The notes beneath the pieces were generated by a model. That model ran no database searches, was not told the origin of the DNA, and saw nothing but the letters and a program-made list of their open reading frames with translations. From positions 3,720,001 through 3,784,000 of the forward strand of contig AP027304.1 in the NCBI GenBank assembly GCA_036322835.1: a stretch of 64,000 bases of DNA. The letters run 5' to 3'. A program made the position numbers and the translations under genes. Within the stretch, counting starts at the first letter, position 1. The number at the start of each line of letters is the position of its first letter. This DNA is from Tenuifilaceae bacterium CYCD. GTDB taxonomy: Bacteria; Bacteroidota; Bacteroidia; Bacteroidales; Tenuifilaceae. Positions 1 to 64,000 of the stretch are shown piece after piece.

Positions 1-1
1 A

Positions 2-1114
2 AAAAATTTAGAAAGCATAAAAGTTTATTTTAGTAATAGCTACACAAAAAACACACCTTTATATATCTTTAAAGCCTATAAAAATTCGATAAGTTATACC
101 ATACCTGATTATGCCTATGTCCAAAGTATACAGTTGACCCTTGAGAATCGCAATGATTATACAATCGAAAAAATAGAATTTACAGGGAATAATCACACTG
201 TGAGTATTAAAAAAAATGATTTCAACTATTTCCTGAAGGTTAGTAATCGAGAATTTAATCCAAAAAAAGAAAAATTTGAATGGGTTGATAGCAGTAAAAT
301 ATCAAATGCTCCCTTAATAATTAATAGTATTAATGTATTCGATTATCTCAAAGAGATTAGTATTAAGAGAATACCCACTGCAAAAAACATTCTATACAGC
401 ATAATTTTAACAATATTTATTTTGGGCTTATACTACCTTTTATTTGTAATTTTCAAGCAGAAACTATCCCTAAAAATATCTATAGCACTTTTCTTTGTCC
501 CGTTACTTGCTTTAACCATATTTTTCTCTACCTATACAAAGCCTATTGATAAAAATTTATTTGAAGAAAAAGGTATTTTTGAAGTTATTAAACCTCACAC
601 TCCGAATAATCTGATTTATAATGGAGATTTTAAGCATGAATTGTTATTTTGGGGTTACGATTCGGATTCAACAACGCAGGAATTAGTTGATACACCATAC
701 GGCAAGGGGATAAAAATTACCCGAGCAAATGGAAATGGAAGTTCATGGTCGCTCAGATATTATGGAAGACCAATAATTTACCACAAAGATCACACATACC
801 AAATTAAGTTTAAATATAAAGTTATTAAAGGAACCAATATCCCATTTTATATAGGTTGGTGGATACGTAAAAATGAAAATGAATACCTTAATGCTATTTC
901 ATTAAAAATACATACAGACCCTATAGAAGAGAACTGGTATAATGCAGAAGTTCATTATACCTTTCTCTATAATCACAAAAACTTAGTCTGTTTATTACAT
1001 TCCTTAAAGGATTATTCTGAAATATATATTACAGATGTACAAATATATGATATAACTAGAAATATTAATCAAATAGACTTTATTGATACAGAAGGTATAG
1101 GTATTTTTCCTTAA
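2..1114 (+). CDS. Partial membrane protein with C-terminal carbohydrate-binding-like domain
   Basis: The frame is open from the first bases of the window, so the true start lies to the left and only the last 370 residues are visible. Two adjacent hydrophobic stretches (about residues 130-152 and 158-178 of the visible part) look like membrane helices. A soluble tail of about 165 residues follows. It opens with NLIYNGDF and has the aromatic beta-strand pattern of galactose-binding or CBM4/9-like modules. The gene converges on the minus-strand polysaccharide locus with a 22-base gap. A role in handling surface glycan is inference from this position and from the tail. I do not recognise the family. 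Confidence 0.7.
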   Translation, partial: KNLESIKVYFSNSYTKNTPLYIFKAYKNSISYTIPDYAYVQSIQLTLENRNDYTIEKIEFTGNNHTVSIKKNDFNYFLKVSNREFNPKKEKFEWVDSSKISNAPLIINSINVFDYLKEISIKRIPTAKNILYSIILTIFILGLYYLLFVIFKQKLSLKISIALFFVPLLALTIFFSTYTKPIDKNLFEEKGIFEVIKPHTPNNLIYNGDFKHELLFWGYDSDSTTQELVDTPYGKGIKITRANGNGSSWSLRYYGRPIIYHKDHTYQIKFKYKVIKGTNIPFYIGWWIRKNENEYLNAISLKIHTDPIEENWYNAEVHYTFLYNHKNLVCLLHSLKDYSEIYITDVQIYDITRNINQIDFIDTEGIGIFP

Positions 1115-1136
1115 AGAATTGAAAAATTTATTAAAA

Positions 1137-1997
1137 TTAATCTGAAAATATTTCTTTTAATGCTGTTTTTGTTTCAATAATATTTTCAACAATATCAAGT
1201 TTTTGATGAGTTAAAGTTGCATCAACATGAAATGATCCAATTAACCGTATCATAATTTTTGGAAAAATATTTCTTAGTACGATTTGCATTTTTTTTGGTA
1301 ATTTTACTATACGTTTATTTTTATTAGTTAGAGAAACTATAATCTCTACCAATTGAGTAGTTGAAATTTGGTTTTTATCGCATGCAAGATAAATATCTGT
1401 ATTAGGCATCCTAATAATGGCTTTCAATGTAGTCATTAAATTACTTATTGATACCATTGAACGAGAATTATTTATATTACCTAAAGGAATTATTGGAAGC
1501 AGTTTTATGAGATTTATCAAACTTTGCATATTAGCTTTTACTCCTTTACCATAAACCATAGATGGTCTAATAATTGACACAACAAAATCATCATCAGCTA
1601 ACTCAAATAATCTTTTTTCAGCCTCTAACTTACTTTTAGCATAATCATCAACGGGGTTACATTTGGACAACTCACTATAGATAATATTTTGATAGCCCCC
1701 ATTGCCATATACTTTTATAGTACTAAAAAAAATGAAATGTTGTATCCCCGCTTTCTTTGCTGCTAAAGCAGTTTCATAGGCCAAATCACTATTTATTCTA
1801 AAATATAAATCCTTGGAAATTGTTTTTTTTTGATGTACGATTGCTGCAAGGTGAATAACACAATTATATTTAGAAAAATCAATAGATGAAGGGTGTTTAT
1901 CTACTAAAGAAACCTCTTCAAATTGATATTCCTTTAACTCATTAATGATATGTTGGCCTATAAAACTATTTGCTCCTGTAAGTAATATCATTCTCAT
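1137..1997 (-). CDS. NAD-dependent epimerase/dehydratase (extended SDR)
   Basis: This 286-residue Rossmann enzyme probably acts on a nucleotide sugar in polysaccharide synthesis. The dinucleotide-binding loop TGANSFIG is at residues 7-14, the Ser/Thr of the active site at 92-93 (STIKVYG) and the catalytic pair YAKSK at 119-123. Overall it resembles the short WbpV/GalE-like SDRs of O-antigen loci. The ATG at 1997 was chosen because it overlaps the TAA of the upstream deacetylase gene as TAATG, which implies translational coupling. A longer frame from 2027 would run 31 bases into that gene. The exact reaction cannot be read from the sequence. Confidence 0.85.
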   Translation of the reverse strand: MRMILLTGANSFIGQHIINELKEYQFEEVSLVDKHPSSIDFSKYNCVIHLAAIVHQKKTISKDLYFRINSDLAYETALAAKKAGIQHFIFFSTIKVYGNGGYQNIIYSELSKCNPVDDYAKSKLEAEKRLFELADDDFVVSIIRPSMVYGKGVKANMQSLINLIKLLPIIPLGNINNSRSMVSISNLMTTLKAIIRMPNTDIYLACDKNQISTTQLVEIIVSLTNKNKRIVKLPKKMQIVLRNIFPKIMIRLIGSFHVDATLTHQKLDIVENIIETKTALKEIFSD

Positions 1998-2842
1998 TAT
2001 AAATTTACGACCGGGCCTGTTGCCCAACTAAAATTTTGATCTGCATCGTGTAAATCTGAAAAATAAAATTCATTCAATATTTTTTGAAACTTCTCAAATG
2101 ATGTTTTTACGCCAATTTCACTCTTCATTCTTCTTAATAAACCTAATTCATTAAAGGGTTGATCTGGATCAAAATCCCTTAAATGAAAATAGGTCATTAC
2201 GTAGTTGGACTCTTTAAAAAGCTTTTGAATTACGGAATAAGGCAACAATCGAAAAAAACCTCCTCCAGAATAAATTATCTGTTGTCCAAAAAATGAATAA
2301 GAACTAATAGGAAATTCCTTTATAATTCCACTTTTAGTTTTAATTATAAATGGAGTATTTTTAGGAAAATCTGGTAACCCCCCAAATCGACCGTCATTTG
2401 GATATACTGAGCAGTCGAATTGAATTCCCGATTGCACCAATAGTTCAAAAGCCCAAATATTCGTAGAATTAATTGAAAATCCGGGTGCTCTATAACTAAT
2501 AACTTTTTTACCAATCAGGTCTTCTATCGAAAATAAAGACCTTTTTAAATCTTCTTTATATTCATAATATGATTGGTTGTGAGCTATTTTATGAATATCA
2601 GAATGGGACCCAATCTCAAATCCTAAATTAGAAATCTTTTTTATCAAACTAGGATATTGCCGAGTAATCCAACCTATACAAAAAAAGTTTGCCTTGACAT
2701 TGTGCTCAATTAATGTATCAAGCAGTTTTTCAATTGTATACGGAAATCTAGGTGTAATACTAGACCACCTCTCTACAGAAGAATTATTATGGCTTTCAAA
2801 AACATGAAACCATTCTTCAATATCAAATGATAATATCTTCAT
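1997..2842 (-). CDS. Polysaccharide deacetylase (NodB fold)
   Basis: A 281-residue carbohydrate esterase 4-type protein that would remove N- or O-acetyl groups from a polysaccharide or a lipid-linked intermediate. The NodB motifs are visible: SFDIEEWFH at the N-terminus with Asp7, the metal-binding H-x3-H at His80/His84, YRAPGFS near Arg118, and a late YFHLRDFDP segment. No signal peptide is present, so it probably acts in the cytoplasm or at the inner membrane face. It resembles the deacetylases with a DUF3473-type C-terminus found in exopolysaccharide loci. It overlaps the upstream acyltransferase gene by 20 bases and the downstream epimerase by one base. Confidence 0.88.
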   Translation of the reverse strand: MKILSFDIEEWFHVFESHNNSSVERWSSITPRFPYTIEKLLDTLIEHNVKANFFCIGWITRQYPSLIKKISNLGFEIGSHSDIHKIAHNQSYYEYKEDLKRSLFSIEDLIGKKVISYRAPGFSINSTNIWAFELLVQSGIQFDCSVYPNDGRFGGLPDFPKNTPFIIKTKSGIIKEFPISSYSFFGQQIIYSGGGFFRLLPYSVIQKLFKESNYVMTYFHLRDFDPDQPFNELGLLRRMKSEIGVKTSFEKFQKILNEFYFSDLHDADQNFSWATGPVVNL

Positions 2843-3413
2843 TATTAGATAAAATTCTTTTTATCACTTTTGCTGGCCTTCCTGTTGCTATAACCCAATC
2901 GGGTATATCCTTAGTTACTATTGATCCTGCACCAACAATTGCGCCTTCTCCAATTGTAACTCCTGGCAAAACTAAAGTATCCATACCAAGAAGACATCCT
3001 TTCTTCAAATGGATTTTCTCTCTATTATAGGGTAGTTTTGAATAGTCACCATTAATATAATATTTACTGAGGTCTCTTTGATGACATAACAAGAGACACC
3101 TATTGGCAATATGAACTTTATCTTCGATTTCTATCAACTTAGCATTATTAAAATCCATCCAAACCTCATACCCAATAAAAACATTTTTGCCAACCTTGCA
3201 ACCCATTAATTTCCATAGCCTAGGGCGAATAAGTCGGTAATTCAATGGTGTTAGAAGTACTGAGTACATGCAATACTTAAGAATAATAGCATTTAAAAGC
3301 CCCTTAAGACCTTTTGATAATGCCTTAAAAAATGAAATATTGCCATACTCACCTTCAGAGAAATCAAGTCCGATTGATTTTAAAAATCTATATGTTAAAC
3401 TAGTGTTTGTCAT
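2823..3413 (-). CDS. Hexapeptide-repeat acyltransferase (WcaF/MaT-like)
   Basis: A 196-residue left-handed beta-helix acyltransferase, most likely an O- or N-acetyltransferase that decorates the polysaccharide. Hexapeptide repeats run from about residue 70 (MGCKVGKNVFIG) to the C-terminus (LPGVTIGEGAIVGAGSIV, then ATGRPAKVI, the usual closing motif of the family). The N-terminal 65 residues are alpha-helical with a hydrophobic patch, as in WcaF-type colanic acid acetyltransferases. It starts with an ATG at 3413 and overlaps the deacetylase gene downstream. The acceptor sugar is unknown. Confidence 0.85.
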   Translation of the reverse strand: MTNTSLTYRFLKSIGLDFSEGEYGNISFFKALSKGLKGLLNAIILKYCMYSVLLTPLNYRLIRPRLWKLMGCKVGKNVFIGYEVWMDFNNAKLIEIEDKVHIANRCLLLCHQRDLSKYYINGDYSKLPYNREKIHLKKGCLLGMDTLVLPGVTIGEGAIVGAGSIVTKDIPDWVIATGRPAKVIKRILSNNEDIII

Positions 3414-3449
3414 AGTAGCCTTGTACTAAAATTTTCGATAAAATATTTA

Positions 3450-4544
3450 TTATTTGATAAATAATGATAAATACTTATTCGAAATAACATCCCAAGTATA
3501 ACTTGAAGATGCAATAAGATACATCTCATTTTTCAAATCATCAAACGATTTAGAATTAAGATTTTTGATGACTTCTATTAATGTTAAACTATCTGAAAAG
3601 TAATAAGATTTATTCATAGTGGTAAGTCGATTGACTGGTACATCAAAGCATATTATAGGAATTTCATAACTCATTGCTTCAACTAATGAAGGCGCAGTTC
3701 CACATCGAGAATGGCTATGGATATAAAGTTTTGTATTAGACCTAATTGTATCCAATTCATCTTTATCATATACTGCATCAACTAAAAATATGTTTGAATA
3801 ATTACCAAATCTCGATTTTAAACTTTTACCGTATTCAGAAATATTCCAATTAGAAAGCACTACAATTTTTCTTTCAGGCATTTCCTTAAATGCATCTAAT
3901 ACAACATGAATATTATTATCGATCTGTGCTCTTGATACATTTAAGTAATATTCTCCCGATAGGAATGGATACTTACTTAGTATATTACTATTAATATTTT
4001 TTTTACAAACATGATCACCTCCATATTCAATAACAACTGCATTTATATTAAATGTTTCTTTTAAACTATTCCTCAATAATTCATTATCGGATATATGAAC
4101 ACTAGCAAATTTACCTGAAATATAACGGTTAATTTTAAGAATTAACTTTTCAAATTTTGAGTATTTTTCTCTCTTCCATTCATCCAGACCTCCATGATTA
4201 ATAATTATTTTTTTCCTAAAAATAAAATTTAAGGGTAAAATAAAACCAGCTGCAGGACCCAATATAAGTAATACATCCGAAGTAAACCAGGCGTGAAAAG
4301 TAGATATTATATCATAAAAAATACTTTGTATCCCATTTGCTTTTATCGGAATATAGATCAATTTAGAATCATTATATTTCTTCCTTCTTTCATTTTTACT
4401 ATAGATACTGCTACAATAAACAGTAAAATCCACTTTTCCGTTTAAATATTTTGTTAAATAATCAGCAAGCGTTTCATATCCTCCATAACGTGCAGGAATA
4501 CCATTAGTTCCAATTATTGCAACTTTCTTAAGTTTTGTATCCAT
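3450..4544 (-). CDS. Glycosyltransferase with DUF1972 N-domain (GT4-like)
   Basis: A 364-residue GT-B glycosyltransferase. The N-terminus VAIIGTNGIPARYGGYE is the hallmark of the DUF1972 family, often annotated as rhamnosyltransferase. The second lobe carries the nucleotide-sugar binding segment with APSLVEAMSYEIPIICFD and its conserved Glu. No signal peptide is present, so it acts at the cytoplasmic membrane face during repeat-unit assembly. It lies one base downstream of the RmlD-like reductase gene. A rhamnosyl donor is plausible because dTDP-sugar genes lie in the same locus, but this is inference. Confidence 0.87.
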   Translation of the reverse strand: MDTKLKKVAIIGTNGIPARYGGYETLADYLTKYLNGKVDFTVYCSSIYSKNERRKKYNDSKLIYIPIKANGIQSIFYDIISTFHAWFTSDVLLILGPAAGFILPLNFIFRKKIIINHGGLDEWKREKYSKFEKLILKINRYISGKFASVHISDNELLRNSLKETFNINAVVIEYGGDHVCKKNINSNILSKYPFLSGEYYLNVSRAQIDNNIHVVLDAFKEMPERKIVVLSNWNISEYGKSLKSRFGNYSNIFLVDAVYDKDELDTIRSNTKLYIHSHSRCGTAPSLVEAMSYEIPIICFDVPVNRLTTMNKSYYFSDSLTLIEVIKNLNSKSFDDLKNEMYLIASSSYTWDVISNKYLSLFIK

Positions 4545-4545
4545 T

Positions 4546-5448
4546 CTATTTCAAATAATCCTTATAATAATTATTAATATAAATATTTAAAGCAACTCTC
4601 CAATCCTGCATTATATTCAAATTTCTGATATTAAGTTTTCTATTTATCAGACGTTCATTTGCTGGTCGTTGAGCAAAATAGATATCCTTGAAATAATCAG
4701 ACTTAACTGGTACTAATTTTATCTGATTCTCAAGATTTAGTATTTTAACCAGTTCTTGTGCTACTTCAAATCTGCTGGTTTGTCCCCCACAAACCATATT
4801 ATACAAACCCCAATACTCCTTTTGCAGCAATAACTTTACATTTTTTGCAAAATCGTGTGTATAGGTTGGAGTACCATCCTTGTCATCAACAATAAATAAT
4901 TCTTTTTTCCCATCCTTTAGTTGTTTCATTAGTTTTTGAATGAATTTTTTATCTTTTTGGGGTCCTGAACCCATCATCCAACCAGCTCTGCAAACAAGAA
5001 ATCTATTTGCATTCTCAACAACAAATCGTTCACCCATATACTTCGATCTTGCATAAACCCCAAGTGGGTTTGGCATATCCCAATCATCATAAAATTCCTT
5101 ATTGCCATCAAAAATTCCAGCAGTACTAATATATAACAATGGTATGTTTAACTTATTCGATAAATACACTGCATTTTCAACAGCGAGAGTATTAGTATTA
5201 TAAGTATCATCAGCATTATTTTCGCAAAATTCCAAATCAGTATATGCTCCTAAATGGAATAAATAATCTGGTTTAAAAGATTCAACATCTCTTTTATATG
5301 CTTCAAAGTCTCTAAAGTCAAGAAATGATAACCAAGATTCATTTACATCTTTATCAGTACACTTTAATTCATATTCATCTTTAAATTGTAGGTAAAATGC
5401 TTCACCAAGCATCCCACCACATCCAGCTATGTAAATTTTCTTTTTCAT
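4546..5448 (-). CDS. RmlD-like sugar-nucleotide reductase (SDR)
   Basis: A 300-residue short-chain dehydrogenase of the RmlD substrate-binding family. Visible features are the N-terminal GCGGMLGEAF loop (a variant of the usual GxxGxxG), the catalytic YARSKY and the C-terminal GLYNMVCGGQTSRFE substrate-lobe motif. In the dTDP-rhamnose pathway RmlD reduces dTDP-4-keto-rhamnose. RfbA, RfbB and RfbC are encoded 6-8 kb upstream on the same strand and no other rmlD is in the window. This gene could therefore complete dTDP-L-rhamnose or make a related deoxyhexose. Divergence from classical RmlD leaves the product open. Confidence 0.8.
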   Translation of the reverse strand: MKKKIYIAGCGGMLGEAFYLQFKDEYELKCTDKDVNESWLSFLDFRDFEAYKRDVESFKPDYLFHLGAYTDLEFCENNADDTYNTNTLAVENAVYLSNKLNIPLLYISTAGIFDGNKEFYDDWDMPNPLGVYARSKYMGERFVVENANRFLVCRAGWMMGSGPQKDKKFIQKLMKQLKDGKKELFIVDDKDGTPTYTHDFAKNVKLLLQKEYWGLYNMVCGGQTSRFEVAQELVKILNLENQIKLVPVKSDYFKDIYFAQRPANERLINRKLNIRNLNIMQDWRVALNIYINNYYKDYLK

Positions 5449-5452
5449 GTAG

Positions 5453-6160
5453 TTAATTATTTGATTGTTCTCTAATTTTTATAACTTTAGCAGGCACTCC
5501 TCCAACGATGGAAAAAGGTGGAACATCTTTATTTACAATACTCCCCGCTGCAACAACACTATTTCTCCCAATAGTAACTCCATCTAAAATAACAGCTCTA
5601 GTGCCTATCCATACTCCTGATTCGATTTTCACACCCTTTCTGGTAACTCCTTGCTTATTAACTGGCAAATCTACATTATCAAATCTATGGTTTTCTGAAA
5701 AAATAGATACATTGGGTCCAAAAATTACATTATCTTCAATTATTACCTTACCTCGAACTTGAATAAAACAGTTCTGAGCAATTCCTACATTATTACCAAT
5801 TACCAACTCTTCTCCAAGATTACGTAGAACACCCGTACATTCAATTGTACTATTATTGAGTATTGATACATTATTCCCAATTGATATTCCATTTTTTGAT
5901 AAGGCATTTATATAAACATTATCACCTATATTTAATGATTTGCCGACTCTTATCTTATTCGAATGCTTTATAGTTGTACGTTTACCTACAAATAATAGTC
6001 CTTTAGAGGAATGAAATAATAATTTATACCAAAAACCCCTTATAACTTGTCTTAATTTATGGGATGTAATAATAAACAAATCTAAATTACTTATACCTTG
6101 ATCAAGCGAATAATTATTTCGACCTAGACTCTGTATTAATCTATTAATGATTTTTTTCAT
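5453..6160 (-). CDS. Hexapeptide-repeat acyltransferase
   Basis: A left-handed beta-helix protein of 235 residues with about ten imperfect hexapeptide turns. It begins with GKRTTIKHSNKIRVGKSLNIG and ends with GVTIGRNSVVAAGSIV followed by IVGGVPAKVIKI. The motif GPNVSIFSENHRFD contains the His expected for acetyl transfer in the maa/nodL-type family. The ATG at 6160 is preferred over a TTG at 6169. Either way it overlaps the 3' end of the upstream glycosyltransferase gene, so the two are probably co-translated. It is one of three such acyltransferases in this locus, and its acceptor is unknown. Confidence 0.85.
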   Translation of the reverse strand: MKKIINRLIQSLGRNNYSLDQGISNLDLFIITSHKLRQVIRGFWYKLLFHSSKGLLFVGKRTTIKHSNKIRVGKSLNIGDNVYINALSKNGISIGNNVSILNNSTIECTGVLRNLGEELVIGNNVGIAQNCFIQVRGKVIIEDNVIFGPNVSIFSENHRFDNVDLPVNKQGVTRKGVKIESGVWIGTRAVILDGVTIGRNSVVAAGSIVNKDVPPFSIVGGVPAKVIKIREQSNN

Positions 6161-7379
6161 TCTCTTCAATCACTTGGTTATATATTTTCATTAATTCCTG
6201 ATATGAATTCATTGAATTAAAATTATTATGTGCGAAATTTAGTGCATTTTCAGATAATTCATTGTATTCCTTTTCAGAAACATTCAGAGCAGTCAATATT
6301 TTTTCATTTAAGTCCTCCTTGCTCTTTGATTGAAAAAGAAAACCTGTCTTTCCGTTAATTACTAATTCAGGTATTCCACCAATATTAGCACCAATGACCG
6401 GTTTACCTAAAGAAAAAGCCTCAACAATTGTCATTGGATTATTTTCATACCACTCAGATGGCACTACTACATACCTACACTCTCTTATCAAATCGAACAA
6501 TTCCTCGCCATTTTTAAAACCCAAAAATTCAATATTTTCAAAATCTGTTGAATACTTTAATGTTAGATCCTCTAATGGCCCTCCTCCCGCAATCTTAAGT
6601 TTTATTCCTGTTTGAGAAATTAATTCTAGGAGTAATTCCAACCCTTTTTCTGGGGATAAACGACCGTAAAAGAATAAATAATCACCCATCCTACTTGTTT
6701 TCCCTTCATGTTTGATATCATGAAAATTATATAGTTGAATTTGCTTTTCGTTAAAACGGCTGTTAAATTCAATATGTTTGTCTCTAATAAACTTACTAAC
6801 AAAAATAAAACGATCAATCAGTTCTATTGGTTTATTGAAAAAACGCCACCAATAAGCTTCACACATAAGCATTATGCTATTGAACAAATTTCCTTTTGAA
6901 CATCTTTTTTGAACACAATGGTAGTACTTTCTATCAACACAAAGTTCACAAATTTGTCCTTTAGAATCTAATAAAGTATTTACAGGACAAATAAGCCTGT
7001 AATCGTGCACTGTATGAACTATAGGAATATTTTTATCCCGCAAAGCCTTTAAAACTGAAACGGTTAAACCTCCATAAAATAAATGGATATGTGCTACATC
7101 AGGTTTAAAGTCATTTATAAGTCGTATTATTGACTTATAAGCTTGCCTGTTATAAATATATACTGTCGAATTTATTAACTTAGTAATTAATGATTTAGTT
7201 TTAAAATTTCTTCTTGGCAAAAAATAGTCCAAATACTGTGTAGGTTCAGAATTTTCATCCCTGGTACTATAATAGGCTACCTGATGCCCATGTTTTTCCA
7301 ATAATTGCCCAGTATTAAAATAAACACGATGAGCACCTCCATCTAAATGATGATGATTATTTATCAATAATATTTTCAT
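6144..7379 (-). CDS. Glycosyltransferase family 4
   Basis: A 411-residue GT-B retaining glycosyltransferase. The start (LLINNHHHLDGGAHRVYFN) is the acceptor-lobe entry loop. The donor lobe shows FFYGRLSPEKGLELLLE and MTIVEAFSLGKPVIGANIGG, with the catalytic ExxxxxxG region. Between about residues 120 and 155 there is a cysteine-rich insertion (CPVNTLL, CELC, HC, RC) that may bind zinc. This insertion is typical of one GT4 subgroup in exopolysaccharide loci. It is soluble with no membrane helix. A TAAATTTG box (7395-7402, minus strand) lies 15 bases ahead of the ATG and could be an internal promoter, though AT-rich DNA makes chance matches common. Confidence 0.9.
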   Translation of the reverse strand: MKILLINNHHHLDGGAHRVYFNTGQLLEKHGHQVAYYSTRDENSEPTQYLDYFLPRRNFKTKSLITKLINSTVYIYNRQAYKSIIRLINDFKPDVAHIHLFYGGLTVSVLKALRDKNIPIVHTVHDYRLICPVNTLLDSKGQICELCVDRKYYHCVQKRCSKGNLFNSIMLMCEAYWWRFFNKPIELIDRFIFVSKFIRDKHIEFNSRFNEKQIQLYNFHDIKHEGKTSRMGDYLFFYGRLSPEKGLELLLELISQTGIKLKIAGGGPLEDLTLKYSTDFENIEFLGFKNGEELFDLIRECRYVVVPSEWYENNPMTIVEAFSLGKPVIGANIGGIPELVINGKTGFLFQSKSKEDLNEKILTALNVSEKEYNELSENALNFAHNNFNSMNSYQELMKIYNQVIEENEKNH

Positions 7380-7413
7380 AATATTTAATCAAAACAAATT
7401 TATTAAACCTAAA

Positions 7414-8478
7414 TTAACTGGAATCACGTTTCTCAAGAATACTTCTCTGCTTTAGTAGTAATTCTTTATTTGGTTTCCACTTTGGCAATGCTTGTGATTC
7501 TCCTTTAATATAAAAACGATAAAAACCAAGACCTACAAAATATAACAAAAAACAAAATGCTGCAATTTGCCTATTAATTTTAACATTTAATGATTTAATA
7601 TACATGGGAACAAGGAATATCAATGCAAAATCACCATAATACCCAATTCTAACCCCAATAAATTCTATAGAACTAAATAAATTCTGAAATATCAAACCGA
7701 ATAGAAAAAGAATTAAATAATTATAACTTTCATGGATATTCTTTTTTGTTAGACGAAAGAATAAAATTAGAAATAAAAGATTCTTTAGATATAATTGAAT
7801 ATTGGATTGAACATCCCGATACAAAGCTTTTATGGCGTTTGCCCATAACTCAAACTTAACTGAAATCCAAGAGAAATTTCTTATATACTCAGCAAGATCA
7901 ACAATTGAATAAAACTTGTAAACTTGTAGCAATAAAATAAGAACGGATACGCCCCAAATAGATAATAAAAAATTTCTTTTAATAACTCTATTGTTAAAAA
8001 AATAAAGTGGAATTATAGCAAGAAAAGACAAATGAATAAATGTTAATAACAATCCCCATATCAAAAATTTTTTATCTTTATGTTCGAGTAAATCAACTAA
8101 ATACGCATAAAAAAATGCTATAACAATAAACTGCCTAATAACATTAAACGAAGAAAGATAGAAATAACTTACATAAATAATTAAAGAAACATATGGCAAG
8201 TAATTATCATAGTATATCTTTTTTATTATTAAGAAATTTATTAGAAATGAAGTAACTATGAAAAACAAAATTGCATCAAAAGAAAAGATTCTTAGAAATT
8301 GAACAAACAATAATTCAAATAAAAACTCAATTTTAAACATACTTTTAGGATGCTCATAGTTGAATTCATAAAAACTATAATCAGTGCCAAGAGAATCTCT
8401 AAACGCTGAAAACAAAAAAAGAAAAACAAATAAAAAGACAAAAATTAGAAACCTCTTGTTAACATTGTAATAAAACAT
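7414..8478 (-). CDS. wzy: EpsG/Wzy-type polysaccharide polymerase
   Basis: A 354-residue polytopic membrane protein with about nine or ten hydrophobic helices. Near residues 26-40 it carries FRDSLGTDYSFYEF. This matches the R-x3-GTDYxxY signature of the EpsG family, which polymerises or helps export polysaccharide repeat units. A large charged loop (about residues 195-225) would face the periplasm. Base composition is very AT-rich, as is usual for serotype-specific polymerase genes. It is the only polymerase candidate in the locus. The gene symbol follows function rather than close sequence identity. Confidence 0.82.
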   Translation of the reverse strand: MFYYNVNKRFLIFVFLFVFLFLFSAFRDSLGTDYSFYEFNYEHPKSMFKIEFLFELLFVQFLRIFSFDAILFFIVTSFLINFLIIKKIYYDNYLPYVSLIIYVSYFYLSSFNVIRQFIVIAFFYAYLVDLLEHKDKKFLIWGLLLTFIHLSFLAIIPLYFFNNRVIKRNFLLSIWGVSVLILLLQVYKFYSIVDLAEYIRNFSWISVKFELWANAIKALYRDVQSNIQLYLKNLLFLILFFRLTKKNIHESYNYLILFLFGLIFQNLFSSIEFIGVRIGYYGDFALIFLVPMYIKSLNVKINRQIAAFCFLLYFVGLGFYRFYIKGESQALPKWKPNKELLLKQRSILEKRDSS

Positions 8479-8504
8479 GAAATTAAATTCTTGTTAGTTT
8501 ACAT

Positions 8505-9437
8505 TTAGATAAAAAGTTTCTTTTTAAAGGTCTTCAAAATAAAAGAAATATCCCTTTTAATTATAAAAAAATCACCGCGTATAATAAGCAAAAGAAAATA
8601 AAACATATTTATTTTCTCAAGGTAAAAAGAGGAAATTAAATATCGATAAGCAATTTTCCCAAACTTAGATTGTTTTATATTTCCAATTGTCAAATCGTTA
8701 ATATTACTAAAGCCCGTTAGGGACATTAAATAGTTTCTTCTTATAGCATTAGCATAGAAATCCTGCTCAGCTCTTTTTGATGTTGATATCTGCAGATTTG
8801 AAATTCGATAACGGATCAATATTCTATCTAGGTTTCTGAGTTCACCATAATTTATTAGTTTACACCACAAATCGTAGTCTTGTGAATATTTAATTTCAGT
8901 ATTGTACTTAATGTTATATTGCTTAACCACAGACATTCTCATAATTACGGTAGGATGAAGTATCGGATTCTTAAATACCATTGCCCACTTAATATTTTGA
9001 TAGTCTGTCAAGAAATAAATCTTCCTTTTCTTATTCTTTTTGTTCTCATAGTAAAATTCTGCAGCACTTCCACATAGAACGCAGTTAAGATTATTCTGCA
9101 TAAACTCATATTGAAACTCTAATCTATAAGGAAATGAGTAATCATCAGCATCCATTCTGACAATATATTCACCCTTTGCAAAATCAATCCCTTTATTTAA
9201 TGATTTGGTTAGTCCAATGTTTTTTTCATTATTAATTATTGCAATACGATTGTCTTTCTCCTTATACTCATTAAGTATTAATTTATTCGTCTCGCTATCA
9301 GGATTATCATTAATTATTATAAATTCAAAATTATTAAAAGTTTGATTTAATATTGATTCAATTGACTCTCTCAGCCATACTTCAGGTTCATTAAAAACAC
9401 TCATAATAACAGAGATCAAATTACCCTCATTATTCAT
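8505..9437 (-). CDS. Glycosyltransferase family 2
   Basis: A 310-residue GT-A glycosyltransferase. The opening NLISVIMSVFNEPEVWLRES and the metal-binding YIVRMDADDYSFP (DxD-type) are diagnostic of GT2. A later segment SQDYDLWCKL supplies the probable general base region (ED/QDYDLW). The C-terminal 60 residues are basic and hydrophobic, which suggests membrane association. The ATG at 9437 is preferred to the TTG at 9452. It would transfer one sugar of the repeat unit; donor and linkage cannot be read. Confidence 0.9.
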   Translation of the reverse strand: MNNEGNLISVIMSVFNEPEVWLRESIESILNQTFNNFEFIIINDNPDSETNKLILNEYKEKDNRIAIINNEKNIGLTKSLNKGIDFAKGEYIVRMDADDYSFPYRLEFQYEFMQNNLNCVLCGSAAEFYYENKKNKKRKIYFLTDYQNIKWAMVFKNPILHPTVIMRMSVVKQYNIKYNTEIKYSQDYDLWCKLINYGELRNLDRILIRYRISNLQISTSKRAEQDFYANAIRRNYLMSLTGFSNINDLTIGNIKQSKFGKIAYRYLISSFYLEKINMFYFLLLIIRGDFFIIKRDISFILKTFKKKLFI

Positions 9438-9458
9438 TTTGATAGAATTCAATAGTTA

Positions 9459-9917
9459 CTATAATTTTAATCTAGCAGGGTTTCCAAATACAATTTTTCC
9501 TGACGGTACGTTTTTAAGGACAATAGAACCTGCACCAATAACTGCGTTATCGCCAACCTCAATATCTCCAATTATTACAGAGTTCGGATAAATAATAACA
9601 TTATTACCAATTTTCGGGTACTTTCCTTTTTTGTAATTTGCAGTATCTTTAGTTCCAATTGTAACATTCTGATAAATTATGCAATCATAACCAATAGTTA
9701 CATTTAACCCTATTACCATTCCTACAGGATGTGGAAATTTAACTCTTTTTTTATAAAGTTTCCATATTCCAATAGTAAGGTGATTACACAAAAAAATCTT
9801 AATTGTTTTATAACAGTACAAACTTAAAATTATATTAATAAGTGTTTTATATATAATCACCATCCAAGTATATACATATATTAACGGTTTTCTCAATTTA
9901 ATATAAATTCGGTTCAT
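9459..9917 (-). CDS. Serine-acetyltransferase-like hexapeptide acyltransferase
   Basis: A short (152 residues) beta-helix acyltransferase like the CysE-type (LbH_SAT) enzymes found in capsule loci. After a basic, hydrophobic N-terminus it shows FPHPVGMVIGLNVTIG, the NVTIGT turn, and the closing VIGAGSIVLKNVPSGKIVFG with GNPAR. CysE itself has a longer helical N-domain that is absent here, so this is not the cysteine pathway enzyme. It lies between the GT2 and flippase genes with gaps of 5-21 bases, and probably O-acetylates the glycan. Confidence 0.82.
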   Translation of the reverse strand: MNRIYIKLRKPLIYVYTWMVIIYKTLINIILSLYCYKTIKIFLCNHLTIGIWKLYKKRVKFPHPVGMVIGLNVTIGYDCIIYQNVTIGTKDTANYKKGKYPKIGNNVIIYPNSVIIGDIEVGDNAVIGAGSIVLKNVPSGKIVFGNPARLKL

Positions 9918-9922
9918 TGTGT

Positions 9923-11170
9923 TTATAGTATTTTGAATTTTTTACATAAATAAAAACGATATAACGATTCAAAAATATAAGAAAAAATAAAAATGATTGT
10001 TAATGTCACAAGGGATATGTTAATCTTAAAATAATAGAAGAAGGAAAGTATTAAAACATATAGTAAACTTGAATAAAACATACTTAAAAGAACATTCTTA
10101 TCAAATCCATGAACTATTAGACAATTTCTTCCTAAGAGAGCTCCAAGTATATATATTGGAATAAAAAACACAATCACTCTTAAAATATTTACCGCAGAAA
10201 GCATGTCTGCCCCCCCTAATAAAATTACAATTTGATTTGAAAAAAACTGTATAAATAAAATAAATACAAAAGATATTAATAATGAAATTTTAATAACCTT
10301 AACTAGAAATTTTGAATCTTTTTCTCTACTCATTTTTGGGAATATCGATTGACTAATTAAATCAAGAAAAGTATTACCGATATTAGATATTTTCAGTGCA
10401 AGATCGAAATATGCTACCTCTGAATATGAAAAAAATAATTTCACTAAAATAAGGTTGAAATTATATTTAAATGCATTTGAAGCATAGGCCAATGCCATCA
10501 CATAAGAATTTTTAATATAATATTTTAATGTACTAATTGATTGTAATTTAATATAAATGCCATCTTTATATAAAATATATTGTGAAAGTAATCCTGCGAT
10601 TATTGCTCCAACCCCGCTTAGAATTGGAACTTTTAAGTAATCTTGCTTTGAATGAACAAATACAAAAATTAGAGTTAAGAATAAAAGTCTGCTTACCAAA
10701 GTTAAATAAGTAATATACTTCATCTTTTCAATTCCTTGAAAATAAAAAACAGGAAAAATGAATTCATAAATGCATAACCACATTGTTAGGTAGAACAATA
10801 AACCATGTTGTTTTATGTCTGGTGCTATAATTACAATTAAAGTAATAATAATCATTGCGACTAAAAACAATACCCCTTTAATTATTAATACACTACTTAC
10901 TATTTCACTTAATTTTAACTTATTATCTCTGTGAATACTTATTTCCTTTGTAGCAGAAATATTAAATCCAAAACCAACCATTAAAACCAAATAACTTACA
11001 ACCGCTTGGGCATAAATTACCAAACCATAAATTTCTTTACCTAGCGTCCTAATTAGGTATGGATAAGTAAATATTGGCAATAGAACATTGAATAATTGCA
11101 ATACAGAAAGATAAGTAAGGTTTTGAAATAATGTCTTATGCCTGATAATCTTCTCCTTAATATTTGGCAT
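9923..11170 (-). CDS. wzx: Wzx-type oligosaccharide flippase
   Basis: A 415-residue integral membrane protein with about twelve hydrophobic segments spread over its length. The N-terminal region (LTYLSVLQLFNVLLPIFTYP, then RTLGKEIYGLVIYAQ) is typical of the polysaccharide biosynthesis/MATE-like flippase family that moves lipid-linked repeat units across the inner membrane. It is the first gene of the AT-rich distal block and has a TAnnTTTG box only six bases before its ATG. A 223-base gap separates it from rfbB upstream. Confidence 0.88.
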   Translation of the reverse strand: MPNIKEKIIRHKTLFQNLTYLSVLQLFNVLLPIFTYPYLIRTLGKEIYGLVIYAQAVVSYLVLMVGFGFNISATKEISIHRDNKLKLSEIVSSVLIIKGVLFLVAMIIITLIVIIAPDIKQHGLLFYLTMWLCIYEFIFPVFYFQGIEKMKYITYLTLVSRLLFLTLIFVFVHSKQDYLKVPILSGVGAIIAGLLSQYILYKDGIYIKLQSISTLKYYIKNSYVMALAYASNAFKYNFNLILVKLFFSYSEVAYFDLALKISNIGNTFLDLISQSIFPKMSREKDSKFLVKVIKISLLISFVFILFIQFFSNQIVILLGGADMLSAVNILRVIVFFIPIYILGALLGRNCLIVHGFDKNVLLSMFYSSLLYVLILSFFYYFKINISLVTLTIIFIFSYIFESLYRFYLCKKFKIL

Positions 11171-11176
11171 TTAAAT

Positions 11177-11184
11177 CAAATTTA
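11177..11184 (-). promoter_or_regulatory. Candidate -7 element for wzx, near-leaderless geometry
   Basis: On the minus strand the box reads TAAATTTG and stands six bases before the wzx ATG, so the transcript would start at or next to the start codon. No TTG is found at the usual 17-23 base spacing, so support is weak. The rest of the 11171-11393 gap is very AT-rich, with only a short AATCC/GGATT hairpin near 11340 and no U-tract terminator. Confidence 0.3.
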
Positions 11185-11393
11185 AATGGTAATTTCAATA
11201 TTTTATGGATTTCCACACTTCCTAATCCAACAAAAATGAACATTCACGGTAATATAATATAATTTAATACAATTTTTATTTGAGTAAATTTTAAAATAAT
11301 CCAACGATATAGAACAATTCTTATAAGATATTTGAATAATCCATTAGGATTGATTAGTGTGCTTTTTCAAAAAACAATCTTTTCTATTGCATT

Positions 11394-12479
11394 TCAAATA
11401 TGCTTATTTTGTTTGCTTGGAAATCCTCCATGTTCATACATCTCCTCATAATATTTCTGATACCCACCACATGTTACATTATCCAACCAAGATTGATTGT
11501 TAAGATACCATTCGATTGTTAATTCAATGCCTTCCTCAAATTGTAAGGAAGGTTTCCAACCTAATTCGTTCATAATCTTTGAAGCATCAATAGCATATCG
11601 CAAATCGTGTCCTGCACGGTCTGTAACATAGGTAATTAACTTTTCGGAATCCCCCTCATTACGACTTAACTTTTTATCCATTACACGACAAATAACCTTG
11701 ATCAAATCGATATTTTTCCACTCATTGAAGCCTCCTATGTTGTATGTTTCGCCAACCTTCCCTTTATGAAAAACCACATCAATTGCTCGGGCATGGTCAA
11801 CCACATAAAGCCAATCACGCACATTTTCGCCTTTACCATAAACAGGAAGGGGCTTATTATTCCTTATGTTATTTATAAAGAGAGGTATTAATTTTTCTGG
11901 AAATTGATTAGGGCCATAATTATTTGAACAATTTGTAATTACAAATGGAAGTTTAAAGGTATTCCCATAAGCTCTTACAAAATGATCGCTACTTGCCTTT
12001 GATGCTGAATATGGTGATTGGGGATCGTAAGGAGTTGTTTCATAGAAAAAACCTTCATTATCTAAAGCGCCATAAACCTCATCGGTAGATACGTGGTAAA
12101 ATAACTTTCCATTCATATCTCCTTTCCATGATTCCTTTGCAGCCTGTAAAAGAGAAAGAGTTCCCATCACATTGGTTTGGGCAAAAGCAAAAGGATCAGT
12201 AATTGAACGATCAACATGGGATTCTGCCGCCAAATGAATTACCCCATCAATACTATAATCCCTAAAAATATCTAGGAGTTTATTATAATCACAGATATCT
12301 CCCTTAATAAATTTATAGTTTGAAGCATTCTCAATATCCTTAATATTTTCTAAGTTTCCAGCATAGGTTAGCTTATCATAATTGATAATATTATATTCAG
12401 GATACTTATTTACAAATAATCGAACGACATGAGAACCAATGAATCCTGCTCCCCCAGTTATTAATATATTTCTTTTCAT
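11394..12479 (-). CDS. rfbB: dTDP-glucose 4,6-dehydratase
   Basis: A full-length (361 residues) RfbB/RmlB that converts dTDP-glucose to dTDP-4-keto-6-deoxyglucose. It carries TGGAGFIGSHV at the NAD site, HVSTDEVYG with the catalytic Thr-Asp-Glu, the YSASKASSDH pair and NCSNNYGPNQFPEKLIPLF, all diagnostic of the family. It ends the rfbA-rfbC-rfbB run with an 18-base gap from rfbC. Codon use looks normal, in contrast to the AT-rich genes downstream. Confidence 0.97.
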   Translation of the reverse strand: MKRNILITGGAGFIGSHVVRLFVNKYPEYNIINYDKLTYAGNLENIKDIENASNYKFIKGDICDYNKLLDIFRDYSIDGVIHLAAESHVDRSITDPFAFAQTNVMGTLSLLQAAKESWKGDMNGKLFYHVSTDEVYGALDNEGFFYETTPYDPQSPYSASKASSDHFVRAYGNTFKLPFVITNCSNNYGPNQFPEKLIPLFINNIRNNKPLPVYGKGENVRDWLYVVDHARAIDVVFHKGKVGETYNIGGFNEWKNIDLIKVICRVMDKKLSRNEGDSEKLITYVTDRAGHDLRYAIDASKIMNELGWKPSLQFEEGIELTIEWYLNNQSWLDNVTCGGYQKYYEEMYEHGGFPSKQNKHI

Positions 12480-12497
12480 TTCTAGTATTTTAAATTA

Positions 12498-13064
12498 TCA
12501 ATAAAGGCTTTCTAAATAATTAAATAATTTTGAATCGTTTAGTAATGGTGCATTTTTATCTTTTTCCGAGAGAATTACGCTATCAACACTAACTTGCCAA
12601 TCGATATTTAGTTCTGGATCATTCCATCGAATAGAACCCTCGTAATCTGGAGCATAATAGTTATCACATTTATACTGAAAAATTGCCTCATCACTTAATA
12701 CTACAAATCCATGTGCAAATCCTCGCGGAATAAAAAATTGTTTTTTATTTTCACAAGATAACCTTACAGCAACATATTTACCAAAATAAGGTGATCCCTT
12801 TCTAATGTCTACAGCAATATCTAATACTTCGCCAGAAACGACTCTAACTAATTTTGATTGGGAGAATGGGGGTAATTGAAAGTGAAGTCCTCTTAAAACA
12901 CCAAAAGTTGATCTAGATTCGTTATCCTGAACAAATGTTGTTCTACAAATTTTCTGTTCAAAAAGTGACTGGGAAAAGGATTCAAAAAAATATCCTCGAG
13001 AATCTGCAAATATCTTTGGTTCGATAATTTTTACTTCAGGAATTTCTGTTTCTACTATATACAT
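12498..13064 (-). CDS. rfbC: dTDP-4-dehydrorhamnose 3,5-epimerase
   Basis: A cupin-fold epimerase of 188 residues, the usual RfbC/RmlC length. It has PKIFADSRGYFFESF near the N-terminus, the catalytic-His segment GVLRGLHFQLPP, and FIPRGFAHGFVVLS. It inverts C3 and C5 of the 4-keto sugar made by RfbB. The ATG (13062-13064) overlaps the rfbA stop as TAATG, so translation is probably coupled. Confidence 0.97.
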   Translation of the reverse strand: MYIVETEIPEVKIIEPKIFADSRGYFFESFSQSLFEQKICRTTFVQDNESRSTFGVLRGLHFQLPPFSQSKLVRVVSGEVLDIAVDIRKGSPYFGKYVAVRLSCENKKQFFIPRGFAHGFVVLSDEAIFQYKCDNYYAPDYEGSIRWNDPELNIDWQVSVDSVILSEKDKNAPLLNDSKLFNYLESLY

Positions 13065-13951
13065 TATCTGCTTTCTACTAATTTTAATAAATACTGTCCG
13101 TACTGGTTTTTTATCATAGGCAGAGCAACTTCCTTAAGTTTTTCCTTGCTTATCCAGCCTTTTGAAAAGCCGATCTCCTCTAAACATGCAACCTTTAATC
13201 CTTGTCTATGCTCTATTGTTTCAACAAAGTTGCTAGCCTCAGTTAAGGAGTCGTGCGTACCTGTATCTAACCAAGCAAAACCACGTCCCATTAATTCAAC
13301 TCCAAGTCTGTTTTGCTTTAAATACTCCTGATTAACGGTTGTGATTTCTAACTCTCCCCTTGCTGATGGTTTTATATTTTGAGCAACCCGAACTACATCG
13401 TTAGTATAAAAATATAAACCAACAACCGCATAATTTGATTTTGCTTGTGTTGGTTTCTCCTCAATAGAAAGCACTTTTCCATTATCATCAAACTCAGCAA
13501 CGCCATATCGCTCTGGATCGTTAACATAATAACCAAATACTGTTGCAGTATTATTATTTTCAACGTTACTTCTCGCTTCTTCTAACAAATTAACTAGTCC
13601 ATGCCCATAAAAGATATTGTCACCTAAAACTAAGCAAACATTATCATTTCCAATAAATCTTTCTCCAATAATAAATGCTTGTGCCAAACCCTCTGGTTTT
13701 GGTTGTTCTGCATAAGAAAAACAAACACCAAAATCAGAACCATCGCCAAGTAAGCGTTTAAAATGGGGTAAATCTTCAGGGGTAGAAATTATTAAAATAT
13801 CTCTAATATCAGCTAACATTAAAACCGATATTGGATAATAAATCATTGGTTTATCATAAATGGGAAGCATCTGCTTAGAAACACCCTTAGTGATTGGATA
13901 CAAACGAGTTCCTGCACCACCGGCAAGTACAATACCCTTCATATTAGACAT
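13064..13951 (-). CDS. rfbA: Glucose-1-phosphate thymidylyltransferase
   Basis: A 295-residue nucleotidyltransferase that makes dTDP-glucose. [20 protein letters not shown] is the signature loop with the catalytic Arg and Lys, followed by [11 protein letters not shown] with the metal-binding Asp and [15 protein letters not shown]. The start at 13951 leaves a six-base gap to the upstream epimerase gene. Initiation three codons later (MKGIVLAGG) is equally possible. It is the first step of the dTDP-rhamnose branch here. Confidence 0.97.
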
Positions 13952-13957
13952 CTTAAA

Positions 13958-15010
13958 TTATAAATAAAATCCTTTATACCAATTTATAAACTCATTAACC
14001 CCTTTTTGAATGGGAGTATTAGGTCTATAATTAAAATTCTCAATTAAATCATTAACATCTGCCCAAGTAGCAGGAACATCACCTGCCTGAAGCGGTAAAA
14101 AGTTTTTAATTGCTTTTTTGCCCAGCGCATTCTCAATAGATTCAATAAAGTCTAATAGTTTCACAGGAGAACTGTTCCCAATATTATAAACCTTATACGG
14201 AGCTACCGAGGAACCAGGATCGGGATCTTTTCCGGTCCATGATGAATTACTTTTTGAGGGATTATCTAATACTCTAATGATTCCTTCAACAATATCATCG
14301 ATATAAGTAAAATCGCGTTGCATATTACCATTATTGAAAACATCAATAGGTTTTCCTTCAAGAATTGCTTTCGTAAAAAGGAATAGCGCCATATCTGGAC
14401 GTCCCCATGGGCCATAAACTGTAAAGAATCGCAAACCAGTTGTGGGTATACCATACAAATAACTGTATGTATGTGCCATCAACTCGTTACTCTTTTTACT
14501 TGCAGCGTAAAGGCTTATAGGGTGATCAACATTATGGCTGGTTGAGAATGGCATCTCTTCGTTCAAGCCATAAACACTCGAACTACTTGCATAAGCCAAA
14601 TGCTGAACTTCATTATGTCTACAGCCTTCAAGAATATTGATAAATCCAACAATATTACTGTTAATGTATGTATAAGGATTCTGAATGCTATATCTAACTC
14701 CTGCTTGAGCTGCAAGATTGCATACTTTATCAAATTTTTCATCTGAAAAAAGTTTCAGAATAGCCTCTCTATCTTCGAGCTTTAACTGTATAAATCTATA
14801 ATTATTGAATTTAGAACTTTGAACAAATTTTCCATATTCAATTTTATTCTTATCAATTCCTGTAATCTCTAGTCTTGCAGACTTCAAATTTATGTCATAA
14901 TAATCGTTTATGCAATCCAAGCCAACAACTTCATCGCCCCTTGCAATTAACCTTTGAGCAAGGTGAAATCCAATAAAACCGGCAGTTCCTGTTATTAGTA
15001 CTTTTGACAT
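13958..15010 (-). CDS. UDP-glucuronate 4-epimerase-like SDR
   Basis: A 350-residue extended SDR. The start VLITGTAGFIGFHLAQRL, GLDCINDYYDINLKSARL and the middle FFTVYGPWGRPDMA match the UDP-glucuronate 4-epimerase (CapI/LspL/GAE) subgroup. The active site is AYASSSSVYG with YAASKKSNE. It would turn UDP-GlcA into UDP-GalA. Its neighbour directly upstream is the UDP-glucose dehydrogenase that makes UDP-GlcA, which supports the assignment. Gaps are 45 bases upstream and 6 bases downstream to rfbA. Confidence 0.9.
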   Translation of the reverse strand: MSKVLITGTAGFIGFHLAQRLIARGDEVVGLDCINDYYDINLKSARLEITGIDKNKIEYGKFVQSSKFNNYRFIQLKLEDREAILKLFSDEKFDKVCNLAAQAGVRYSIQNPYTYINSNIVGFINILEGCRHNEVQHLAYASSSSVYGLNEEMPFSTSHNVDHPISLYAASKKSNELMAHTYSYLYGIPTTGLRFFTVYGPWGRPDMALFLFTKAILEGKPIDVFNNGNMQRDFTYIDDIVEGIIRVLDNPSKSNSSWTGKDPDPGSSVAPYKVYNIGNSSPVKLLDFIESIENALGKKAIKNFLPLQAGDVPATWADVNDLIENFNYRPNTPIQKGVNEFINWYKGFYL

Positions 15011-15055
15011 ATATTTTAAAATTTCAGGAATATTTAAACTATCATAAATGAGAAA

Positions 15056-16447
15056 TTAATAACTCTTTCCTATTGCTTTAACTTTAAATCCTATTTCCAT
15101 TAATTTTTTATGATCAAGAATATTTCGACCGTCAAATATAAAGGCAGGTTTCATCATGCCATCATAAATTCTTTTCCAATCGTATGTTTTAAACTCATCC
15201 CATTCTGTGATTACAGCAATAGCATGGGCATCTTTACAGTCCTCATAAGGATCATTCACCACTTTTAACAATCTACGGTTTTCCTCCTTCGATCTGCTCT
15301 CCAAATAATCTAAATCGGCATACATTGCCTTCTCGGGCACTTTGGGATCATATACCCATACGTTGGCCATATCATTAAGTAAGTGATCCGTAACATATAT
15401 AGCAGCACTCTCTCGCGTATCATTAGTATCCTTTTTAAATGCCCAGCCAAGCATTGCTATCTTTTTCCCAGAAACCGTATTGAATAGTGTTTGAATAATA
15501 TTCATTGCAAACCTACGCTTCTGGTAATCGTTAAGAATAATCACCTGCTCCCAATATGCAGCAGCCTCGGGCAAACCAAAATACTCGCACAGATATACTA
15601 GATTAAGAATGTCCTTCTGAAAACATGATCCACCAAAGCCTACTGATGATTTCAAGAATTTAGATCCAATTCTACTATCAGAACCAATAGCATAAGCTAC
15701 CTCATCAACATCTGCACCAGTAACCTCACAAAGTGCTGATATGCTATTAATTGAAGATATTCGTTGAGCCAAGAAGGCATTCGCAGTTAATTTAGATAAT
15801 TCCGAGGACCATAGGCGAGTTTGAATAATCCTTTCTCTTGGCACCCAACTAGCATAAACTGAAGTTAACGCTTCAATTGCCTCCAACCCTTCAGGCGTTT
15901 GATCGCCACCAATTAAAACCCTATCTGGAGCCATTAAATCCTGAATAGCAGTACCCTCTGCAAGAAATTCAGGATTCGAAAGCACCTGAAACTTAATGCC
16001 ATTTCCTGTTTCTGCAAGAATTGTTTTAACTGCCTGGGCTGTTCTAACAGGTAAAGTTGATTTTTCAACCACAATCTTGTCTGTAGTGGAAAGTTTGGCA
16101 ATTTGCCTTGCACATAGTTCCACAAAGCGTAAATCGGCTGCACGCCCCTTACCTACTCCAAATGTCTTAGTTGGTGTATTTACACTGATAAAGACCATAT
16201 CAGCCTCTTTGATGCCAGTATCAATATCAGTTGTAAAAAATAGATTTTTCCCTCTTGCTTGCTTAACAACCTCTAACAAACCTGGCTCATACACAGGCAA
16301 CTCATCTGTATTCCACGCAGTAATACGATCAGGATTAATATCAACCACATTAACCTTAATCTGAGGATTTTTAAGTGCTATTACAGCCATTGTTGGACCA
16401 CCAACATAACCTGCTCCTATACAGCAAATGTTTTTTATGTGAGTCAT
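15056..16447 (-). CDS. ugd: UDP-glucose 6-dehydrogenase (eukaryote-like type)
   Basis: A 463-residue nucleotide-sugar dehydrogenase that oxidises UDP-glucose to UDP-glucuronate. It has the N-terminal NAD loop [24 protein letters not shown], the catalytic Cys275 in [10 protein letters not shown], and the C-terminal [15 protein letters not shown]. The sequence style ([22 protein letters not shown]-type C-terminus) is that of the animal-like UGDH subgroup common in Bacteroidota. It is first in a minus-strand unit that continues into the epimerase and rfb genes. I found no clear TAnnTTTG promoter in the 219 bases ahead of it. Confidence 0.95.
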
Positions 16448-16526
16448 AAAATATGAAAATTTAGAGATTCAAAGTTTCAGGTTCAAAGTAGATTTAAGAT
16501 TTTCAATTTGAATATGTGTAAATACA

Positions 16527-16570
16527 ACTTCGTCCTGTCAGTTACATTAATGCAACCTAAAGGACTAAGT
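16527..16570. repeat. 44-base imperfect palindrome between nucleotide-sugar dehydrogenase genes
   Basis: The two halves pair symmetrically about 16548/16549. Matching blocks are ACTT/AAGT, GTCCT/AGGAC, GTT/AAC and the central palindrome CATTAATG, with short mismatched blocks at equal positions on each side. It lies upstream of ugd, beyond the terminator of the wbp-type unit. It could be an operator, a transcribed hairpin or the remnant of a small repeat element. Confidence 0.7.
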
Positions 16571-16617
16571 AGCCAACGAAGATAACATTTTATATGTTTA
16601 GCACAAAACTGCTATCA

Positions 16618-16641
16618 AATAAAAAAGCCCGTAAAGGGCTT
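16618..16641 (-). terminator. Intrinsic terminator after the wbpA-like gene
   Basis: Read on the minus strand, the stem AAGCCC/GGGCTT with a five-base loop is followed by a run of T. It lies 26 bases after the stop of the dehydrogenase gene and separates the Wbp-type unit from the ugd-rfb unit. Confidence 0.85.
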
Positions 16642-16666
16642 AATTATCTGATTAGTAAAGTTTTTT

Positions 16667-17959
16667 TTACAAACTCCAGTATGTAAGTTCATTTATTCTG
16701 TTGCGATAAACTCCCTTAACATCTACAAATACGCAACGCTCTGCGGCATACTGCTTAAACCAGGATTCTGGCTTATTTAAATATTGATTATGACTTACTG
16801 CAACAATAATGGCATCGTATTTTCCTGATTGTTCTTTTGCCATACCAAAACCATATTCCTCCTTAACTTCATGGGCATCTGCAAAAGCATCCACAACATC
16901 AATTTTACTTACACCGAAAGACTTAAGCTCATTGTAAATATCAACAACCTTTGAATTACGAATATCGCTCACATTTTCCTTAAAGGTGACTCCCATAATC
17001 AAAACCCTAGCATCTTTGGGATTTTTATCAGCAGAGATTATCTTCTTTACAGTTTGTTTAGCCACATACCCCCCCATTGAATCGTTTATAAAACGTCCGG
17101 CACTAATTATTTGTGGATGATAGCCAAGTTCCTTTGCCTTATAAACAAGATAGTATGGGTCAACTCCAATACAATGTCCGCCAACAAGTCCAGGAAAAAA
17201 CTTAAGGAAGTTCCACTTTGTACCAGCAGCCTCAAGAACCTCAAAGGTATTTATTCCCATGCGGTTAAACATTATTGAGAGTTCATTCATAAACGCAATA
17301 TTGATATCACGCTGAGTATTCTCAATAATTTTTGCAGCTTCAGCAACTTTTATGTTACTAGCACGATGAATACCAGCCTTAATGATTAACTCATAAGTTT
17401 TAGCAATCTCTTCGGATGATTCAGGGTCACAACCCGATGTAATTTTCTTAATCGTTGTTAACGTATGCTCTTTATCTCCAGGGTTAATACGCTCCGGAGA
17501 AAATCCTACTTTGAAATCGGTTATATATTTTAGACCTGAAAGTTCTTCCAGCAATGGTACGCAATCTTCCTCTGTACATCCTGGATATACGGTTGATTCA
17601 TAAACCACATAATCACCCTTTTTCAAAACTTGACCAACTGTGCGTGTTGCGGCTAGCAATGGCTTTAAGTCCGGCAAATTATGATCATCTATAGGTGTAG
17701 GAACTGCTACAACATAAAATTTAGCCTTTCTTAAATCTTCAATATTTGAGGTGTACTCAATATCACACCCCTTAAATGCACCAGAATCTAGTTCTCGGCT
17801 TGGATCGATACCCTTTTTCATAAGATCTACCCTCTCTGGTTTTATATCAAAACCGATCACAGAAATTTTACGAGCAAATTCCAATGCGATGGGAAGCCCA
17901 ACATAACCTAATCCTATAACGGCTAATTTTTCTTTTTTTGCTAACAGTTCATTATACAT
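16667..17959 (-). CDS. wbpA: Nucleotide-sugar dehydrogenase (WbpA/TviB/CapL type)
   Basis: A 430-residue UDP-sugar 6-dehydrogenase. It has the NAD loop VIGLGYVGLPIALEF, ESTVYPGCTEE, and catalytic Cys263 in GGHCIGVDPYYL, the form seen in enzymes for N-acetylated UDP-hexosamines rather than UDP-glucose. The next genes upstream on this strand are WbpB-, WbpD- and WbpE-like. The best reading is therefore UDP-GlcNAc 6-dehydrogenase, the first step to UDP-diacetamido-glucuronate. It is last in its transcription unit and is followed by a terminator. The alternative is a TviB-type enzyme feeding a GalNAcA sugar. Confidence 0.85.
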   Translation of the reverse strand: MYNELLAKKEKLAVIGLGYVGLPIALEFARKISVIGFDIKPERVDLMKKGIDPSRELDSGAFKGCDIEYTSNIEDLRKAKFYVVAVPTPIDDHNLPDLKPLLAATRTVGQVLKKGDYVVYESTVYPGCTEEDCVPLLEELSGLKYITDFKVGFSPERINPGDKEHTLTTIKKITSGCDPESSEEIAKTYELIIKAGIHRASNIKVAEAAKIIENTQRDINIAFMNELSIMFNRMGINTFEVLEAAGTKWNFLKFFPGLVGGHCIGVDPYYLVYKAKELGYHPQIISAGRFINDSMGGYVAKQTVKKIISADKNPKDARVLIMGVTFKENVSDIRNSKVVDIYNELKSFGVSKIDVVDAFADAHEVKEEYGFGMAKEQSGKYDAIIVAVSHNQYLNKPESWFKQYAAERCVFVDVKGVYRNRINELTYWSL

Positions 17960-17970
17960 AATCAGCAGAT

Positions 17971-18915
17971 TTAAATAATATTTTTACAGAATGGATGATA
18001 ATCGCCAATCAATCCTAGTTGATTTGAATTTCTAATATTATAAACAGTTTGTATCGATTGTTTTGCATCCGCTAAACCGAAACCATTCCCATCAAGAATT
18101 CCTCGATAACTATGCGTATGCAAATCGGTAAATCCTTCGCTAAACTCCAACTCTTCGTTTTCAATAGAAATCGATCTGAAGGTTCGTTGTCCCTTTTCCT
18201 TTATATTTTGAGGGATATCATTATAATCAACGCTCAAAAACCAGCGCACTCTTGCTTTTTCTAGTTCTAAATAACCTGCAGCTTTATCTGGATTCGATAT
18301 ATGTACCTTGCTATCTTTAACATCTCCAAATATCCACGTTAACATATCGAAGAAGTGAACACCAATGTTGGTAGCAACGCCCCCAGATTTCTGCATATCA
18401 CCTTTCCACGAAATGAAATACCAACGTCCTCTACTAGTGATATAGGTTAAGTCTATATCGTAAATTTTATCCTTTGGGCCTTCTTCAATTTTCTTCTTAA
18501 GATTTATAATTGCAGGATGCAAGCGTAGCTGAAGTATTGTATTCACTTTTCGTCCTGTTTCCTTCTCAATTTCCTGTAATGCATCAATATTCCAAGGATT
18601 CAACACGATTGGCTTCTCACAAATAGCATCAGCACCCTGACGCAATGCAAAACGGATATGAGAATCGTGCAAGTAGTTGGGAGTACAAATACTTACATAA
18701 TCAGCCTTAATGCCTTGACGTTTAAGTTTATCAATATGCCTATCGAAACGCTCGTACTCAACGAAGAAATCGGCCTGTGGAAAAAAACTATCCATTATCC
18801 CTACGCAATCATGCTTATCGAGGGCAGCTAGTAAATTATTGTTTGTTTCTTTAATAGCCTTTAAATGACGAGGCGCAATAAACCCGGCAGCACCAATTAA
18901 TGCAAAATTCTTCAT
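17971..18915 (-). CDS. wbpB: UDP-2-acetamido-2-deoxyglucuronate 3-dehydrogenase (WbpB/WlbA)
   Basis: A 314-residue Gfo/Idh/MocA oxidoreductase. The start FALIGAAGFIAPRHLKAIKE is very close to the WlbA subgroup, followed by VSICTPNYLHDSH and CEKPIVLNPWN, the EKP motif with the catalytic Lys. WlbA/WbpB oxidises C3 of the UDP-GlcNAcA ring to give the 3-keto sugar for amination by WbpE. Gaps to its neighbours are 3 and 11 bases, consistent with one operon. Confidence 0.92.
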   Translation of the reverse strand: MKNFALIGAAGFIAPRHLKAIKETNNNLLAALDKHDCVGIMDSFFPQADFFVEYERFDRHIDKLKRQGIKADYVSICTPNYLHDSHIRFALRQGADAICEKPIVLNPWNIDALQEIEKETGRKVNTILQLRLHPAIINLKKKIEEGPKDKIYDIDLTYITSRGRWYFISWKGDMQKSGGVATNIGVHFFDMLTWIFGDVKDSKVHISNPDKAAGYLELEKARVRWFLSVDYNDIPQNIKEKGQRTFRSISIENEELEFSEGFTDLHTHSYRGILDGNGFGLADAKQSIQTVYNIRNSNQLGLIGDYHPFCKNII

Positions 18916-18918
18916 ATT

Positions 18919-19497
18919 CTATTCAAATCTAAAAACATTATCGCCTTCTAGTTTATATTTTTGTCCACTTTCAGGGCAAACAGCTATATTTTTCTCATCA
19001 AATTCTAACCGATGGCCATACTCGCTCATCCAGCCAATTTGTCGACTTGGATTTCCAACAACTAAAGCATATGGCTTTACATCTTTAGTAACTACAGTTC
19101 CTGCACCAACAAAACTAAATTCGCCCAAAGTCACGCCACATACAATCGTAGCATTTGCACCAATTGTAGCAGATCTCTTAACGAGTGTTTTCATGTACTC
19201 GCTTTTTCGATTAACCGCACTCCGAGGATTAATTACATTGGTAAATACCATTGAAGGACCAAGAAAAACATCATCCTCACAAATAACGCCGGTATATATA
19301 GATACATTGTTTTGTACCTTGACATTTTTTCCTAAAGTCACGCCAGGCGAAACCACAACATTTTGGCCAATATTACAGTTCTCGCCAATAGCGCATCCTG
19401 TCATAATATGGCTGAAATGCCAAACTTTAGTTCCTTTACCAATAATAGAACCATCATCTATCACCGCAGTTTCGTGAGCAAAGAAATTGTTATTCAT
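18919..19497 (-). CDS. wbpD: UDP-3-amino-GlcNAcA N-acetyltransferase (WbpD/WlbB)
   Basis: A 192-residue left-handed beta-helix acetyltransferase. The N-terminal [20 protein letters not shown], the conserved [20 protein letters not shown] and [14 protein letters not shown] mark the WbpD/WlbB group, which acetylates the 3-amino group. It is placed between the wbpB- and wbpE-like genes. Together with WbpA, WbpB and WbpE it completes a route to UDP-GlcNAc(3NAc)A. Confidence 0.92.
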
Positions 19498-19522
19498 GTA
19501 TCAAAAATTTATCAAATATAGT

Positions 19523-20662
19523 CTATTTGAAAAACGAAAGCACCTTATCGCAAATAAAATTAAGAGTTGCCTCATCCATCTCGGTATGCATTGGTAATGA
19601 AATAACCGTATTGGCAAGAAAATCCGAAACTGGATAGTCGAAATTTCCATTAACCGATTTATAGGGTTCAAACGCTTTCTGTTTATGTAACGGAACTGGG
19701 TAGTAAACCATTGAAGGAATTCCAAACGATGCGAGATGCTTAATCAATTCATCTCTATTCGTATCTATAACTTTAAGTGTATACTGATGGAAAATATGAT
19801 TGCTCCATTTTACGCGATTGGGAACTACCAAGCGTGAGCACGATTTCAATTTTGAATCGTAGTAATCTGCCGCCTTGATTCTTGCTGAATTATACTGCTC
19901 AAGATACTTGAGTTTCACATTCAGAATTGCAGCCTGAATGGTATCCAATCGCGAATTTACGCCGATTCTATCGTGATGGTAGCGTACCTTCATTCCATGA
20001 TTTGTAATGGAGCGAATCTCATTAGCCAAATCGTCATTATTGGTAAATAATGCACCGCCATCGCCATAGCAACCTAAATTCTTTGAAGGGAAAAACGATG
20101 TTGTTCCAATATCACCAACAGTTCCCGCCTTTGCCTTTGATCCATCATTCAAATAATAATCAGCACCTAAAGCTTGCGCAGTATCCTCAACTACATATAT
20201 ACCATGCTTTTTGGCAATTTTCATTATCTCATCCATGTTAGCGCACTGTCCAAAAAGATGAACGGGTATTATGGCTTTTGTTTTAGGCGTGATGGCCTCT
20301 TCCAATTTTTTTGTGTCAATTGTAAAACTTAATGTATCAACATCAACTAAAACAGGAACCATTCCCAGAAGGGCAACAACCTCAACGGTTGCAATAAATG
20401 TAAAATCCGGAGTAATAACCTCATCTCCAGGTTTTAACCCTAAAGCCATCAGCGCAATTTGCAGAGCATCGGTGCCATTTGCACAACCAATAACATGCTT
20501 TACACCTAGGTACTTTGCTAGGTTATCTTGGAATAAGCCAACATCTTTTCCTTTTATAAAGGCTGTTGAATCAATAACCTGTTGAATAGCAGAATCGATC
20601 TCAGGTTTTATCTTGAGATATTGACCTTTAAGGTCACACATCTGAATATTATTGTTTTCCAT
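19523..20662 (-). CDS. wbpE: DegT/DnrJ/EryC1 sugar aminotransferase (WbpE-like)
   Basis: A 379-residue PLP-dependent aminotransferase. Features in order are CANGTDALQIALMALGL (cofactor phosphate region), EDTAQALGADY with the ring-stacking Asp, and the Schiff-base lysine in TSFFPSKNLGCYGDGG. The N-terminal IQMCDLKGQYLKIK is typical of the WbpE/WlbC group, which aminates the 3-keto sugar. It is the first gene of the Wbp-type unit and lies 49 bases after the stop of rny, across the rny terminator. I could not place its own promoter. Confidence 0.92.
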   Translation of the reverse strand: MENNNIQMCDLKGQYLKIKPEIDSAIQQVIDSTAFIKGKDVGLFQDNLAKYLGVKHVIGCANGTDALQIALMALGLKPGDEVITPDFTFIATVEVVALLGMVPVLVDVDTLSFTIDTKKLEEAITPKTKAIIPVHLFGQCANMDEIMKIAKKHGIYVVEDTAQALGADYYLNDGSKAKAGTVGDIGTTSFFPSKNLGCYGDGGALFTNNDDLANEIRSITNHGMKVRYHHDRIGVNSRLDTIQAAILNVKLKYLEQYNSARIKAADYYDSKLKSCSRLVVPNRVKWSNHIFHQYTLKVIDTNRDELIKHLASFGIPSMVYYPVPLHKQKAFEPYKSVNGNFDYPVSDFLANTVISLPMHTEMDEATLNFICDKVLSFFK

Positions 20663-20679
20663 ATCAATAAAAATGAAAG

Positions 20680-20702
20680 CAAAAAGCCTGCATTCGCAGG
20701 CT
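20680..20702 (-). terminator. Intrinsic terminator of rny
   Basis: On the minus strand AGCCTGC and GCAGGCT form a seven-base stem (20685-20702) with a four-base loop and a trailing T-rich tract. It starts ten bases after the rny stop codon and marks the boundary between housekeeping genes and the polysaccharide locus. Confidence 0.88.
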
Positions 20703-20711
20703 CAAGCTTGT

Positions 20712-22247
20712 TTACTTAGCATAACTTATGGCTCGAGTTTCCCGTATGACCGTAATCTTGACCTGTCCCGGGTACGTCATTTCATCCTGAATCTTTTTGG
20801 CTATCTCAAATGAAAGTTTATTTGCCTCCTCATCAGAAATTTTTTCACTTCCAACAATTACGCGCAATTCTCTACCGGCTTGAATTGCAAATGTTTTAAG
20901 GACTCCAGGATAAGACAACGCCATATCCTCCATTTCCTTTAAGCGTTTTATATAGGACTCTACAACTTCGCGACGTGCTCCTGGACGTGCACCCGAGATG
21001 GCATCGCAAACCTGAACAATTGGAGCAAATAGGGTTGTCATCTCTACCTCGTCGTGGTGAGAACCAATGGCATTGCAAATCTCAGGCTTCTCTTTATACT
21101 TTTCGGCCAATTTCATCCCCAAAACTGCGTGTGGCAATTCTGGCTCATCATCGGGAACCTTACCTATATCGTGTAACAACCCTGCACGTTTCGCCACTTT
21201 AGGATTCAAGCCCAACTCCGATGCCATGATAGCGCAAAGATTTGCCACCTCACGGGAGTGCTGCAGTAGATTTTGTCCGTAAGAGGAGCGGTACTTCATT
21301 TTACCCACCAAACGAATTAGTTCAGGATGCAAACCATGAATACCCAAATCTATTGTTGTACGTTTACCAACCTCTACAATTTCGTCTTCAACTTGCTTTT
21401 GTACTTTTTGAACTACTTCCTCGATACGAGCAGGGTGAATTCTACCATCGGTAACAAGTTGATGCAAAGCCAAACGGGCAATTTCACGACGTACTGGATC
21501 GAATGCAGAAAGAATAATCGCTTCAGGAGTATCGTCAACAATAATTTCAACACCAGTTGCAGCTTCCAAAGCACGAATGTTTCTACCCTCACGTCCAATT
21601 ATTCGTCCCTTAATCTCATCGGAATCAATATTAAATACGGTAACCGAATTTTCAATAGCAGCTTCTGTGGCTACTCTTTGAATAGTCTGAACAACAATTC
21701 TTTTTGACTCCTTAGCAGCAGTCATTTTAGCCTCATCAACAATTTCGTTGATATAAGACATTGCCGAAGTTTTAGCTTCAGCCTTGAGTGATTCAATAAG
21801 TTGTGTCTTGGCATCCTCTGCCGAAAGTCCAGATATAGATTCTAACTTTTCAACCTGTGTCTTATGCATCTTATCTAACTCCTCAGACCGTTTATCTATT
21901 AACTCCATCTGAGCATTTAGATTTTCGCGGATAACATCAACTTCCTTATGTTTACGTTGTAATTCTTCAATTTTCTGAGTAATTACAACCTCACGCTGCT
22001 TAATCTTATTTTCGGCTTGGGCTATTCTCGAATTTTTCTCTGTGATAACCTTTTCGTGTTCGGTTTTTAATTGCAAAAACTTTTCTTTTGCCTGTAAAAT
22101 CTTTTCTTTTCTGATTACCTCAGCTTCGGTTTCTGCCTCCTGAATAATCTTAGTTTTTTTGCTCTCAAGCAGCTTGCTCCAAAGCAAATACGATAAAAAC
22201 CCACCCAGTATAAAGGTTGAGGCTGCTATTATAATTGTGAATCCCAT
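20712..22247 (-). CDS. rny: Ribonuclease Y
   Basis: A 511-residue membrane-anchored endoribonuclease that initiates mRNA decay. Domains in order: an N-terminal membrane helix (residues 3-24), a long charged coiled coil to about residue 190, a KH domain with [15 protein letters not shown], and an HD domain with [10 protein letters not shown] and [14 protein letters not shown]. The C-terminus [17 protein letters not shown] is the conserved Rny ending. It follows zapA and a 6S-like RNA on the same strand. Confidence 0.98.
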
Positions 22248-22276
22248 AATTAATTTAGTTTATAGTTAATATATAT

Positions 22277-22473
22277 AAAAAACCCGCATTACACCTTAAT
22301 TTTATGTAGAAACCCCAATTCAACATGGGTGGAGAGGCCATCTGTGTCAGACTTCCAACGTCCCAACAGGAATCCCGAACTAGCGGTAAAAAGGCCTGTC
22401 TTTGACAGACAAAGTCCTACTCCAAGTTTAGTAGTGTTGAGTTTCGCAAAAATATTAAGGCAATAATGCGGGC
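22277..22473 (-). ncRNA. ssrS: 6S-like RNA between zapA and rny
   Basis: The non-coding interval after zapA can fold into one long closed rod on the minus strand. Terminal arms CCCGCATTA (22464-22472 read in reverse) and TAATGCGGG (22283-22291) pair perfectly. They are extended by a second seven-base helix (22454-22460 with 22294-22300) across a small internal loop, and followed by a T run that completes a terminator. The closed stem, a length near 190 bases and the location just after zapA match 6S RNA, which binds RNA polymerase holoenzyme. No TAnnTTTG promoter was found, so it may be processed from the zapA transcript. Family assignment rests on structure and context, not on alignment. Confidence 0.72.
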
Positions 22474-22477
22474 AATA

Positions 22478-22786
22478 CTATTTAAAAGAACTTAAGTTAT
22501 GCTTTTCAATATAAGAGCCTAGCCATTCATCCAATTCCGACAACTCGTCAATTACAGGTGCATTATCGAATTTTCCTTCACACTCAATAAGTTTAATCAC
22601 AAATTGCAAGGCAGCCATCGCCAAAAAATCCTGAACATCCTTATCGGTGTAGCGTTGCTTATACTGAAGAACCTTATCGTTAATCAACTTTGCTGCTTTA
22701 CGGATCTTTTCCTCATCGGATCTATCTATCTTTAAAGGATAGTATCTGTCAGCAACATTTACTTTAATTGAAAACTTGTCCTCCAT
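22478..22786 (-). CDS. zapA: Cell division protein ZapA
   Basis: A 102-residue ZapA-family protein that bundles FtsZ filaments at midcell. The N-terminal strand region KVNVADRYYPLKIDRSDE and the following EKIRKAAKLINDKVLQYKQ helix match the ZapA fold, and the C-terminal half is a coiled coil. It lies 16 bases after the small coiled-coil gene with which it shares a promoter. The downstream 6S-like RNA is the same arrangement as in many other bacteria. Confidence 0.92.
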   Translation of the reverse strand: MEDKFSIKVNVADRYYPLKIDRSDEEKIRKAAKLINDKVLQYKQRYTDKDVQDFLAMAALQFVIKLIECEGKFDNAPVIDELSELDEWLGSYIEKHNLSSFK

Positions 22787-22802
22787 CTAAGCAATTCTAG
22801 GT

Positions 22803-23096
22803 CTATCTGTTTAATAAAGCAATACATTTGTCAATTTCCCGCACCATACGGTTAACCTTAATTTTAGCCTCGTGCACTTCGGCATCGGATGCCTCAACCG
22901 CCTTAGCCAACTTTAATCGAGAATAACGTTCTTCAAGCTCTTCAAATGCCAACTCTTTGGCTTTAAGTTTATTTTCTAAATCAGCCTTCTGAGTTTTCAA
23001 TGATTCATTTTCCTGTTTCATCCTCTCATAGGCAAAAACAAGTACCTGAACTTTTTGTTTAATTTTGCTATTTATTTCACTTAAATCAACGTTCAT
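22803..23096 (-). CDS. Small coiled-coil protein co-transcribed with zapA
   Basis: A 97-residue, highly charged protein, almost entirely predicted helix with heptad-like spacing (residues 12-75). It ends with MVREIDKCIALLN, a pattern often seen in the small protein encoded just ahead of zapA in Bacteroidota. It has no signal peptide or enzyme motif. It starts at an ATG 18 bases after a well-spaced promoter. A role with ZapA in division is inference from the operon. Confidence 0.85.
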   Translation of the reverse strand: MNVDLSEINSKIKQKVQVLVFAYERMKQENESLKTQKADLENKLKAKELAFEELEERYSRLKLAKAVEASDAEVHEAKIKVNRMVREIDKCIALLNR

Positions 23097-23114
23097 ATCC
23101 CATATAAAGTTCTA

Positions 23115-23145
23115 CAAAATTAATCATTGATTCGTCAAAAAACAA
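23115..23145 (-). promoter_or_regulatory. Bacteroidota-type promoter of the zapA operon
   Basis: On the minus strand TTG (23143-23145) and TAATTTTG (23115-23122) are separated by 20 bases, matching the -33/-7 consensus of this phylum. Transcription would start near 23109, giving a leader of about 13 bases before the ATG at 23096. Confidence 0.75.
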
Positions 23146-23317
23146 ATTATTTGCCCATTATTAAAATCCATCAATATTAGTTTTAAATATGACAAAAACT
23201 TGCAAATAATTAAAGCTGCGAGATTATGACGAATTATTCAATTAACAATCAATCACTTAATAAAAACACTTCCCTACTCACACAAGAATTGGGACTACAC
23301 AATACTTGGAGATTGTA

Positions 23318-23325
23318 TATATTTG
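23318..23325 (+). promoter_or_regulatory. Candidate -7 element of the M23 peptidase gene
   Basis: TATATTTG matches TAnnTTTG and ends 19 bases before the ATG at 23345. The nearest upstream TTG gives a spacing of 26 bases, longer than usual, so the -33 part is uncertain. Confidence 0.45.
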
Positions 23326-23344
23326 AGGCGTTAAATTTCGAGCA

Positions 23345-25063
23345 ATGATTAACTTTTTTCGCAATACGGCTATAGTAGCATTGATTTTAGCTCTTTCTGG
23401 TAGTCTTTTGAATGGTCAATCGGTAAAACTATTCTCCCCATTAGGGCTTTCGCCGGCTATATCAGGTTCGTTTGGAGAAATCCGAACAGATCATTTCCAC
23501 TCTGGAGTAGACTTTCGGACTAACGGAAAAACTGACTATAAAGTTTATGCGTCGGAAGATGGATTTATATCACGAATTAAAGTAAGTTCAGTTGGATTTG
23601 GCAAAACCATATACATTGAACATCCAAATGGACTTACTACTGTTTATGCCCATCTCGGTAGATTCTCAGATAAAATTGCAAGAATTGTTGAAAAAGAGCA
23701 ATACCAAAAAAATTCATTTGAAGTGGAGCTGTTCCCCAGTAGAGATGAGATTGAAATTAAGAAAGGTGAAGTTATCGCTTTTTCAGGAAATTCAGGAAGT
23801 TCGGGAGGCCCACACCTTCACTATGAAATCAGACACACATCTTCGCAAATTCCAATATCTCCATTGAATTACTTTGACAACTGGACGAATGCAGATAATT
23901 CGGCACCAACAATAAACAAAATATATCTATACCAAATAGATAGCATTGGATACATGACAGATAGCCTTAGCAGGCAAAGTCTAAATTTCAACAAGAATAG
24001 AAGTTTCTGCAGCATTACTGACACCATTTCGGCATTCGGACTAATTGGGCTTGGCATTGAATCGTATGATTATGTTAACGAGCAAAGCAATAGATGTGGT
24101 TTTGAAAGAGTATCCCTTTTTATTAACGAACAAAATATTTACAGCCTGAATATAGATTCCTTTGCGTTTGCTGAAACCAAATACGCCAATAGCATAATTG
24201 ATTATTACACAAAAATCACTAGAAATGAAGAAATTGTAAAACTATGGGTTGATGATAATAATAAGTTTAGCGGTCTGAAATACAACAAATCAAAAGGATT
24301 CATCAGTATTGAAGATGGAAAAATCTATAACTTCGTAATCGAAATCGAGGATTTTGCAGGGAACAAAACCATTGCAAAAGGAACTATTAAAGGAAGATCA
24401 TATAAAGAAAACAAATCGATTAGCACAAGACTCAAAAATGCAGAAATATTAGATTACACCAAAGAGCATAAGATTTCAACAGAAAAATATGAGATTTTTA
24501 TTCCCAAAAATGCACTATATCATGATATAACATTTAGTCACAGCATAGATTCGTTATCCTCCAACCACTATTGCATCTACAAAATCAACACACCTAAAGT
24601 CCCCATACACAAAAAGTACACACTGGTAGTTAAACGCCCTAATGTTTCAAAAAATCTCCTTGCCAAAACCTATATTGGTTATATAAATGGTAAGGGAATA
24701 GAGTTTTGCGAAAGCAAAATTACTGATGAAGGCATCGAAGCAACTTGCAGCAAGTTTGGCAACTATACAGTTGTAGTAGATACGCTTTATCCGAGAATAA
24801 TTCCCTTGAATTTATCGGAAAAATCAAAATTATCGCCCGAGAACATAATAAAATTTAAACTTTCCGATGATTCTGGTATAAGTACCTATAACGGTTATGT
24901 AGATGGGAATTGGGTTCTATTTGAATGGGATCCAAAATCGAACCTGCTAACCCATACAATTGATAAACAGCGAATAGCCCAAGGAACATGGCACAAACTA
25001 ATGCTCGAGGTTACTGATAAACTAAACAATAAAGCAAAATATTCCTGCGAATTTTTTTGGTAA
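23345..25063 (+). CDS. M23 family metallopeptidase
   Basis: A secreted 572-residue LytM/M23 endopeptidase likely to act on peptidoglycan cross-links in the periplasm. A signal peptide covers residues 1-24 (cleavage after SLLNG). The catalytic domain spans about residues 30-170, with zinc ligands His52 and Asp56 (HFHSGVDF), YAHL at 101-104, and His157/His159 in GPHLHYEI. All expected ligands are present, so it should be active. The remaining 400 residues are beta-rich without a recognised motif and may bind the wall. The LpxL-like gene follows 28 bases later. Confidence 0.92.
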   Translation: MINFFRNTAIVALILALSGSLLNGQSVKLFSPLGLSPAISGSFGEIRTDHFHSGVDFRTNGKTDYKVYASEDGFISRIKVSSVGFGKTIYIEHPNGLTTVYAHLGRFSDKIARIVEKEQYQKNSFEVELFPSRDEIEIKKGEVIAFSGNSGSSGGPHLHYEIRHTSSQIPISPLNYFDNWTNADNSAPTINKIYLYQIDSIGYMTDSLSRQSLNFNKNRSFCSITDTISAFGLIGLGIESYDYVNEQSNRCGFERVSLFINEQNIYSLNIDSFAFAETKYANSIIDYYTKITRNEEIVKLWVDDNNKFSGLKYNKSKGFISIEDGKIYNFVIEIEDFAGNKTIAKGTIKGRSYKENKSISTRLKNAEILDYTKEHKISTEKYEIFIPKNALYHDITFSHSIDSLSSNHYCIYKINTPKVPIHKKYTLVVKRPNVSKNLLAKTYIGYINGKGIEFCESKITDEGIEATCSKFGNYTVVVDTLYPRIIPLNLSEKSKLSPENIIKFKLSDDSGISTYNGYVDGNWVLFEWDPKSNLLTHTIDKQRIAQGTWHKLMLEVTDKLNNKAKYSCEFFW

Positions 25064-25091
25064 TTACTATTTTTGTCGAAAACAATACCGT

Positions 25092-25982
25092 TTGCTAACC
25101 CTATTCTATTTCATACTATTTCTTATATCAATACTGCTGATTGCGATTCAGCCTTGGGGATTACTGTATAGATATAGCAATGCCATGGCCTACATGCTAC
25201 AGCACATCCTAAAGTACCGGATTAAGGTTACCCGTAATAACCTAAAATTGGCATTTCCCAATAAAACCGAAACCGAAATAAAAGAACTTGAGGATAAGAT
25301 ATACCAGAATTTAGCCGACATTTCTGTTGAAGCCCTTAAAGGTTTTACCATGCTTAATAAGCAAGTAATTAGAAGACATAAAATACTAAATCCAGAATTG
25401 CTGGAACAATATTATTCAAAAGGGCAAAGTATCATTGGTGTTGCAGGTCATTTCAACAACTGGGAATGGGGTGCGATTTCGGCCGGACTTCAGCTAAAGC
25501 ACTACCCCATAGCTATTTACAAGCCAATGAGCAATAAACTCATAGACTGGTTTATGAAATGGAATAGATCGGTACGAGGTACGCTTTTAGCCCCAACCGC
25601 CAGCACCTATGAAACATTTCAAAAATACGAAAACGAAAAATGTATATTTATATTGGTCGCAGACCAAAGCCCCTCAAGATCTTCGAAAGCTTACTGGATT
25701 AATTTTTTTAATCAGGAAACAGCCTGTATTCATGGCCCAGAGAAATACGCTAGAATTTACAACTACCCTGTAATATTTATCGATATTCAAAGAGCAAAAA
25801 GAGGATTTTACGAAATAGAACTTACAACTTTAACCAATAATCCGGCTGATTTACAAGAAGGAGAGTTAACTCAAATTTACATGGAAAAACTTGAAACGGT
25901 AATCCGTAGAAATCCTGAAAGTTGGCTTTGGACCCATAGGCGTTGGAAACATAAAAGGCCAATCGAAAAGCATCTATCTTAA
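25092..25982 (+). CDS. LpxL/HtrB-type lysophospholipid acyltransferase
   Basis: A 296-residue membrane-anchored acyltransferase of the lipid A late-acyltransferase family. The N-terminal hydrophobic helix is followed by KVTRNNLKLAFPNKTETEIK, typical of the family. The active site is the H-x4-E motif in GHFNNWEWG (about residues 117-125). LVADQSPSRS and SWLWTHRRWKHK complete the pattern. The first usable codon is TTG at 25092 and the helix is short, so the true start may differ by a few codons. It could acylate lipid A or an aminolipid. It is probably co-transcribed with the M23 gene. Confidence 0.9.
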   Translation: MLTLFYFILFLISILLIAIQPWGLLYRYSNAMAYMLQHILKYRIKVTRNNLKLAFPNKTETEIKELEDKIYQNLADISVEALKGFTMLNKQVIRRHKILNPELLEQYYSKGQSIIGVAGHFNNWEWGAISAGLQLKHYPIAIYKPMSNKLIDWFMKWNRSVRGTLLAPTASTYETFQKYENEKCIFILVADQSPSRSSKAYWINFFNQETACIHGPEKYARIYNYPVIFIDIQRAKRGFYEIELTTLTNNPADLQEGELTQIYMEKLETVIRRNPESWLWTHRRWKHKRPIEKHLS

Positions 25983-26011
25983 AATACTTTTCTTATTTAA
26001 GAAAATGGTTC

Positions 26012-26019
26012 TATATTTG
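26012..26019 (+). promoter_or_regulatory. Candidate -7 element for the secreted-protein/anmK pair
   Basis: TATATTTG lies 41 bases ahead of the ATG at 26061 and just after the acyltransferase gene. No TTG lies at the right spacing (the sequence there is TTTTC), so support is moderate. Confidence 0.4.
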
Positions 26020-26060
26020 ATGAATAAGAATTTAAGATTAATTCAATAAACCCTATTAAA

Positions 26061-26759
26061 ATGAAAAAGATTGCTACAATTACCCTCATTCTTACAATAG
26101 GATTACTGCTTAATGAAACATCTTTCGCTCAAAAGTACCGTAAAAAAGAAGTCTCATTGATTTCATTCAAGTTGAATATCAATAGTGATTATCGTAGTAA
26201 GATTGAGTCTTATAGCAGTTACTTTAACGAACCTAATAACAAAAAAGCCAACAGGGTTGATAATCAAATTATATACACAGCATGGGATATAATCGGTGAA
26301 AAACTAAGGAACGAAGTTGGTATGGTTATACTTCCGCTGGATGCCTATGGCAAAAAATTCACTTACGACGATTACGGTTTCCCTGATATGGGTATAGCCA
26401 AAGCAATAAATAAAGGACAATCAAAGTATTACCTAAAAATTGATATCGAATTGGGCCCCGAGATCTCTGCAAAATACATCACAAAATCGCATCCCGACTC
26501 AGTCAATCAAATCATTCATTTAAAAGATGATGAAATAAAGCCCAAGTTAACTATATACCTTACTATATATTCCGATAAGGGAATAATCCCCGTTGCAAAC
26601 TGCTCTGGCGAAGTACTAGCAGAGGATGTTATAACTTTAGATAAAAACTTCTTTGATGGTATTATCAACAATACGGTTAATCCCGATCAGATAACGCTCT
26701 ATAACCTCATCGAAAAGGCTTCAAAAAAACTCATCATCAGCGTATACTCTAATAAATAA
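26061..26759 (+). CDS. Secreted protein of unknown function
   Basis: A 232-residue protein with a clear signal peptide (MKKIATITLILTIGLLLNET, cleavage near SFA-QKY). The mature part has mixed alpha/beta character, no cysteines of note and no motif I recognise. Its stop codon overlaps the anmK start as TAATG, so the two are translated together. AnmK recycles anhydro-MurNAc, so a periplasmic role near wall turnover is possible, but this is only inferred from the neighbour. Confidence 0.82.
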   Translation: MKKIATITLILTIGLLLNETSFAQKYRKKEVSLISFKLNINSDYRSKIESYSSYFNEPNNKKANRVDNQIIYTAWDIIGEKLRNEVGMVILPLDAYGKKFTYDDYGFPDMGIAKAINKGQSKYYLKIDIELGPEISAKYITKSHPDSVNQIIHLKDDEIKPKLTIYLTIYSDKGIIPVANCSGEVLAEDVITLDKNFFDGIINNTVNPDQITLYNLIEKASKKLIISVYSNK

Positions 26760-27844
26760 TGGCCTTTTCAGAGGATCAAATGCAAACATCCTATATTTGT
26801 GTAGGAGTAATGTCGGGTACCTCGCTGGATGGGCTAGATATTTGTCTTTGCAAGTTCATTTGCGAAACCAACCATAACTGGAAGTATTCGATTGTAAAAG
26901 CAGACACACGTCCCTATCCAACACAAATTAAAGAGCAACTTGAAAATGCACCAAATCTAAACGGTGAACAACTCACACACCTCGATTACCAATACGGACA
27001 TTGGATAGGCAAAACGGTAAGTGCCTTTCTTCAGAATGCAAAAGAGAGGCCGCAATTCATTGCCTCGCACGGACACACAATTTTTCACAATCCACAACAC
27101 GGGTATACTCTACAAATTGGTAAAGGATCTGCCATTGCTGCACAAACAACTATTCCCTGCATATCCGACTTCAGATCGTCAGATGTTTGCAAAGGAGGTC
27201 AGGGTGCTCCTTTAGTTCCAATAGGAGACAAATTGCTTTTTTCGGAGTACGATATCTGCTTAAACCTAGGCGGAATAGCCAACTTAAGTTACGACAACAA
27301 TCAGAATCAAAGAATTGCTTACGATATCAGCCCATGCAACATGCTTCTCAATTGTTTAGCAGGTATGGTAGGAAAAGAATTCGATAAGGATGGGGAGATT
27401 GGGAAATTAGGGGACATTGATTCTGATCTCCTAACCAAAATGAATTTGCTAGATTACTATAGTTTAGAAAATCCAAAATCGCTTGGTAGAGAATGGTTCG
27501 AGGGTAATATCCTAAAATTGATAAATGCGAGCAAATGCTCTACCGAAAGCAAACTCAGGACATCATACGAACACATTGCAGCACAAATCACCAACGTAAC
27601 CAATAAGGTAAAAGGAAATACGCTACTTATCACGGGTGGCGGAGCTAAAAATAGTTTTTTGATAGATTTAATTATCAATAAATCAACAAAAAAGGTAATC
27701 ATTCCCGATGCTCTTACGATTGATTTTAAGGAAGCATTAGTATTCGCCTTTTTAGGTGTTCTATATAAAGAAAAACTGAATGGCGCGCTAGCCAGTGTAA
27801 CCGGGGCGAAAACAGATTCAATTGGTGGCTGCTTATACTATTAA
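26759..27844 (+). CDS. anmK: Anhydro-N-acetylmuramic acid kinase
   Basis: A 361-residue sugar kinase that opens and phosphorylates 1,6-anhydro-MurNAc during peptidoglycan recycling. The diagnostic GVMSGTSLDGLDICL is at the N-terminus, with SHGHTIFHNP, the catalytic-Asp segment ISDFRSSDVCKGGQGAPLVP and LITGGGAKNSFLID for ATP. It is cytoplasmic. It follows the secreted-protein gene with a TAATG overlap. The start could also be the internal Met eight codons later. Confidence 0.96.
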   Translation: MAFSEDQMQTSYICVGVMSGTSLDGLDICLCKFICETNHNWKYSIVKADTRPYPTQIKEQLENAPNLNGEQLTHLDYQYGHWIGKTVSAFLQNAKERPQFIASHGHTIFHNPQHGYTLQIGKGSAIAAQTTIPCISDFRSSDVCKGGQGAPLVPIGDKLLFSEYDICLNLGGIANLSYDNNQNQRIAYDISPCNMLLNCLAGMVGKEFDKDGEIGKLGDIDSDLLTKMNLLDYYSLENPKSLGREWFEGNILKLINASKCSTESKLRTSYEHIAAQITNVTNKVKGNTLLITGGGAKNSFLIDLIINKSTKKVIIPDALTIDFKEALVFAFLGVLYKEKLNGALASVTGAKTDSIGGCLYY

Positions 27845-27904
27845 TGAATTCATTTTATCAATCCGAATTAAACTCTTTAAATCAAAATTTATCAAAAAAA
27901 TATT

Positions 27905-27912
27905 TAGGTTTG
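27905..27912 (+). promoter_or_regulatory. Candidate -7 element of the C69 dipeptidase gene
   Basis: TAGGTTTG fits TAnnTTTG and ends 31 bases before the ATG at 27944. No TTG is present at the usual spacing upstream. Confidence 0.4.
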
Positions 27913-27943
27913 TCATTCCGATAATTTTAAAAACTTCAAAACT

Positions 27944-29695
27944 ATGAGAAAACTCACAGCTAAATTGCTTGTTTTTGTTGCAATAGGACTTTGGGCAAAA
28001 CCATCCAATGCTTGCACCAATTATTTAGTAACCAAAGGCGCATCGGTTGATGGTTCCACAATGATTACCTATGCTGCCGATTCACATTATCTTTTCGGTG
28101 AACTGTACTTTAAACCAGCAGCCGACTACCCTTCCGGAACATTAATGAAGATTTACGAATGGGACACTGGAAAATATTTGGGCGAAATCCCCCAGGTAAA
28201 CCACACCTATTCCGTAGTTGGTAATATGAATGAATATCAAGTATCATTAGGTGAAACAACCTATGGCGGACGCGAAGAATTGGCCGATAGTACAGCCTTA
28301 ATCGATTATGGATCATTAATGTACATTGCACTCCAGCGCTCTAAAACAGCTCGCGAAGCAATAAAGGTAATGGCCGAATTGGTTGACCAATATGGCTACT
28401 ATAGCGAAGGAGAATCATTTTCGGTTGCAGATCCAAACGAGGTATGGATATTTGAAATGATTGGTAAAGGTGTTGACCTTAAAGTTGATAAGAAAACTAA
28501 GAAAACCTACAATGCCAACAGAGGTGCTCTTTGGGTTGCAATTCGCATACCCGATGGCTATGTTTCAGGACATGCAAATCATGCGCGTATCACCACTTTC
28601 CAAAAAGAAAATATGACTACATCAATTAGTTCTAAAAATCTTGATAAAATATTTGACCCCAATATTGAAGTTGTTTACGCTTACGATGTGGTTGATTATG
28701 CTCGTAAACATAAACTATTCGATGGTAAAGATGAAGACTTTAGTTTCTCCGACACTTATGCCCCACTCGATTTTGAAGGTGCTCGTTTTTGCGAAATAAG
28801 GGTTTGGTCATTTTTTAAAGAGGTTAACAAATCGATGTGGGATTATTTTGATTATGCAAAAGGTCACAACCTATCCAAACGCATGCCTTTGTATATCAAA
28901 CCTGAAAGAAAATTATCGGTTAGTGACATGATGGGATTCATGCGCGATCACCTAGAGGGAACTGAACTTGATATGAGCAAAGATGCTGGTGCTGGCCCTC
29001 ATGCGTTACCTTACCGCTGGAGACCTTTAACTTGGGAATACGAAGGTAAAACTTACTTTAACGAACGCGCAACGGCTACTCAACAAACAGGGTTCTCATT
29101 TGTTGCCCAAGCCCGCAACTGGTTACCCAATCCTATAGGTGGAATTTTCTGGTTTAGCGTTGATGATGCTGCTTCAACCGTATATTTCCCTGTCTATTGC
29201 GGAGTAACATCAGTTCCAGAAGCATATGCTGAAGGGAAAGGCGATATGCTAACCTACTGCGACAACTGTGCTTTCTGGACATTCAACAAGGTATCAAACT
29301 TTGCTTACCTACGTTACGATTTAATGAGTCAGGATATTAAGAAAGTTCAAAGCGAACTTGAAACTCGCTTTATCAATAATACTCCAATTGTTGACGCAAC
29401 AGCAAAGGAACTTTATACGAACGATCCCAAAGAAGCCATAAAATTCCTGACAGATTATACAGTAAACACTGGCAACTATGTGGTTAACCGTTGGGAAAAA
29501 CTTTTCCAACATCTACTACTTAAATACATGGATGGCAATGTAAAACAGGAAGAAAATGGAAACCTCAAGTACAATAAGTACAACTCCTGTCCTGCGCCAG
29601 TTAAAAACCCAGAATATCCAAATTGGTGGAAGAAAAATTTGATAGAATCCACCGGTGATAAGTTATTAGAACCAACAACCGAAAGTAAACATTAA
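27944..29695 (+). CDS. C69 family dipeptidase (PepD-like)
   Basis: A 583-residue exported peptidase of the Ntn-hydrolase superfamily. The signal peptide is removed so that Cys24 (SNA-CTNYLVTKG) becomes the N-terminal nucleophile, as in other C69 enzymes. The body carries VADPNEVWIFEMIG and GAGPHALPYRWRPL, typical of the family, and runs to the usual length. It is probably periplasmic and takes dipeptides to amino acids. It is monocistronic, bounded by a strong terminator. Confidence 0.92.
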   Translation: MRKLTAKLLVFVAIGLWAKPSNACTNYLVTKGASVDGSTMITYAADSHYLFGELYFKPAADYPSGTLMKIYEWDTGKYLGEIPQVNHTYSVVGNMNEYQVSLGETTYGGREELADSTALIDYGSLMYIALQRSKTAREAIKVMAELVDQYGYYSEGESFSVADPNEVWIFEMIGKGVDLKVDKKTKKTYNANRGALWVAIRIPDGYVSGHANHARITTFQKENMTTSISSKNLDKIFDPNIEVVYAYDVVDYARKHKLFDGKDEDFSFSDTYAPLDFEGARFCEIRVWSFFKEVNKSMWDYFDYAKGHNLSKRMPLYIKPERKLSVSDMMGFMRDHLEGTELDMSKDAGAGPHALPYRWRPLTWEYEGKTYFNERATATQQTGFSFVAQARNWLPNPIGGIFWFSVDDAASTVYFPVYCGVTSVPEAYAEGKGDMLTYCDNCAFWTFNKVSNFAYLRYDLMSQDIKKVQSELETRFINNTPIVDATAKELYTNDPKEAIKFLTDYTVNTGNYVVNRWEKLFQHLLLKYMDGNVKQEENGNLKYNKYNSCPAPVKNPEYPNWWKKNLIESTGDKLLEPTTESKH

Positions 29696-29719
29696 AAAAG
29701 GGGGGTAATCCCCTTTTTT
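29694..29719 (+). terminator. Intrinsic terminator after the C69 gene
   Basis: An A6-G4/C4-T6 hairpin with a short loop overlaps the last base pairs of the C69 stop codon. The A-tract on the other side would let it work in both directions. Confidence 0.9.
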
Positions 29720-29794
29720 AATGTTATGTATCTATGATAAATCAACATTATTGAAATAATAAACTAATTTATCTGCTAAATATTTTTCGAAAAG

Positions 29795-29825
29795 TTGGTT
29801 TAATTGTCAAATTTTCATATTTTTG
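29795..29825 (+). promoter_or_regulatory. rplS promoter
   Basis: TTG (29795-29797) and TATTTTTG (29818-29825) are 20 bases apart, a full match to the Bacteroidota consensus. Transcription should start near 29830, leaving a leader of about 80 bases before the rplS ATG. Confidence 0.8.
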
Positions 29826-29828
29826 CGG

Positions 29829-29881
29829 CCTATTTGGTGCGTAATCTCTTGCAAGGACATAGGAGCCTGTAATATTGCGCA
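29829..29881 (+). promoter_or_regulatory. Structured rplS leader with pseudoknot-type pairing
   Basis: Two complementary pairs interleave in the leader: CCTAT (29829-29833) with ATAGG (29859-29863), and TGCGTAAT (29838-29845) with ATTGCGCA (29874-29881, one G-U pair). Their order 1-2-1'-2' is that of a pseudoknot. It sits just before rplS and would suit autoregulation by L19. The first strand may lie at the very 5' end of the transcript, so the fold needs the exact start site. Confidence 0.5.
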
Positions 29882-29912
29882 TTTATGAACAAAACATTAA
29901 AAACATACTAAA

Positions 29913-30278
29913 ATGAATCTTATTAAGGTAGCTGAAGAGTCGTTTGCTGTAAAAAAAGAGCATCCAGACTTTAAGAGCGGTGATACTGTAGTTGTTCACT
30001 ATAAGATTATTGAGGGGAACAAAGAGCGTGTTCAAAACTACCGAGGTGTAGTTATTCAGAGAAAAGGGACAGGTACAACCGAAACCTTTACAGTTAGAAA
30101 GATTTCTAGCGGTGTTGGTGTAGAAAGGATTTTCCCTTTACACTCTCCATTCATCGATCAAATTGAGGTTGTAAAAGAAGGTAAAGTTCGTAGAGCCCGT
30201 ATCTTCTATCTACGCGACCTAACTGGCAAGAAGGCTCGTATTAAAGAGAAGAAAAGAAGACTTGACACACAAGAATAA
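29913..30278 (+). CDS. rplS: 50S ribosomal protein L19
   Basis: A 121-residue L19, the normal length, located at the 30S-50S interface. [37 protein letters not shown], the conserved [18 protein letters not shown] and the basic tail [11 protein letters not shown] are all present. It is monocistronic, with its own promoter, a structured leader and a terminator four bases after the stop. Confidence 0.99.
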
Positions 30279-30281
30279 ACT

Positions 30282-30311
30282 AAATCCCCAAAAATTTGGG
30301 GATTTTTTTAT
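30282..30311 (+). terminator. Intrinsic terminator of rplS
   Basis: An eleven-base stem AAATCCCCAAA/TTTGGGGATTT (30282-30305) with a minimal loop is followed by a T run. Confidence 0.92.
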
Positions 30312-30318
30312 TTTATAC

Positions 30319-30348
30319 TTGTAGATAAAAAAATATTATCTATCTTTG
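30319..30348 (+). promoter_or_regulatory. tRNA-Arg promoter
   Basis: TTG (30319-30321), 19 bases, then TATCTTTG (30341-30348): a perfect match to the phylum consensus. The tRNA begins 16 bases after the box. Confidence 0.88.
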
Positions 30349-30364
30349 CACTCGCAATTCAGAC

Positions 30365-30441
30365 GGCTCCGTAGCATAACTGAATAGTGCATCTGACTAC
30401 GGATCAGAAGGTTGCAGGTTTGAATCCTGCCGGAGTCACCA
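30365..30441 (+). tRNA. tRNA-Arg (anticodon ACG)
   Basis: A complete cloverleaf. The acceptor GGCTCCG pairs with CGGAGTC (one G-U). The anticodon loop CTACGGA gives ACG, to be edited to ICG. The T arm is GCAGG-TTTGAAT-CCTGC, and CCA is encoded at 30439-30441. The first A of the anticodon implies a TadA-type deaminase elsewhere. It has its own promoter and terminator. Confidence 0.96.
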
Positions 30442-30443
30442 GA

Positions 30444-30480
30444 AAAGGCTAATCCTAATAAGATTAGCCTTTCTTGTTTT
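30444..30480 (+). terminator. Terminator of tRNA-Arg
   Basis: The eleven-base stem AAAGGCTAATC/GATTAGCCTTT (30444-30472) is followed by a T-rich tract. The rest of the 30279-30606 interval, from about 30481 to 30583, is AT-rich and shows nothing I can name. Confidence 0.9.
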
Positions 30481-30583
30481 TATCACTATAAGTTTGTCTT
30501 CCATCCAATAACATCAAAATCATTCAGGAAATCAGAAAAAATCAATCCAAACCAACTTAAAATCAGATCAATTTTGAATAAAA

Positions 30584-30601
30584 AGGAGCCTTTCGGCTCC
30601 T
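30584..30601 (-). terminator. Terminator of the TetR gene
   Basis: On the minus strand AGGAGCC-GAAA-GGCTCCT is followed by five T. It starts six bases after the TetR stop codon. Confidence 0.88.
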
Positions 30602-30606
30602 CTGCA

Positions 30607-31218
30607 TTAAACTTTTAAACTAGAAATTAGCATATCGTAAACATGTTCCTTTCGTGATTTTAAGATTTTAGCTATCTCTTCATCAGTGTACCCTAGCCTA
30701 TACTTAACCAAGGACTTTATTGCAAAAGGAAATAGTATTAATGATATCATGCTAACAAAAAACTGTTCGGGATCGATTGGCTTAATGTTTCCTTTTTCAG
30801 CCTCTCTTCTCAACTGTTTAGAAAAAGCATCGGTATTGTATAAAGTATTAACTGCTTTTAAACGGGGGGCTTGCTCCGCATTCCTGTGAATAATTGAAAG
30901 GACAAAGGGGACAATTAATGGATCTTCGCATAACAAATCAATATAGACGCAAACATATTCATGAATTTTTTGCTCTAAGGACTTATCTGAATTAAGAATT
31001 TGCCTTAATCGATGGCCATAATCCTTTATAGAAATCTCGAAAATCTGCTCCAGCAGGTTCTCCTTGCTTTGAAAATAGTAGTTCATCAAGGAAAGATTAA
31101 CGCCTGCTTTAGTAGCAATTTCGCGTACACCTACCCTATCAACTCCCTTAGCGATGAATAGTTCACGAGCAGTTTCCATTAACTTCAAACGGGTTGTATT
31201 TACTTGTTTGGAGTCCAT
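30607..31218 (-). CDS. TetR/AcrR family transcriptional regulator
   Basis: A 203-residue one-domain repressor. The helix-turn-helix covers about residues 20-50: GVREIATKAGVNLSLMNYYF followed by QSKENLLEQIF, the classical TetR pattern. The C-terminal helical domain would bind a ligand, probably hydrophobic. It is divergent from a hotdog-fold thioesterase gene 136 bases away, so it may control that gene and itself through the shared region, possibly in response to an acyl or aromatic compound. No repeat strong enough to call its operator was found there. Confidence 0.9.
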   Translation of the reverse strand: MDSKQVNTTRLKLMETARELFIAKGVDRVGVREIATKAGVNLSLMNYYFQSKENLLEQIFEISIKDYGHRLRQILNSDKSLEQKIHEYVCVYIDLLCEDPLIVPFVLSIIHRNAEQAPRLKAVNTLYNTDAFSKQLRREAEKGNIKPIDPEQFFVSMISLILFPFAIKSLVKYRLGYTDEEIAKILKSRKEHVYDMLISSLKV

Positions 31219-31232
31219 AACTTAATTTTTTT

Positions 31233-31240
31233 CAAAGTTA
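31233..31240 (-). promoter_or_regulatory. Candidate -7 element of the TetR gene
   Basis: On the minus strand the box reads TAACTTTG, 14 bases before the ATG at 31218. There is no TTG at the expected distance. Confidence 0.4.
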
Positions 31241-31354
31241 TAAAATGAGTTCAAATAAACATACGTTTTAGCAACTCTTTTGTTTAATAGTTTTTAAAAT
31301 TGCAAAATTAAAATAAAAGGCACAAATTGTAACCTAATTAATATAGGATATTAT

Positions 31355-31843
31355 ATGAATCAACGGCTAAACAATCCATATGCAAAACGTAGTGAGCACA
31401 AGTGTTTTTGCTGCTCAAACAGCAACCCTATAGGGCTAAACCTGATGTTTTGGTACGATGACGAAAACAAAACGGTTGAAACAGTTTGGCTTCCTAATGA
31501 ATTTTATCAGGGATACCCTGATGTTCTGCACGGTGGAATTCAATCAACTATAATGGATGAAGTGGCGAGTTGGTGTATTTATGTACTACTTCAAACTGCT
31601 GGAGTTACTGCAAATATTGATATAACCTTCAAAAAACCGGTTAACATTTCGAAAGGGAAAATTAGAGTGGTGGGAAAAATTGCAAAGGCCGAAAAGAGAA
31701 TTGCAACTATTCAAACCGAACTTTACGATGGAGATGGCAATCTCTGCAGCGAAGCGTCCATTAAATACTTTACATACTCACAGGAAAAAGCCATCAAAGA
31801 ATTAAGCTACCCCGGGATAGAAACCTTTTTTGCATCAAAATAA
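31355..31843 (+). CDS. Hotdog-fold thioesterase (PaaI/acyl-CoA thioesterase-like)
   Basis: A 162-residue single hotdog domain. The conserved LHGGIQSTIMDEVASW (about residues 61-76) carries the HGG turn and the Glu/Asp on the central helix used by PaaI-type thioesterases. ANIDITFKKPV follows as the second strand signature. An N-terminal KCFCCSNSNPIGLNL with three closely spaced Cys is shared with a Bacteroidota subgroup and may bind metal. It probably hydrolyses a CoA or ACP thioester in the cytoplasm. It is transcribed away from the TetR gene. Confidence 0.88.
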   Translation: MNQRLNNPYAKRSEHKCFCCSNSNPIGLNLMFWYDDENKTVETVWLPNEFYQGYPDVLHGGIQSTIMDEVASWCIYVLLQTAGVTANIDITFKKPVNISKGKIRVVGKIAKAEKRIATIQTELYDGDGNLCSEASIKYFTYSQEKAIKELSYPGIETFFASK

Positions 31844-31948
31844 CACGACTCCCCGTTAACAATAATTAACAGATCCATAATGAATTAGTGCAGCGACAGC
31901 AAATCAATTTTCGTCTGTTTAGGTAGAAACTCCCTCAATCTAAAACCG

Positions 31949-34588
31949 ATGAAAATATTTACCGTTTTTATTTTGGCCCTAATTTTAATCACTTCCAAAA
32001 TAAATGGGCAACCAGCAGTAGAGGTTAAGAAAATTTGCGTAGCAAATCCAATAAATCCGACACCTCCTATAATAGATGGAAATCTCAACGATGGAATTTG
32101 GCAGAAAGGGGAATGGGAAGGAGGATTCACACAGTTTGAACCTCACAATGGGGCTTCACCCTCACAACCAACAGAATTTAAAATATTCTACGACAACGAT
32201 TTTATTTATGCTGCTTTTAACGTGTTAGACAATGAACCCGAAAAAATTGTTTCGCGAGTTACACGGCGCGATGATATTGACGGTGATTGGGTTGGTCTGT
32301 GCCTCGACTCGTATTCCGATCAAAGAACAGCCTTTGTTTTTATAGTTAGCACATCAGGTGTAAAAAATGATCTAATCATAATGGAGAATGGCGACAAGGA
32401 GGACAGTAACTGGGATCCTATTTGGTGGGTAAAAACTATGCGAACATCGAATGGTTGGTCTGCCGAAATGAAGATTCCCCTAAACCAACTTAGGTTTGCC
32501 AATGTTGGTGAACTAACCTGGGGAATGCAGGTTATGCGATATATCTATAGAAATCAAGAAAAATCGATGTGGCAACATTTACCCAAGGATGCATCGGGAT
32601 TAGTTCACATGTTTGGAGAACTAAAAGGGCTCAAAGGCCTCACCCCAAAAAGGCAAATTGAAGTAGCACCCTATGTTGTGGCCAAAACAGAGATGTTTAA
32701 GTCCGAAGCAGGCAATCCATTTATGACGGGAAAACGAAATGGAATAAATGCTGGAATTGATGCAAAAATTGGCTTATCCAATAACTTCACTCTAGATTTA
32801 ACGGTAAATCCAGATTTTGGGCAAGTGGAGGCGGATCCTTCCGAAGTTAACCTAACAGCCTTTGAAACATACTTTGAGGAAAAAAGACCATTTTTCATTG
32901 AGGGTAGCAACATGCTAAACTTTGGATTGATGTTCGGTGATGGTGATTTAGCCACCCAAAATCTATTCTACTCAAGAAGAATTGGTCGTTCACCTCAAAT
33001 TTACCCCGATACGGAGGATAACGAGTACTTGAAAATGCCTTCGAACACTGCCATTCTAGGAGCAGCAAAAATAACAGGTAGAACAAACAACGGCATGTCG
33101 GTTGGAATTTTAGAAACTATCACGGCTAATTCCTTTGCAAGATTTGATAGTATTGGAAAAAGAGACATTCAAATAGTAGAGCCGCTTACCAATTATTCTG
33201 TGGGAAGTTTAAGGCAGGAACTAAACAAAGGGAATACGATAATATCGGGAATGCTAACATCTACCAATAGACAATTAACCGAAGATACAGAGGACTACCT
33301 CCACAGAAATGCCTATACTGGAGGTATTGATTTCCAAAAGATGTGGGCTAACAAGAAATATCTTTGGGGCGCAAAATTCTACTTTAGTCATGTTAATGGT
33401 ACTAAAGAGGCGATTGTAGAAACGCAGAGTTCTCCTGCTCGGTATTTTCAAAGGCCAGATAACAACTACACACAACTCGACTCCAGTAGAACCTCGCTTA
33501 CTGGAACTGGTGGAATGTTTCAAGTAGGTAAAATAGGAGAAGGTCATGTACGTTACATGGGAATGATATCATGGAAATCGCCACAACTGGAAATCAACGA
33601 TATAGGATACACACAAAGCGTTGACGATATTTTCCAAGTGTTGTGGGTAGGGCTAAGGTATTGGGAGCCCGTATCGATATTCCGCTCAATCAACATCAAC
33701 TTTAACCAATGGACCGGATGGAACTTTGGTGGACAATCGACCTACAAGGGAGGGAATGTTAACTTCTACACTCAATTTACAAATTACTGGTCTATAGGTG
33801 CAGGTATAAATCGGGAAGGCAATAGGCTTAGTTCTACAGCGCTTTGGGGAGGCCCAATGATAAAACTTCCTGGTAGCTGGAGCACTTGGTACAACATCTC
33901 CTCCGATCAACGCAAAAATTTCATTGCTCAAGCAGGCGGATACTCCGAAATTTGCGATAACAACTATGCTAGTTATCACAATTTTTATGCGACCTTTTCC
34001 TTCCACCCAACCAAAAACTTTCTTATAAAACTTAACCCAAGCTATACCATCCACAATAACAACCTTCAGGTTGTTGATAATATTGATATGAGTGATGGAA
34101 CAACCAAGTATTTGCGAGGAACGTTGGATCAAAAAACCTATGTGCTTTCTCTAAGGCTGGAGTATAGCATAAACCCAGAATTATCGATCCAATACTATGG
34201 ACGCCCATATTTAACAAGCGGAAAGTACAGCAACTATAAATACATCACCAATCCAAAAGCGAATAACTACAACGACAGATTTATCAACTATCTCACAACT
34301 CAAATTATTTATGATTCCAACAACGAAGAATACTTGGTTGATGAAAATTCCGATGGGAATTCCGATTTTTCATTCTCAAATCCCAACTTTAACTTTCTTG
34401 ACTTTCAATCCAACTTCATAGTTAGATGGGAGTACAGGCCAGGTTCAACCGTATTCTTTGTTTGGACATTAGGCAAACAAACCTCAGAATCAACATATAG
34501 CACATCGCTTAATTCGGATATTAGCAATATCTACAATACACACCCACATAATATATTTCTTGTAAAATTATCTTACAGATTCAACTAA
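31949..34588 (+). CDS. DUF5916 outer-membrane protein with CBM9-like N-domain
   Basis: An 879-residue exported protein. After a signal peptide (residues 1-20) comes a CBM9-like beta-sandwich, about residues 30-215: PPIIDGNLNDGIWQ, FIYAAFNVLDNEPE, RRDDIDGDWVGLCLDSY, and later WSAEMKIPLNQLRF. The rest is a DUF5916-type beta-barrel with alternating aromatic strands and a terminal aromatic-ended strand (FLVKLSYRFN), as expected for outer-membrane insertion. The segment NPDFGQVEADPSEVNL with FFEEKRPFFIEG-like residues is typical of this family. Function is unknown; a link to sugar or peptide handling is only inferred. Confidence 0.9.
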   Translation: MKIFTVFILALILITSKINGQPAVEVKKICVANPINPTPPIIDGNLNDGIWQKGEWEGGFTQFEPHNGASPSQPTEFKIFYDNDFIYAAFNVLDNEPEKIVSRVTRRDDIDGDWVGLCLDSYSDQRTAFVFIVSTSGVKNDLIIMENGDKEDSNWDPIWWVKTMRTSNGWSAEMKIPLNQLRFANVGELTWGMQVMRYIYRNQEKSMWQHLPKDASGLVHMFGELKGLKGLTPKRQIEVAPYVVAKTEMFKSEAGNPFMTGKRNGINAGIDAKIGLSNNFTLDLTVNPDFGQVEADPSEVNLTAFETYFEEKRPFFIEGSNMLNFGLMFGDGDLATQNLFYSRRIGRSPQIYPDTEDNEYLKMPSNTAILGAAKITGRTNNGMSVGILETITANSFARFDSIGKRDIQIVEPLTNYSVGSLRQELNKGNTIISGMLTSTNRQLTEDTEDYLHRNAYTGGIDFQKMWANKKYLWGAKFYFSHVNGTKEAIVETQSSPARYFQRPDNNYTQLDSSRTSLTGTGGMFQVGKIGEGHVRYMGMISWKSPQLEINDIGYTQSVDDIFQVLWVGLRYWEPVSIFRSININFNQWTGWNFGGQSTYKGGNVNFYTQFTNYWSIGAGINREGNRLSSTALWGGPMIKLPGSWSTWYNISSDQRKNFIAQAGGYSEICDNNYASYHNFYATFSFHPTKNFLIKLNPSYTIHNNNLQVVDNIDMSDGTTKYLRGTLDQKTYVLSLRLEYSINPELSIQYYGRPYLTSGKYSNYKYITNPKANNYNDRFINYLTTQIIYDSNNEEYLVDENSDGNSDFSFSNPNFNFLDFQSNFIVRWEYRPGSTVFFVWTLGKQTSESTYSTSLNSDISNIYNTHPHNIFLVKLSYRFN

Positions 34589-34611
34589 AAGTAGATTAAA
34601 GGTTAGCCAAG

Positions 34612-34640
34612 GAGGAGTAAACCACAACTCCTCTTTTTTT
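34612..34640 (+). terminator. Terminator of the DUF5916 gene
   Basis: GAGGAGT/ACTCCTC (34612-34633) with an eight-base loop is followed by seven T. Confidence 0.85.
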
Positions 34641-34692
34641 ATACCAATCTGAACATATTTTTCATCAACTACGTTTAGATAAAAAAATAGAT

Positions 34693-35316
34693 ATGATCCG
34701 TATAGTTATTGTTTCAACAATACTGGTAACAGCTAAAATAGCAACTGCACAAGTAAACAATGTTAAACATATGTCGAACAAACAGATTGAAGTAACCACT
34801 CTAGGAGCCGGTTGCTTCTGGTGTGTTGAGGCAATATTTAAGAGAATAGATGGAGTAATTAACGTTGAGTCGGGATACTCCGGGGGAATGGTCAAAAATC
34901 CAACATATAGGGATGTTTGCACAGGTAATACAGGTCACGCAGAGGTAATTCAAATTACATTCAACCCTACAAAAATTTCCTTTGCACAACTCTTGGAAAT
35001 ATTTTTTAAAACCCACGATCCCACAACTCTTAATAGACAGGGTGCCGACATCGGAACACAATACAGATCAATTATATTATACCATTCAGAGGAACAGCGA
35101 TTGATTGCCGAAGATGTTATTCGAAAACTAAATGGTGCGGGTATCTGGAATGATCCGATAGTTACTCAGGTGGAGTCTTTCATTGTATTTTTCAAAGCCG
35201 AAAACTACCATCAGGATTACTATGCAAACAATACAAAGCAACCTTACTGCCAAATGGTAATAAATCCTAAAATTGAAAAATTCGAAAGAATTTTTAAGGA
35301 ATACATCAAAAAGTAA
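34693..35316 (+). CDS. msrA: Peptide-methionine (S)-S-oxide reductase, exported form
   Basis: A 207-residue MsrA that repairs oxidised methionine. The active site is TTLGAGCFWCVEAIF, with the nucleophilic Cys in GCFWC. GYSGGMVKNPTYRDVCTG and the late FKAENYHQDYY complete the family pattern. About 30 extra N-terminal residues (MIRIVIVSTILVTAKIATAQ) look like a signal peptide, so the enzyme probably works in the periplasm. The internal Met at residue 21+ (HMSNKQ) could give a cytoplasmic form. Confidence 0.95.
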   Translation: MIRIVIVSTILVTAKIATAQVNNVKHMSNKQIEVTTLGAGCFWCVEAIFKRIDGVINVESGYSGGMVKNPTYRDVCTGNTGHAEVIQITFNPTKISFAQLLEIFFKTHDPTTLNRQGADIGTQYRSIILYHSEEQRLIAEDVIRKLNGAGIWNDPIVTQVESFIVFFKAENYHQDYYANNTKQPYCQMVINPKIEKFERIFKEYIKK

Positions 35317-35422
35317 ATTTAACGCTACAGGTTATAAACAATTGCAGTTAAGGCAAGGCACTACATTATGGTTACAAAACAATACTAGAACTTTCGCAAA
35401 TTAAACCTAAACTGCTAAATTG

Positions 35423-35439
35423 CATCAAAATGTTTGATG
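35423..35439. repeat. Short perfect palindrome before the M3 peptidase gene
   Basis: CATCAAA and TTTGATG form seven-base arms around a three-base loop, 31 bases before the ATG at 35471. It could be an operator or a small hairpin; there is no clear TAnnTTTG box close by (GATGTTTG inside the repeat has one mismatch). Confidence 0.45.
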
Positions 35440-35470
35440 TTTGTAAATCCATTAACCTATAATAAATTCT

Positions 35471-37576
35471 ATGAGACGAATAAGTTTATTAATTCTTGCA
35501 ACCATGGTATCAGCAGGACTTGCTAATTCCCAGGAACCGAAAAGGCCAAACCCTTTCCTTTCGGAATATACAACTCCGTTTAAGGTTCCTCCTTTCGATT
35601 TAATCGACTACGAGCACTATATACCTGCATTCAAGCAAGGTATTGAAGAACAAAAAAAGGAAATTGAGGCAATTGTTAATAATGACAAACCTGCAAATTT
35701 CGAGAACACAATCCTAGCATTCGATAAATCAGGGAACTTGCTCACTAAAGTTAGCACCGTGTTCTACTCTTTAAACGGAGCAAACACAACCCCCGAACTG
35801 CAAAAAATTGCCAGAGAAATCTCCCCGCTGGTAACCGAGCATCGCGACAATATTAGCCTCAACGAAAAACTTTTCCAACGTATTAAAGCAGTTTACCTGA
35901 ATAGGGATAATGCAAACCTTACCGCATTACAAAAACGAACAGTAGAGAAATACTACAACGATTTTGTTCGCAATGGAGCAGATTTGAACGATGCCGACAA
36001 GGCAAAACTTCGTGACATCAATCAAAAGTTATCGAAACTAGGTTTAAAGTTTGGCGAAAATCTACTTGATGAAACCAACAAAAACTTCAAACTTGTTATT
36101 GATAACGAAACCGACTTGGATGGCTTATCAAAAGGGATGATTGATGCAGCAGCTGCCGATGCAAAACAATTTGGGTTAGACGGAAAATGGGTATTCACCC
36201 TCCAAAAACCCAGCATGATTCCATTCCTACAATACTCAACAAAACGCGATTTAAGAGAGAAACTCTACACTGGCTACCTAATGCGCGGAAATAATAATAA
36301 CGAATTCGACAATAAAGAAATCATTCTTGATATTGCCAACCTTCGTGCCGAGAGGGCAAAACTGCTTGGTTACAAAAGTTACGCGGATTATACCATCAGC
36401 AATAATATGGCCAAAACGCCCGAGGCTGTTTATGATTTCTTGAATAAGGTTCTAGAGCCCGCCATGGTTGCCGCAAAACGCGATCGCGATGAAATGCAGC
36501 AAATAATTGACAAAGAAGGTGGAAACTTTAAACTTGCCCCATGGGATTGGTGGTATTACGCCGAGAAACTCAAAAAGGAAAAATATAACCTTGATGAATC
36601 GGAGTTGAAACCATACCTTGCATTAGACAATGTTCGCAATGGAATGTTCTACGTTGCCAACAAGTTATATGGTATAACATTTACCAAACGTACCGATCTT
36701 CCTGTTTATCATCCTGAGGTGGAAACTTTTGAGGTTAAAGAAAACAACGGTAAATTTATTGGATTACTTTATCTCGATTACTATCCAAGACTTGGCAAAC
36801 GAGTAGGTGCATGGTGCGGCCGATTCCGTCAACAATCCTATGAAAATGGAAAGAAAATTGAGCCAATTGTAAATATTGTAACAAACTTTACCCGTCCAAC
36901 TAGCGATGCTCCTGCCTTACTCACATGGGACGAAACTACCACTCTCTTCCACGAATTTGGGCATGCCCTACATGGATTATTCACCGATGGAGAATACGAC
37001 AGAATAGCTGGTAGCCTTGCCCGCGATATGGTTGAGCTACCATCGCAGGTTATGGAAAACTGGGCAGGCGAACCCGAAGTATTAAAAGTTTACGCTAAGC
37101 ATTACAAAACTGGAGAACCCATGCCCGCTGATTTGATTAGTCGTCTACAAAATAGTATGACATTTAATCAGGGATTCGAAACCGTTGAATACATTGCAGC
37201 ATCGATCCTCGACTTGGATTGGCACAGCTTCAGCGAACCTCAAAAAGTTGATGTTCTTGAATTTGAGAAAAACTCGATGAAGAAGATTAACCTGATGGAC
37301 GAGATTTACCCCCGCTACCGCTCAACCTACTTTAACCACATCATTGGAGGATACGCTGCAGGCTACTATGTTTACCTTTGGGCTGCAGTGCTCGATACCG
37401 ATGCATTCAACGCATTTGTAGAAACAGGCGATTTGTACAACCAAGAAATAGCCAAAAAGTTCCGTAAGTTTATTCTCACCGAAGGTGGCAATGACGAGGG
37501 AATGATTCAGTACAACAAGTTTAGAGGAAAAGAACCTTCAGTGGAGCCACTACTCAAGAAACGAGGGTTGAAATAG
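35471..37576 (+). CDS. M3 family metallopeptidase (peptidyl-dipeptidase Dcp-like)
   Basis: A 701-residue thimet-family zinc peptidase. The zinc site is TTLFHEFGHALHGLFTDG, with HEFGH at about residues 494-498. The downstream Glu ligand is in the segment around VELPSQVMENW. It is the right length for Dcp. A signal peptide (residues 1-20, ending ANSQE) suggests a periplasmic enzyme that cleaves dipeptides from the C-terminus of peptides. It is monocistronic with a strong terminator. Confidence 0.95.
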   Translation: MRRISLLILATMVSAGLANSQEPKRPNPFLSEYTTPFKVPPFDLIDYEHYIPAFKQGIEEQKKEIEAIVNNDKPANFENTILAFDKSGNLLTKVSTVFYSLNGANTTPELQKIAREISPLVTEHRDNISLNEKLFQRIKAVYLNRDNANLTALQKRTVEKYYNDFVRNGADLNDADKAKLRDINQKLSKLGLKFGENLLDETNKNFKLVIDNETDLDGLSKGMIDAAAADAKQFGLDGKWVFTLQKPSMIPFLQYSTKRDLREKLYTGYLMRGNNNNEFDNKEIILDIANLRAERAKLLGYKSYADYTISNNMAKTPEAVYDFLNKVLEPAMVAAKRDRDEMQQIIDKEGGNFKLAPWDWWYYAEKLKKEKYNLDESELKPYLALDNVRNGMFYVANKLYGITFTKRTDLPVYHPEVETFEVKENNGKFIGLLYLDYYPRLGKRVGAWCGRFRQQSYENGKKIEPIVNIVTNFTRPTSDAPALLTWDETTTLFHEFGHALHGLFTDGEYDRIAGSLARDMVELPSQVMENWAGEPEVLKVYAKHYKTGEPMPADLISRLQNSMTFNQGFETVEYIAASILDLDWHSFSEPQKVDVLEFEKNSMKKINLMDEIYPRYRSTYFNHIIGGYAAGYYVYLWAAVLDTDAFNAFVETGDLYNQEIAKKFRKFILTEGGNDEGMIQYNKFRGKEPSVEPLLKKRGLK

Positions 37577-37601
37577 TTTCAACATACTATAAACTCAACA
37601 A

Positions 37602-37634
37602 GGGCTGTAGGTATTACTCTACAGCCTTTTTTTG
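37602..37634 (+). terminator. Terminator of the M3 peptidase gene
   Basis: GGCTGTAG/CTACAGCC (37603-37626) with an eight-base loop and a run of seven T. Confidence 0.9.
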
Positions 37635-37706
37635 TTTGTATTGATAAAATATTGATGCGATTTCCTAACTTTATCCGTTAATTTTAAACCTTAAACCAGC
37701 TTTACC

Positions 37707-39053
37707 ATGAGACATTTTAATTATCTTTTGCTAGCAGTTCTAGTCCTTGCAATAGCATCGTGTAATCGTCCCATTCGCTATGATTTAATTGTTGAGAATG
37801 CTTCTATTTTCGATACCCAAACGGGCGAAGTTTCAAATGGTAAAACGATTCTGGTTAATGATGGTATCATTGTTGGAATTATAAATTCCAATGAGCCAGT
37901 TAGAACAAAAAAGGTAGTTGACGCCGATGGAAGACTTGTAATTCCGGGGTTAATTGATACTCACGCTAGTTTCGAAAAATCGATATACAGCACCCATAAA
38001 AACGCCAACAATCACCCAAAAACTCTAACAACATTTTATAGAAACCTTTACTCACGCAACTACTTGCCTTATGGGGTAACAATGGCTCTAGATATGGGAA
38101 CAGATTCCCTATGGATCAGCCAAATTATTAACTGGAAACCAAATCCTAAGTTTGCCGATTTACTTGTATCACTCAATACTAGTCAGTTATCAAAACTAAA
38201 ACCAGACGATTTTACTTCCAAGGTTCAGTCTGTAATCGATACTCCTATTCAATATATCTACATTGATAATTGCTTAGAGCCCCAAAAGGAGAAATTATTA
38301 AAACAAAAAGCAGAACAAAAAAATATTATAGTTTTCGAAAAAACAGATTGCCAGCTTTGTTCTCTAGAAGAATCTAAAAACATAGAGTACATTATCAGTC
38401 CTATTCTTTACATTTTCAACAAGTGTGGAGATAAAACTGTTGTTGCAAAACAGATTGAAAATGTTTACGGAAAACAAACAAAATTACCGCCATCAATATA
38501 TGCACTGGAAGTGTTTAAGTATATTGTTGAGAATAACCCGGCATTGCTCGACACCATCGTATCTTCAATAAACACCCATTCTGGATCAATTTCCACAAAC
38601 CTTCATTCAATGGCTGGATACTGTGACCTTACACATTTTAAGAGTGAAATAGACCGAAATAAAATAGACTTGCCCAACGAACTAAAGCATAGAATAGAGT
38701 ACAACTTTAACCATTTACTCAGTTTCGTAAAAAAACTACATGATTCAGGTATTTCATTGAGGATTGGTACAAATAGTGACAATGGGGGATTGGCTTTCGT
38801 TTCCGAGCAAATGCTCCTAGCCGATGCCGGTATTTCAGCATCGGAAATCATTAAAATATCGACCATAAATGCGGCTAAAACGTTGGGTATAGAAAAACTT
38901 TATGGAAGCATCGAAATAGGCAAAAAAGCCGATTTGATTATATACGACCAAAATCCACTAGAAGATCCTAAAAACTTTGCAAGTACCCGAAGGGTAATTA
39001 AAAGCGGTAAACTGTTCAAAAGGAATATGGCTAAAATCGATATTGACGAGTAA
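37707..39053 (+). CDS. Amidohydrolase-like lipoprotein with degraded metal site
   Basis: A 448-residue protein of the amidohydrolase superfamily. A lipobox (LAIASC, Cys19) predicts a lipid anchor. The fold is recognised from VDADGRLVIPGLIDTH near residue 84 and from the C-terminal STINAAKTLGIEKLYGSIEI with KKADLIIYDQNPLEDP. Key residues are altered: the usual D-x-H-x-H reads DTHAS, and the GTD near the end of the barrel reads GTNSD. With ligands missing, hydrolysis is doubtful and it may be a binding protein. It has its own terminator. Confidence 0.85.
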   Translation: MRHFNYLLLAVLVLAIASCNRPIRYDLIVENASIFDTQTGEVSNGKTILVNDGIIVGIINSNEPVRTKKVVDADGRLVIPGLIDTHASFEKSIYSTHKNANNHPKTLTTFYRNLYSRNYLPYGVTMALDMGTDSLWISQIINWKPNPKFADLLVSLNTSQLSKLKPDDFTSKVQSVIDTPIQYIYIDNCLEPQKEKLLKQKAEQKNIIVFEKTDCQLCSLEESKNIEYIISPILYIFNKCGDKTVVAKQIENVYGKQTKLPPSIYALEVFKYIVENNPALLDTIVSSINTHSGSISTNLHSMAGYCDLTHFKSEIDRNKIDLPNELKHRIEYNFNHLLSFVKKLHDSGISLRIGTNSDNGGLAFVSEQMLLADAGISASEIIKISTINAAKTLGIEKLYGSIEIGKKADLIIYDQNPLEDPKNFASTRRVIKSGKLFKRNMAKIDIDE

Positions 39054-39078
39054 CCTTTTTAACAACTTTCAAAAAGTG

Positions 39079-39111
39079 AGGTTATTAGTCAACACTAATA
39101 ACCTTTTTTAT
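39079..39111 (+). terminator. Terminator of the amidohydrolase-like gene
   Basis: The eleven-base stem AGGTTATTAGT/ACTAATAACCT (39079-39104) with a four-base loop is followed by T. Confidence 0.9.
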
Positions 39112-39174
39112 TGCTAATAGCTATTAATTCAATATAGTTTAAATAAGACTTAAGAAAATATCATTGGTTGTCAA

Positions 39175-39197
39175 TTGTATAATAATATTTTATACAA
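39175..39197. repeat. Inverted repeat upstream of the KamA-family gene
   Basis: TTGTATAA and TTATACAA are separated by seven bases, about 115 bases before the ATG at 39314. The interval has no exact TAnnTTTG box. The repeat is a candidate operator, though AT-rich repeats arise easily by chance. Confidence 0.4.
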
Positions 39198-39313
39198 ATA
39201 AAACAACACACGTATCACTCCTAATAAAGGTTAAAACAAACGAGCCGTTTCTTACTTTTTTGCCATATTTTATTATATTGTTAGCGATAGATGTTTTTTA
39301 ATTAAAAGTAAAT

Positions 39314-40861
39314 ATGATGGAAGATTTCCTTTACAAATCAAGAAGTTATAAAAATATTGAACTTTGGAAAGATGTAACCGAAACTCAGTGGAACGACCCT
39401 AATTGGCAATTGAAAAATTCAATTAGAACTGTGGATGAACTAAAAAGAGTAATCAAACTTTCGGTTTACCAAGAATTAGAAATTAGACTAGTTGTTGAAA
39501 AATTATCGGCAGAGGGTAAAGATCCGCTCAGAATAACACCTTACTACGCATCGTTAATGGAAGAAGATCCATTTCATCCCAATATGCTACCTGGCGAAAA
39601 GGTAGAAAAGCGTCTTGATCCAATATTTTGGCAAAGCGTCCCGACCCCTGCAAATCTACTCTTCCCTAATACTGGATTAGAAGCCGCCATGTGCGAAGGC
39701 TCCAGAAGTTACGGCGCAGCATACCAACGTTACCCCAACAGAGTTGCACTATTTGTTGCACAGAATACCAGCTGCGCATCGTACTGCGTGCATTGCCAAA
39801 GGGCAAAATCGCTCGATGCCTCAACCGATGTTAATACCGAGGATATTGAAAAGGGACTATTTTACATCAACTTCAACAAAAATATCGATGAAGTACTTGT
39901 AACTGGTGGCGATGCCCTAAGAATTAGCACAAAACGCTTACAGTATATCCTTGAGGAACTTGGCAAAATTGAGCACTTACGGGCTATCAGAATTGCAACA
40001 CGGGTTCCCGTGGTTCTTCCCATGGCTATAACCAATGAACTTCTGGAACTTATAAACAACTCTGTGAATAGATATAATAAAGGCAGTGAAAAATACGTGT
40101 ACTTTATGACGCACGTAAACCATTACCACGAAATCACACCTGAATTTGCTGCTGCCATTAAAAAGATCCGCAAGCACGGATTTACCATTCGAAACCAAAC
40201 CGTGCTACTAAATCATGTTAACGACTACTTTAAAACTTTAGCAGAAACATTCCGACGAATGCTTTGGGTTGGTGTACACCCATACTACCTACTTCAATGC
40301 CATAAAGAAAGGGGAATTGTACATTTTATTGTACCAATTCAAGTCGGAAAAATTTATATGAAGCACCTGCAAGGGTGGCTTTCTGGGATTGTTCGTCCAA
40401 ACTACGCCGCTAATATTGAGGGCGGTGGAGGAAAAGTTTTACTTATGCCTTCGGGGCATGATACTTTAAATACCACTATAAACATTGAAGATAAAATATC
40501 GGAAAGTTCTGCCACAGTCTATACATGGGACGATAAAAAAATATTTGAATACGAGGCATTAGGTCGTGCCTCGAGACAAGAATATCGACATGCAGTTGAA
40601 ATTATGGATAAGTTTATTGGCCGTTCTGGTGTTTTCCTTCCAAAAGTTATCATTGTCGACAAAAAAGGAAATCACATTGAAACTACTAATAGGACAAAAC
40701 TTCCTAGCTTTGAGAAAATGAAGAAAGCAAAACTTTTAAGCTACGAAGTCAATGAAAAAGGCATGCCGATTACAAACCCAGCAAAAATTTCGAAAAAATT
40801 AGATGATCTATTCAACAAAGAAAAGAATGCAGAAAAAGAAAAAGGGTTAAAAAACCTATAA
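39314..40861 (+). CDS. KamA-family radical SAM aminomutase, substrate unclear
   Basis: A 515-residue PLP- and SAM-dependent aminomutase-like enzyme. The iron-sulfur motif is C154-x3-C158-x2-C161 (SCASYCVHCQ) and the PLP lysine is Lys374 in EGGGGKVLLMPSG. Of the two aspartates that hold the lysine side chain in lysine 2,3-aminomutase, the first position is His330 (LQCHKERG) and the second is Asn367 (ANIEGGGGK). Glutamate 2,3-aminomutase has Lys and Asn there, so a substrate other than lysine is likely. Extra N- and C-terminal segments exceed the typical family length. The next gene is an MFS transporter 84 bases on. Confidence 0.85.
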   Translation: MMEDFLYKSRSYKNIELWKDVTETQWNDPNWQLKNSIRTVDELKRVIKLSVYQELEIRLVVEKLSAEGKDPLRITPYYASLMEEDPFHPNMLPGEKVEKRLDPIFWQSVPTPANLLFPNTGLEAAMCEGSRSYGAAYQRYPNRVALFVAQNTSCASYCVHCQRAKSLDASTDVNTEDIEKGLFYINFNKNIDEVLVTGGDALRISTKRLQYILEELGKIEHLRAIRIATRVPVVLPMAITNELLELINNSVNRYNKGSEKYVYFMTHVNHYHEITPEFAAAIKKIRKHGFTIRNQTVLLNHVNDYFKTLAETFRRMLWVGVHPYYLLQCHKERGIVHFIVPIQVGKIYMKHLQGWLSGIVRPNYAANIEGGGGKVLLMPSGHDTLNTTINIEDKISESSATVYTWDDKKIFEYEALGRASRQEYRHAVEIMDKFIGRSGVFLPKVIIVDKKGNHIETTNRTKLPSFEKMKKAKLLSYEVNEKGMPITNPAKISKKLDDLFNKEKNAEKEKGLKNL

Positions 40862-40898
40862 TCGTAATCGAATTTATACAAGAAACCATTCCTTAAGT

Positions 40899-40970
40899 GG
40901 TTATGTTGATAGGTATTAGATGCTATTTTAATATCTTTGTGCTCCATGAAAAATACCTATCAGCATAACC
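40899..40970. repeat. 19-base inverted repeat flanking the MFS promoter and start codon
   Basis: The left arm GGTTATGTTGATAGGTATT (40899-40917) and right arm AATACCTATCAGCATAACC (40952-40970) are reverse complements with a single mismatch. The 34-base spacer contains the -7 box and the ATG. The left arm includes the TTG of the promoter and the right arm encodes codons 3-9. The centres are 53 bases apart, close to five helical turns. Confidence 0.85.
40906..40939 (+). promoter_or_regulatory. MFS gene promoter, near-leaderless
   Basis: TTG (40906-40908), 23 bases, then TATCTTTG (40932-40939). The ATG at 40946 is only six bases after the box, so the transcript would begin at or beside the start codon. 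The TTG lies inside the left arm of the inverted repeat. Confidence 0.65.
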
Positions 40971-42118
40971 TTTCCCGATTATACATACTCAAGATATCGC
41001 ATTGGTTTATGCTGATAATGCCAATTGTGGTTTTGTTCTACCAAAGCAACGGGCTCAGCATAAAGCAAGTATTCATTCTTCAGAGTATTTACTCACTATC
41101 AATTGTACTGCTAGAAATTCCTTCGGGATACTTTGCCGATGTTTTAGGAAGAAAAAACTCCTTAATTGCCGGTGCAATTCTAGGCTTTGCTGGTTACTCC
41201 ATCTACTCAATTTCAGCAGGTTTTATAGGCTTTATGATTGCCGAAATCATTCTTGGCTTTGGTCAAAGTATGATTTCGGGCGCTGACTCGGCCCTACTAT
41301 ACGACTCGCTTCTTGACGATGGCAAACAGGACAACTACCTAAAACTTGAAGGTAGAATGACATCGATTGGGAACTTTGCCGAGGCCACTGCTGGAATTAT
41401 TGGAGGACTACTTGCTGCATATAGCTTACGTTACCCCTACTACGGACAAACCCTAATTGCATTTATCGCCTTTCCTGCTGCGCTTACTTTAATAGAACCA
41501 AAAATCAACCAGAATAGGATTGATTTAAACTGGAAACAGATTATTGGAATTGTTCGCTACTCGTTAATCGAAAATGCTGAATTACGCTGGAATATAATAT
41601 ACTCGTCGGTTGTGGGGGCATCTACACTGACCATGGCTTGGTTTGTACAACCCTGGTTAATTAGAGCCGATGTTAAGGTGGAGTCGTTCGGAATTATTTG
41701 GACAGGACTGAACCTGATTGTTGGTGTTGCTGCAATGTACGCCTATAAAACAGAACTTAAATTTGGTCGAAAACAAGTAATTATCGCATTTAGTATCGCA
41801 ATTGGGCTTGGGTTCATAATTGCAGGAATAATACCTCACCTGTGGGCTTTAACCTTTTTCGTTATTTTCTACATTGCTCGGGGAATTGCAACGCCAATAC
41901 TAAAGGATGGAATTAATCGTATATCGCCCTCAAATATGAGAGCCACAATTCTCTCCGTTCGAAATTTCACCATACGAATTATCTTCTCAATTTGGGGACC
42001 TTTTTATGGTTGGCTTACCGATAAATGGAGCTTAATGCATGCATTGGTGATTGCTGGGATGATTTTTATTGTGTTGGCAAGCATATCTATAATAGCCTTA
42101 AGTAGAAAGAAAATTTGA
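40946..42118 (+). CDS. MFS transporter
   Basis: A 390-residue, roughly twelve-helix major facilitator. The loop 2-3 motif GYFADVLGRKNSLIAGA is the MFS signature A, and it is partly repeated between helices 8 and 9. EIILGFGQSMISGADSALLYD is typical of drug or small-metabolite exporters. The ATG at 40946 is chosen because the alternative TTG at 40937 lies inside the -7 box. Substrate is unknown. Export of a beta-amino acid from the enzyme encoded just upstream is a possibility, but the separate promoter argues against simple co-expression. Confidence 0.88.
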   Translation: MKNTYQHNLSRLYILKISHWFMLIMPIVVLFYQSNGLSIKQVFILQSIYSLSIVLLEIPSGYFADVLGRKNSLIAGAILGFAGYSIYSISAGFIGFMIAEIILGFGQSMISGADSALLYDSLLDDGKQDNYLKLEGRMTSIGNFAEATAGIIGGLLAAYSLRYPYYGQTLIAFIAFPAALTLIEPKINQNRIDLNWKQIIGIVRYSLIENAELRWNIIYSSVVGASTLTMAWFVQPWLIRADVKVESFGIIWTGLNLIVGVAAMYAYKTELKFGRKQVIIAFSIAIGLGFIIAGIIPHLWALTFFVIFYIARGIATPILKDGINRISPSNMRATILSVRNFTIRIIFSIWGPFYGWLTDKWSLMHALVIAGMIFIVLASISIIALSRKKI

Positions 42119-42144
42119 AAAAACGGTTTAACTTGATAATTTTG
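42115..42144 (+). promoter_or_regulatory. WYL regulator promoter
   Basis: TTG (42115-42117, overlapping the MFS stop codon), 19 bases, then TAATTTTG (42137-42144). It is a full consensus match 24 bases ahead of the ATG. Confidence 0.8.
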
Positions 42145-42168
42145 CTGTAAACATAGAAAATTTCAATT

Positions 42169-43071
42169 ATGGCAAAAGGTTCAAGTTTATTGAGATATTA
42201 CCTCATAATTTATGCTATAAGAAACCTCAAAAAGACTAATTCAACTGAGATTATTTACTACCTAAGAGACCAAAGCGAGTATAGACAAATAGGCGAATTA
42301 AAAATCTCAAAACGTACATTAAGGAGAGACCTTTCCGATATTAAAAGTTTCTTTGGAATTGATATAGAGTATTCAAGAAAGGAAGGGCGATATATTGTTT
42401 CCAACTTCGAAGACCGAGAGACTTATATTGATGAGATAATGACTAATTTCGAAATTCTTAATTCAATAGAGGCACACCAAGGAAAGTACCCTGAATATAT
42501 TATCCCCGAAAATAGAAAGCCAAGAGGGAACCAGTATTTTGTTTTAATTAGCAAGGCAATAAAAGAATGTAAAAGGGTAACGTTTAACTACAAAAAATAC
42601 TATCCCGAGGTATCCGAAACAAGGACAGTTGAGCCCTATGCTTTAAAGCAAAGCCGAGAAAGGTGGTATATTTTAGGTTTTGAAAAAGAAGATTCTACTG
42701 AAAAATCATTCGGTTTGGATCGGATAGAGGATCTAAAAATTACAGAAGAGAGATTCGAAAAGAAGGAGGTTAACTGGAACGCCAAATACCACGATGTGTT
42801 TGCAATGTTTACCGATGGAGAAAAGGCCGAAGACGTTGTGCTATCCTTCGACCATAGGGACGGCAATTATATTGAGGCTATGCCAATACATCACAGCCAA
42901 AAACTTACCCGAGAACAGGATAGGACAATAGTAAAACTCCATATTCAGATAACTTTAGATCTGATTATGGAGCTTATGTCGCGTAGTTGGTCAATTGAAG
43001 TTATTGAACCACAAAGTTTACGGGAAAAATTGCATAATATTTATAAAGGGGCGATGGAGAGGAATAGTTGA
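42169..43071 (+). CDS. WYL-domain transcriptional regulator
   Basis: A 300-residue regulator. The N-terminal winged helix-turn-helix covers about residues 5-70 (ISKRTLRRDLSDIKSFFGID is the recognition part). It is followed by the WYL ligand-binding domain, about residues 125-215: RVTFNYKKYYPE, TVEPYALKQSRERWYILGF and FGLDRIEDLKI. The C-terminal WCX extension is present. WYL proteins sense nucleotides or other ligands and are often found near defence genes. Its 3' end is 4 bases from the convergent unknown 345-residue gene. Confidence 0.92.
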   Translation: MAKGSSLLRYYLIIYAIRNLKKTNSTEIIYYLRDQSEYRQIGELKISKRTLRRDLSDIKSFFGIDIEYSRKEGRYIVSNFEDRETYIDEIMTNFEILNSIEAHQGKYPEYIIPENRKPRGNQYFVLISKAIKECKRVTFNYKKYYPEVSETRTVEPYALKQSRERWYILGFEKEDSTEKSFGLDRIEDLKITEERFEKKEVNWNAKYHDVFAMFTDGEKAEDVVLSFDHRDGNYIEAMPIHHSQKLTREQDRTIVKLHIQITLDLIMELMSRSWSIEVIEPQSLREKLHNIYKGAMERNS

Positions 43072-43075
43072 AGTG

Positions 43076-44113
43076 CTAATTTTTTGCACGTTTTATACTA
43101 TTTTGCTTACTCTCCATAATTTGTAACACAATAAATTTATTGATATAATTTAAATCGGTTATTAAATGATTGATTTCATTGACATTAAAGGAGTGTGAAT
43201 TGATGAATTGGTTGCCTGCTGATACCAAATCGTTTCTAACTAAGAATTTTTTTCCATGAATTTTCTTTAATTCAACTGTTAATGATTCTAATGTATTAAG
43301 ATTTTCTTTATGCTTAGTTAACAATTCCTTCATAGGTACTTCGTGGTCTATTACAACTTGTCTAAATGACTTAACATACATTGGAGTTGTATTTGAATTC
43401 GAAGCATATTTGGTATGTAAAATGTGATTTGAATTGTCCTTACAAACCAAATGAACTTCACCAATTTTATTAATCTTTAATGTCTCGATATCTTTAATAT
43501 AAACAATGTCTTTGTTGGTAATAAACTTAATCTTATCTATCTGATTATCAATCCATAAATCAAACTCTTTGCGAGCTAAATTTTTGTAACAAATCTTTTT
43601 AATAAGACTTATTGGGAAAAATACATCTCCGTAAAATCGATCCTGTGTCAAAAGCCTAATTGTAAAATTAGTTTTTATTTCATCTCCTGTTATTAAAACT
43701 TCTTTTACATTTTCAAGAGGAAGTAATTCTTCATTTTGTAACTCTTCAATCTCTTCCTCTATTGTAACAAATTGATTCAATGATGATTTGGAATTCTGAA
43801 TTAATTCACTTAAAAAATAGTGATACTTTCTTAATGCGCTTGATGAATCTCTAAGCTCTTTTATTGACATTTTGGGTTTCTCAGAACATTTTTCACTGTT
43901 AATTATAGTGTAGAAACCAGAAAATACATCATTCAATTCTTCAATATCCCCTGAGTCTATTAGGGCTTCAAATTGAGATTCTTCAAGTGTCATCAGTTTG
44001 TATTCTTCAAAAAAGGATGAAATATAACTTGAATAAGAACTACCCGAGGAAAATCCTTCGTTACTCATCCATTCAATAAATTGATCTCGTAAGTAAAATT
44101 TATTTTTTGCCAT
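43076..44113 (-). CDS. Uncharacterised 345-residue protein
   Basis: The frame has an ATG start and coding-like composition but no family I recognise. Residues 1-40 (FIEWMSNEGFSSGSSYSSYI) vaguely resemble the helical core-binding domain of tyrosine recombinases, but no catalytic domain follows. The middle part (residues 140-260) is mixed alpha/beta with LLTQDRFYGDVFFPISLIKK. The C-terminal 80 residues are helical, possibly coiled coil. No signal peptide or membrane helix is seen. It faces the WYL gene tail to tail. Base use is slightly more AT-rich than the flanking core genes, which suggests recent gain. Confidence 0.75.
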   Translation of the reverse strand: MAKNKFYLRDQFIEWMSNEGFSSGSSYSSYISSFFEEYKLMTLEESQFEALIDSGDIEELNDVFSGFYTIINSEKCSEKPKMSIKELRDSSSALRKYHYFLSELIQNSKSSLNQFVTIEEEIEELQNEELLPLENVKEVLITGDEIKTNFTIRLLTQDRFYGDVFFPISLIKKICYKNLARKEFDLWIDNQIDKIKFITNKDIVYIKDIETLKINKIGEVHLVCKDNSNHILHTKYASNSNTTPMYVKSFRQVVIDHEVPMKELLTKHKENLNTLESLTVELKKIHGKKFLVRNDLVSAGNQFINSHSFNVNEINHLITDLNYINKFIVLQIMESKQNSIKRAKN

Positions 44114-44191
44114 TTCAGTAATTTAATTTAGATTGAACTATTTTAATGTTATCATTTAGTCAAATTATAAATGCGGTTCTGAAAATCAGAG

Positions 44192-44407
44192 TTACTTTTT
44201 CAATACCACATTTGCTCCGAAATTCCGAATATTATCGATTCTAATTCCCGGGTAATGCTGCTTAACAAATGCCTCAATTACCTCATACCTATTGGCTCCG
44301 TTGAACTTTACAGCCATTTGTTCTTCCATAATTACAGTTTTATTTACTATTACTGGACCGTTTAACTGACCCGATCCCTTTACAGTTACTTCGTACATTC
44401 GTGCCAT
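44192..44407 (-). CDS. Small uncharacterised protein (71 residues)
   Basis: A compact alpha/beta protein beginning MARMYEVTVKGSGQLNGPVI, with an amphipathic helix near residues 41-50 (YEVIEAFVKQHYPG) and a C-terminal strand ending VVLKK. The regular pattern of hydrophobic residues argues that it is a real gene rather than a chance frame. No family is recognised. It sits 78 bases upstream of the 345-residue gene on the same strand, and lies in the accessory patch. Confidence 0.65.
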   Translation of the reverse strand: MARMYEVTVKGSGQLNGPVIVNKTVIMEEQMAVKFNGANRYEVIEAFVKQHYPGIRIDNIRNFGANVVLKK

Positions 44408-44479
44408 AATTTAAAAGTATTTAAAATTTCACAATAATTATATGGTTAACTTTATTTTATTATTATTCTTGTCATTCCT

Positions 44480-44845
44480 TTAGTGTGGAATTCTGTTTAC
44501 TCCAATAAAAACATTCATGCCATAAACATCCAAATTGGTAAAGGAGAAATCCCACATAAAATCGTGACTACAAAGTTTGGGGATTGGCTCAATCAATGGA
44601 CTTAATTGAATAACTGTTGGCTCTGGCTTTGAGTATGGAATATCGAAGTTTACTGCAATTACGCTTATGGCACCCTGCTTATGCGATTCTGTTATTTTGT
44701 TAATATCGGCTAGTAAACTTGTCAATGCCTTAGATATAAAATCATCGGGGCAATCCGTTTTGAATGAGAATGTGCGGTAATGAACTAAGTCGCCTGCACA
44801 GAAAAGTGTCCACAATGGATAGGGAGAGTCTTTATAATTGCTCAT
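44480..44845 (-). CDS. Small uncharacterised protein (about 121 residues)
   Basis: The first ATG is at 44845; a TTG at 44869 would add eight residues and overlap the upstream gene's stop by four bases. The protein has mixed alpha/beta character, with an amphipathic helix near DDFISKALTSLLADINKI and strand-like ISVIAVNFDIPY. It contains three cysteines and several tryptophans. No motif is recognised. It is probably co-transcribed with the 85-residue gene just upstream. Confidence 0.6.
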   Translation of the reverse strand: MSNYKDSPYPLWTLFCAGDLVHYRTFSFKTDCPDDFISKALTSLLADINKITESHKQGAISVIAVNFDIPYSKPEPTVIQLSPLIEPIPKLCSHDFMWDFSFTNLDVYGMNVFIGVNRIPH

Positions 44846-44865
44846 ATGATTGGTTTTAAATGTTT

Positions 44866-45123
44866 TCAATTTTCGAATAGTTTCATATTTAAAACGCTGT
44901 GTTCACGTACGAAATTTTTCTTGTTTACCAATTCAGCTCTCCGAGTAATTGATAATCGGCTTGGTTTTTTAACCTCCGCGTAGGTCAGATAGCAAAACTT
45001 TCCATGTTCTGATACCGCTGCAACAACTGAGCTTTCTGTTAGTCCATTTGTAAAACCTATATGGTAAACACCTTTGTAGTAAAAGGAGATACAGACGTTT
45101 TGTGTGGAATTTTTTTTTGTCAT
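44866..45123 (-). CDS. Small uncharacterised protein (85 residues)
   Basis: An ATG-started frame with strand-rich N-terminus (NVCISFYYKGVYHIGFTNG) and a basic middle (RLSITRRAELVNKKNF). No signal peptide and no recognised family. Its stop is 20 bases before the ATG of the next small gene. It is first of a short minus-strand run in the accessory patch. Confidence 0.6.
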   Translation of the reverse strand: MTKKNSTQNVCISFYYKGVYHIGFTNGLTESSVVAAVSEHGKFCYLTYAEVKKPSRLSITRRAELVNKKNFVREHSVLNMKLFEN

Positions 45124-45247
45124 AAGAATTAGTTTTAAGTAATGAGTGGGCGTTTTAAACCCATATCATATATTCCTTTATTTCTTCAAAATATAAGCTG
45201 TTGTAAGAAAAATTATTAACAATCTGATTTTATAAACTTATGTACAA

Positions 45248-46012
45248 CTATAGCATATCAATAATTTTGAGTATCTCCTTGGATTGCTCTAGCGAATGCC
45301 TTATTGAGTGGTTGAGTAATCCTTTTCGATCACAGTAATGCTCAACAATCTGCTCCCTATTCTTAATGTTAGTATTATAGTATATCAAGTTCCAATTCCA
45401 CAAATCCTTGAACACACAAATTAGCATATCATCAAAAGTGATGTAAGTATTAGAGGACAGAACCGTCCAATCAATTTGTTCCTTAAAAGTCATCAGAAAT
45501 TCGGTAAATTCGCAATCCGTCAAACCAATTATCTCGGGGTGCAGTATTTGCGAAAACTTTGTCCAGTTTATACGATGCTTATACCACATCAAAAAATCGA
45601 CACTCCACGGAAAAAAGAAATTTGAACTAAGAACATCCCAATTAATGCAGGCAGGAAAAGAGTTTACAATATACTGGTTTATAGAGTGACCTCCCGAAAT
45701 TATAGCCCAATTGAGGCTGTTCTTATTATTGTGTAGTATACGAACAGCGGAATGTTCATCTATTTCCCATGAACTAAATCCTGAAATACGCTCCGAAACT
45801 GAACTCCAATTCCACCTCTTCGCAAAGGTGTTAATCAACTCCTCACCCCACGGTAACGAGTTATTTTCAGAGAGAATTTCCCAATTAAGATTGTGCTCGA
45901 ACCGTTTAAGGAGATTTATATCCCAATCAATTTCAACCGATCGAGAGAACGCTTGCCAAAAAAGGGAATCGAAGGATGATTCTTTGCGCTCAACACTAAC
46001 ACCTGTTTTCAT
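45248..46012 (-). CDS. Tryptophan-repeat protein of unknown function
   Basis: A 254-residue acidic, aromatic-rich protein built on repeats of about 23-33 residues. Eight [N/D]W motifs occur at residues 29-30, 43-44, 68-69, 101-102, 124-125, 149-150, 181-182 and 206-207, often continuing as INW-xx-LSxN and PWSxxFL. The pattern suggests a helical repeat scaffold for protein or ligand binding. It has no signal peptide. I do not recognise the family. It is the last gene of the accessory patch, with 124 and 92 bases of AT-rich spacer on each side. Confidence 0.75.
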   Translation of the reverse strand: MKTGVSVERKESSFDSLFWQAFSRSVEIDWDINLLKRFEHNLNWEILSENNSLPWGEELINTFAKRWNWSSVSERISGFSSWEIDEHSAVRILHNNKNSLNWAIISGGHSINQYIVNSFPACINWDVLSSNFFFPWSVDFLMWYKHRINWTKFSQILHPEIIGLTDCEFTEFLMTFKEQIDWTVLSSNTYITFDDMLICVFKDLWNWNLIYYNTNIKNREQIVEHYCDRKGLLNHSIRHSLEQSKEILKIIDML

Positions 46013-46104
46013 AGTTTATGCTTTGGTAATAGCACAAACATATATCAACATGCAGCCAAAATATGACCACGAACAAAAAATTTAAATGTATTCGGAAAAT
46101 AATT

Positions 46105-46866
46105 CTAGCACTCTATAGTTAACCCATCGTAAGCAATGCAAACATTCTCTGGTAACTGAGCGCACACATCCTTATGCAAACCCATTTGATGGCTAATATG
46201 TGTAATAAATGCACGACGTGGACCAAGTTCCGAAATAAGTTTTAATGCCTCGGGCAATGAAAAGTGCGATAAATGTTTCTGCATTCTAAGGGCATTCACA
46301 ACTAAATACTTCGATCCAACAATCTTTTCTTTCTCCTCCTCGGAAATAAAGTTAGCATCGGTGATGTAAGTTAAATCGCCAATGCGAAAACCGTAAATAG
46401 GCATTTTGTAATGGTAAGCCCTGATGGGAATTACTTTGATCCCCATAATTTCTAAAGGCTGACCATCAATCTCGTGCAAGCAAATCTCAGGAATACCGGG
46501 GTATTTATGTTCGGCAAATACATAGGAATATTCGGTACGAATTGCATCCAAAACTCTTGGTTCGCCCCAAATATCCATTGGATGCTTGTTTATCCAGTTG
46601 AATGCCCGAACATCATCCAATCCCGAGATATGATCACGATGCTCGTGGGTTACAAGAATTGCATTCAGGTTCTTAACCTTCGCCCTAAGCATTTGTAGGC
46701 GGAAATCGGGACCTGCATCTATAGCTATGGTTATCCCTTGATGCTCGATAAGCGCAGCAGTTCTTAAACGTTTATCGCGGTCATCGGTTGATTGACAAAC
46801 AGGGCATGCGCATGCAATTACTGGCACACCCTGTGAAGTTCCGGTTCCTAGAAAAGTTAATTTCAC
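46105..46866 (-). CDS. MBL-fold metallohydrolase (PhnP-like)
   Basis: A 253-residue metallo-beta-lactamase-fold phosphodiesterase. Zinc-binding residues are in VTHEHRDHISGLDD (HxHxDH) and the later ITDANF and THISHQMG segments. Near the N-terminus FLGTGTSQGVPV and CACPVC with two close Cys pairs are typical of the PhnP/RNase Z-like group. It starts at a GTG whose last bases overlap the TGA of the transporter gene upstream, so translation is coupled. The substrate is probably a cyclic phosphodiester or similar. Confidence 0.92.
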   Translation of the reverse strand: MKLTFLGTGTSQGVPVIACACPVCQSTDDRDKRLRTAALIEHQGITIAIDAGPDFRLQMLRAKVKNLNAILVTHEHRDHISGLDDVRAFNWINKHPMDIWGEPRVLDAIRTEYSYVFAEHKYPGIPEICLHEIDGQPLEIMGIKVIPIRAYHYKMPIYGFRIGDLTYITDANFISEEEKEKIVGSKYLVVNALRMQKHLSHFSLPEALKLISELGPRRAFITHISHQMGLHKDVCAQLPENVCIAYDGLTIEC

Positions 46867-47777
46867 CCTATTATCTTACTTTTAAGCGATAAATAAATCA
46901 AATACAACAAAACAACCACTGCCATTACTGCCGATGGTATTGCGGCCTCCTTCCCAAAAATTGAAATGGCCGTGAAAACAGAAAATCCAGAACTTTTTAT
47001 GGCCACCAACATCGATTGGGTGATGACAACTTCACGGGGAATACCAATTTTTTCTGCCAATTTTGTATATACAAAGCCTAGTACAAAAGTAGCAGAAAGT
47101 AAAACCAATGTTACTTTAACAAGCAATAATGGATCAGAAAAAAACACATCGCTATTAAGCCCTACGGCAACAAATATTAGTACAGCAAAACCCCAATCTA
47201 CAACCTTTCCCCGTATAGGTTCAACATACTTAAACAGTGGTTTCCAGAGTAGGAACCGCGAAACAACTAATGGGATAATGATTAGTTGAGCCATCATCAC
47301 AAACAACTCCCACGAGCTAATTCCACCCGATGAGGCAAAGAGTTTTACAAACAATGGTGCAATAAATATTGAAGCTAAGAATGCCCCTACAACCCCTATT
47401 ATCGCATAAATTACATCACCCTTCAAAATGTAGGAAAAAGGAATTATAGCAACACCTGGAGGAGCCGCGGCTATAACTACGAATCCATAAAATAGTTCAG
47501 GGGTTGGCATAAGCCACCATGCCAAAGGGAGTAAAACTATAGCAAATAAACCGTAGTTTAAAAGAATGCCCATCAGCAATGGCTTGTAAACAGCACTAAA
47601 ATTACCCAAATGGCTCATCCGCATGCCAGTCATCGAAAATGTCATGGTAATTGCCAATGCTGGAAACGTAAAGCCTTTAAACAACGAAGCCTTTTCGCCA
47701 ACAATAACACCCGCGAGAACTGCAAAAACGAGAATAGAATTTCTATTTAGAAGAATTTGCTTTATAATTCTGATCAT
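46863..47777 (-). CDS. BASS/SBF-family transporter
   Basis: A 304-residue membrane protein with about nine or ten helices, related to the bile acid:sodium symporter family. The pattern LAITMTFSMTGMRMSH and APPGVAIIPFSYIL (the proline-glycine crossing region) is like SBF proteins. It is likely a sodium-coupled carrier for an organic anion; the substrate is not deducible. It overlaps the MBL hydrolase gene by four bases (GTGA) and diverges from the methyltransferase gene 62 bases away. Confidence 0.82.
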   Translation of the reverse strand: MIRIIKQILLNRNSILVFAVLAGVIVGEKASLFKGFTFPALAITMTFSMTGMRMSHLGNFSAVYKPLLMGILLNYGLFAIVLLPLAWWLMPTPELFYGFVVIAAAPPGVAIIPFSYILKGDVIYAIIGVVGAFLASIFIAPLFVKLFASSGGISSWELFVMMAQLIIIPLVVSRFLLWKPLFKYVEPIRGKVVDWGFAVLIFVAVGLNSDVFFSDPLLLVKVTLVLLSATFVLGFVYTKLAEKIGIPREVVITQSMLVAIKSSGFSVFTAISIFGKEAAIPSAVMAVVVLLYLIYLSLKSKIIG

Positions 47778-47839
47778 TCCAATTACCTTAGTGCAAAATT
47801 TTAGTAAATATAGTTAGATTGATTGAATAAGCGTAAACC

Positions 47840-48547
47840 ATGAACGGAAATCTATACTTAATTCCAACAACAATAGGCACTTTGGAAACCGATTGCGTTA
47901 TTCCTTCCAGAGTGCTAGAAATTACAAAGAGTTTAAAATTCTTTGTGGTAGAGGAACTGAGAACATCGCGAAGATACTTGTCGAAAATAGGCGTAAACAC
48001 CCCAATTGATAGTATTGAGTTTTATGAATTAAATGAGCACACAGCACCTGTTGAGGTCGACAAAATGCTCAGCCCAATGCTAAATGGCAATGATATGGGA
48101 TTAATATCTGAGGCAGGGGTTCCTGCGGTTGCCGATCCCGGTTCATTGCTTGTTGCGGCAGCTCATCGAAAAGGAATTAAAGTTATTCCCCTTGTTGGAC
48201 CTAATTCAATTCTGCTAACCCTAATGGCCAGTGGCTTGAATGGACAAAATTTTGCATTTGTGGGCTACCTACCAATAAAACCCGAAGAACGCAAGAAACG
48301 CATTAAACACCTCGAGCAACGCTCAAGAACAGAGAATCAAACCCAACTATTCATTGAGGCGCCATATAGAAACACCTCAATGTTTAAGGATTTGCTCCTA
48401 ACGTGTTCCGATGAAACACTACTTACAATTGGCTGTGAACTTACTACTCCCGAAGAACTGATTCTGACAAAAAAAATAAAGGATTGGAAGAAATCTCCAA
48501 TCCCCGATATTAATAAGAAAAATACTGTATTCGCCTTTCTTTGCTGA
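47840..48547 (+). CDS. RsmI-like SAM-dependent methyltransferase (short form)
   Basis: A 235-residue tetrapyrrole methylase-fold protein close to RsmI, which 2'-O-methylates C1402 of 16S rRNA. Matching segments are NLYLIPTTIGTLE, the EELRTSRRYLSKIGV helix, ISEAGVPAVADPGSLLV and VIPLVGPNSILLTLMASGL. It lacks the C-terminal domain of standard RsmI (about 280 residues) and reads EE where RsmI usually has ED. It is probably the Bacteroidota paralogue, so the target may differ. It converges with the FKBP genes. Confidence 0.88.
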   Translation: MNGNLYLIPTTIGTLETDCVIPSRVLEITKSLKFFVVEELRTSRRYLSKIGVNTPIDSIEFYELNEHTAPVEVDKMLSPMLNGNDMGLISEAGVPAVADPGSLLVAAAHRKGIKVIPLVGPNSILLTLMASGLNGQNFAFVGYLPIKPEERKKRIKHLEQRSRTENQTQLFIEAPYRNTSMFKDLLLTCSDETLLTIGCELTTPEELILTKKIKDWKKSPIPDINKKNTVFAFLC

Positions 48548-48553
48548 AAGATT

Positions 48554-49462
48554 CTATTTAGAACTCTTTATACTATCAAGTCTTACCGTATATAGTAAAG
48601 GCTGATAAGGATCAACAGTATCGTTTCCGTTCTTACCATAGCACAATGGCGATGGTGCCACAAATTTGAATGTACCGCCCTTAGACGTTAAGGTAAATCC
48701 TAAACGTAGAGCATCCGTTATATCCTCGCTAGTTAAATCTATTTCGGCATTTGGGGTACTAGACTCTTCCACGGAAGAACCGTCGGGGAAGGTGCATTTA
48801 TACCAACCATAAACAGTTGACGTTTCCGAAGGATGTAGCGATGATGTATCGACTACACTTTGATAGTATAACCCGCTAGAATGTAGAGTATATCCCGATA
48901 AATCAATCTGGGACAATTTCTGAGCTTCGGTTTGAATTCCTTTTCCATTCAGGTAAACCACCTCAATGTCGTAAGCTAGCGAAGACCATGCTTCCAGTGG
49001 GCCAACTATTTGATCCTTAAAGCCCAAATAGGAAGGAAAGATTATAGTTGATTTTTGATTCAGACGAGTTAAGAGTAATCCTCTCTTAAGCCCTTCTATC
49101 AAATTTGTTTCTCCGGCAATTACTCTCAACGGTTCGAAAGTGCGAACGTTAACATCAAGATTGGCACTAACGGCAACCGATTCTATATTTGTATCGAAAA
49201 CCAAAGGCGTTGATTCAGGAGTATAACCCGTGTACCAAAATTCTACCGTATCGCCATTATTCACCTCGTATCCATACGATGGCTGAATTGCAATATGGTA
49301 CACTCCGTTTGATTTAGTATACTCCCACCCCTTTTTGGAAATATAACTCTCGATGTTCTCCTCCTCGTCATATCGCATATCATCCTCCAACGAATTGTCG
49401 CAACCTGAAAACAATAAAACAATCAGAATAAAAGAAAAATAAATCGAACTTAAACGTATCAT
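48554..49462 (-). CDS. FKBP-like lipoprotein, degenerate
   Basis: A 302-residue lipoprotein (lipobox LLFSGC, Cys21) with two FKBP-like modules, about residues 60-175 and 195-300. The second ends VDPYQPLLYTVRLDSI, a typical closing strand, but the aromatic active-site residues of FKBPs are mostly missing. It is therefore more likely a chaperone or structural lipoprotein than an active prolyl isomerase. It overlaps the upstream FKBP gene as ATGA and is the last of three in tandem after nrnA. Confidence 0.82.
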   Translation of the reverse strand: MIRLSSIYFSFILIVLLFSGCDNSLEDDMRYDEEENIESYISKKGWEYTKSNGVYHIAIQPSYGYEVNNGDTVEFWYTGYTPESTPLVFDTNIESVAVSANLDVNVRTFEPLRVIAGETNLIEGLKRGLLLTRLNQKSTIIFPSYLGFKDQIVGPLEAWSSLAYDIEVVYLNGKGIQTEAQKLSQIDLSGYTLHSSGLYYQSVVDTSSLHPSETSTVYGWYKCTFPDGSSVEESSTPNAEIDLTSEDITDALRLGFTLTSKGGTFKFVAPSPLCYGKNGNDTVDPYQPLLYTVRLDSIKSSK

Positions 49463-50346
49463 TCCTTAACCCCTTTTTTAACTTCAACAACTTCCAACTC
49501 AAAAACAACCGATGTGAATGCAGGAATTATTCCACTCGAATTGCCCTGCTCCCCAAATGCAAGGTGCGATGGTACAATCAGCATGCTTTTTTCACCCTCA
49601 TGCATCTTACCCACAGCCTCCTCAATTCCAGGAATAACCTGCCATTTTTGTCCGTAAACAAATTGGAATGGCTCATTCCGTTTATGGGTAGAATCGAATA
49701 TTTTACCGTTAAAGAATCGGCCTTCGTAATGTATTGTAACAGTATCGCCAACCTCAACTGGCGTTCTCGCAGTTTGAATTTGAGGCACCACATACAATCC
49801 TGATTCAGTTGGTTGAATCGATAACTTTTGCCCCTCAAGATATTGCTTAATAATCACCTTTTCGTAATCGCCAAAATCATCAATCCAAGAGGTAAAGGCT
49901 TCCATCTCGCGCTTAAAATTCTCTGCAGATTTAACATCAAGCATCCGAACATCAACCCTCATATAATCATCAGGGTTGAAAAATTTTGGAAGCTCTGTTT
50001 CCAGGGTTTGCGCAAAAAATGGCTGTGCTTTAATGTAAAATGCCGCGCTATCGCCCTGCGACAACATCAAAAAACACTCATCTATAGAACCCTCATACTT
50101 AGGTTCCGATAATTGAAATTGTCGAAATCCCTGAAAAAACACAGAGTCCTTTACTGTTTTATAGGTGATATTTATGGTAACATAGTCGGTAGGTATAGCT
50201 GGTGCGGCACCATCTCCTAAACTAATCAGCATGTAATGAATTCCAGTTTTGGTAACTGAAAAACCATCGAACAACTTAGAGCGATTGGAACAAGCCAAAA
50301 GTGCCAAAAGCAACGTTGTTACTACTAAACGCGATGTTAATCTCAT
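49459..50346 (-). CDS. FKBP-type peptidyl-prolyl isomerase lipoprotein
   Basis: A 295-residue lipoprotein (lipobox LLALLAC, Cys19) with two FKBP modules. The first (residues 40-140) is divergent. The second (about 185-290) is canonical: VEVGDTVTIHYEGRFFNGKIFD, QVIPGIEEAVGKMHEGEKSM and PSHLAFGEQG. It would fold exported proteins at the membrane. It may be related to the gliding/secretion lipoprotein GldI, but sequence alone does not settle that. Confidence 0.9.
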   Translation of the reverse strand: MRLTSRLVVTTLLLALLACSNRSKLFDGFSVTKTGIHYMLISLGDGAAPAIPTDYVTINITYKTVKDSVFFQGFRQFQLSEPKYEGSIDECFLMLSQGDSAAFYIKAQPFFAQTLETELPKFFNPDDYMRVDVRMLDVKSAENFKREMEAFTSWIDDFGDYEKVIIKQYLEGQKLSIQPTESGLYVVPQIQTARTPVEVGDTVTIHYEGRFFNGKIFDSTHKRNEPFQFVYGQKWQVIPGIEEAVGKMHEGEKSMLIVPSHLAFGEQGNSSGIIPAFTSVVFELEVVEVKKGVKE

Positions 50347-50390
50347 TTAACTATTTTTTTACAGGCGTAAAGTTAACCAAAGTATTCAAT

Positions 50391-50918
50391 TTAAGGATTC
50401 ACATTCAATAATTCTATGTCATATATTATTATTGATCGAGCAGGAATTCTTTTAGCATCGCCAATTAAGCCGTGCGCTAAATATGGCGGCATAATAAATT
50501 TGGCCTTTTGGCCTTGCCGCATCATCAGTATGCCCTCCTCTAAACCAGACTCAACACCGCCATGCCCCACAACAAAAGTTCCCAGCGAATCGGGTTTCGA
50601 AGCATAGCAGAGGGTTCCATCCAGCAAGGTTACTTTAAAACTATACTCAACCAAATTTCCCTGCTTCACCGATTCTCCAGTAGGGTTTCCCCACACAAGG
50701 TAAAAAAGCCCAGTAGGGCTCTCTTTCATCCCATCCAGTTTATTGCGCTTAATGTAACCCTCGATCAAATCCCGATCCTCCTGCACTAAGACCCTATTAA
50801 TTCGTTCCAACGCCTCTTTAGCTTGGGCATTATTCGGTGTTACATTGGAGTGTTCCTTCTTAGACTGACAGGAACACAAACAAACTACAATAACAATTAT
50901 AATTGATGCAAATCTCAT
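50391..50918 (-). CDS. Small FKBP-type peptidyl-prolyl isomerase lipoprotein
   Basis: A 175-residue lipoprotein (lipobox VCLCSC, Cys17) with one FKBP domain from about residue 80: VESGLEEGILMMRQGQKAKF, PPYLAHGLIGD and IPARSIIIYDIEL. The layout of a short helical linker followed by one FKBP domain is like GldI-type proteins. It follows nrnA by seven bases, so the nrnA-FKBP-FKBP-FKBP run is one operon. Confidence 0.9.
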   Translation of the reverse strand: MRFASIIIVIVVCLCSCQSKKEHSNVTPNNAQAKEALERINRVLVQEDRDLIEGYIKRNKLDGMKESPTGLFYLVWGNPTGESVKQGNLVEYSFKVTLLDGTLCYASKPDSLGTFVVGHGGVESGLEEGILMMRQGQKAKFIMPPYLAHGLIGDAKRIPARSIIIYDIELLNVNP

Positions 50919-50925
50919 TTTAAAT

Positions 50926-51957
50926 TTATTTTGATAAGTTCAACTCCATTGAATGCAACTTAAGAAGTTCCTCAAACTGCAGAATTGCCTCATTCATAGG
51001 CATAAAGGCCTTTCCTCCGGCTGCATTCGTATGACCTCCTCCATTGTAGTATTTTTTCGAAAACTCGTTAACAGGAAATGCTCCCCTTGAACGTAGCGAA
51101 ACCTTGATGAAACCATCATTCTCCATAAACAGGACTGAAAAAACAATGCCCTTAACTGAAAGTGGATAGTTAACAAAACCCTCGGTATCGCCATTCTGAT
51201 GTGAAAACCGATTAAGTTCCTCCCTGCTCAACCAAATGTAGGCAGCACGATGCTCCGGAAAAACTTTCATTTTCTCGGCTAAACAGTAACCCAAGAGTTT
51301 CATCCTGTTCGACGAGAAATTGTTATAAACAAGCCCTTGAACTGTATCAACCTTAACGCCCTTATTCACTAACTCCCCGGCAATTTCAAAAGTGCGCTTA
51401 CGCGAACAGGCATAGCTGAACGAACCGGTATCGGTCATTATACCAACATATAAACATTCCGCAGCATCCTTGTTTATAGGTTCATTGCCATATAATTTTT
51501 CAACCACTTCATAAACCAACTCTGCAGTAGAACTTACCTCGGTGAATGAAAAGGAATAATCAAAAAAACTCTCGGGGTCGGGATGGTGATCTATCAAAAC
51601 CTTTTTTGCAGTAGATTCAGCAAGTAGTTTCTCCATAGTTTCGGTTCTTCGGAAACCATTGAAATCGAGGCAAAAAATTAAATCAGCACTAGAAATAATA
51701 TCAGCCACCATCTCCTTTTGCTGAGAATACCGAATAACAGCACTCTGACCGGGTAACCACGAAAGAAAATCTGGAAATCCATTAGGCGTAACTGCTATGG
51801 AATCGATTCCGACAGCCTTAAGTGCATGGTAAAACCCCAACACCGAGCCAATGGCATCGCCATCGGGGTTATGGTGAGTAGTTATAACTATTCGTTTCGA
51901 ATTACTGATTAATTCCTTTACTTTTTCAAGTAACTGTATATCAAAATCTAAATTCAT
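50926..51957 (-). CDS. nrnA: DHH-family phosphoesterase (NrnA-like)
   Basis: A 343-residue bifunctional oligoribonuclease/pAp phosphatase type enzyme. DHH motifs are visible: ITTHHNPDGDAIGS, DFNGF, DHHPDPESFF, and GIMTDTGSF. The DHHA1 domain ends with GGGHTNAAGG. It degrades very short RNA and pAp in the cytoplasm. It leads the operon with three FKBP lipoproteins, and its -7 box is shared head to head with ndk. Confidence 0.92.
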   Translation of the reverse strand: MNLDFDIQLLEKVKELISNSKRIVITTHHNPDGDAIGSVLGFYHALKAVGIDSIAVTPNGFPDFLSWLPGQSAVIRYSQQKEMVADIISSADLIFCLDFNGFRRTETMEKLLAESTAKKVLIDHHPDPESFFDYSFSFTEVSSTAELVYEVVEKLYGNEPINKDAAECLYVGIMTDTGSFSYACSRKRTFEIAGELVNKGVKVDTVQGLVYNNFSSNRMKLLGYCLAEKMKVFPEHRAAYIWLSREELNRFSHQNGDTEGFVNYPLSVKGIVFSVLFMENDGFIKVSLRSRGAFPVNEFSKKYYNGGGHTNAAGGKAFMPMNEAILQFEELLKLHSMELNLSK

Positions 51958-51982
51958 TGATATTATTTAAATTTAATTGATA

Positions 51983-51997
51983 CAAAGATAGCCTTTG
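51983..51997. promoter_or_regulatory. Back-to-back -7 elements for nrnA and ndk
   Basis: CAAAGATAGCCTTTG: the minus strand reads TATCTTTG (51983-51990), exact for nrnA. The plus strand reads TAGCCTTTG (51989-51997), one base longer than TAnnTTTG, for ndk. The arms CAAAG/CTTTG make it a small palindrome. No TTG was found at normal spacing for nrnA. Confidence 0.5.
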
Positions 51998-52038
51998 CCA
52001 TGATGAATAAATTGTCTAATTTAGAAAAAATTTGGACT

Positions 52039-52458
52039 ATGAATACACGATTCACATTCTGCATGATTAAGCCCGATTCTTTCAAAAAGGATTGTGTAAG
52101 CGATATTTTGTTAGAACTTCTTAAAGCAGGGTTTAAAGTACGAGGAATTAAAATCACGATGCTAACTAAAGGTAAGGCTGAACAGTTTTACGACATCCAT
52201 CATGGGAAAGAGTTTTTTGATAGGCTAACAACCTTTATAAGTTCAGGTCCTGTAATGGCAATGGTGATGGAAAGAGCCAATGCCGTTGAAACGCTCCGCG
52301 AGGTGATAGGAAAAACCGATCCTGCTCAAGCAGCCGATGGAACCATCCGGAAACTTTATGGAACTAACACAACGTTCAATGCAATTCATGCATCGGACAG
52401 CTACGAGAATGCCGAACGGGAATGGAGTTTCTTCTTCTCGAAAAGAGAAATCTACTAA
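52039..52458 (+). CDS. ndk: Nucleoside diphosphate kinase
   Basis: A 139-residue hexamer-forming kinase that balances NTP pools. TFCMIKPDSFKKD, MVMERANAVETLREVIGKTD and the catalytic His in FNAIHASDS are all in place. The ATG at 52039 gives the standard N-terminus; a longer frame from 52000 would start at or before the predicted transcription start and has no homology. It is divergent from nrnA and monocistronic. Confidence 0.96.
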   Translation: MNTRFTFCMIKPDSFKKDCVSDILLELLKAGFKVRGIKITMLTKGKAEQFYDIHHGKEFFDRLTTFISSGPVMAMVMERANAVETLREVIGKTDPAQAADGTIRKLYGTNTTFNAIHASDSYENAEREWSFFFSKREIY

Positions 52459-52499
52459 AAAACAATTTTATTTAGGCATGATTTATGATTAAAGCAACG

Positions 52500-52507
52500 T
52501 AAATTTG
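52500..52507 (+). promoter_or_regulatory. Candidate -7 element of the 159-residue secreted protein
   Basis: TAAATTTG lies 25 bases before the ATG at 52533. No clear TTG is at the usual spacing. Confidence 0.4.
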
Positions 52508-52532
52508 TGTACTCAATAAAATATCAACTACC

Positions 52533-53012
52533 ATGAAAAAGATAACTTTAGCAATTTTAACCTTTGTGCTTCTGGCATTCTCTGCCAGTGCCCAAAACAC
52601 AAACGTTTACAAAGGAACCGTTAACTACGACGGGAAAGATTACTACTACGAAACCACCTGTGCTGGCATAAAGCCAATGGCAACAACCACCATCGAAACT
52701 TATGGTCTAGTTATTTACAAGGTTAAGAAAAACTCAAAGAAACCTTTCATTAAGACCCATTGCACCGCTTTAGAGGTACGGCGGAATGACAGTTCTGTCA
52801 AGGAAAATTTAGATAAGATTAAATTCTCGACATTGGTAAACGATAGACTATCGCCAGAGATTGAGGGAACGAGAAAGAAAGTAACTCTCGATTTTCAACT
52901 AGACAACTTTATGCTAATACCACAGTATAACCCAGAAGCACGAAGAGGTTGCGCAAATTTTGACGACGCAATAAAGAATGTTGTTTACTTTATTCTGAAA
53001 GAACTAGATTAA
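52533..53012 (+). CDS. Secreted protein of unknown function (159 residues)
   Basis: A signal peptide (MKKITLAILTFVLLAFSASA, cleaved before QNTN) is followed by a small domain with three cysteines and strand-rich character. I do not recognise the family. It is probably periplasmic or on the surface. Its stop is two bases from that of the convergent DUF721 gene, with no terminator space between them. Confidence 0.8.
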   Translation: MKKITLAILTFVLLAFSASAQNTNVYKGTVNYDGKDYYYETTCAGIKPMATTTIETYGLVIYKVKKNSKKPFIKTHCTALEVRRNDSSVKENLDKIKFSTLVNDRLSPEIEGTRKKVTLDFQLDNFMLIPQYNPEARRGCANFDDAIKNVVYFILKELD

Positions 53013-53014
53013 TA

Positions 53015-53305
53015 TCATCGGAAATCAATATCCTTTACAACAGGGGTATTAAAGTAGCAGTTAATCCTATCGATTAACTGCTTTTTTTTCATCATCAGTT
53101 CGTAACGCAAGGCTGCGGATTTGAAGTATATTGTTAGTTTACCATCCTTGAATTTAACATCGGTAGTGTACTTGGCTGTTTCCGTACCAATAATCTTTTC
53201 CCAGTCGTTAATGAGCGTTGCTTCATTTATCTTATCCTCCCACTTCATGGTAGCAATAAATGCCTTAATTGCATCGCCCAGGGATTTTGTATTATGGTTG
53301 CTCAT
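53015..53305 (-). CDS. DUF721-family protein
   Basis: A 96-residue protein with the DUF721 pattern: an N-terminal helix (SLGDAIKAFIATMKWEDKIN), LINDWEKIIG, and the strand GKLTIYFKSAALRYELMMKK. Members are linked to DNA replication (DciA relatives bind the replicative helicase). It directly follows recF, a very common arrangement in bacteria. A role in replication or repair is therefore likely. Confidence 0.88.
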   Translation of the reverse strand: MSNHNTKSLGDAIKAFIATMKWEDKINEATLINDWEKIIGTETAKYTTDVKFKDGKLTIYFKSAALRYELMMKKKQLIDRINCYFNTPVVKDIDFR

Positions 53306-53351
53306 TGTATATCCACTGATTTTTAATTAAACGTTACAAATAAATCTCAAT

Positions 53352-54461
53352 CTACCTCTCCAACAGTAAATTTACCTCAGCCAAATCGACATGAAATAAA
53401 CGGTAACCCGAATTAATTCTTGCTAAAATCTCATCGATTCTATTCTTGTTTGTATCGGTGATAAATATTTGCCCAAAACCATCGAGAGCTACAAGCCTCA
53501 CCAGCTGCTCTACCCGTTTAAAATCCAACTTATCAAAAATATCATCGAGTAAGAGTATGGGTTTTATTTCCGATACTCTCGACAGAAAATCAAACTGAGC
53601 CAACTTTAAGGCTATTAAGTAAGTTTTCTGCTGTCCCTGCGATCCCTCACGTCGAATTGGGTAACCATCAATGTTTAGCACAATATCATCCCGATGAACT
53701 CCAGAAGATGTGTACTGCAAAGCCCTATCCTTTTCGATATTGGCTTTCAGCAATTCCTGCAAATCATTGCTATTTAAATGGGATCGATAACTCAACGACA
53801 CGACCTCAGCACCACCCGAAACCCTTGAATAATATTCCTGAAATATAGGAATTAACTGACCTATAAACGCCTGTCGTTTTGCATGAATTATCTTTCCGTA
53901 CTGCACCAGCTGCTCGTCAATTGCCTCCAGAATATCGTAGCTGAAATCCATCCCACGATAATTTTTCAGGAAACTATTACGCTGCGCCAAAACACGATTA
54001 TAACGCATAACTTCATCTAAATAGATTTTATCGAACTGGGAAATTACGCTATTCATATACTTGCGGCGCTCCTCGCCCGACTCTTCAATCAAAGCCGAAT
54101 CGGCTGGTGACACCATAACCACAGGCAAAAGCCCAATGTGATCGGCCAAGCGTTCGTAGTCCTTTCCGTTGCGACGGAAAACCTTTCCCTCCGATTGCTT
54201 AAACCCACAGTAGATATTCTCATCGGACAAGTTTCGCTCATACTTCCCTTGGATCACAAAAAAACTCTCGCCATGATTTACCACCTGATTATCGTTAGGA
54301 TTGAACGCACTCTTACACATCGATAGGTAGTAAATTGCATCGAGCAGGTTGGTTTTACCCTGACCATTATCGCCAACAAAACAGTTAATCTTGGAATCGA
54401 AATCCAATTCCAACTGCTTAAAGGACTTGAAATTTATAACCGATATTTTTTTTAAATACAT
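53352..54461 (-). CDS. recF: DNA replication and repair protein RecF
   Basis: A 369-residue SMC-like ATPase that loads RecA at gaps. The N-terminus FKSFKQLELDFDSKINCFVG leads into Walker A GDNGQGKTNLLDAIYYLSM. The signature GSQGQQKTYLIALKLAQ and Walker B ILLLDDIFDKLD are near the C-terminus. The ATG at 54461 is used; a preceding TTG adds one residue. It is followed by the DUF721 gene. Confidence 0.97.
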   Translation of the reverse strand: MYLKKISVINFKSFKQLELDFDSKINCFVGDNGQGKTNLLDAIYYLSMCKSAFNPNDNQVVNHGESFFVIQGKYERNLSDENIYCGFKQSEGKVFRRNGKDYERLADHIGLLPVVMVSPADSALIEESGEERRKYMNSVISQFDKIYLDEVMRYNRVLAQRNSFLKNYRGMDFSYDILEAIDEQLVQYGKIIHAKRQAFIGQLIPIFQEYYSRVSGGAEVVSLSYRSHLNSNDLQELLKANIEKDRALQYTSSGVHRDDIVLNIDGYPIRREGSQGQQKTYLIALKLAQFDFLSRVSEIKPILLLDDIFDKLDFKRVEQLVRLVALDGFGQIFITDTNKNRIDEILARINSGYRLFHVDLAEVNLLLER

Positions 54462-54500
54462 CAACCAATATCCAATTCTAGTTCAAAATAAAACACTGAG

Positions 54501-54508
54501 CAAAGGTA
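54501..54508 (-). promoter_or_regulatory. Candidate -7 element of recF
   Basis: On the minus strand the box reads TACCTTTG, 39 bases before the recF ATG. No TTG is seen at the proper distance. The rest of the 54465-54688 spacer is AT-rich with nothing else I can name. Confidence 0.4.
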
Positions 54509-54645
54509 ATTTTTTAAGGTCGAATTTACTAATAGTGGAACCAAAGACAGATTATTTACTCGACAAACCGGGCCATACAACCACCAACATGCTCAAATTG
54601 TTAGCAAATTCTTTCAATAAAATTTCCAGATATTCGAAAAACCAT

Positions 54646-54653
54646 TACTTTTG
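54646..54653 (+). promoter_or_regulatory. Candidate -7 element of the TPR protein gene
   Basis: TACTTTTG ends 35 bases before the ATG at 54689. The -33 region reads TTTC instead of TTTG. Confidence 0.45.
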
Positions 54654-54688
54654 CGACTGCTTTGATTATAAACACAAAAAATTATTAT

Positions 54689-55381
54689 ATGGCAAAAGAT
54701 AAGAAACAAGCACAGCCAGACACAGTTGAGTCACTGGATAATGCGTTAACAAAATCGGAACAATTCATTGAACAAAACCAAAAGAGTTTAACAATAATAA
54801 TTGTAGCAATTCTTGTAATTGTTAGTATTTACTTTGGTTACAAGCGTTTTTACCTTGCTCCAATGGAAAAAGAAGCACAATCACAAATTTTTGTTGCGCA
54901 ATTCAACTTTGAGAAAGATTCCTTTAAGCTTGCTCTTAATGGAAACGATAACAACTTAGGCTTTATTCAAGTTGCCGACAAGTATAGCATGACCAAAACA
55001 GGAAATCTTGCATACTACTACGCCGGCATATGCTATCGCCAGCTTGGTGAATACCAAAAAGCCATTGAATGCCTAAAAAAATTCGATGCCGGTGATTTAC
55101 TTGTAACTCCTGTGGCTTACGGCGCTATTGGTGATTGCTATGTTGAATTGAGCCAACTTAAGGAAGGCGCTAAATACTACGAAAAGGCTGCAAACTATAG
55201 CGAGGATGAATTTACCACTCCTATTTTCCTTAAAAAAGCAGGTATGGTTTACGAAGAGTTAAAGCAAAACGACAAGGCTCTTAAGCTATACAACCAAATT
55301 AAAGATAGTTATCCGAAGAGTGCAGAGGCAAGAGATATCGAAAAGGATATTGCCCGCATCAACACAATTCTAGGTAAATAA
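54689..55381 (+). CDS. Membrane-anchored TPR protein (YfgM-like)
   Basis: A 230-residue protein with a cytoplasmic N-terminus, one membrane helix at about residues 34-51 and a periplasmic TPR region (residues 95-225), for example AYYYAGICYRQLGEYQKAIE and GDCYVELSQLKEGAKYYEKA. The layout matches YfgM-like proteins associated with the Sec translocon or envelope chaperones. The ATG at 54689 is preferred because an earlier frame opens just past the promoter with an unlikely ATT start. A strong terminator follows. Confidence 0.88.
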   Translation: MAKDKKQAQPDTVESLDNALTKSEQFIEQNQKSLTIIIVAILVIVSIYFGYKRFYLAPMEKEAQSQIFVAQFNFEKDSFKLALNGNDNNLGFIQVADKYSMTKTGNLAYYYAGICYRQLGEYQKAIECLKKFDAGDLLVTPVAYGAIGDCYVELSQLKEGAKYYEKAANYSEDEFTTPIFLKKAGMVYEELKQNDKALKLYNQIKDSYPKSAEARDIEKDIARINTILGK

Positions 55382-55400
55382 TCTATTTAGATAAAAACAT

Positions 55401-55430
55401 AAGGGTGTCAGTCTTTTGACACCCTTTTTT
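55401..55430 (+). terminator. Terminator of the TPR gene
   Basis: The ten-base stem AAGGGTGTCA/TGACACCCTT (55401-55426) with a six-base loop is followed by T. Confidence 0.92.
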
Positions 55431-55463
55431 ATTGGAATCAATTAATTTGTACCTTTAAGGTCA

Positions 55464-55471
55464 TAAATTTG
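55464..55471 (+). promoter_or_regulatory. Candidate -7 element of ribH
   Basis: TAAATTTG ends 16 bases before the ribH ATG at 55488. The nearest TTG upstream (55447-55449) is at 14 bases, which is shorter than usual. Confidence 0.45.
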
Positions 55472-55487
55472 AAATAAAACAACTGCT

Positions 55488-55991
55488 ATGGCAACTAAAA
55501 ACAAGAACCTATCGGCCTATAACCCAAAGGAAATCCCTTCGGCAAAGAAAATGAAGTTTGGTATTGTGGTATCGGACTGGAACGATGTGGTTACCCACGC
55601 ACTGCTTGATGGTGCTTATAAAACCCTTATAGAACATGGCGCCAAGGAAGAGAATATCCTTGTTAAGCATGTTCCTGGGACGTTTGAGTTAACCCTTGGT
55701 GCTCAATTCTTGGCCGAATACGCCGATTTGGACGGGGTGATTTGTCTAGGCTGCGTTATTCAGGGCGAAACCCGTCATTTCGATTTTATTTGCCAAAGCG
55801 TAACCCATGGTATTACTGAACTTAACATGAACTACAATATACCTTTCATTTATGGTGTGTTAACCACCAATGATATGGAACAAGCACAAGAACGTGCGGG
55901 CGGTAAGCATGGCAATAAAGGAGTAGAAGCAGCCATAACTGCAATTAAAATGGCAGAACTTCAAAAAGAAATGGAAGAAATGGAAGAATAA
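55488..55991 (+). CDS. ribH: 6,7-dimethyl-8-ribityllumazine synthase
   Basis: A 167-residue lumazine synthase, the penultimate step of riboflavin synthesis. It has [19 protein letters not shown] near the N-terminus, [30 protein letters not shown] with the catalytic-His segment, and [17 protein letters not shown]. No other rib genes and no FMN riboswitch are seen nearby, so it stands alone. It is followed by the promoter of the tRNA cluster. Confidence 0.97.
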
Positions 55992-56070
55992 CATTATACG
56001 TTTTCTTCCACATCCTCACTAATTTAGGCTAAATGCTCTAAAAATTCTTGCAAAAAAGTAATCGTGCATC

Positions 56071-56100
56071 TTGCAAGAAATGGTAATTGTTATACTTTTG
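56071..56100 (+). promoter_or_regulatory. Promoter of the tRNA-Thr/Tyr/Thr cluster
   Basis: TTG (56071-56073), 19 bases, then TACTTTTG (56093-56100). It is a perfect consensus match, with the first tRNA at 56151. CTTGCAA-type heptamers recur at 56047, 56070 and 56098. Confidence 0.85.
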
Positions 56101-56150
56101 CAAGCCGATTTTAAGAGGTAAGCGTTCATTGATTCCTTTTAGTCTTCAAT

Positions 56151-56224
56151 GCCGATGTAGCTCAGTTGGCCAGAGCAGCTGATTTGTAATCAGCTGGTCG
56201 GGGGTTCGAATCCCTCCATCGGCT
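56151..56224 (+). tRNA. tRNA-Thr (anticodon TGT)
   Basis: Acceptor GCCGATG/CATCGGC pairs perfectly. The anticodon loop TTTGTAA gives TGT, and the T arm is GGGGG-TTCGAAT-CCCTC. CCA is not encoded. It is first of a three-tRNA cluster. Confidence 0.96.
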
Positions 56225-56242
56225 CGAAGAATTAAAAATGTT

Positions 56243-56328
56243 GGGGAGATACCAAAGCGGCCAACTGGGGCAGACTGTAAATCTGCTGGCGTATGCCTTC
56301 GTAGGTTCGAATCCTGCTCTCCCCACCA
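56243..56328 (+). tRNA. tRNA-Tyr (anticodon GTA)
   Basis: A class II tRNA with a long variable arm. Acceptor GGGGAGA/TCTCCCC, anticodon loop CTGTAAA giving GTA, T-loop TTCGAAT, and encoded CCA at 56326-56328. Confidence 0.96.
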
Positions 56329-56333
56329 ACTAA

Positions 56334-56405
56334 GCCAATGTAGCTCAGGGGTAGAGCACTTCCTTGGTAAGGAAGGGGTCGCGAGTTCAATTCTCGCCAT
56401 CGGCT
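56334..56405 (+). tRNA. tRNA-Thr (anticodon GGT), acceptor mismatch
   Basis: Anticodon loop TTGGTAA gives GGT and the T arm GCGAG-TTCAATT-CTCGC is perfect. The acceptor reads GCCAATG against CATCGGC, so base 4 is an A opposite C (A4-C69), whereas the sister tRNA-Thr(TGT) has a G there. CCA is not encoded. It begins only five bases after tRNA-Tyr. Confidence 0.9.
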
Positions 56406-56448
56406 CAATTTATTTTGATTTTTTCTTTCTAAAGGCTCTATTCCAAAG

Positions 56449-58044
56449 TTACAATCTATCATCCGCCTTCATCACCCTATAGACAGGAACAGAATAGAAA
56501 TACGATCCCCATTGCGGAACAAGGTACTTATCAAAGTAGTTCCAGTAAAGCAAACCATCATCGGATTGAGGTTCCAAAAGATATGCTGCCAAACGGCCTA
56601 AAGGCTGCGATGTTTTAACAACTATTGCACCCTTATTGAACTTGACCGTGGTACTAACATACTTTCCAAATACATTGTTGGTATAATGACCTTGGTTTAG
56701 CCTTGTAATAGGTTTAAGGGAATCGATGTTGAATTGCTCAACCTCCAACGTTATTGAATCCCTCAAGAACTCAACCTTTACGCCTTGAGTTTTTAGAACT
56801 CGATTCACATCGGGATCGTTGATTGTAAGAATATATGCATAAGGATAAGCAATACTTTGGGTTGGAACATAATCGGCAATATAGGGAACGGTTACGGTTC
56901 GTTTCCTCTCGGTTTTACGGAATCGCTCACGACCATTCTCATCGGTATAAGGCTCGGCCTCGTAGGTTAGAATGGTAACTTTCTCGGGAGTTGGAACACC
57001 TGTGTACTTAACTGCAAATGAATCTACAGATGAAGTTCCAATTCGCAAAGTTTTTGCATCGACATCAGCGGTTAATCGTTTCAATTCATCCTTGTTTGCA
57101 GAGGAATAGTCAACTAACGACGATATCAAGTTATAACAACCCAAAACCCTTGACTTATAATCGGCGTAAACGTAATTCTCGTTAAGAATACTGAATCTGT
57201 TTCGTAATCCAACATAGTTGGAAAAGTACCGTGGTTCCGATGCATACGAAATCCAACCCTGCTCGTAGTTCTTTTGGTCGATAAACTCACCATAAAAGCA
57301 ATTTAAGGTGCTGTACTTGTTCCGCAGAATTGATGATACTTCGGGCATCATCCTATCGCGCATAAAGTTTATCAAGGTTCTATCGCCGTTGGGATTCATC
57401 ATCCAGGTGAACGTAACTGGCTCCTGATGGTACGATCCATTAGTTGTGTGGCAATCCATAATGACCGTTGGATCCCAGCGGTTAAGGACATTCTCTATGA
57501 CTCCCTGCATTTCTTTGGATTCCAATTTCATGGCATCGCGGTTTAGGTCGAGCATTAGCGCATTATACCTCACCCCCACTTCGCTTGGCCCATTCTGATT
57601 CGTGCGGTTCTTATTGCTCATTCTATCGTTCCCATCGGCATTTAAATTTGGGCAAACAAGCAGCACAACGTTTTTGAATACTTCGTTATCCTTTTTTACA
57701 ATTAAATCGCGAACAAACATTAACGATGCCTCTTTACCCTCAACCTCGCCAGAGTGAATGTTTGCCTGAATGTAAACAACTACCCGATTACCTATATCTT
57801 CGGGGTTATGAGGAAGAGGATTGCCAACAACCAGTAAAGGAATATCGCGCCCCTCTAGTGTGGTTGCAATTTTCTCAACTTTAATATACTTTGAACTCTT
57901 TAACTCATCTATAAATTTAAGTACATCGGAATGAGTAGATGTAACAGTATAGTTTGAACGTTCAGCAACAGCAAGTGGCATATTTTGCGACAAAGCAAAC
58001 ATTGGCAAGGCAATTGCCAATATCATTAAACGTAGCGTTTTCAT
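56449..58044 (-). CDS. M14 family zinc carboxypeptidase
   Basis: A 531-residue exported peptidase (signal peptide MKTLRLMILAIALPMFALSQ). The zinc site begins with YIQANIHSGEVEGKEA (HxxE) near residue 95, and a later conserved ligand region is VIMDCHTTNGSYHQEPVTFT. The C-terminal part is beta-rich. The predicted place of action is the periplasm. It ends 43 bases from the tRNA cluster, with which it converges. Confidence 0.9.
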   Translation of the reverse strand: MKTLRLMILAIALPMFALSQNMPLAVAERSNYTVTSTHSDVLKFIDELKSSKYIKVEKIATTLEGRDIPLLVVGNPLPHNPEDIGNRVVVYIQANIHSGEVEGKEASLMFVRDLIVKKDNEVFKNVVLLVCPNLNADGNDRMSNKNRTNQNGPSEVGVRYNALMLDLNRDAMKLESKEMQGVIENVLNRWDPTVIMDCHTTNGSYHQEPVTFTWMMNPNGDRTLINFMRDRMMPEVSSILRNKYSTLNCFYGEFIDQKNYEQGWISYASEPRYFSNYVGLRNRFSILNENYVYADYKSRVLGCYNLISSLVDYSSANKDELKRLTADVDAKTLRIGTSSVDSFAVKYTGVPTPEKVTILTYEAEPYTDENGRERFRKTERKRTVTVPYIADYVPTQSIAYPYAYILTINDPDVNRVLKTQGVKVEFLRDSITLEVEQFNIDSLKPITRLNQGHYTNNVFGKYVSTTVKFNKGAIVVKTSQPLGRLAAYLLEPQSDDGLLYWNYFDKYLVPQWGSYFYSVPVYRVMKADDRL

Positions 58045-58374
58045 CCGTACAAAATAATTTTACAATTAATACTTATCTCTTTTAAAGCTTGTTAACTGCA
58101 AGAAGTTCCCATACACTGTCCATAGTGTTTTCGCAATCTCCTTCACTTGGCAATCTCACCTCTAATCAATTAAGGGTAAAATTGGACAATAAAAACATAC
58201 CAGAGCTTAACTCCTCTAATCAATAACTCAAAATCAAATTTAGATAAAGGTAACGAGGATATTGCTACTCTCAAAATTTTAACTAAATTGCTTTAGCATT
58301 GTTGTAAACCTAAAAAATAAGATCAATTCTTAAATTATAAAACTAATAAATTAAAAATACTTGGAGGTAAAACT
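58045..58374. other. 330-base gene-free interval before the chemoreceptor gene
   Basis: The interval between the divergent M14 and chemoreceptor genes is AT-rich and has no frame worth calling. It holds a 12-base direct repeat CCTCTAATCAAT at 58160-58171 and 58214-58225 (54 bases apart). No exact TAnnTTTG box was found for either gene, so their promoters are unplaced. Confidence 0.6.
58363..58367 (+). promoter_or_regulatory. Strong Shine-Dalgarno of the chemoreceptor gene
   Basis: GGAGG stands seven bases before the ATG at 58375. Most genes in this window lack a GGAGG-type site, as is usual for Bacteroidota, so this one is unusual. Confidence 0.7.
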
Positions 58375-60066
58375 ATGGGATCAATTCACAACCTAAAAAT
58401 TGGAGTAAGGCTAGCATTAGTTTTCGCCTTAATTATCCTTGTGACAGGATTCGGTTTTCTTTACACATCGCTTAAAACGCGAAGTATAAAAAACGAACTG
58501 GATAAAATATACAAGATTAACTTGTTAAGCATGGAATATCTCATTGAGGCCGATAGAGATGCATACCAATCGAGTATTGCCATAAGCCAAATTTTAGCAA
58601 ATACGGAGGCTAATAACTCCGAACTATTGAAAGCCGTAGATGAGAATATAGCGCAAGTAGAGCAGCGCTATTCGAAATTCGAGACAATTTCGGATGTTGT
58701 TAATTTGGCAACCAACAGAAATGTCAACCAGCAATTCCACGATAACCACGACAAAATAAAAAGCCTAACAAGTAAAATCACCCAGCATATCAACCAAAAA
58801 GAATACCAACTTGCCAAAGATATATACTTTGGGGAATACGCAATTGCATTCCAAGCCATGCGAGATGCCATGGATCAATTCACCGGAATAAGCCTCGATA
58901 ATGCTGAAAAATCATACAACGAGAGCATATCGGCCAGTGCCAAAATACTCGCCAATTCTATCATAATCACAATTCTAATAATTCTGTTCATCATTTTCTC
59001 CGGAATTGTTATTACCAATAGCATAACCAAACCCGTTGAATTTGCTGTACAGTTCCTCGATAGGATTGCCAATGGTGATCTTACCGTAGAGGTGAAGAAA
59101 GAGCACAGCAACCGCAAGGATGAAGTGGGTAACCTGCTAAATAGCATGTCAGGAATGGTTATCCGGCTAAACGAATTAATCACTAAAATAAAAGCAAATG
59201 CTTCAATTATTATTAATGCAAGCCAAGAGTTGAGCAGTTCTTCACAGCAACTATCCGAGGGCGCAAATGAGCAGGCCTCGTCGGTAGAAGAAGTTTCATC
59301 CACTATGGAAGAGATCACCTCCAATATCCAGCAGAATACCCAAAATGCTGTAGAAACCCAGAAGATTGCCAACATATCATCGTCGGGCATAAGCGAAGTT
59401 AATTTTGCATCACAGGAAAATTTAAAATCAATTAAAATGATATCCGATAAGATATCAATAATTAACGACATAGCCTTCCAAACAAACATATTGGCATTGA
59501 ATGCAGCCGTTGAAGCCGCAAGAGCGGGAGAGCACGGAAAAGGGTTTGCCGTTGTAGCCTCCGAGGTAAGAAAACTTGCCGAGCATAGCAAAATTGCCGC
59601 CGATGAGATTATAAACCTTCTGTCGGTGGGTGTTAAAACAACACAAGACATGGTTTCCAAGATGGATAGCATTACCCCCGAGATTGCCAAAACATCGAGT
59701 TTGGTTCAAGAAATAGCTGCGGCCAGCCAGGAGCAAAGCAACGGATCTAATCAGGTTAACAATGCCATTCAGCAGCTGAATATTTTAACGCAGCAAAATG
59801 CTTCGGTATCGGAGGAACTCGCCGCTAACGCAAAACAACTCTCGGATCAGGCCGATTCTTTATTTGAAATGATTTCTGTTTTCAAAACATCCGAAGATAG
59901 CGGGAAAATGGCACACCATAAACCATCAAAATCGCCCCACACAAACAAGCCTCAAAATGTTGCAAAAACAACGATAGCAACTAGCCACGAACCCACAAAA
60001 AAATCATTTAAACTCGACCTATCCGATGATAAGCATATTGATGATAAAGACTTTGAAAAATTTTAA
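58375..60066 (+). CDS. Methyl-accepting chemotaxis protein
   Basis: A 563-residue transmembrane chemoreceptor. TM1 lies at about residues 11-32. A periplasmic four-helix-bundle sensor follows (33-190), then TM2 (191-214), a HAMP domain ([20 protein letters not shown]), and the signalling coiled coil with the hairpin tip [20 protein letters not shown], then [20 protein letters not shown]. The C-terminus (about 515-563) is a basic, low-complexity linker with no CheR pentapeptide. No other chemotaxis gene is in the window. A strong Shine-Dalgarno precedes it. Confidence 0.95.
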
Positions 60067-60086
60067 TTAAAAGGGTATAACAAAAG

Positions 60087-60119
60087 AATCCTTAGCCAGA
60101 AAATTGCTAAGGATTTTTT
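60087..60119 (+). terminator. Terminator of the chemoreceptor gene
   Basis: AATCCTTAGC/GCTAAGGATT (60087-60115) with a nine-base loop, then T. Confidence 0.92.
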
Positions 60120-60208
60120 CTTTGTCCTTTTTTATGATATTCTACAACCATCATTTAAACTATACGTACTGTAATAAATCTTACACTTAAACTCTAAACG
60201 CAAAAAGA

Positions 60209-62707
60209 ATGAATAAATCTATTTCGCTGACATTAGCATTTACTCTTTTCAGTTTATTTATTTTTGGACAGAATACACCCGCCACAAAGGCCAACTACGA
60301 ACTACCAGCACGATTCTCCCCAAAGAAAATGGAGAAGATGGTTTTTAGCACCTCGGTGCAAACCCATTGGTTAAAGAACAGCACCCGTTTCTGGTATAGT
60401 TACGAAACTACAAATGGCAAAACCTACTACATTGTCGATCCTCCGAAACGATCAAAGAATGTACTCTTCGACAATGTGAATATGGCGGCTCAGCTATCAC
60501 GTTTAACCAAGGAGCCTTTCGATGCTCAGCATCTTCCCATTCAGAATATAAAATTCATCAAGAATGAAACTGTTATCCAATTTGAAGTTAAGAGCACCTT
60601 GGTTGACGAGGATAAGAAAGATGATGAAGAAAACGACATGAAGCAAAAAAAGGACAAGAAATCGAATGGTAAGCCCGATAAGAAAACATACTACTTTGAG
60701 TACGATTTGGGTTCCGGCAAGCTAGTCCTTTTGGAGGATTACAAAAAGCCTAAGGATAATCCTGAATGGGCTAATATATCACCCAACGGAGAAATGGTTG
60801 TATTCAGCAAAAAGTTCAACCTTTACTGGATGGATAAATCCAACTACGAAAAGGCTCTTAAGAACGAAGACGATTCAACCATTGTAGAGCATCAACTTAC
60901 CAAGGATGGAGAAAAGGATTACAGCTATGGACATAGCGAAAAGGAGGAGGATAATGTGGTTGAAGTTAAAAATGCAGATAAACGTAAACCTGCTTGGATT
61001 ACCTGGTCGCACGACTCAAAGTTCTTTGCCATGACCCGCTCCGATATGCGAAATGTAAAGGATTTATGGGTGGTAAAAACCTTATCGAGTCCACGTCCAA
61101 CCCTCGAAACTTATAAATACCACATGCCAGGCGAAAAGGAGGCTCCTATTGATGAACTACTAATATTCGACTTGGCTAAAGATACAATTATCAAACCCGA
61201 TGTTAGCGCATTTAAAGATCAGGATTTGATGATACTGAACGCTCCATTGAAATCAAGCGACAGGGATAACGACTATAATGCCACAAAATGGCTATCGAAA
61301 TACAATGATAGGCTTTACTTCATACGCTCATCGCGCGATTTAAAACGTATTGATGTATGCTATGCCGATCCCACAACAGGAAAAGTTACTCCTGTTATTG
61401 AGGAACGACTAAACACCTACATCAATTTTGGAGGCATAACATTAACAAATAACGAGAAAGAACTCATACATTGGTCCGAGCGCGATGGCTGGGGTCATTT
61501 CTACCTTTACGATAACAATGGAAAACTAATCCGCCAAATTACATCAGGAGCATTCCACTGTGAAGATGTTGTTGGGGTTGACGAAACCACAAAAACACTA
61601 TACTTTACAACTAACGGAAAAGAATCCGATGAGGATCCATACTACTACCATCTATATCGGGTTAACCTTGATGGAAGCGGATTTAAACTACTCAACAAGG
61701 GCAATTTCGATCATTCCATCAGTATGGATGATGCTTGTAAATACTTTGTAGACAACTACTCTAGGGTAAATACCACTCCAGAGACTAAACTAATTGATAA
61801 CTATGGAGTTGATATAATGCCTTTGGAAAAAGCCGATTTAAGTTTACTTTTCCAAGCAGGCTACAAATTCCCCGAACCTTTCAAGGCAAAAGCAGCCGAT
61901 GGAATTACCGATATTTACGGTGTAATCTACAAACCTTTCGATTTTGACTCCACAAGACAATATCCACTTATTGAGTATGTTTACCCAGGGCCTCAAACCG
62001 AAGCAGTAAATAAATCGTTCTCAACCCGCATGGATCGTATCGATAGATTGGCTCAATTTGGTTTTGTGGTAATTACACTGGGTAATAGAGGCGGACATCC
62101 GGCTCGTTCTAAATGGTACCACAACTATGGTTACGGCAATTTACGCAACTACGGTTTAGCCGATAAAAAGGCTGTTGCCGAACAACTGGCTTACCGGCAT
62201 AACTATATAGATATAAACCGTGTAGGTATTCACGGACACTCGGGCGGTGGATTTATGACCGCTGCGGCACTCCTCACCTACCCCGATTTCTTCAAAGTTG
62301 GTGTTTCCAATGCCGGCAACCACGAAAATAATATCTACAACCGCTGGTGGAGCGAAACTCATCATGGAGTTAAAGAAATTGCTGACACAAGCGGAAATGT
62401 TAACTTTGAGTATGAAATTGAAAAGAACTCCGAAATTGCAAAAAATTTAAAAGGTCACTTGCTGCTAACCACTGGCGAAATTGATAACAACGTTCATCCG
62501 GGCAACACAATCCGTTTGGCGAATGCGCTTATTAGAGCCAATAAACGTTTTGATTTCTTCATGTTCCCCGGCCAGCGTCATGGATATGGCGATATGACAG
62601 AGTACTACTTCTGGCTCATGGGCGATTATTTCTGCAAACACCTTCTGGGCGATTACTCTCACGATATAGATGTTATACAAATGAACATTGACAACGAAAA
62701 AAGATAG
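60209..62707 (+). CDS. S9 family prolyl oligopeptidase (DPP4-like)
   Basis: An 832-residue exported serine peptidase with signal peptide (residues 1-20), an N-terminal beta-propeller domain and a C-terminal alpha/beta-hydrolase. The nucleophile is in VGIHGHSGGGFMTAAALL, Asp lies in TTGEIDNNVHPGNT and His in FPGQRHGYG, so the triad is complete. A charged low-complexity insert (DEDKKDDEENDMKQKKDKKS, near residues 132-150) interrupts the propeller. It probably removes dipeptides from peptides in the periplasm. A terminator follows. Confidence 0.93.
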   Translation: MNKSISLTLAFTLFSLFIFGQNTPATKANYELPARFSPKKMEKMVFSTSVQTHWLKNSTRFWYSYETTNGKTYYIVDPPKRSKNVLFDNVNMAAQLSRLTKEPFDAQHLPIQNIKFIKNETVIQFEVKSTLVDEDKKDDEENDMKQKKDKKSNGKPDKKTYYFEYDLGSGKLVLLEDYKKPKDNPEWANISPNGEMVVFSKKFNLYWMDKSNYEKALKNEDDSTIVEHQLTKDGEKDYSYGHSEKEEDNVVEVKNADKRKPAWITWSHDSKFFAMTRSDMRNVKDLWVVKTLSSPRPTLETYKYHMPGEKEAPIDELLIFDLAKDTIIKPDVSAFKDQDLMILNAPLKSSDRDNDYNATKWLSKYNDRLYFIRSSRDLKRIDVCYADPTTGKVTPVIEERLNTYINFGGITLTNNEKELIHWSERDGWGHFYLYDNNGKLIRQITSGAFHCEDVVGVDETTKTLYFTTNGKESDEDPYYYHLYRVNLDGSGFKLLNKGNFDHSISMDDACKYFVDNYSRVNTTPETKLIDNYGVDIMPLEKADLSLLFQAGYKFPEPFKAKAADGITDIYGVIYKPFDFDSTRQYPLIEYVYPGPQTEAVNKSFSTRMDRIDRLAQFGFVVITLGNRGGHPARSKWYHNYGYGNLRNYGLADKKAVAEQLAYRHNYIDINRVGIHGHSGGGFMTAAALLTYPDFFKVGVSNAGNHENNIYNRWWSETHHGVKEIADTSGNVNFEYEIEKNSEIAKNLKGHLLLTTGEIDNNVHPGNTIRLANALIRANKRFDFFMFPGQRHGYGDMTEYYFWLMGDYFCKHLLGDYSHDIDVIQMNIDNEKR

Positions 62708-62729
62708 TTTTGAATTTTACTATTTACTC

Positions 62730-62761
62730 AAGGGCTGCCAGAATAAACCGGGCAGCCCTTT
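62730..62761 (+). terminator. Terminator of the S9 peptidase gene
   Basis: AAGGGCTGCC/GGCAGCCCTT (62730-62760) with an eleven-base loop. The T-tract after it is short. Confidence 0.85.
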
Positions 62762-62843
62762 GTTTATTTCAACATTGAATAAAATTTGATCTACACAAAC
62801 ATTTTTATCACAAAAAAATTAAATTTATAGCAAATACCTAGCT

Positions 62844-64000
62844 ATGAAAAGTTTGAAATTATTTTTCGTTTGTATGGCACTTACTGCAAATTTACTTGCC
62901 CAGCAAAATGCTGACAGTTTATTACAAATAATAAAAAGTGATACTAACGATTCCATCAAGATTAAAGCACTTTTAGGTTTAGCCAATGAATATATCTACA
63001 TAAATACGGATTCAGCCCTTTTATTTACAAACGATGCATCTCGTATTGCAACAAAGCAGAAGGATACAATTCTACTCATCAGAGTTGAAACAGTCTATGG
63101 ATATATTTACAATACCAAGGGAGACTATTCTGCCGCCCGAAATCATTTTGAACATGTATTAAAGTACGCCATTGATAGAAAAGACTCAGGTTTAATAGGT
63201 TCATCCTACGGAAATATCGGTAATTCTTACCTATACGAAAAGAAAACTAGTTTAGCCATAGATCATTTTCTTAAAGCCCTCGATATATTTGAAAAGAAAA
63301 AAAACATAAAGGGCATCGCTACAGTATATGGTGTTTTAGGGAATCTCTACTTGTCATTAGACAAGTATGATATGGCATTGAACTACTACAAAAAAGGACT
63401 GGAACTTTTCGAAAAAATTGGATGGAAATCCTACGTAGCTACCTCTATGATGAACATTGGAATTATCTATAAAAACAAAAACGAGTACAATCAAGCCATC
63501 GATTATTTCAACAAAGCGCATAAAATTCATTTAGAATTAGGTAATTTTTATGAAGCAGCACAGTGCGTTGGCAATATGGGTGGTGTAGAGTTCTCGAGAG
63601 GTAACTATTACAAGTCCATTGAGTACCATAAAAAATCGTTAGAAGCATTAAACAAAGTAAACGTTCCAAGGGATATTGGAGTTAGCTTAATGAGCATTGG
63701 AGTATGCTACGATAGTTTAAAAAACTACCCAATGGCCAGCTATTACTATAAAAAATCGTTAGAAAAGATTGATTCGACCGATCATCCTAGCATGAAGTCA
63801 ACCTTGGCATTCCAGATATATAAGGTCAGCAAAAAGGTTAATGATCTGGAGAATGCTTTAAAATACCATGAACTATTCATGGACTATAATGACACATTAA
63901 TAAATCGTGAAAACAGGAAGAACCTCGACGATTTACTCACTAAATACGAAACAGCCCAAAAGGAAAAAGAAATTGAACTCCAAAAGGGAAAAATAAAACT
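62844..64000 (+). CDS. Partial TPR-containing sensor or regulator
   Basis: The frame begins at an ATG at 62844 and is still open at the right edge, so the 3' end is missing. A signal peptide (MKSLKLFFVCMALTANLLAQ) is followed by six or more TPR units, for example YGNIGNSYLYEKKTSLAIDH and MNIGIIYKNKNEYNQAIDYF. The visible end enters a charged helix (KYETAQKEKEIELQKGKIKL). This layout is shared by Bacteroidota TPR sensor histidine kinases, SpoIIE-type phosphatases and LuxR/AraC-like regulators with a periplasmic TPR. Which output domain follows cannot be seen. Confidence 0.85.
   Translation, partial: MKSLKLFFVCMALTANLLAQQNADSLLQIIKSDTNDSIKIKALLGLANEYIYINTDSALLFTNDASRIATKQKDTILLIRVETVYGYIYNTKGDYSAARNHFEHVLKYAIDRKDSGLIGSSYGNIGNSYLYEKKTSLAIDHFLKALDIFEKKKNIKGIATVYGVLGNLYLSLDKYDMALNYYKKGLELFEKIGWKSYVATSMMNIGIIYKNKNEYNQAIDYFNKAHKIHLELGNFYEAAQCVGNMGGVEFSRGNYYKSIEYHKKSLEALNKVNVPRDIGVSLMSIGVCYDSLKNYPMASYYYKKSLEKIDSTDHPSMKSTLAFQIYKVSKKVNDLENALKYHELFMDYNDTLINRENRKNLDDLLTKYETAQKEKEIELQKGKIK

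Follow-up and report, generated by a model that had tools for sequence, protein, structure and literature searches.

Inverted repeats that bracket bacterial promoters have been described in several settings. In the invertons of Bacteroidales, inverted arms, for which a length of 10–40 nt is quoted (PMC11892184), flank a promoter, and a recombinase gene nearby or further copies of the arms in the genome would be expected. The operator sites described for BrxR-type WYL regulators (R-BOX) are built differently, from 10–11-bp arms that lie 5 bp apart (PMC9122601). Template switching is a mutational route to similar structures: it creates new hairpin stems in the form of reverse-complement repeats, in the cases described within microRNA and rRNA genes (PMC8794818). 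As to the promoters themselves, Bacteroidota use a −7 box spanning positions −12 to −5 (PMC6847099, PMC9723704), and a minority of their transcripts are leaderless. In F. psychrophilum 5.5% of the mRNAs that were mapped are leaderless (PMC9723704), in B. thetaiotaomicron about 3.7% of the 5′ UTRs are shorter than 10 nt (PMC7366714), and a leader of more than 10 nt is present in 87% of the predicted transcripts of F. johnsoniae (PMC6847099).

Here we analyse a dyad around the promoter and start codon of an MFS transporter gene of Tenuifilaceae bacterium CYCD, within a stretch of 64,000 nucleotides that we call the window. The locus shares features with each of the systems above. As in Bacteroidales invertons, arms of similar length flank a promoter in inverted orientation; like the R-BOX it is an inverted repeat close to a gene with a WYL gene as its neighbour; like the template-switch mutations described so far it is a reverse-complement copy of a nearby stretch, with a near-perfect stem, in one lineage; and its TANNTTTG box ends a few bases before the ATG, as in the leaderless promoters of Bacteroidota. 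It also departs from each of them. Unlike invertons it has no nearby match to the two recombinase families searched and no second arm site within two mismatches, and its spacer of 34 bases contains a start codon. Unlike the R-BOX its arms are 19 bp long and 34 bp apart, and one of them is coding. Unlike the published template-switch cases it spans the promoter of a bacterial gene and has no ancestral sequence to be compared with, and unlike the mapped leaderless mRNAs the transcription start of the MFS gene is predicted from the box. We lean towards the view that the dyad is a lineage-specific inverted duplication, produced by a template switch and persisting as a mutational scar to which neither a regulator nor a recombinase is dedicated.

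Geometry of the dyad and its improbability by chance

The left arm GGTTATGTTGATAGGTATT (40899–40917, plus strand) and the right arm AATACCTATCAGCATAACC (40952–40970, plus strand) are complementary at 18 of 19 positions, the only mismatch setting T40906 against G40963. They enclose a 34-base spacer (40918–40951, plus strand) and lie 53 bases apart from centre to centre. The dyad is therefore confirmed in every measure that the original prediction gave for it: two 19-base arms, one mismatch, the spacer and the distance between centres. As had also been claimed, the spacer contains the −7 box (40932–40939) and the ATG (40946–40948), together with the predicted transcription start, and the right arm is coding; it covers codons 3–8 and the first base of codon 9 of the MFS gene, that is NTYQHN plus the first base of L. 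The left arm is an inverted near-copy of this 5′ coding end; counted from the predicted start it runs from −45 to −27, which places it in the promoter's −33 region. The axis of the dyad, at 40934.5, falls within the −7 box. A TTG promoter element had been seen in the left arm as well. TTG does stand at 40906–40908, and TTTG around −33 is cited in PMC7366714; however, 23 bases separate the end of the trinucleotide from the −7 box, and it makes a weak case for such an element.

The MFS gene (40946–42118, plus strand) encodes 390 aa and matches PF07690 at 4.3e-20. Upstream lies a KamA-family radical SAM gene (kamA; 39314–40861, plus strand; TIGR00238, above cut-off), and a gene for a WYL-domain regulator (42169–43071, plus strand; PF13280) follows 50 bases after the MFS gene. 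The kamA gene is one of two such matches in its own genome and does not reach the model cut-offs for lysine, glutamate and arginine aminomutases; relatives at 72–76% identity were found in 4 of 39 other genomes searched, plus one in G024 (locus L005).

In the window the dyad is the sole repeat that has 19 or more pairs with no more than one mismatch and a spacer of 3–100 bases, and 40 simulated first-order Markov windows yielded none. Analytically, 0.0026 such repeats are expected per window, and 0.16 in a genome of 3.92 Mb. We also compared 247 genes from the window and a genome sample, all ORFs of at least 150 aa, whose starts are approximate since each was read as the longest ATG-to-stop frame. 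The dyad is by far the strongest start-straddling repeat among them, with a score of 16 followed by 10. Pure chance complementarity of the arms is thus improbable in our view: the genome-wide expectation would allow for one such repeat somewhere, but the expectation per window, the empty simulations and the outlying score among gene starts all speak against it. Random sequence is a poor explanation for the dyad, and because the dyad is improbable by chance, either a copying mutation or selection is needed.

With other criteria (17-pair core, at most one mismatch, spacer 3–120) we found 12 repeats in the window and a 400-kb sample of the same genome, ten in the sample and two in the window. A spacer of more than 10 bases occurs in three of them, namely the MFS dyad and two repeats in L092 and L103 whose surrounding sequence looks repetitive by eye. 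The repeat at L092:11309–11383 is an 18-bp inverted repeat with a 39-base spacer amid related repeats, beside a gene which, by eye, we take to resemble REP-associated (Y1-type) transposases. At L103:11268–11365 GC-rich near-repeats (TTGTAGCTGCACGAACAT and similar) form a run with an inverted copy at its end.

A candidate leaderless promoter

The −7 box TATCTTTG fits the TANNTTTG consensus, lies six bases before the ATG and is the sole exact TANNTTTG on the plus strand of 40801–41000. Since the box spans −12 to −5, transcription is predicted to start at about 40944, two bases before the ATG. Comparison with orthologues points the same way. Of 14 evaluable family loci (L003–L017, own locus included), 10 carry an exact TANNTTTG at a distance of 5–8 bases upstream of the ATG, and L013 has 7 of the 8 box positions at the matching place. 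The spacing from box to ATG is 13 bases in L005 and L006 and 16 in L014; none of the four more distant loci (L018–L021) has a box 5–8 bases before its ATG. Among the 247 genes of the own genome, with their approximate starts and the MFS gene counted, only five have the box at this distance, a rate not strictly comparable with that of the orthologues, whose starts were set by alignment and not mechanically. Widening the distance to 3–9 bases gives nine of 247 genes, versus two for the motif read backward.

As the box near the ATG is kept in orthologues, the MFS mRNA is probably leaderless and would start downstream of the left arm. If the predicted start holds, the MFS gene's own mRNA includes the right arm, at +9 to +27, but not the left. 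The pattern suggests that the MFS gene is a candidate for a conserved leaderless gene in the family, and this side result, a −7 box beside the ATG in most family orthologues, makes it a good candidate of that kind in Bacteroidales.

The two arms in related genomes

A search of 60 genomes (own included) matched the MFS protein in 28 and gave 19 loci, one of them our own, at 42% identity or more across most of the protein; a search with the MFS protein of 27 family genomes added no further loci. The relatives with names include Bacteroidales MAGs and Perlabentimonas gracilis, of the family Tenuifilaceae. Locus L008, whose start is masked, was excluded from the comparisons of the −7 box and of upstream inverted matches, the weak or short matches L022–L032 were left out of the upstream comparison, and L005 and L006 have identical upstream sequence, so they are not independent.

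The peptide of the right arm, NTYQHN plus L, is kept as protein in the relatives to varying degrees. The left arm has no counterpart in any of the 17 evaluable MFS orthologues, the same-genus locus L004 included. When the first 36 coding bases were matched in inverted orientation against the 200 bases upstream, the best score was 16 here and 5–9 in the 17 relatives. Locus L004, which is 86–88% identical, keeps the box, the ATG and TYQHNL and has no inverted copy. The highest score among the relatives, 9, belongs to the distant L018 and was reached by 6 of 200 mononucleotide shuffles; it may be chance among 17 loci or a weak repeat of L018's own. The original prediction had proposed a search of related genomes for both arms. 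The right arm was recovered, as protein, but among the genomes compared the left arm occurs in its own genome only, an outcome the prediction itself had named as speaking against it.

A cautionary point follows for similar loci: a striking dyad around a promoter and a start codon can be a private scar. Here it was the comparative test, with the right arm kept as protein and the left arm present in one genome, that separates the dyad from a conserved switch.

No other arm site within two mismatches exists in the genome, and at three mismatches there are seven arm-like sites, versus seven for a backward control. A regulon of arm sites was accordingly rejected at the sensitivity of two mismatches. 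The exact two-arm dyad, with a spacer of 20–50, is absent from the genome-contig collection, in which the records of the own genome are perhaps not included.

Recombinase and regulator as possible users of the dyad

An invertible promoter had been among the suggestions for this locus: a recombinase would flip the 34-base spacer and so remove the −7 box. The arms are of a length quoted for invertons and they do flank a promoter. A flipped spacer would no longer contain an exact −7 box, and translation from an ATG that is then in frame would give MEHKDIKIAS-NTYQHNL. The open flipped frame is a weak argument, however, as 46% of shuffled spacers stay open as well when CCATGAAA and the spacer length are kept. 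Our recombinase search covered PF00589 and PF00239 and returned seven Phage_integrase and two Resolvase matches in the genome, but all of them lie outside the window, as had been noted before, and the nearest is about 67 kb away. Together with the single pair of arm sites within two mismatches and the lack of a counterpart of the dyad in relatives, this leaves the suggestion unsupported, and we regard an invertible promoter as highly improbable.

A two-site operator was the second suggestion, in which both arms would be bound by a regulator that loops the DNA or brackets the promoter, possibly the WYL protein encoded at 42169–43071. The arms are spaced by about five helical turns, their point of symmetry falls in the −7 box, and the WYL gene is close by. 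On the other hand, no arm site within three mismatches exists at the WYL gene, in addition to the missing second site within two mismatches in the genome and the missing left arm in relatives. Among the loci examined the WYL gene adjoins the MFS gene in the own genome only; no recognisable relative of this WYL protein (E 1e-8) stands beside the MFS gene in the relatives, for which the flanks covered about 1.5 kb and in some cases up to 4 kb. The best matches of the WYL protein elsewhere are 34–35% identical (30 other genomes searched). The geometry also differs from that of the BrxR-type sites described in PMC9122601. Hence we found nothing that upholds a WYL looping operator, and an operator of either type is distinctly unlikely. 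When the WYL protein was run through PADLOC its best matches were to two WYL models, with weaker matches to three other models; three further ORFs gave no match at 0.01.

Possible RNA reading in from kamA

A further possibility concerns transcripts that may enter from upstream. Folded as RNA, the 72-base dyad reaches −25.7 kcal/mol (z −6.1). The stretch that follows kamA reaches −30.6 kcal/mol (z −4.2), whereas the predicted leaderless 5′ end folds at −0.5 kcal/mol only; as single-stranded DNA the dyad reaches −13.7. In RNA the mismatch becomes a G-U wobble, so that all 19 positions pair. Rfam gave no matches at gathering score in 40500–42200. In our scan there was no terminator-like site on the plus strand of 40600–43200, whereas G007 and G020 (the latter with no MFS orthologue) have a terminator after kamA. 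Given the folding energies and the lack of a terminator-like site in the scan, a hairpin that silences putative read-through RNA is possible. In this scheme the dyad would replace the kamA terminator, and a putative read-through RNA would form a 19-pair stem with the ATG in the loop near the stem, a reading that we consider tentative and rather unlikely. The same holds, with similar reserve, for its second part, namely that only the gene's own leaderless mRNA, in which the left arm is missing, would serve for translation of the MFS protein. In F. johnsoniae, structure in the start region is reported to lower translation (PMC6847099), which would agree with such an effect.

Several points argue against it. 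The hairpin has no counterpart among the 17 evaluable relatives, and the ATG sits in the loop, outside the stem. The terminator scan sees loops of 3–8 only; it found none in G017 either, although a hairpin and a T run with a longer loop are visible there by eye, so that its negative result at 40600–43200 is no proof of absence. The earlier idea of a hairpin that hides the ATG in read-through RNA thus stands as physically plausible, the one functional reading to survive, but fails on conservation, and as a whole the original interpretation of the locus is partly supported.

Taken one step further, a single mutation might have made the leaderless promoter a filter for transcript origin, with the MFS start folded into the 19-pair hairpin in putative read-in mRNA and the gene's own mRNA, whose 5′ end would lie inside the dyad, free for translation; we think this unlikely. 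If it were true, one template switch would have supplied a ready-made regulatory device in one lineage. More generally, an effect of the hairpin on read-through RNA, if real, would illustrate how one template switch can give rise to a regulatory element.

Origin of the dyad

The duplication that we favour would have proceeded as follows. The 19 bases from the start of the MFS gene (codons 3–8 plus one base) would have been copied in inverted orientation to a site about 50 bases upstream, most likely by one short-range template switch during replication, and the copy would have landed in the −33 region. There it seems to have left the −7 box and the protein intact and to have been tolerated; since neither was touched, we infer a mutational scar, whose only likely side effect might be the hairpin in RNA reading in from kamA. 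Nothing observed to date indicates that the dyad serves the cell as a switch.

The comparison with relatives supports such a duplication, as the right arm encodes a peptide that orthologues keep, and as the left arm is a near-identical inverted copy of adjacent sequence in one lineage only among the relatives evaluated. The difference between the arms is silent (CAA/CAG). The complement of the left arm reads CAA, as do L004 and L012, and L010 and L013 have CAG; CAA in the left arm would fit a copy that predates a change in the right arm, which, being a single base, weighs weakly in favour. The copying event itself is not reconstructable, as no relative examined is close enough at the kamA–MFS junction to preserve the ancestral left arm.

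Some observations count against a scar. One isolated copy cannot distinguish a scar from a new functional site, and the upstream inverted match of L018 has to be set against it too. The position of the axis within the −7 box could point to a function, and so could the start of the dyad just after kamA, where G007 and G020 have their terminators.

We also considered other sources for the left arm. Directly behind kamA, G007 carries a terminator whose core (GGTCATGCTGA) is similar; by hand count its stem begins about 24 bases past the stop codon, compared with 37 bases for the left arm. A decayed kamA terminator was rejected as the source because the similarity to G007 is no better than that of shuffled sequences: its score was reached by 753 of 2000 shuffles in global alignment of the whole region, by 377 of 2000 in global alignment with the −7 box left out, by 417 of 2000 in local alignment and by 1134 of 5000 in ungapped comparison. 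This equally weakens the likeness to a terminator on which the hairpin reading could draw.

Two similarities to other genomes were noted in passing. On the minus strand of L002, at 1501–1553, 53 bases are 79% identical to window positions 40918–40966 (E 1.9e-4), antisense within a gene that looks protease-like by eye. This match scores 41.9 bits and is rarer than shuffles predict: in a 400-kb sample 4 of 2000 shuffles reached 38 bits and none of 2000 reached 40. We do not take L002 as the origin, because the sequence on either side is in keeping with its own reading frame, and the box and the coding start are also present in L004. The second is L083, an MFS homologue with 38% identity in a sequence labelled Candidatus Woesearchaeota archaeon, either a case of transfer or a mis-binned contig.
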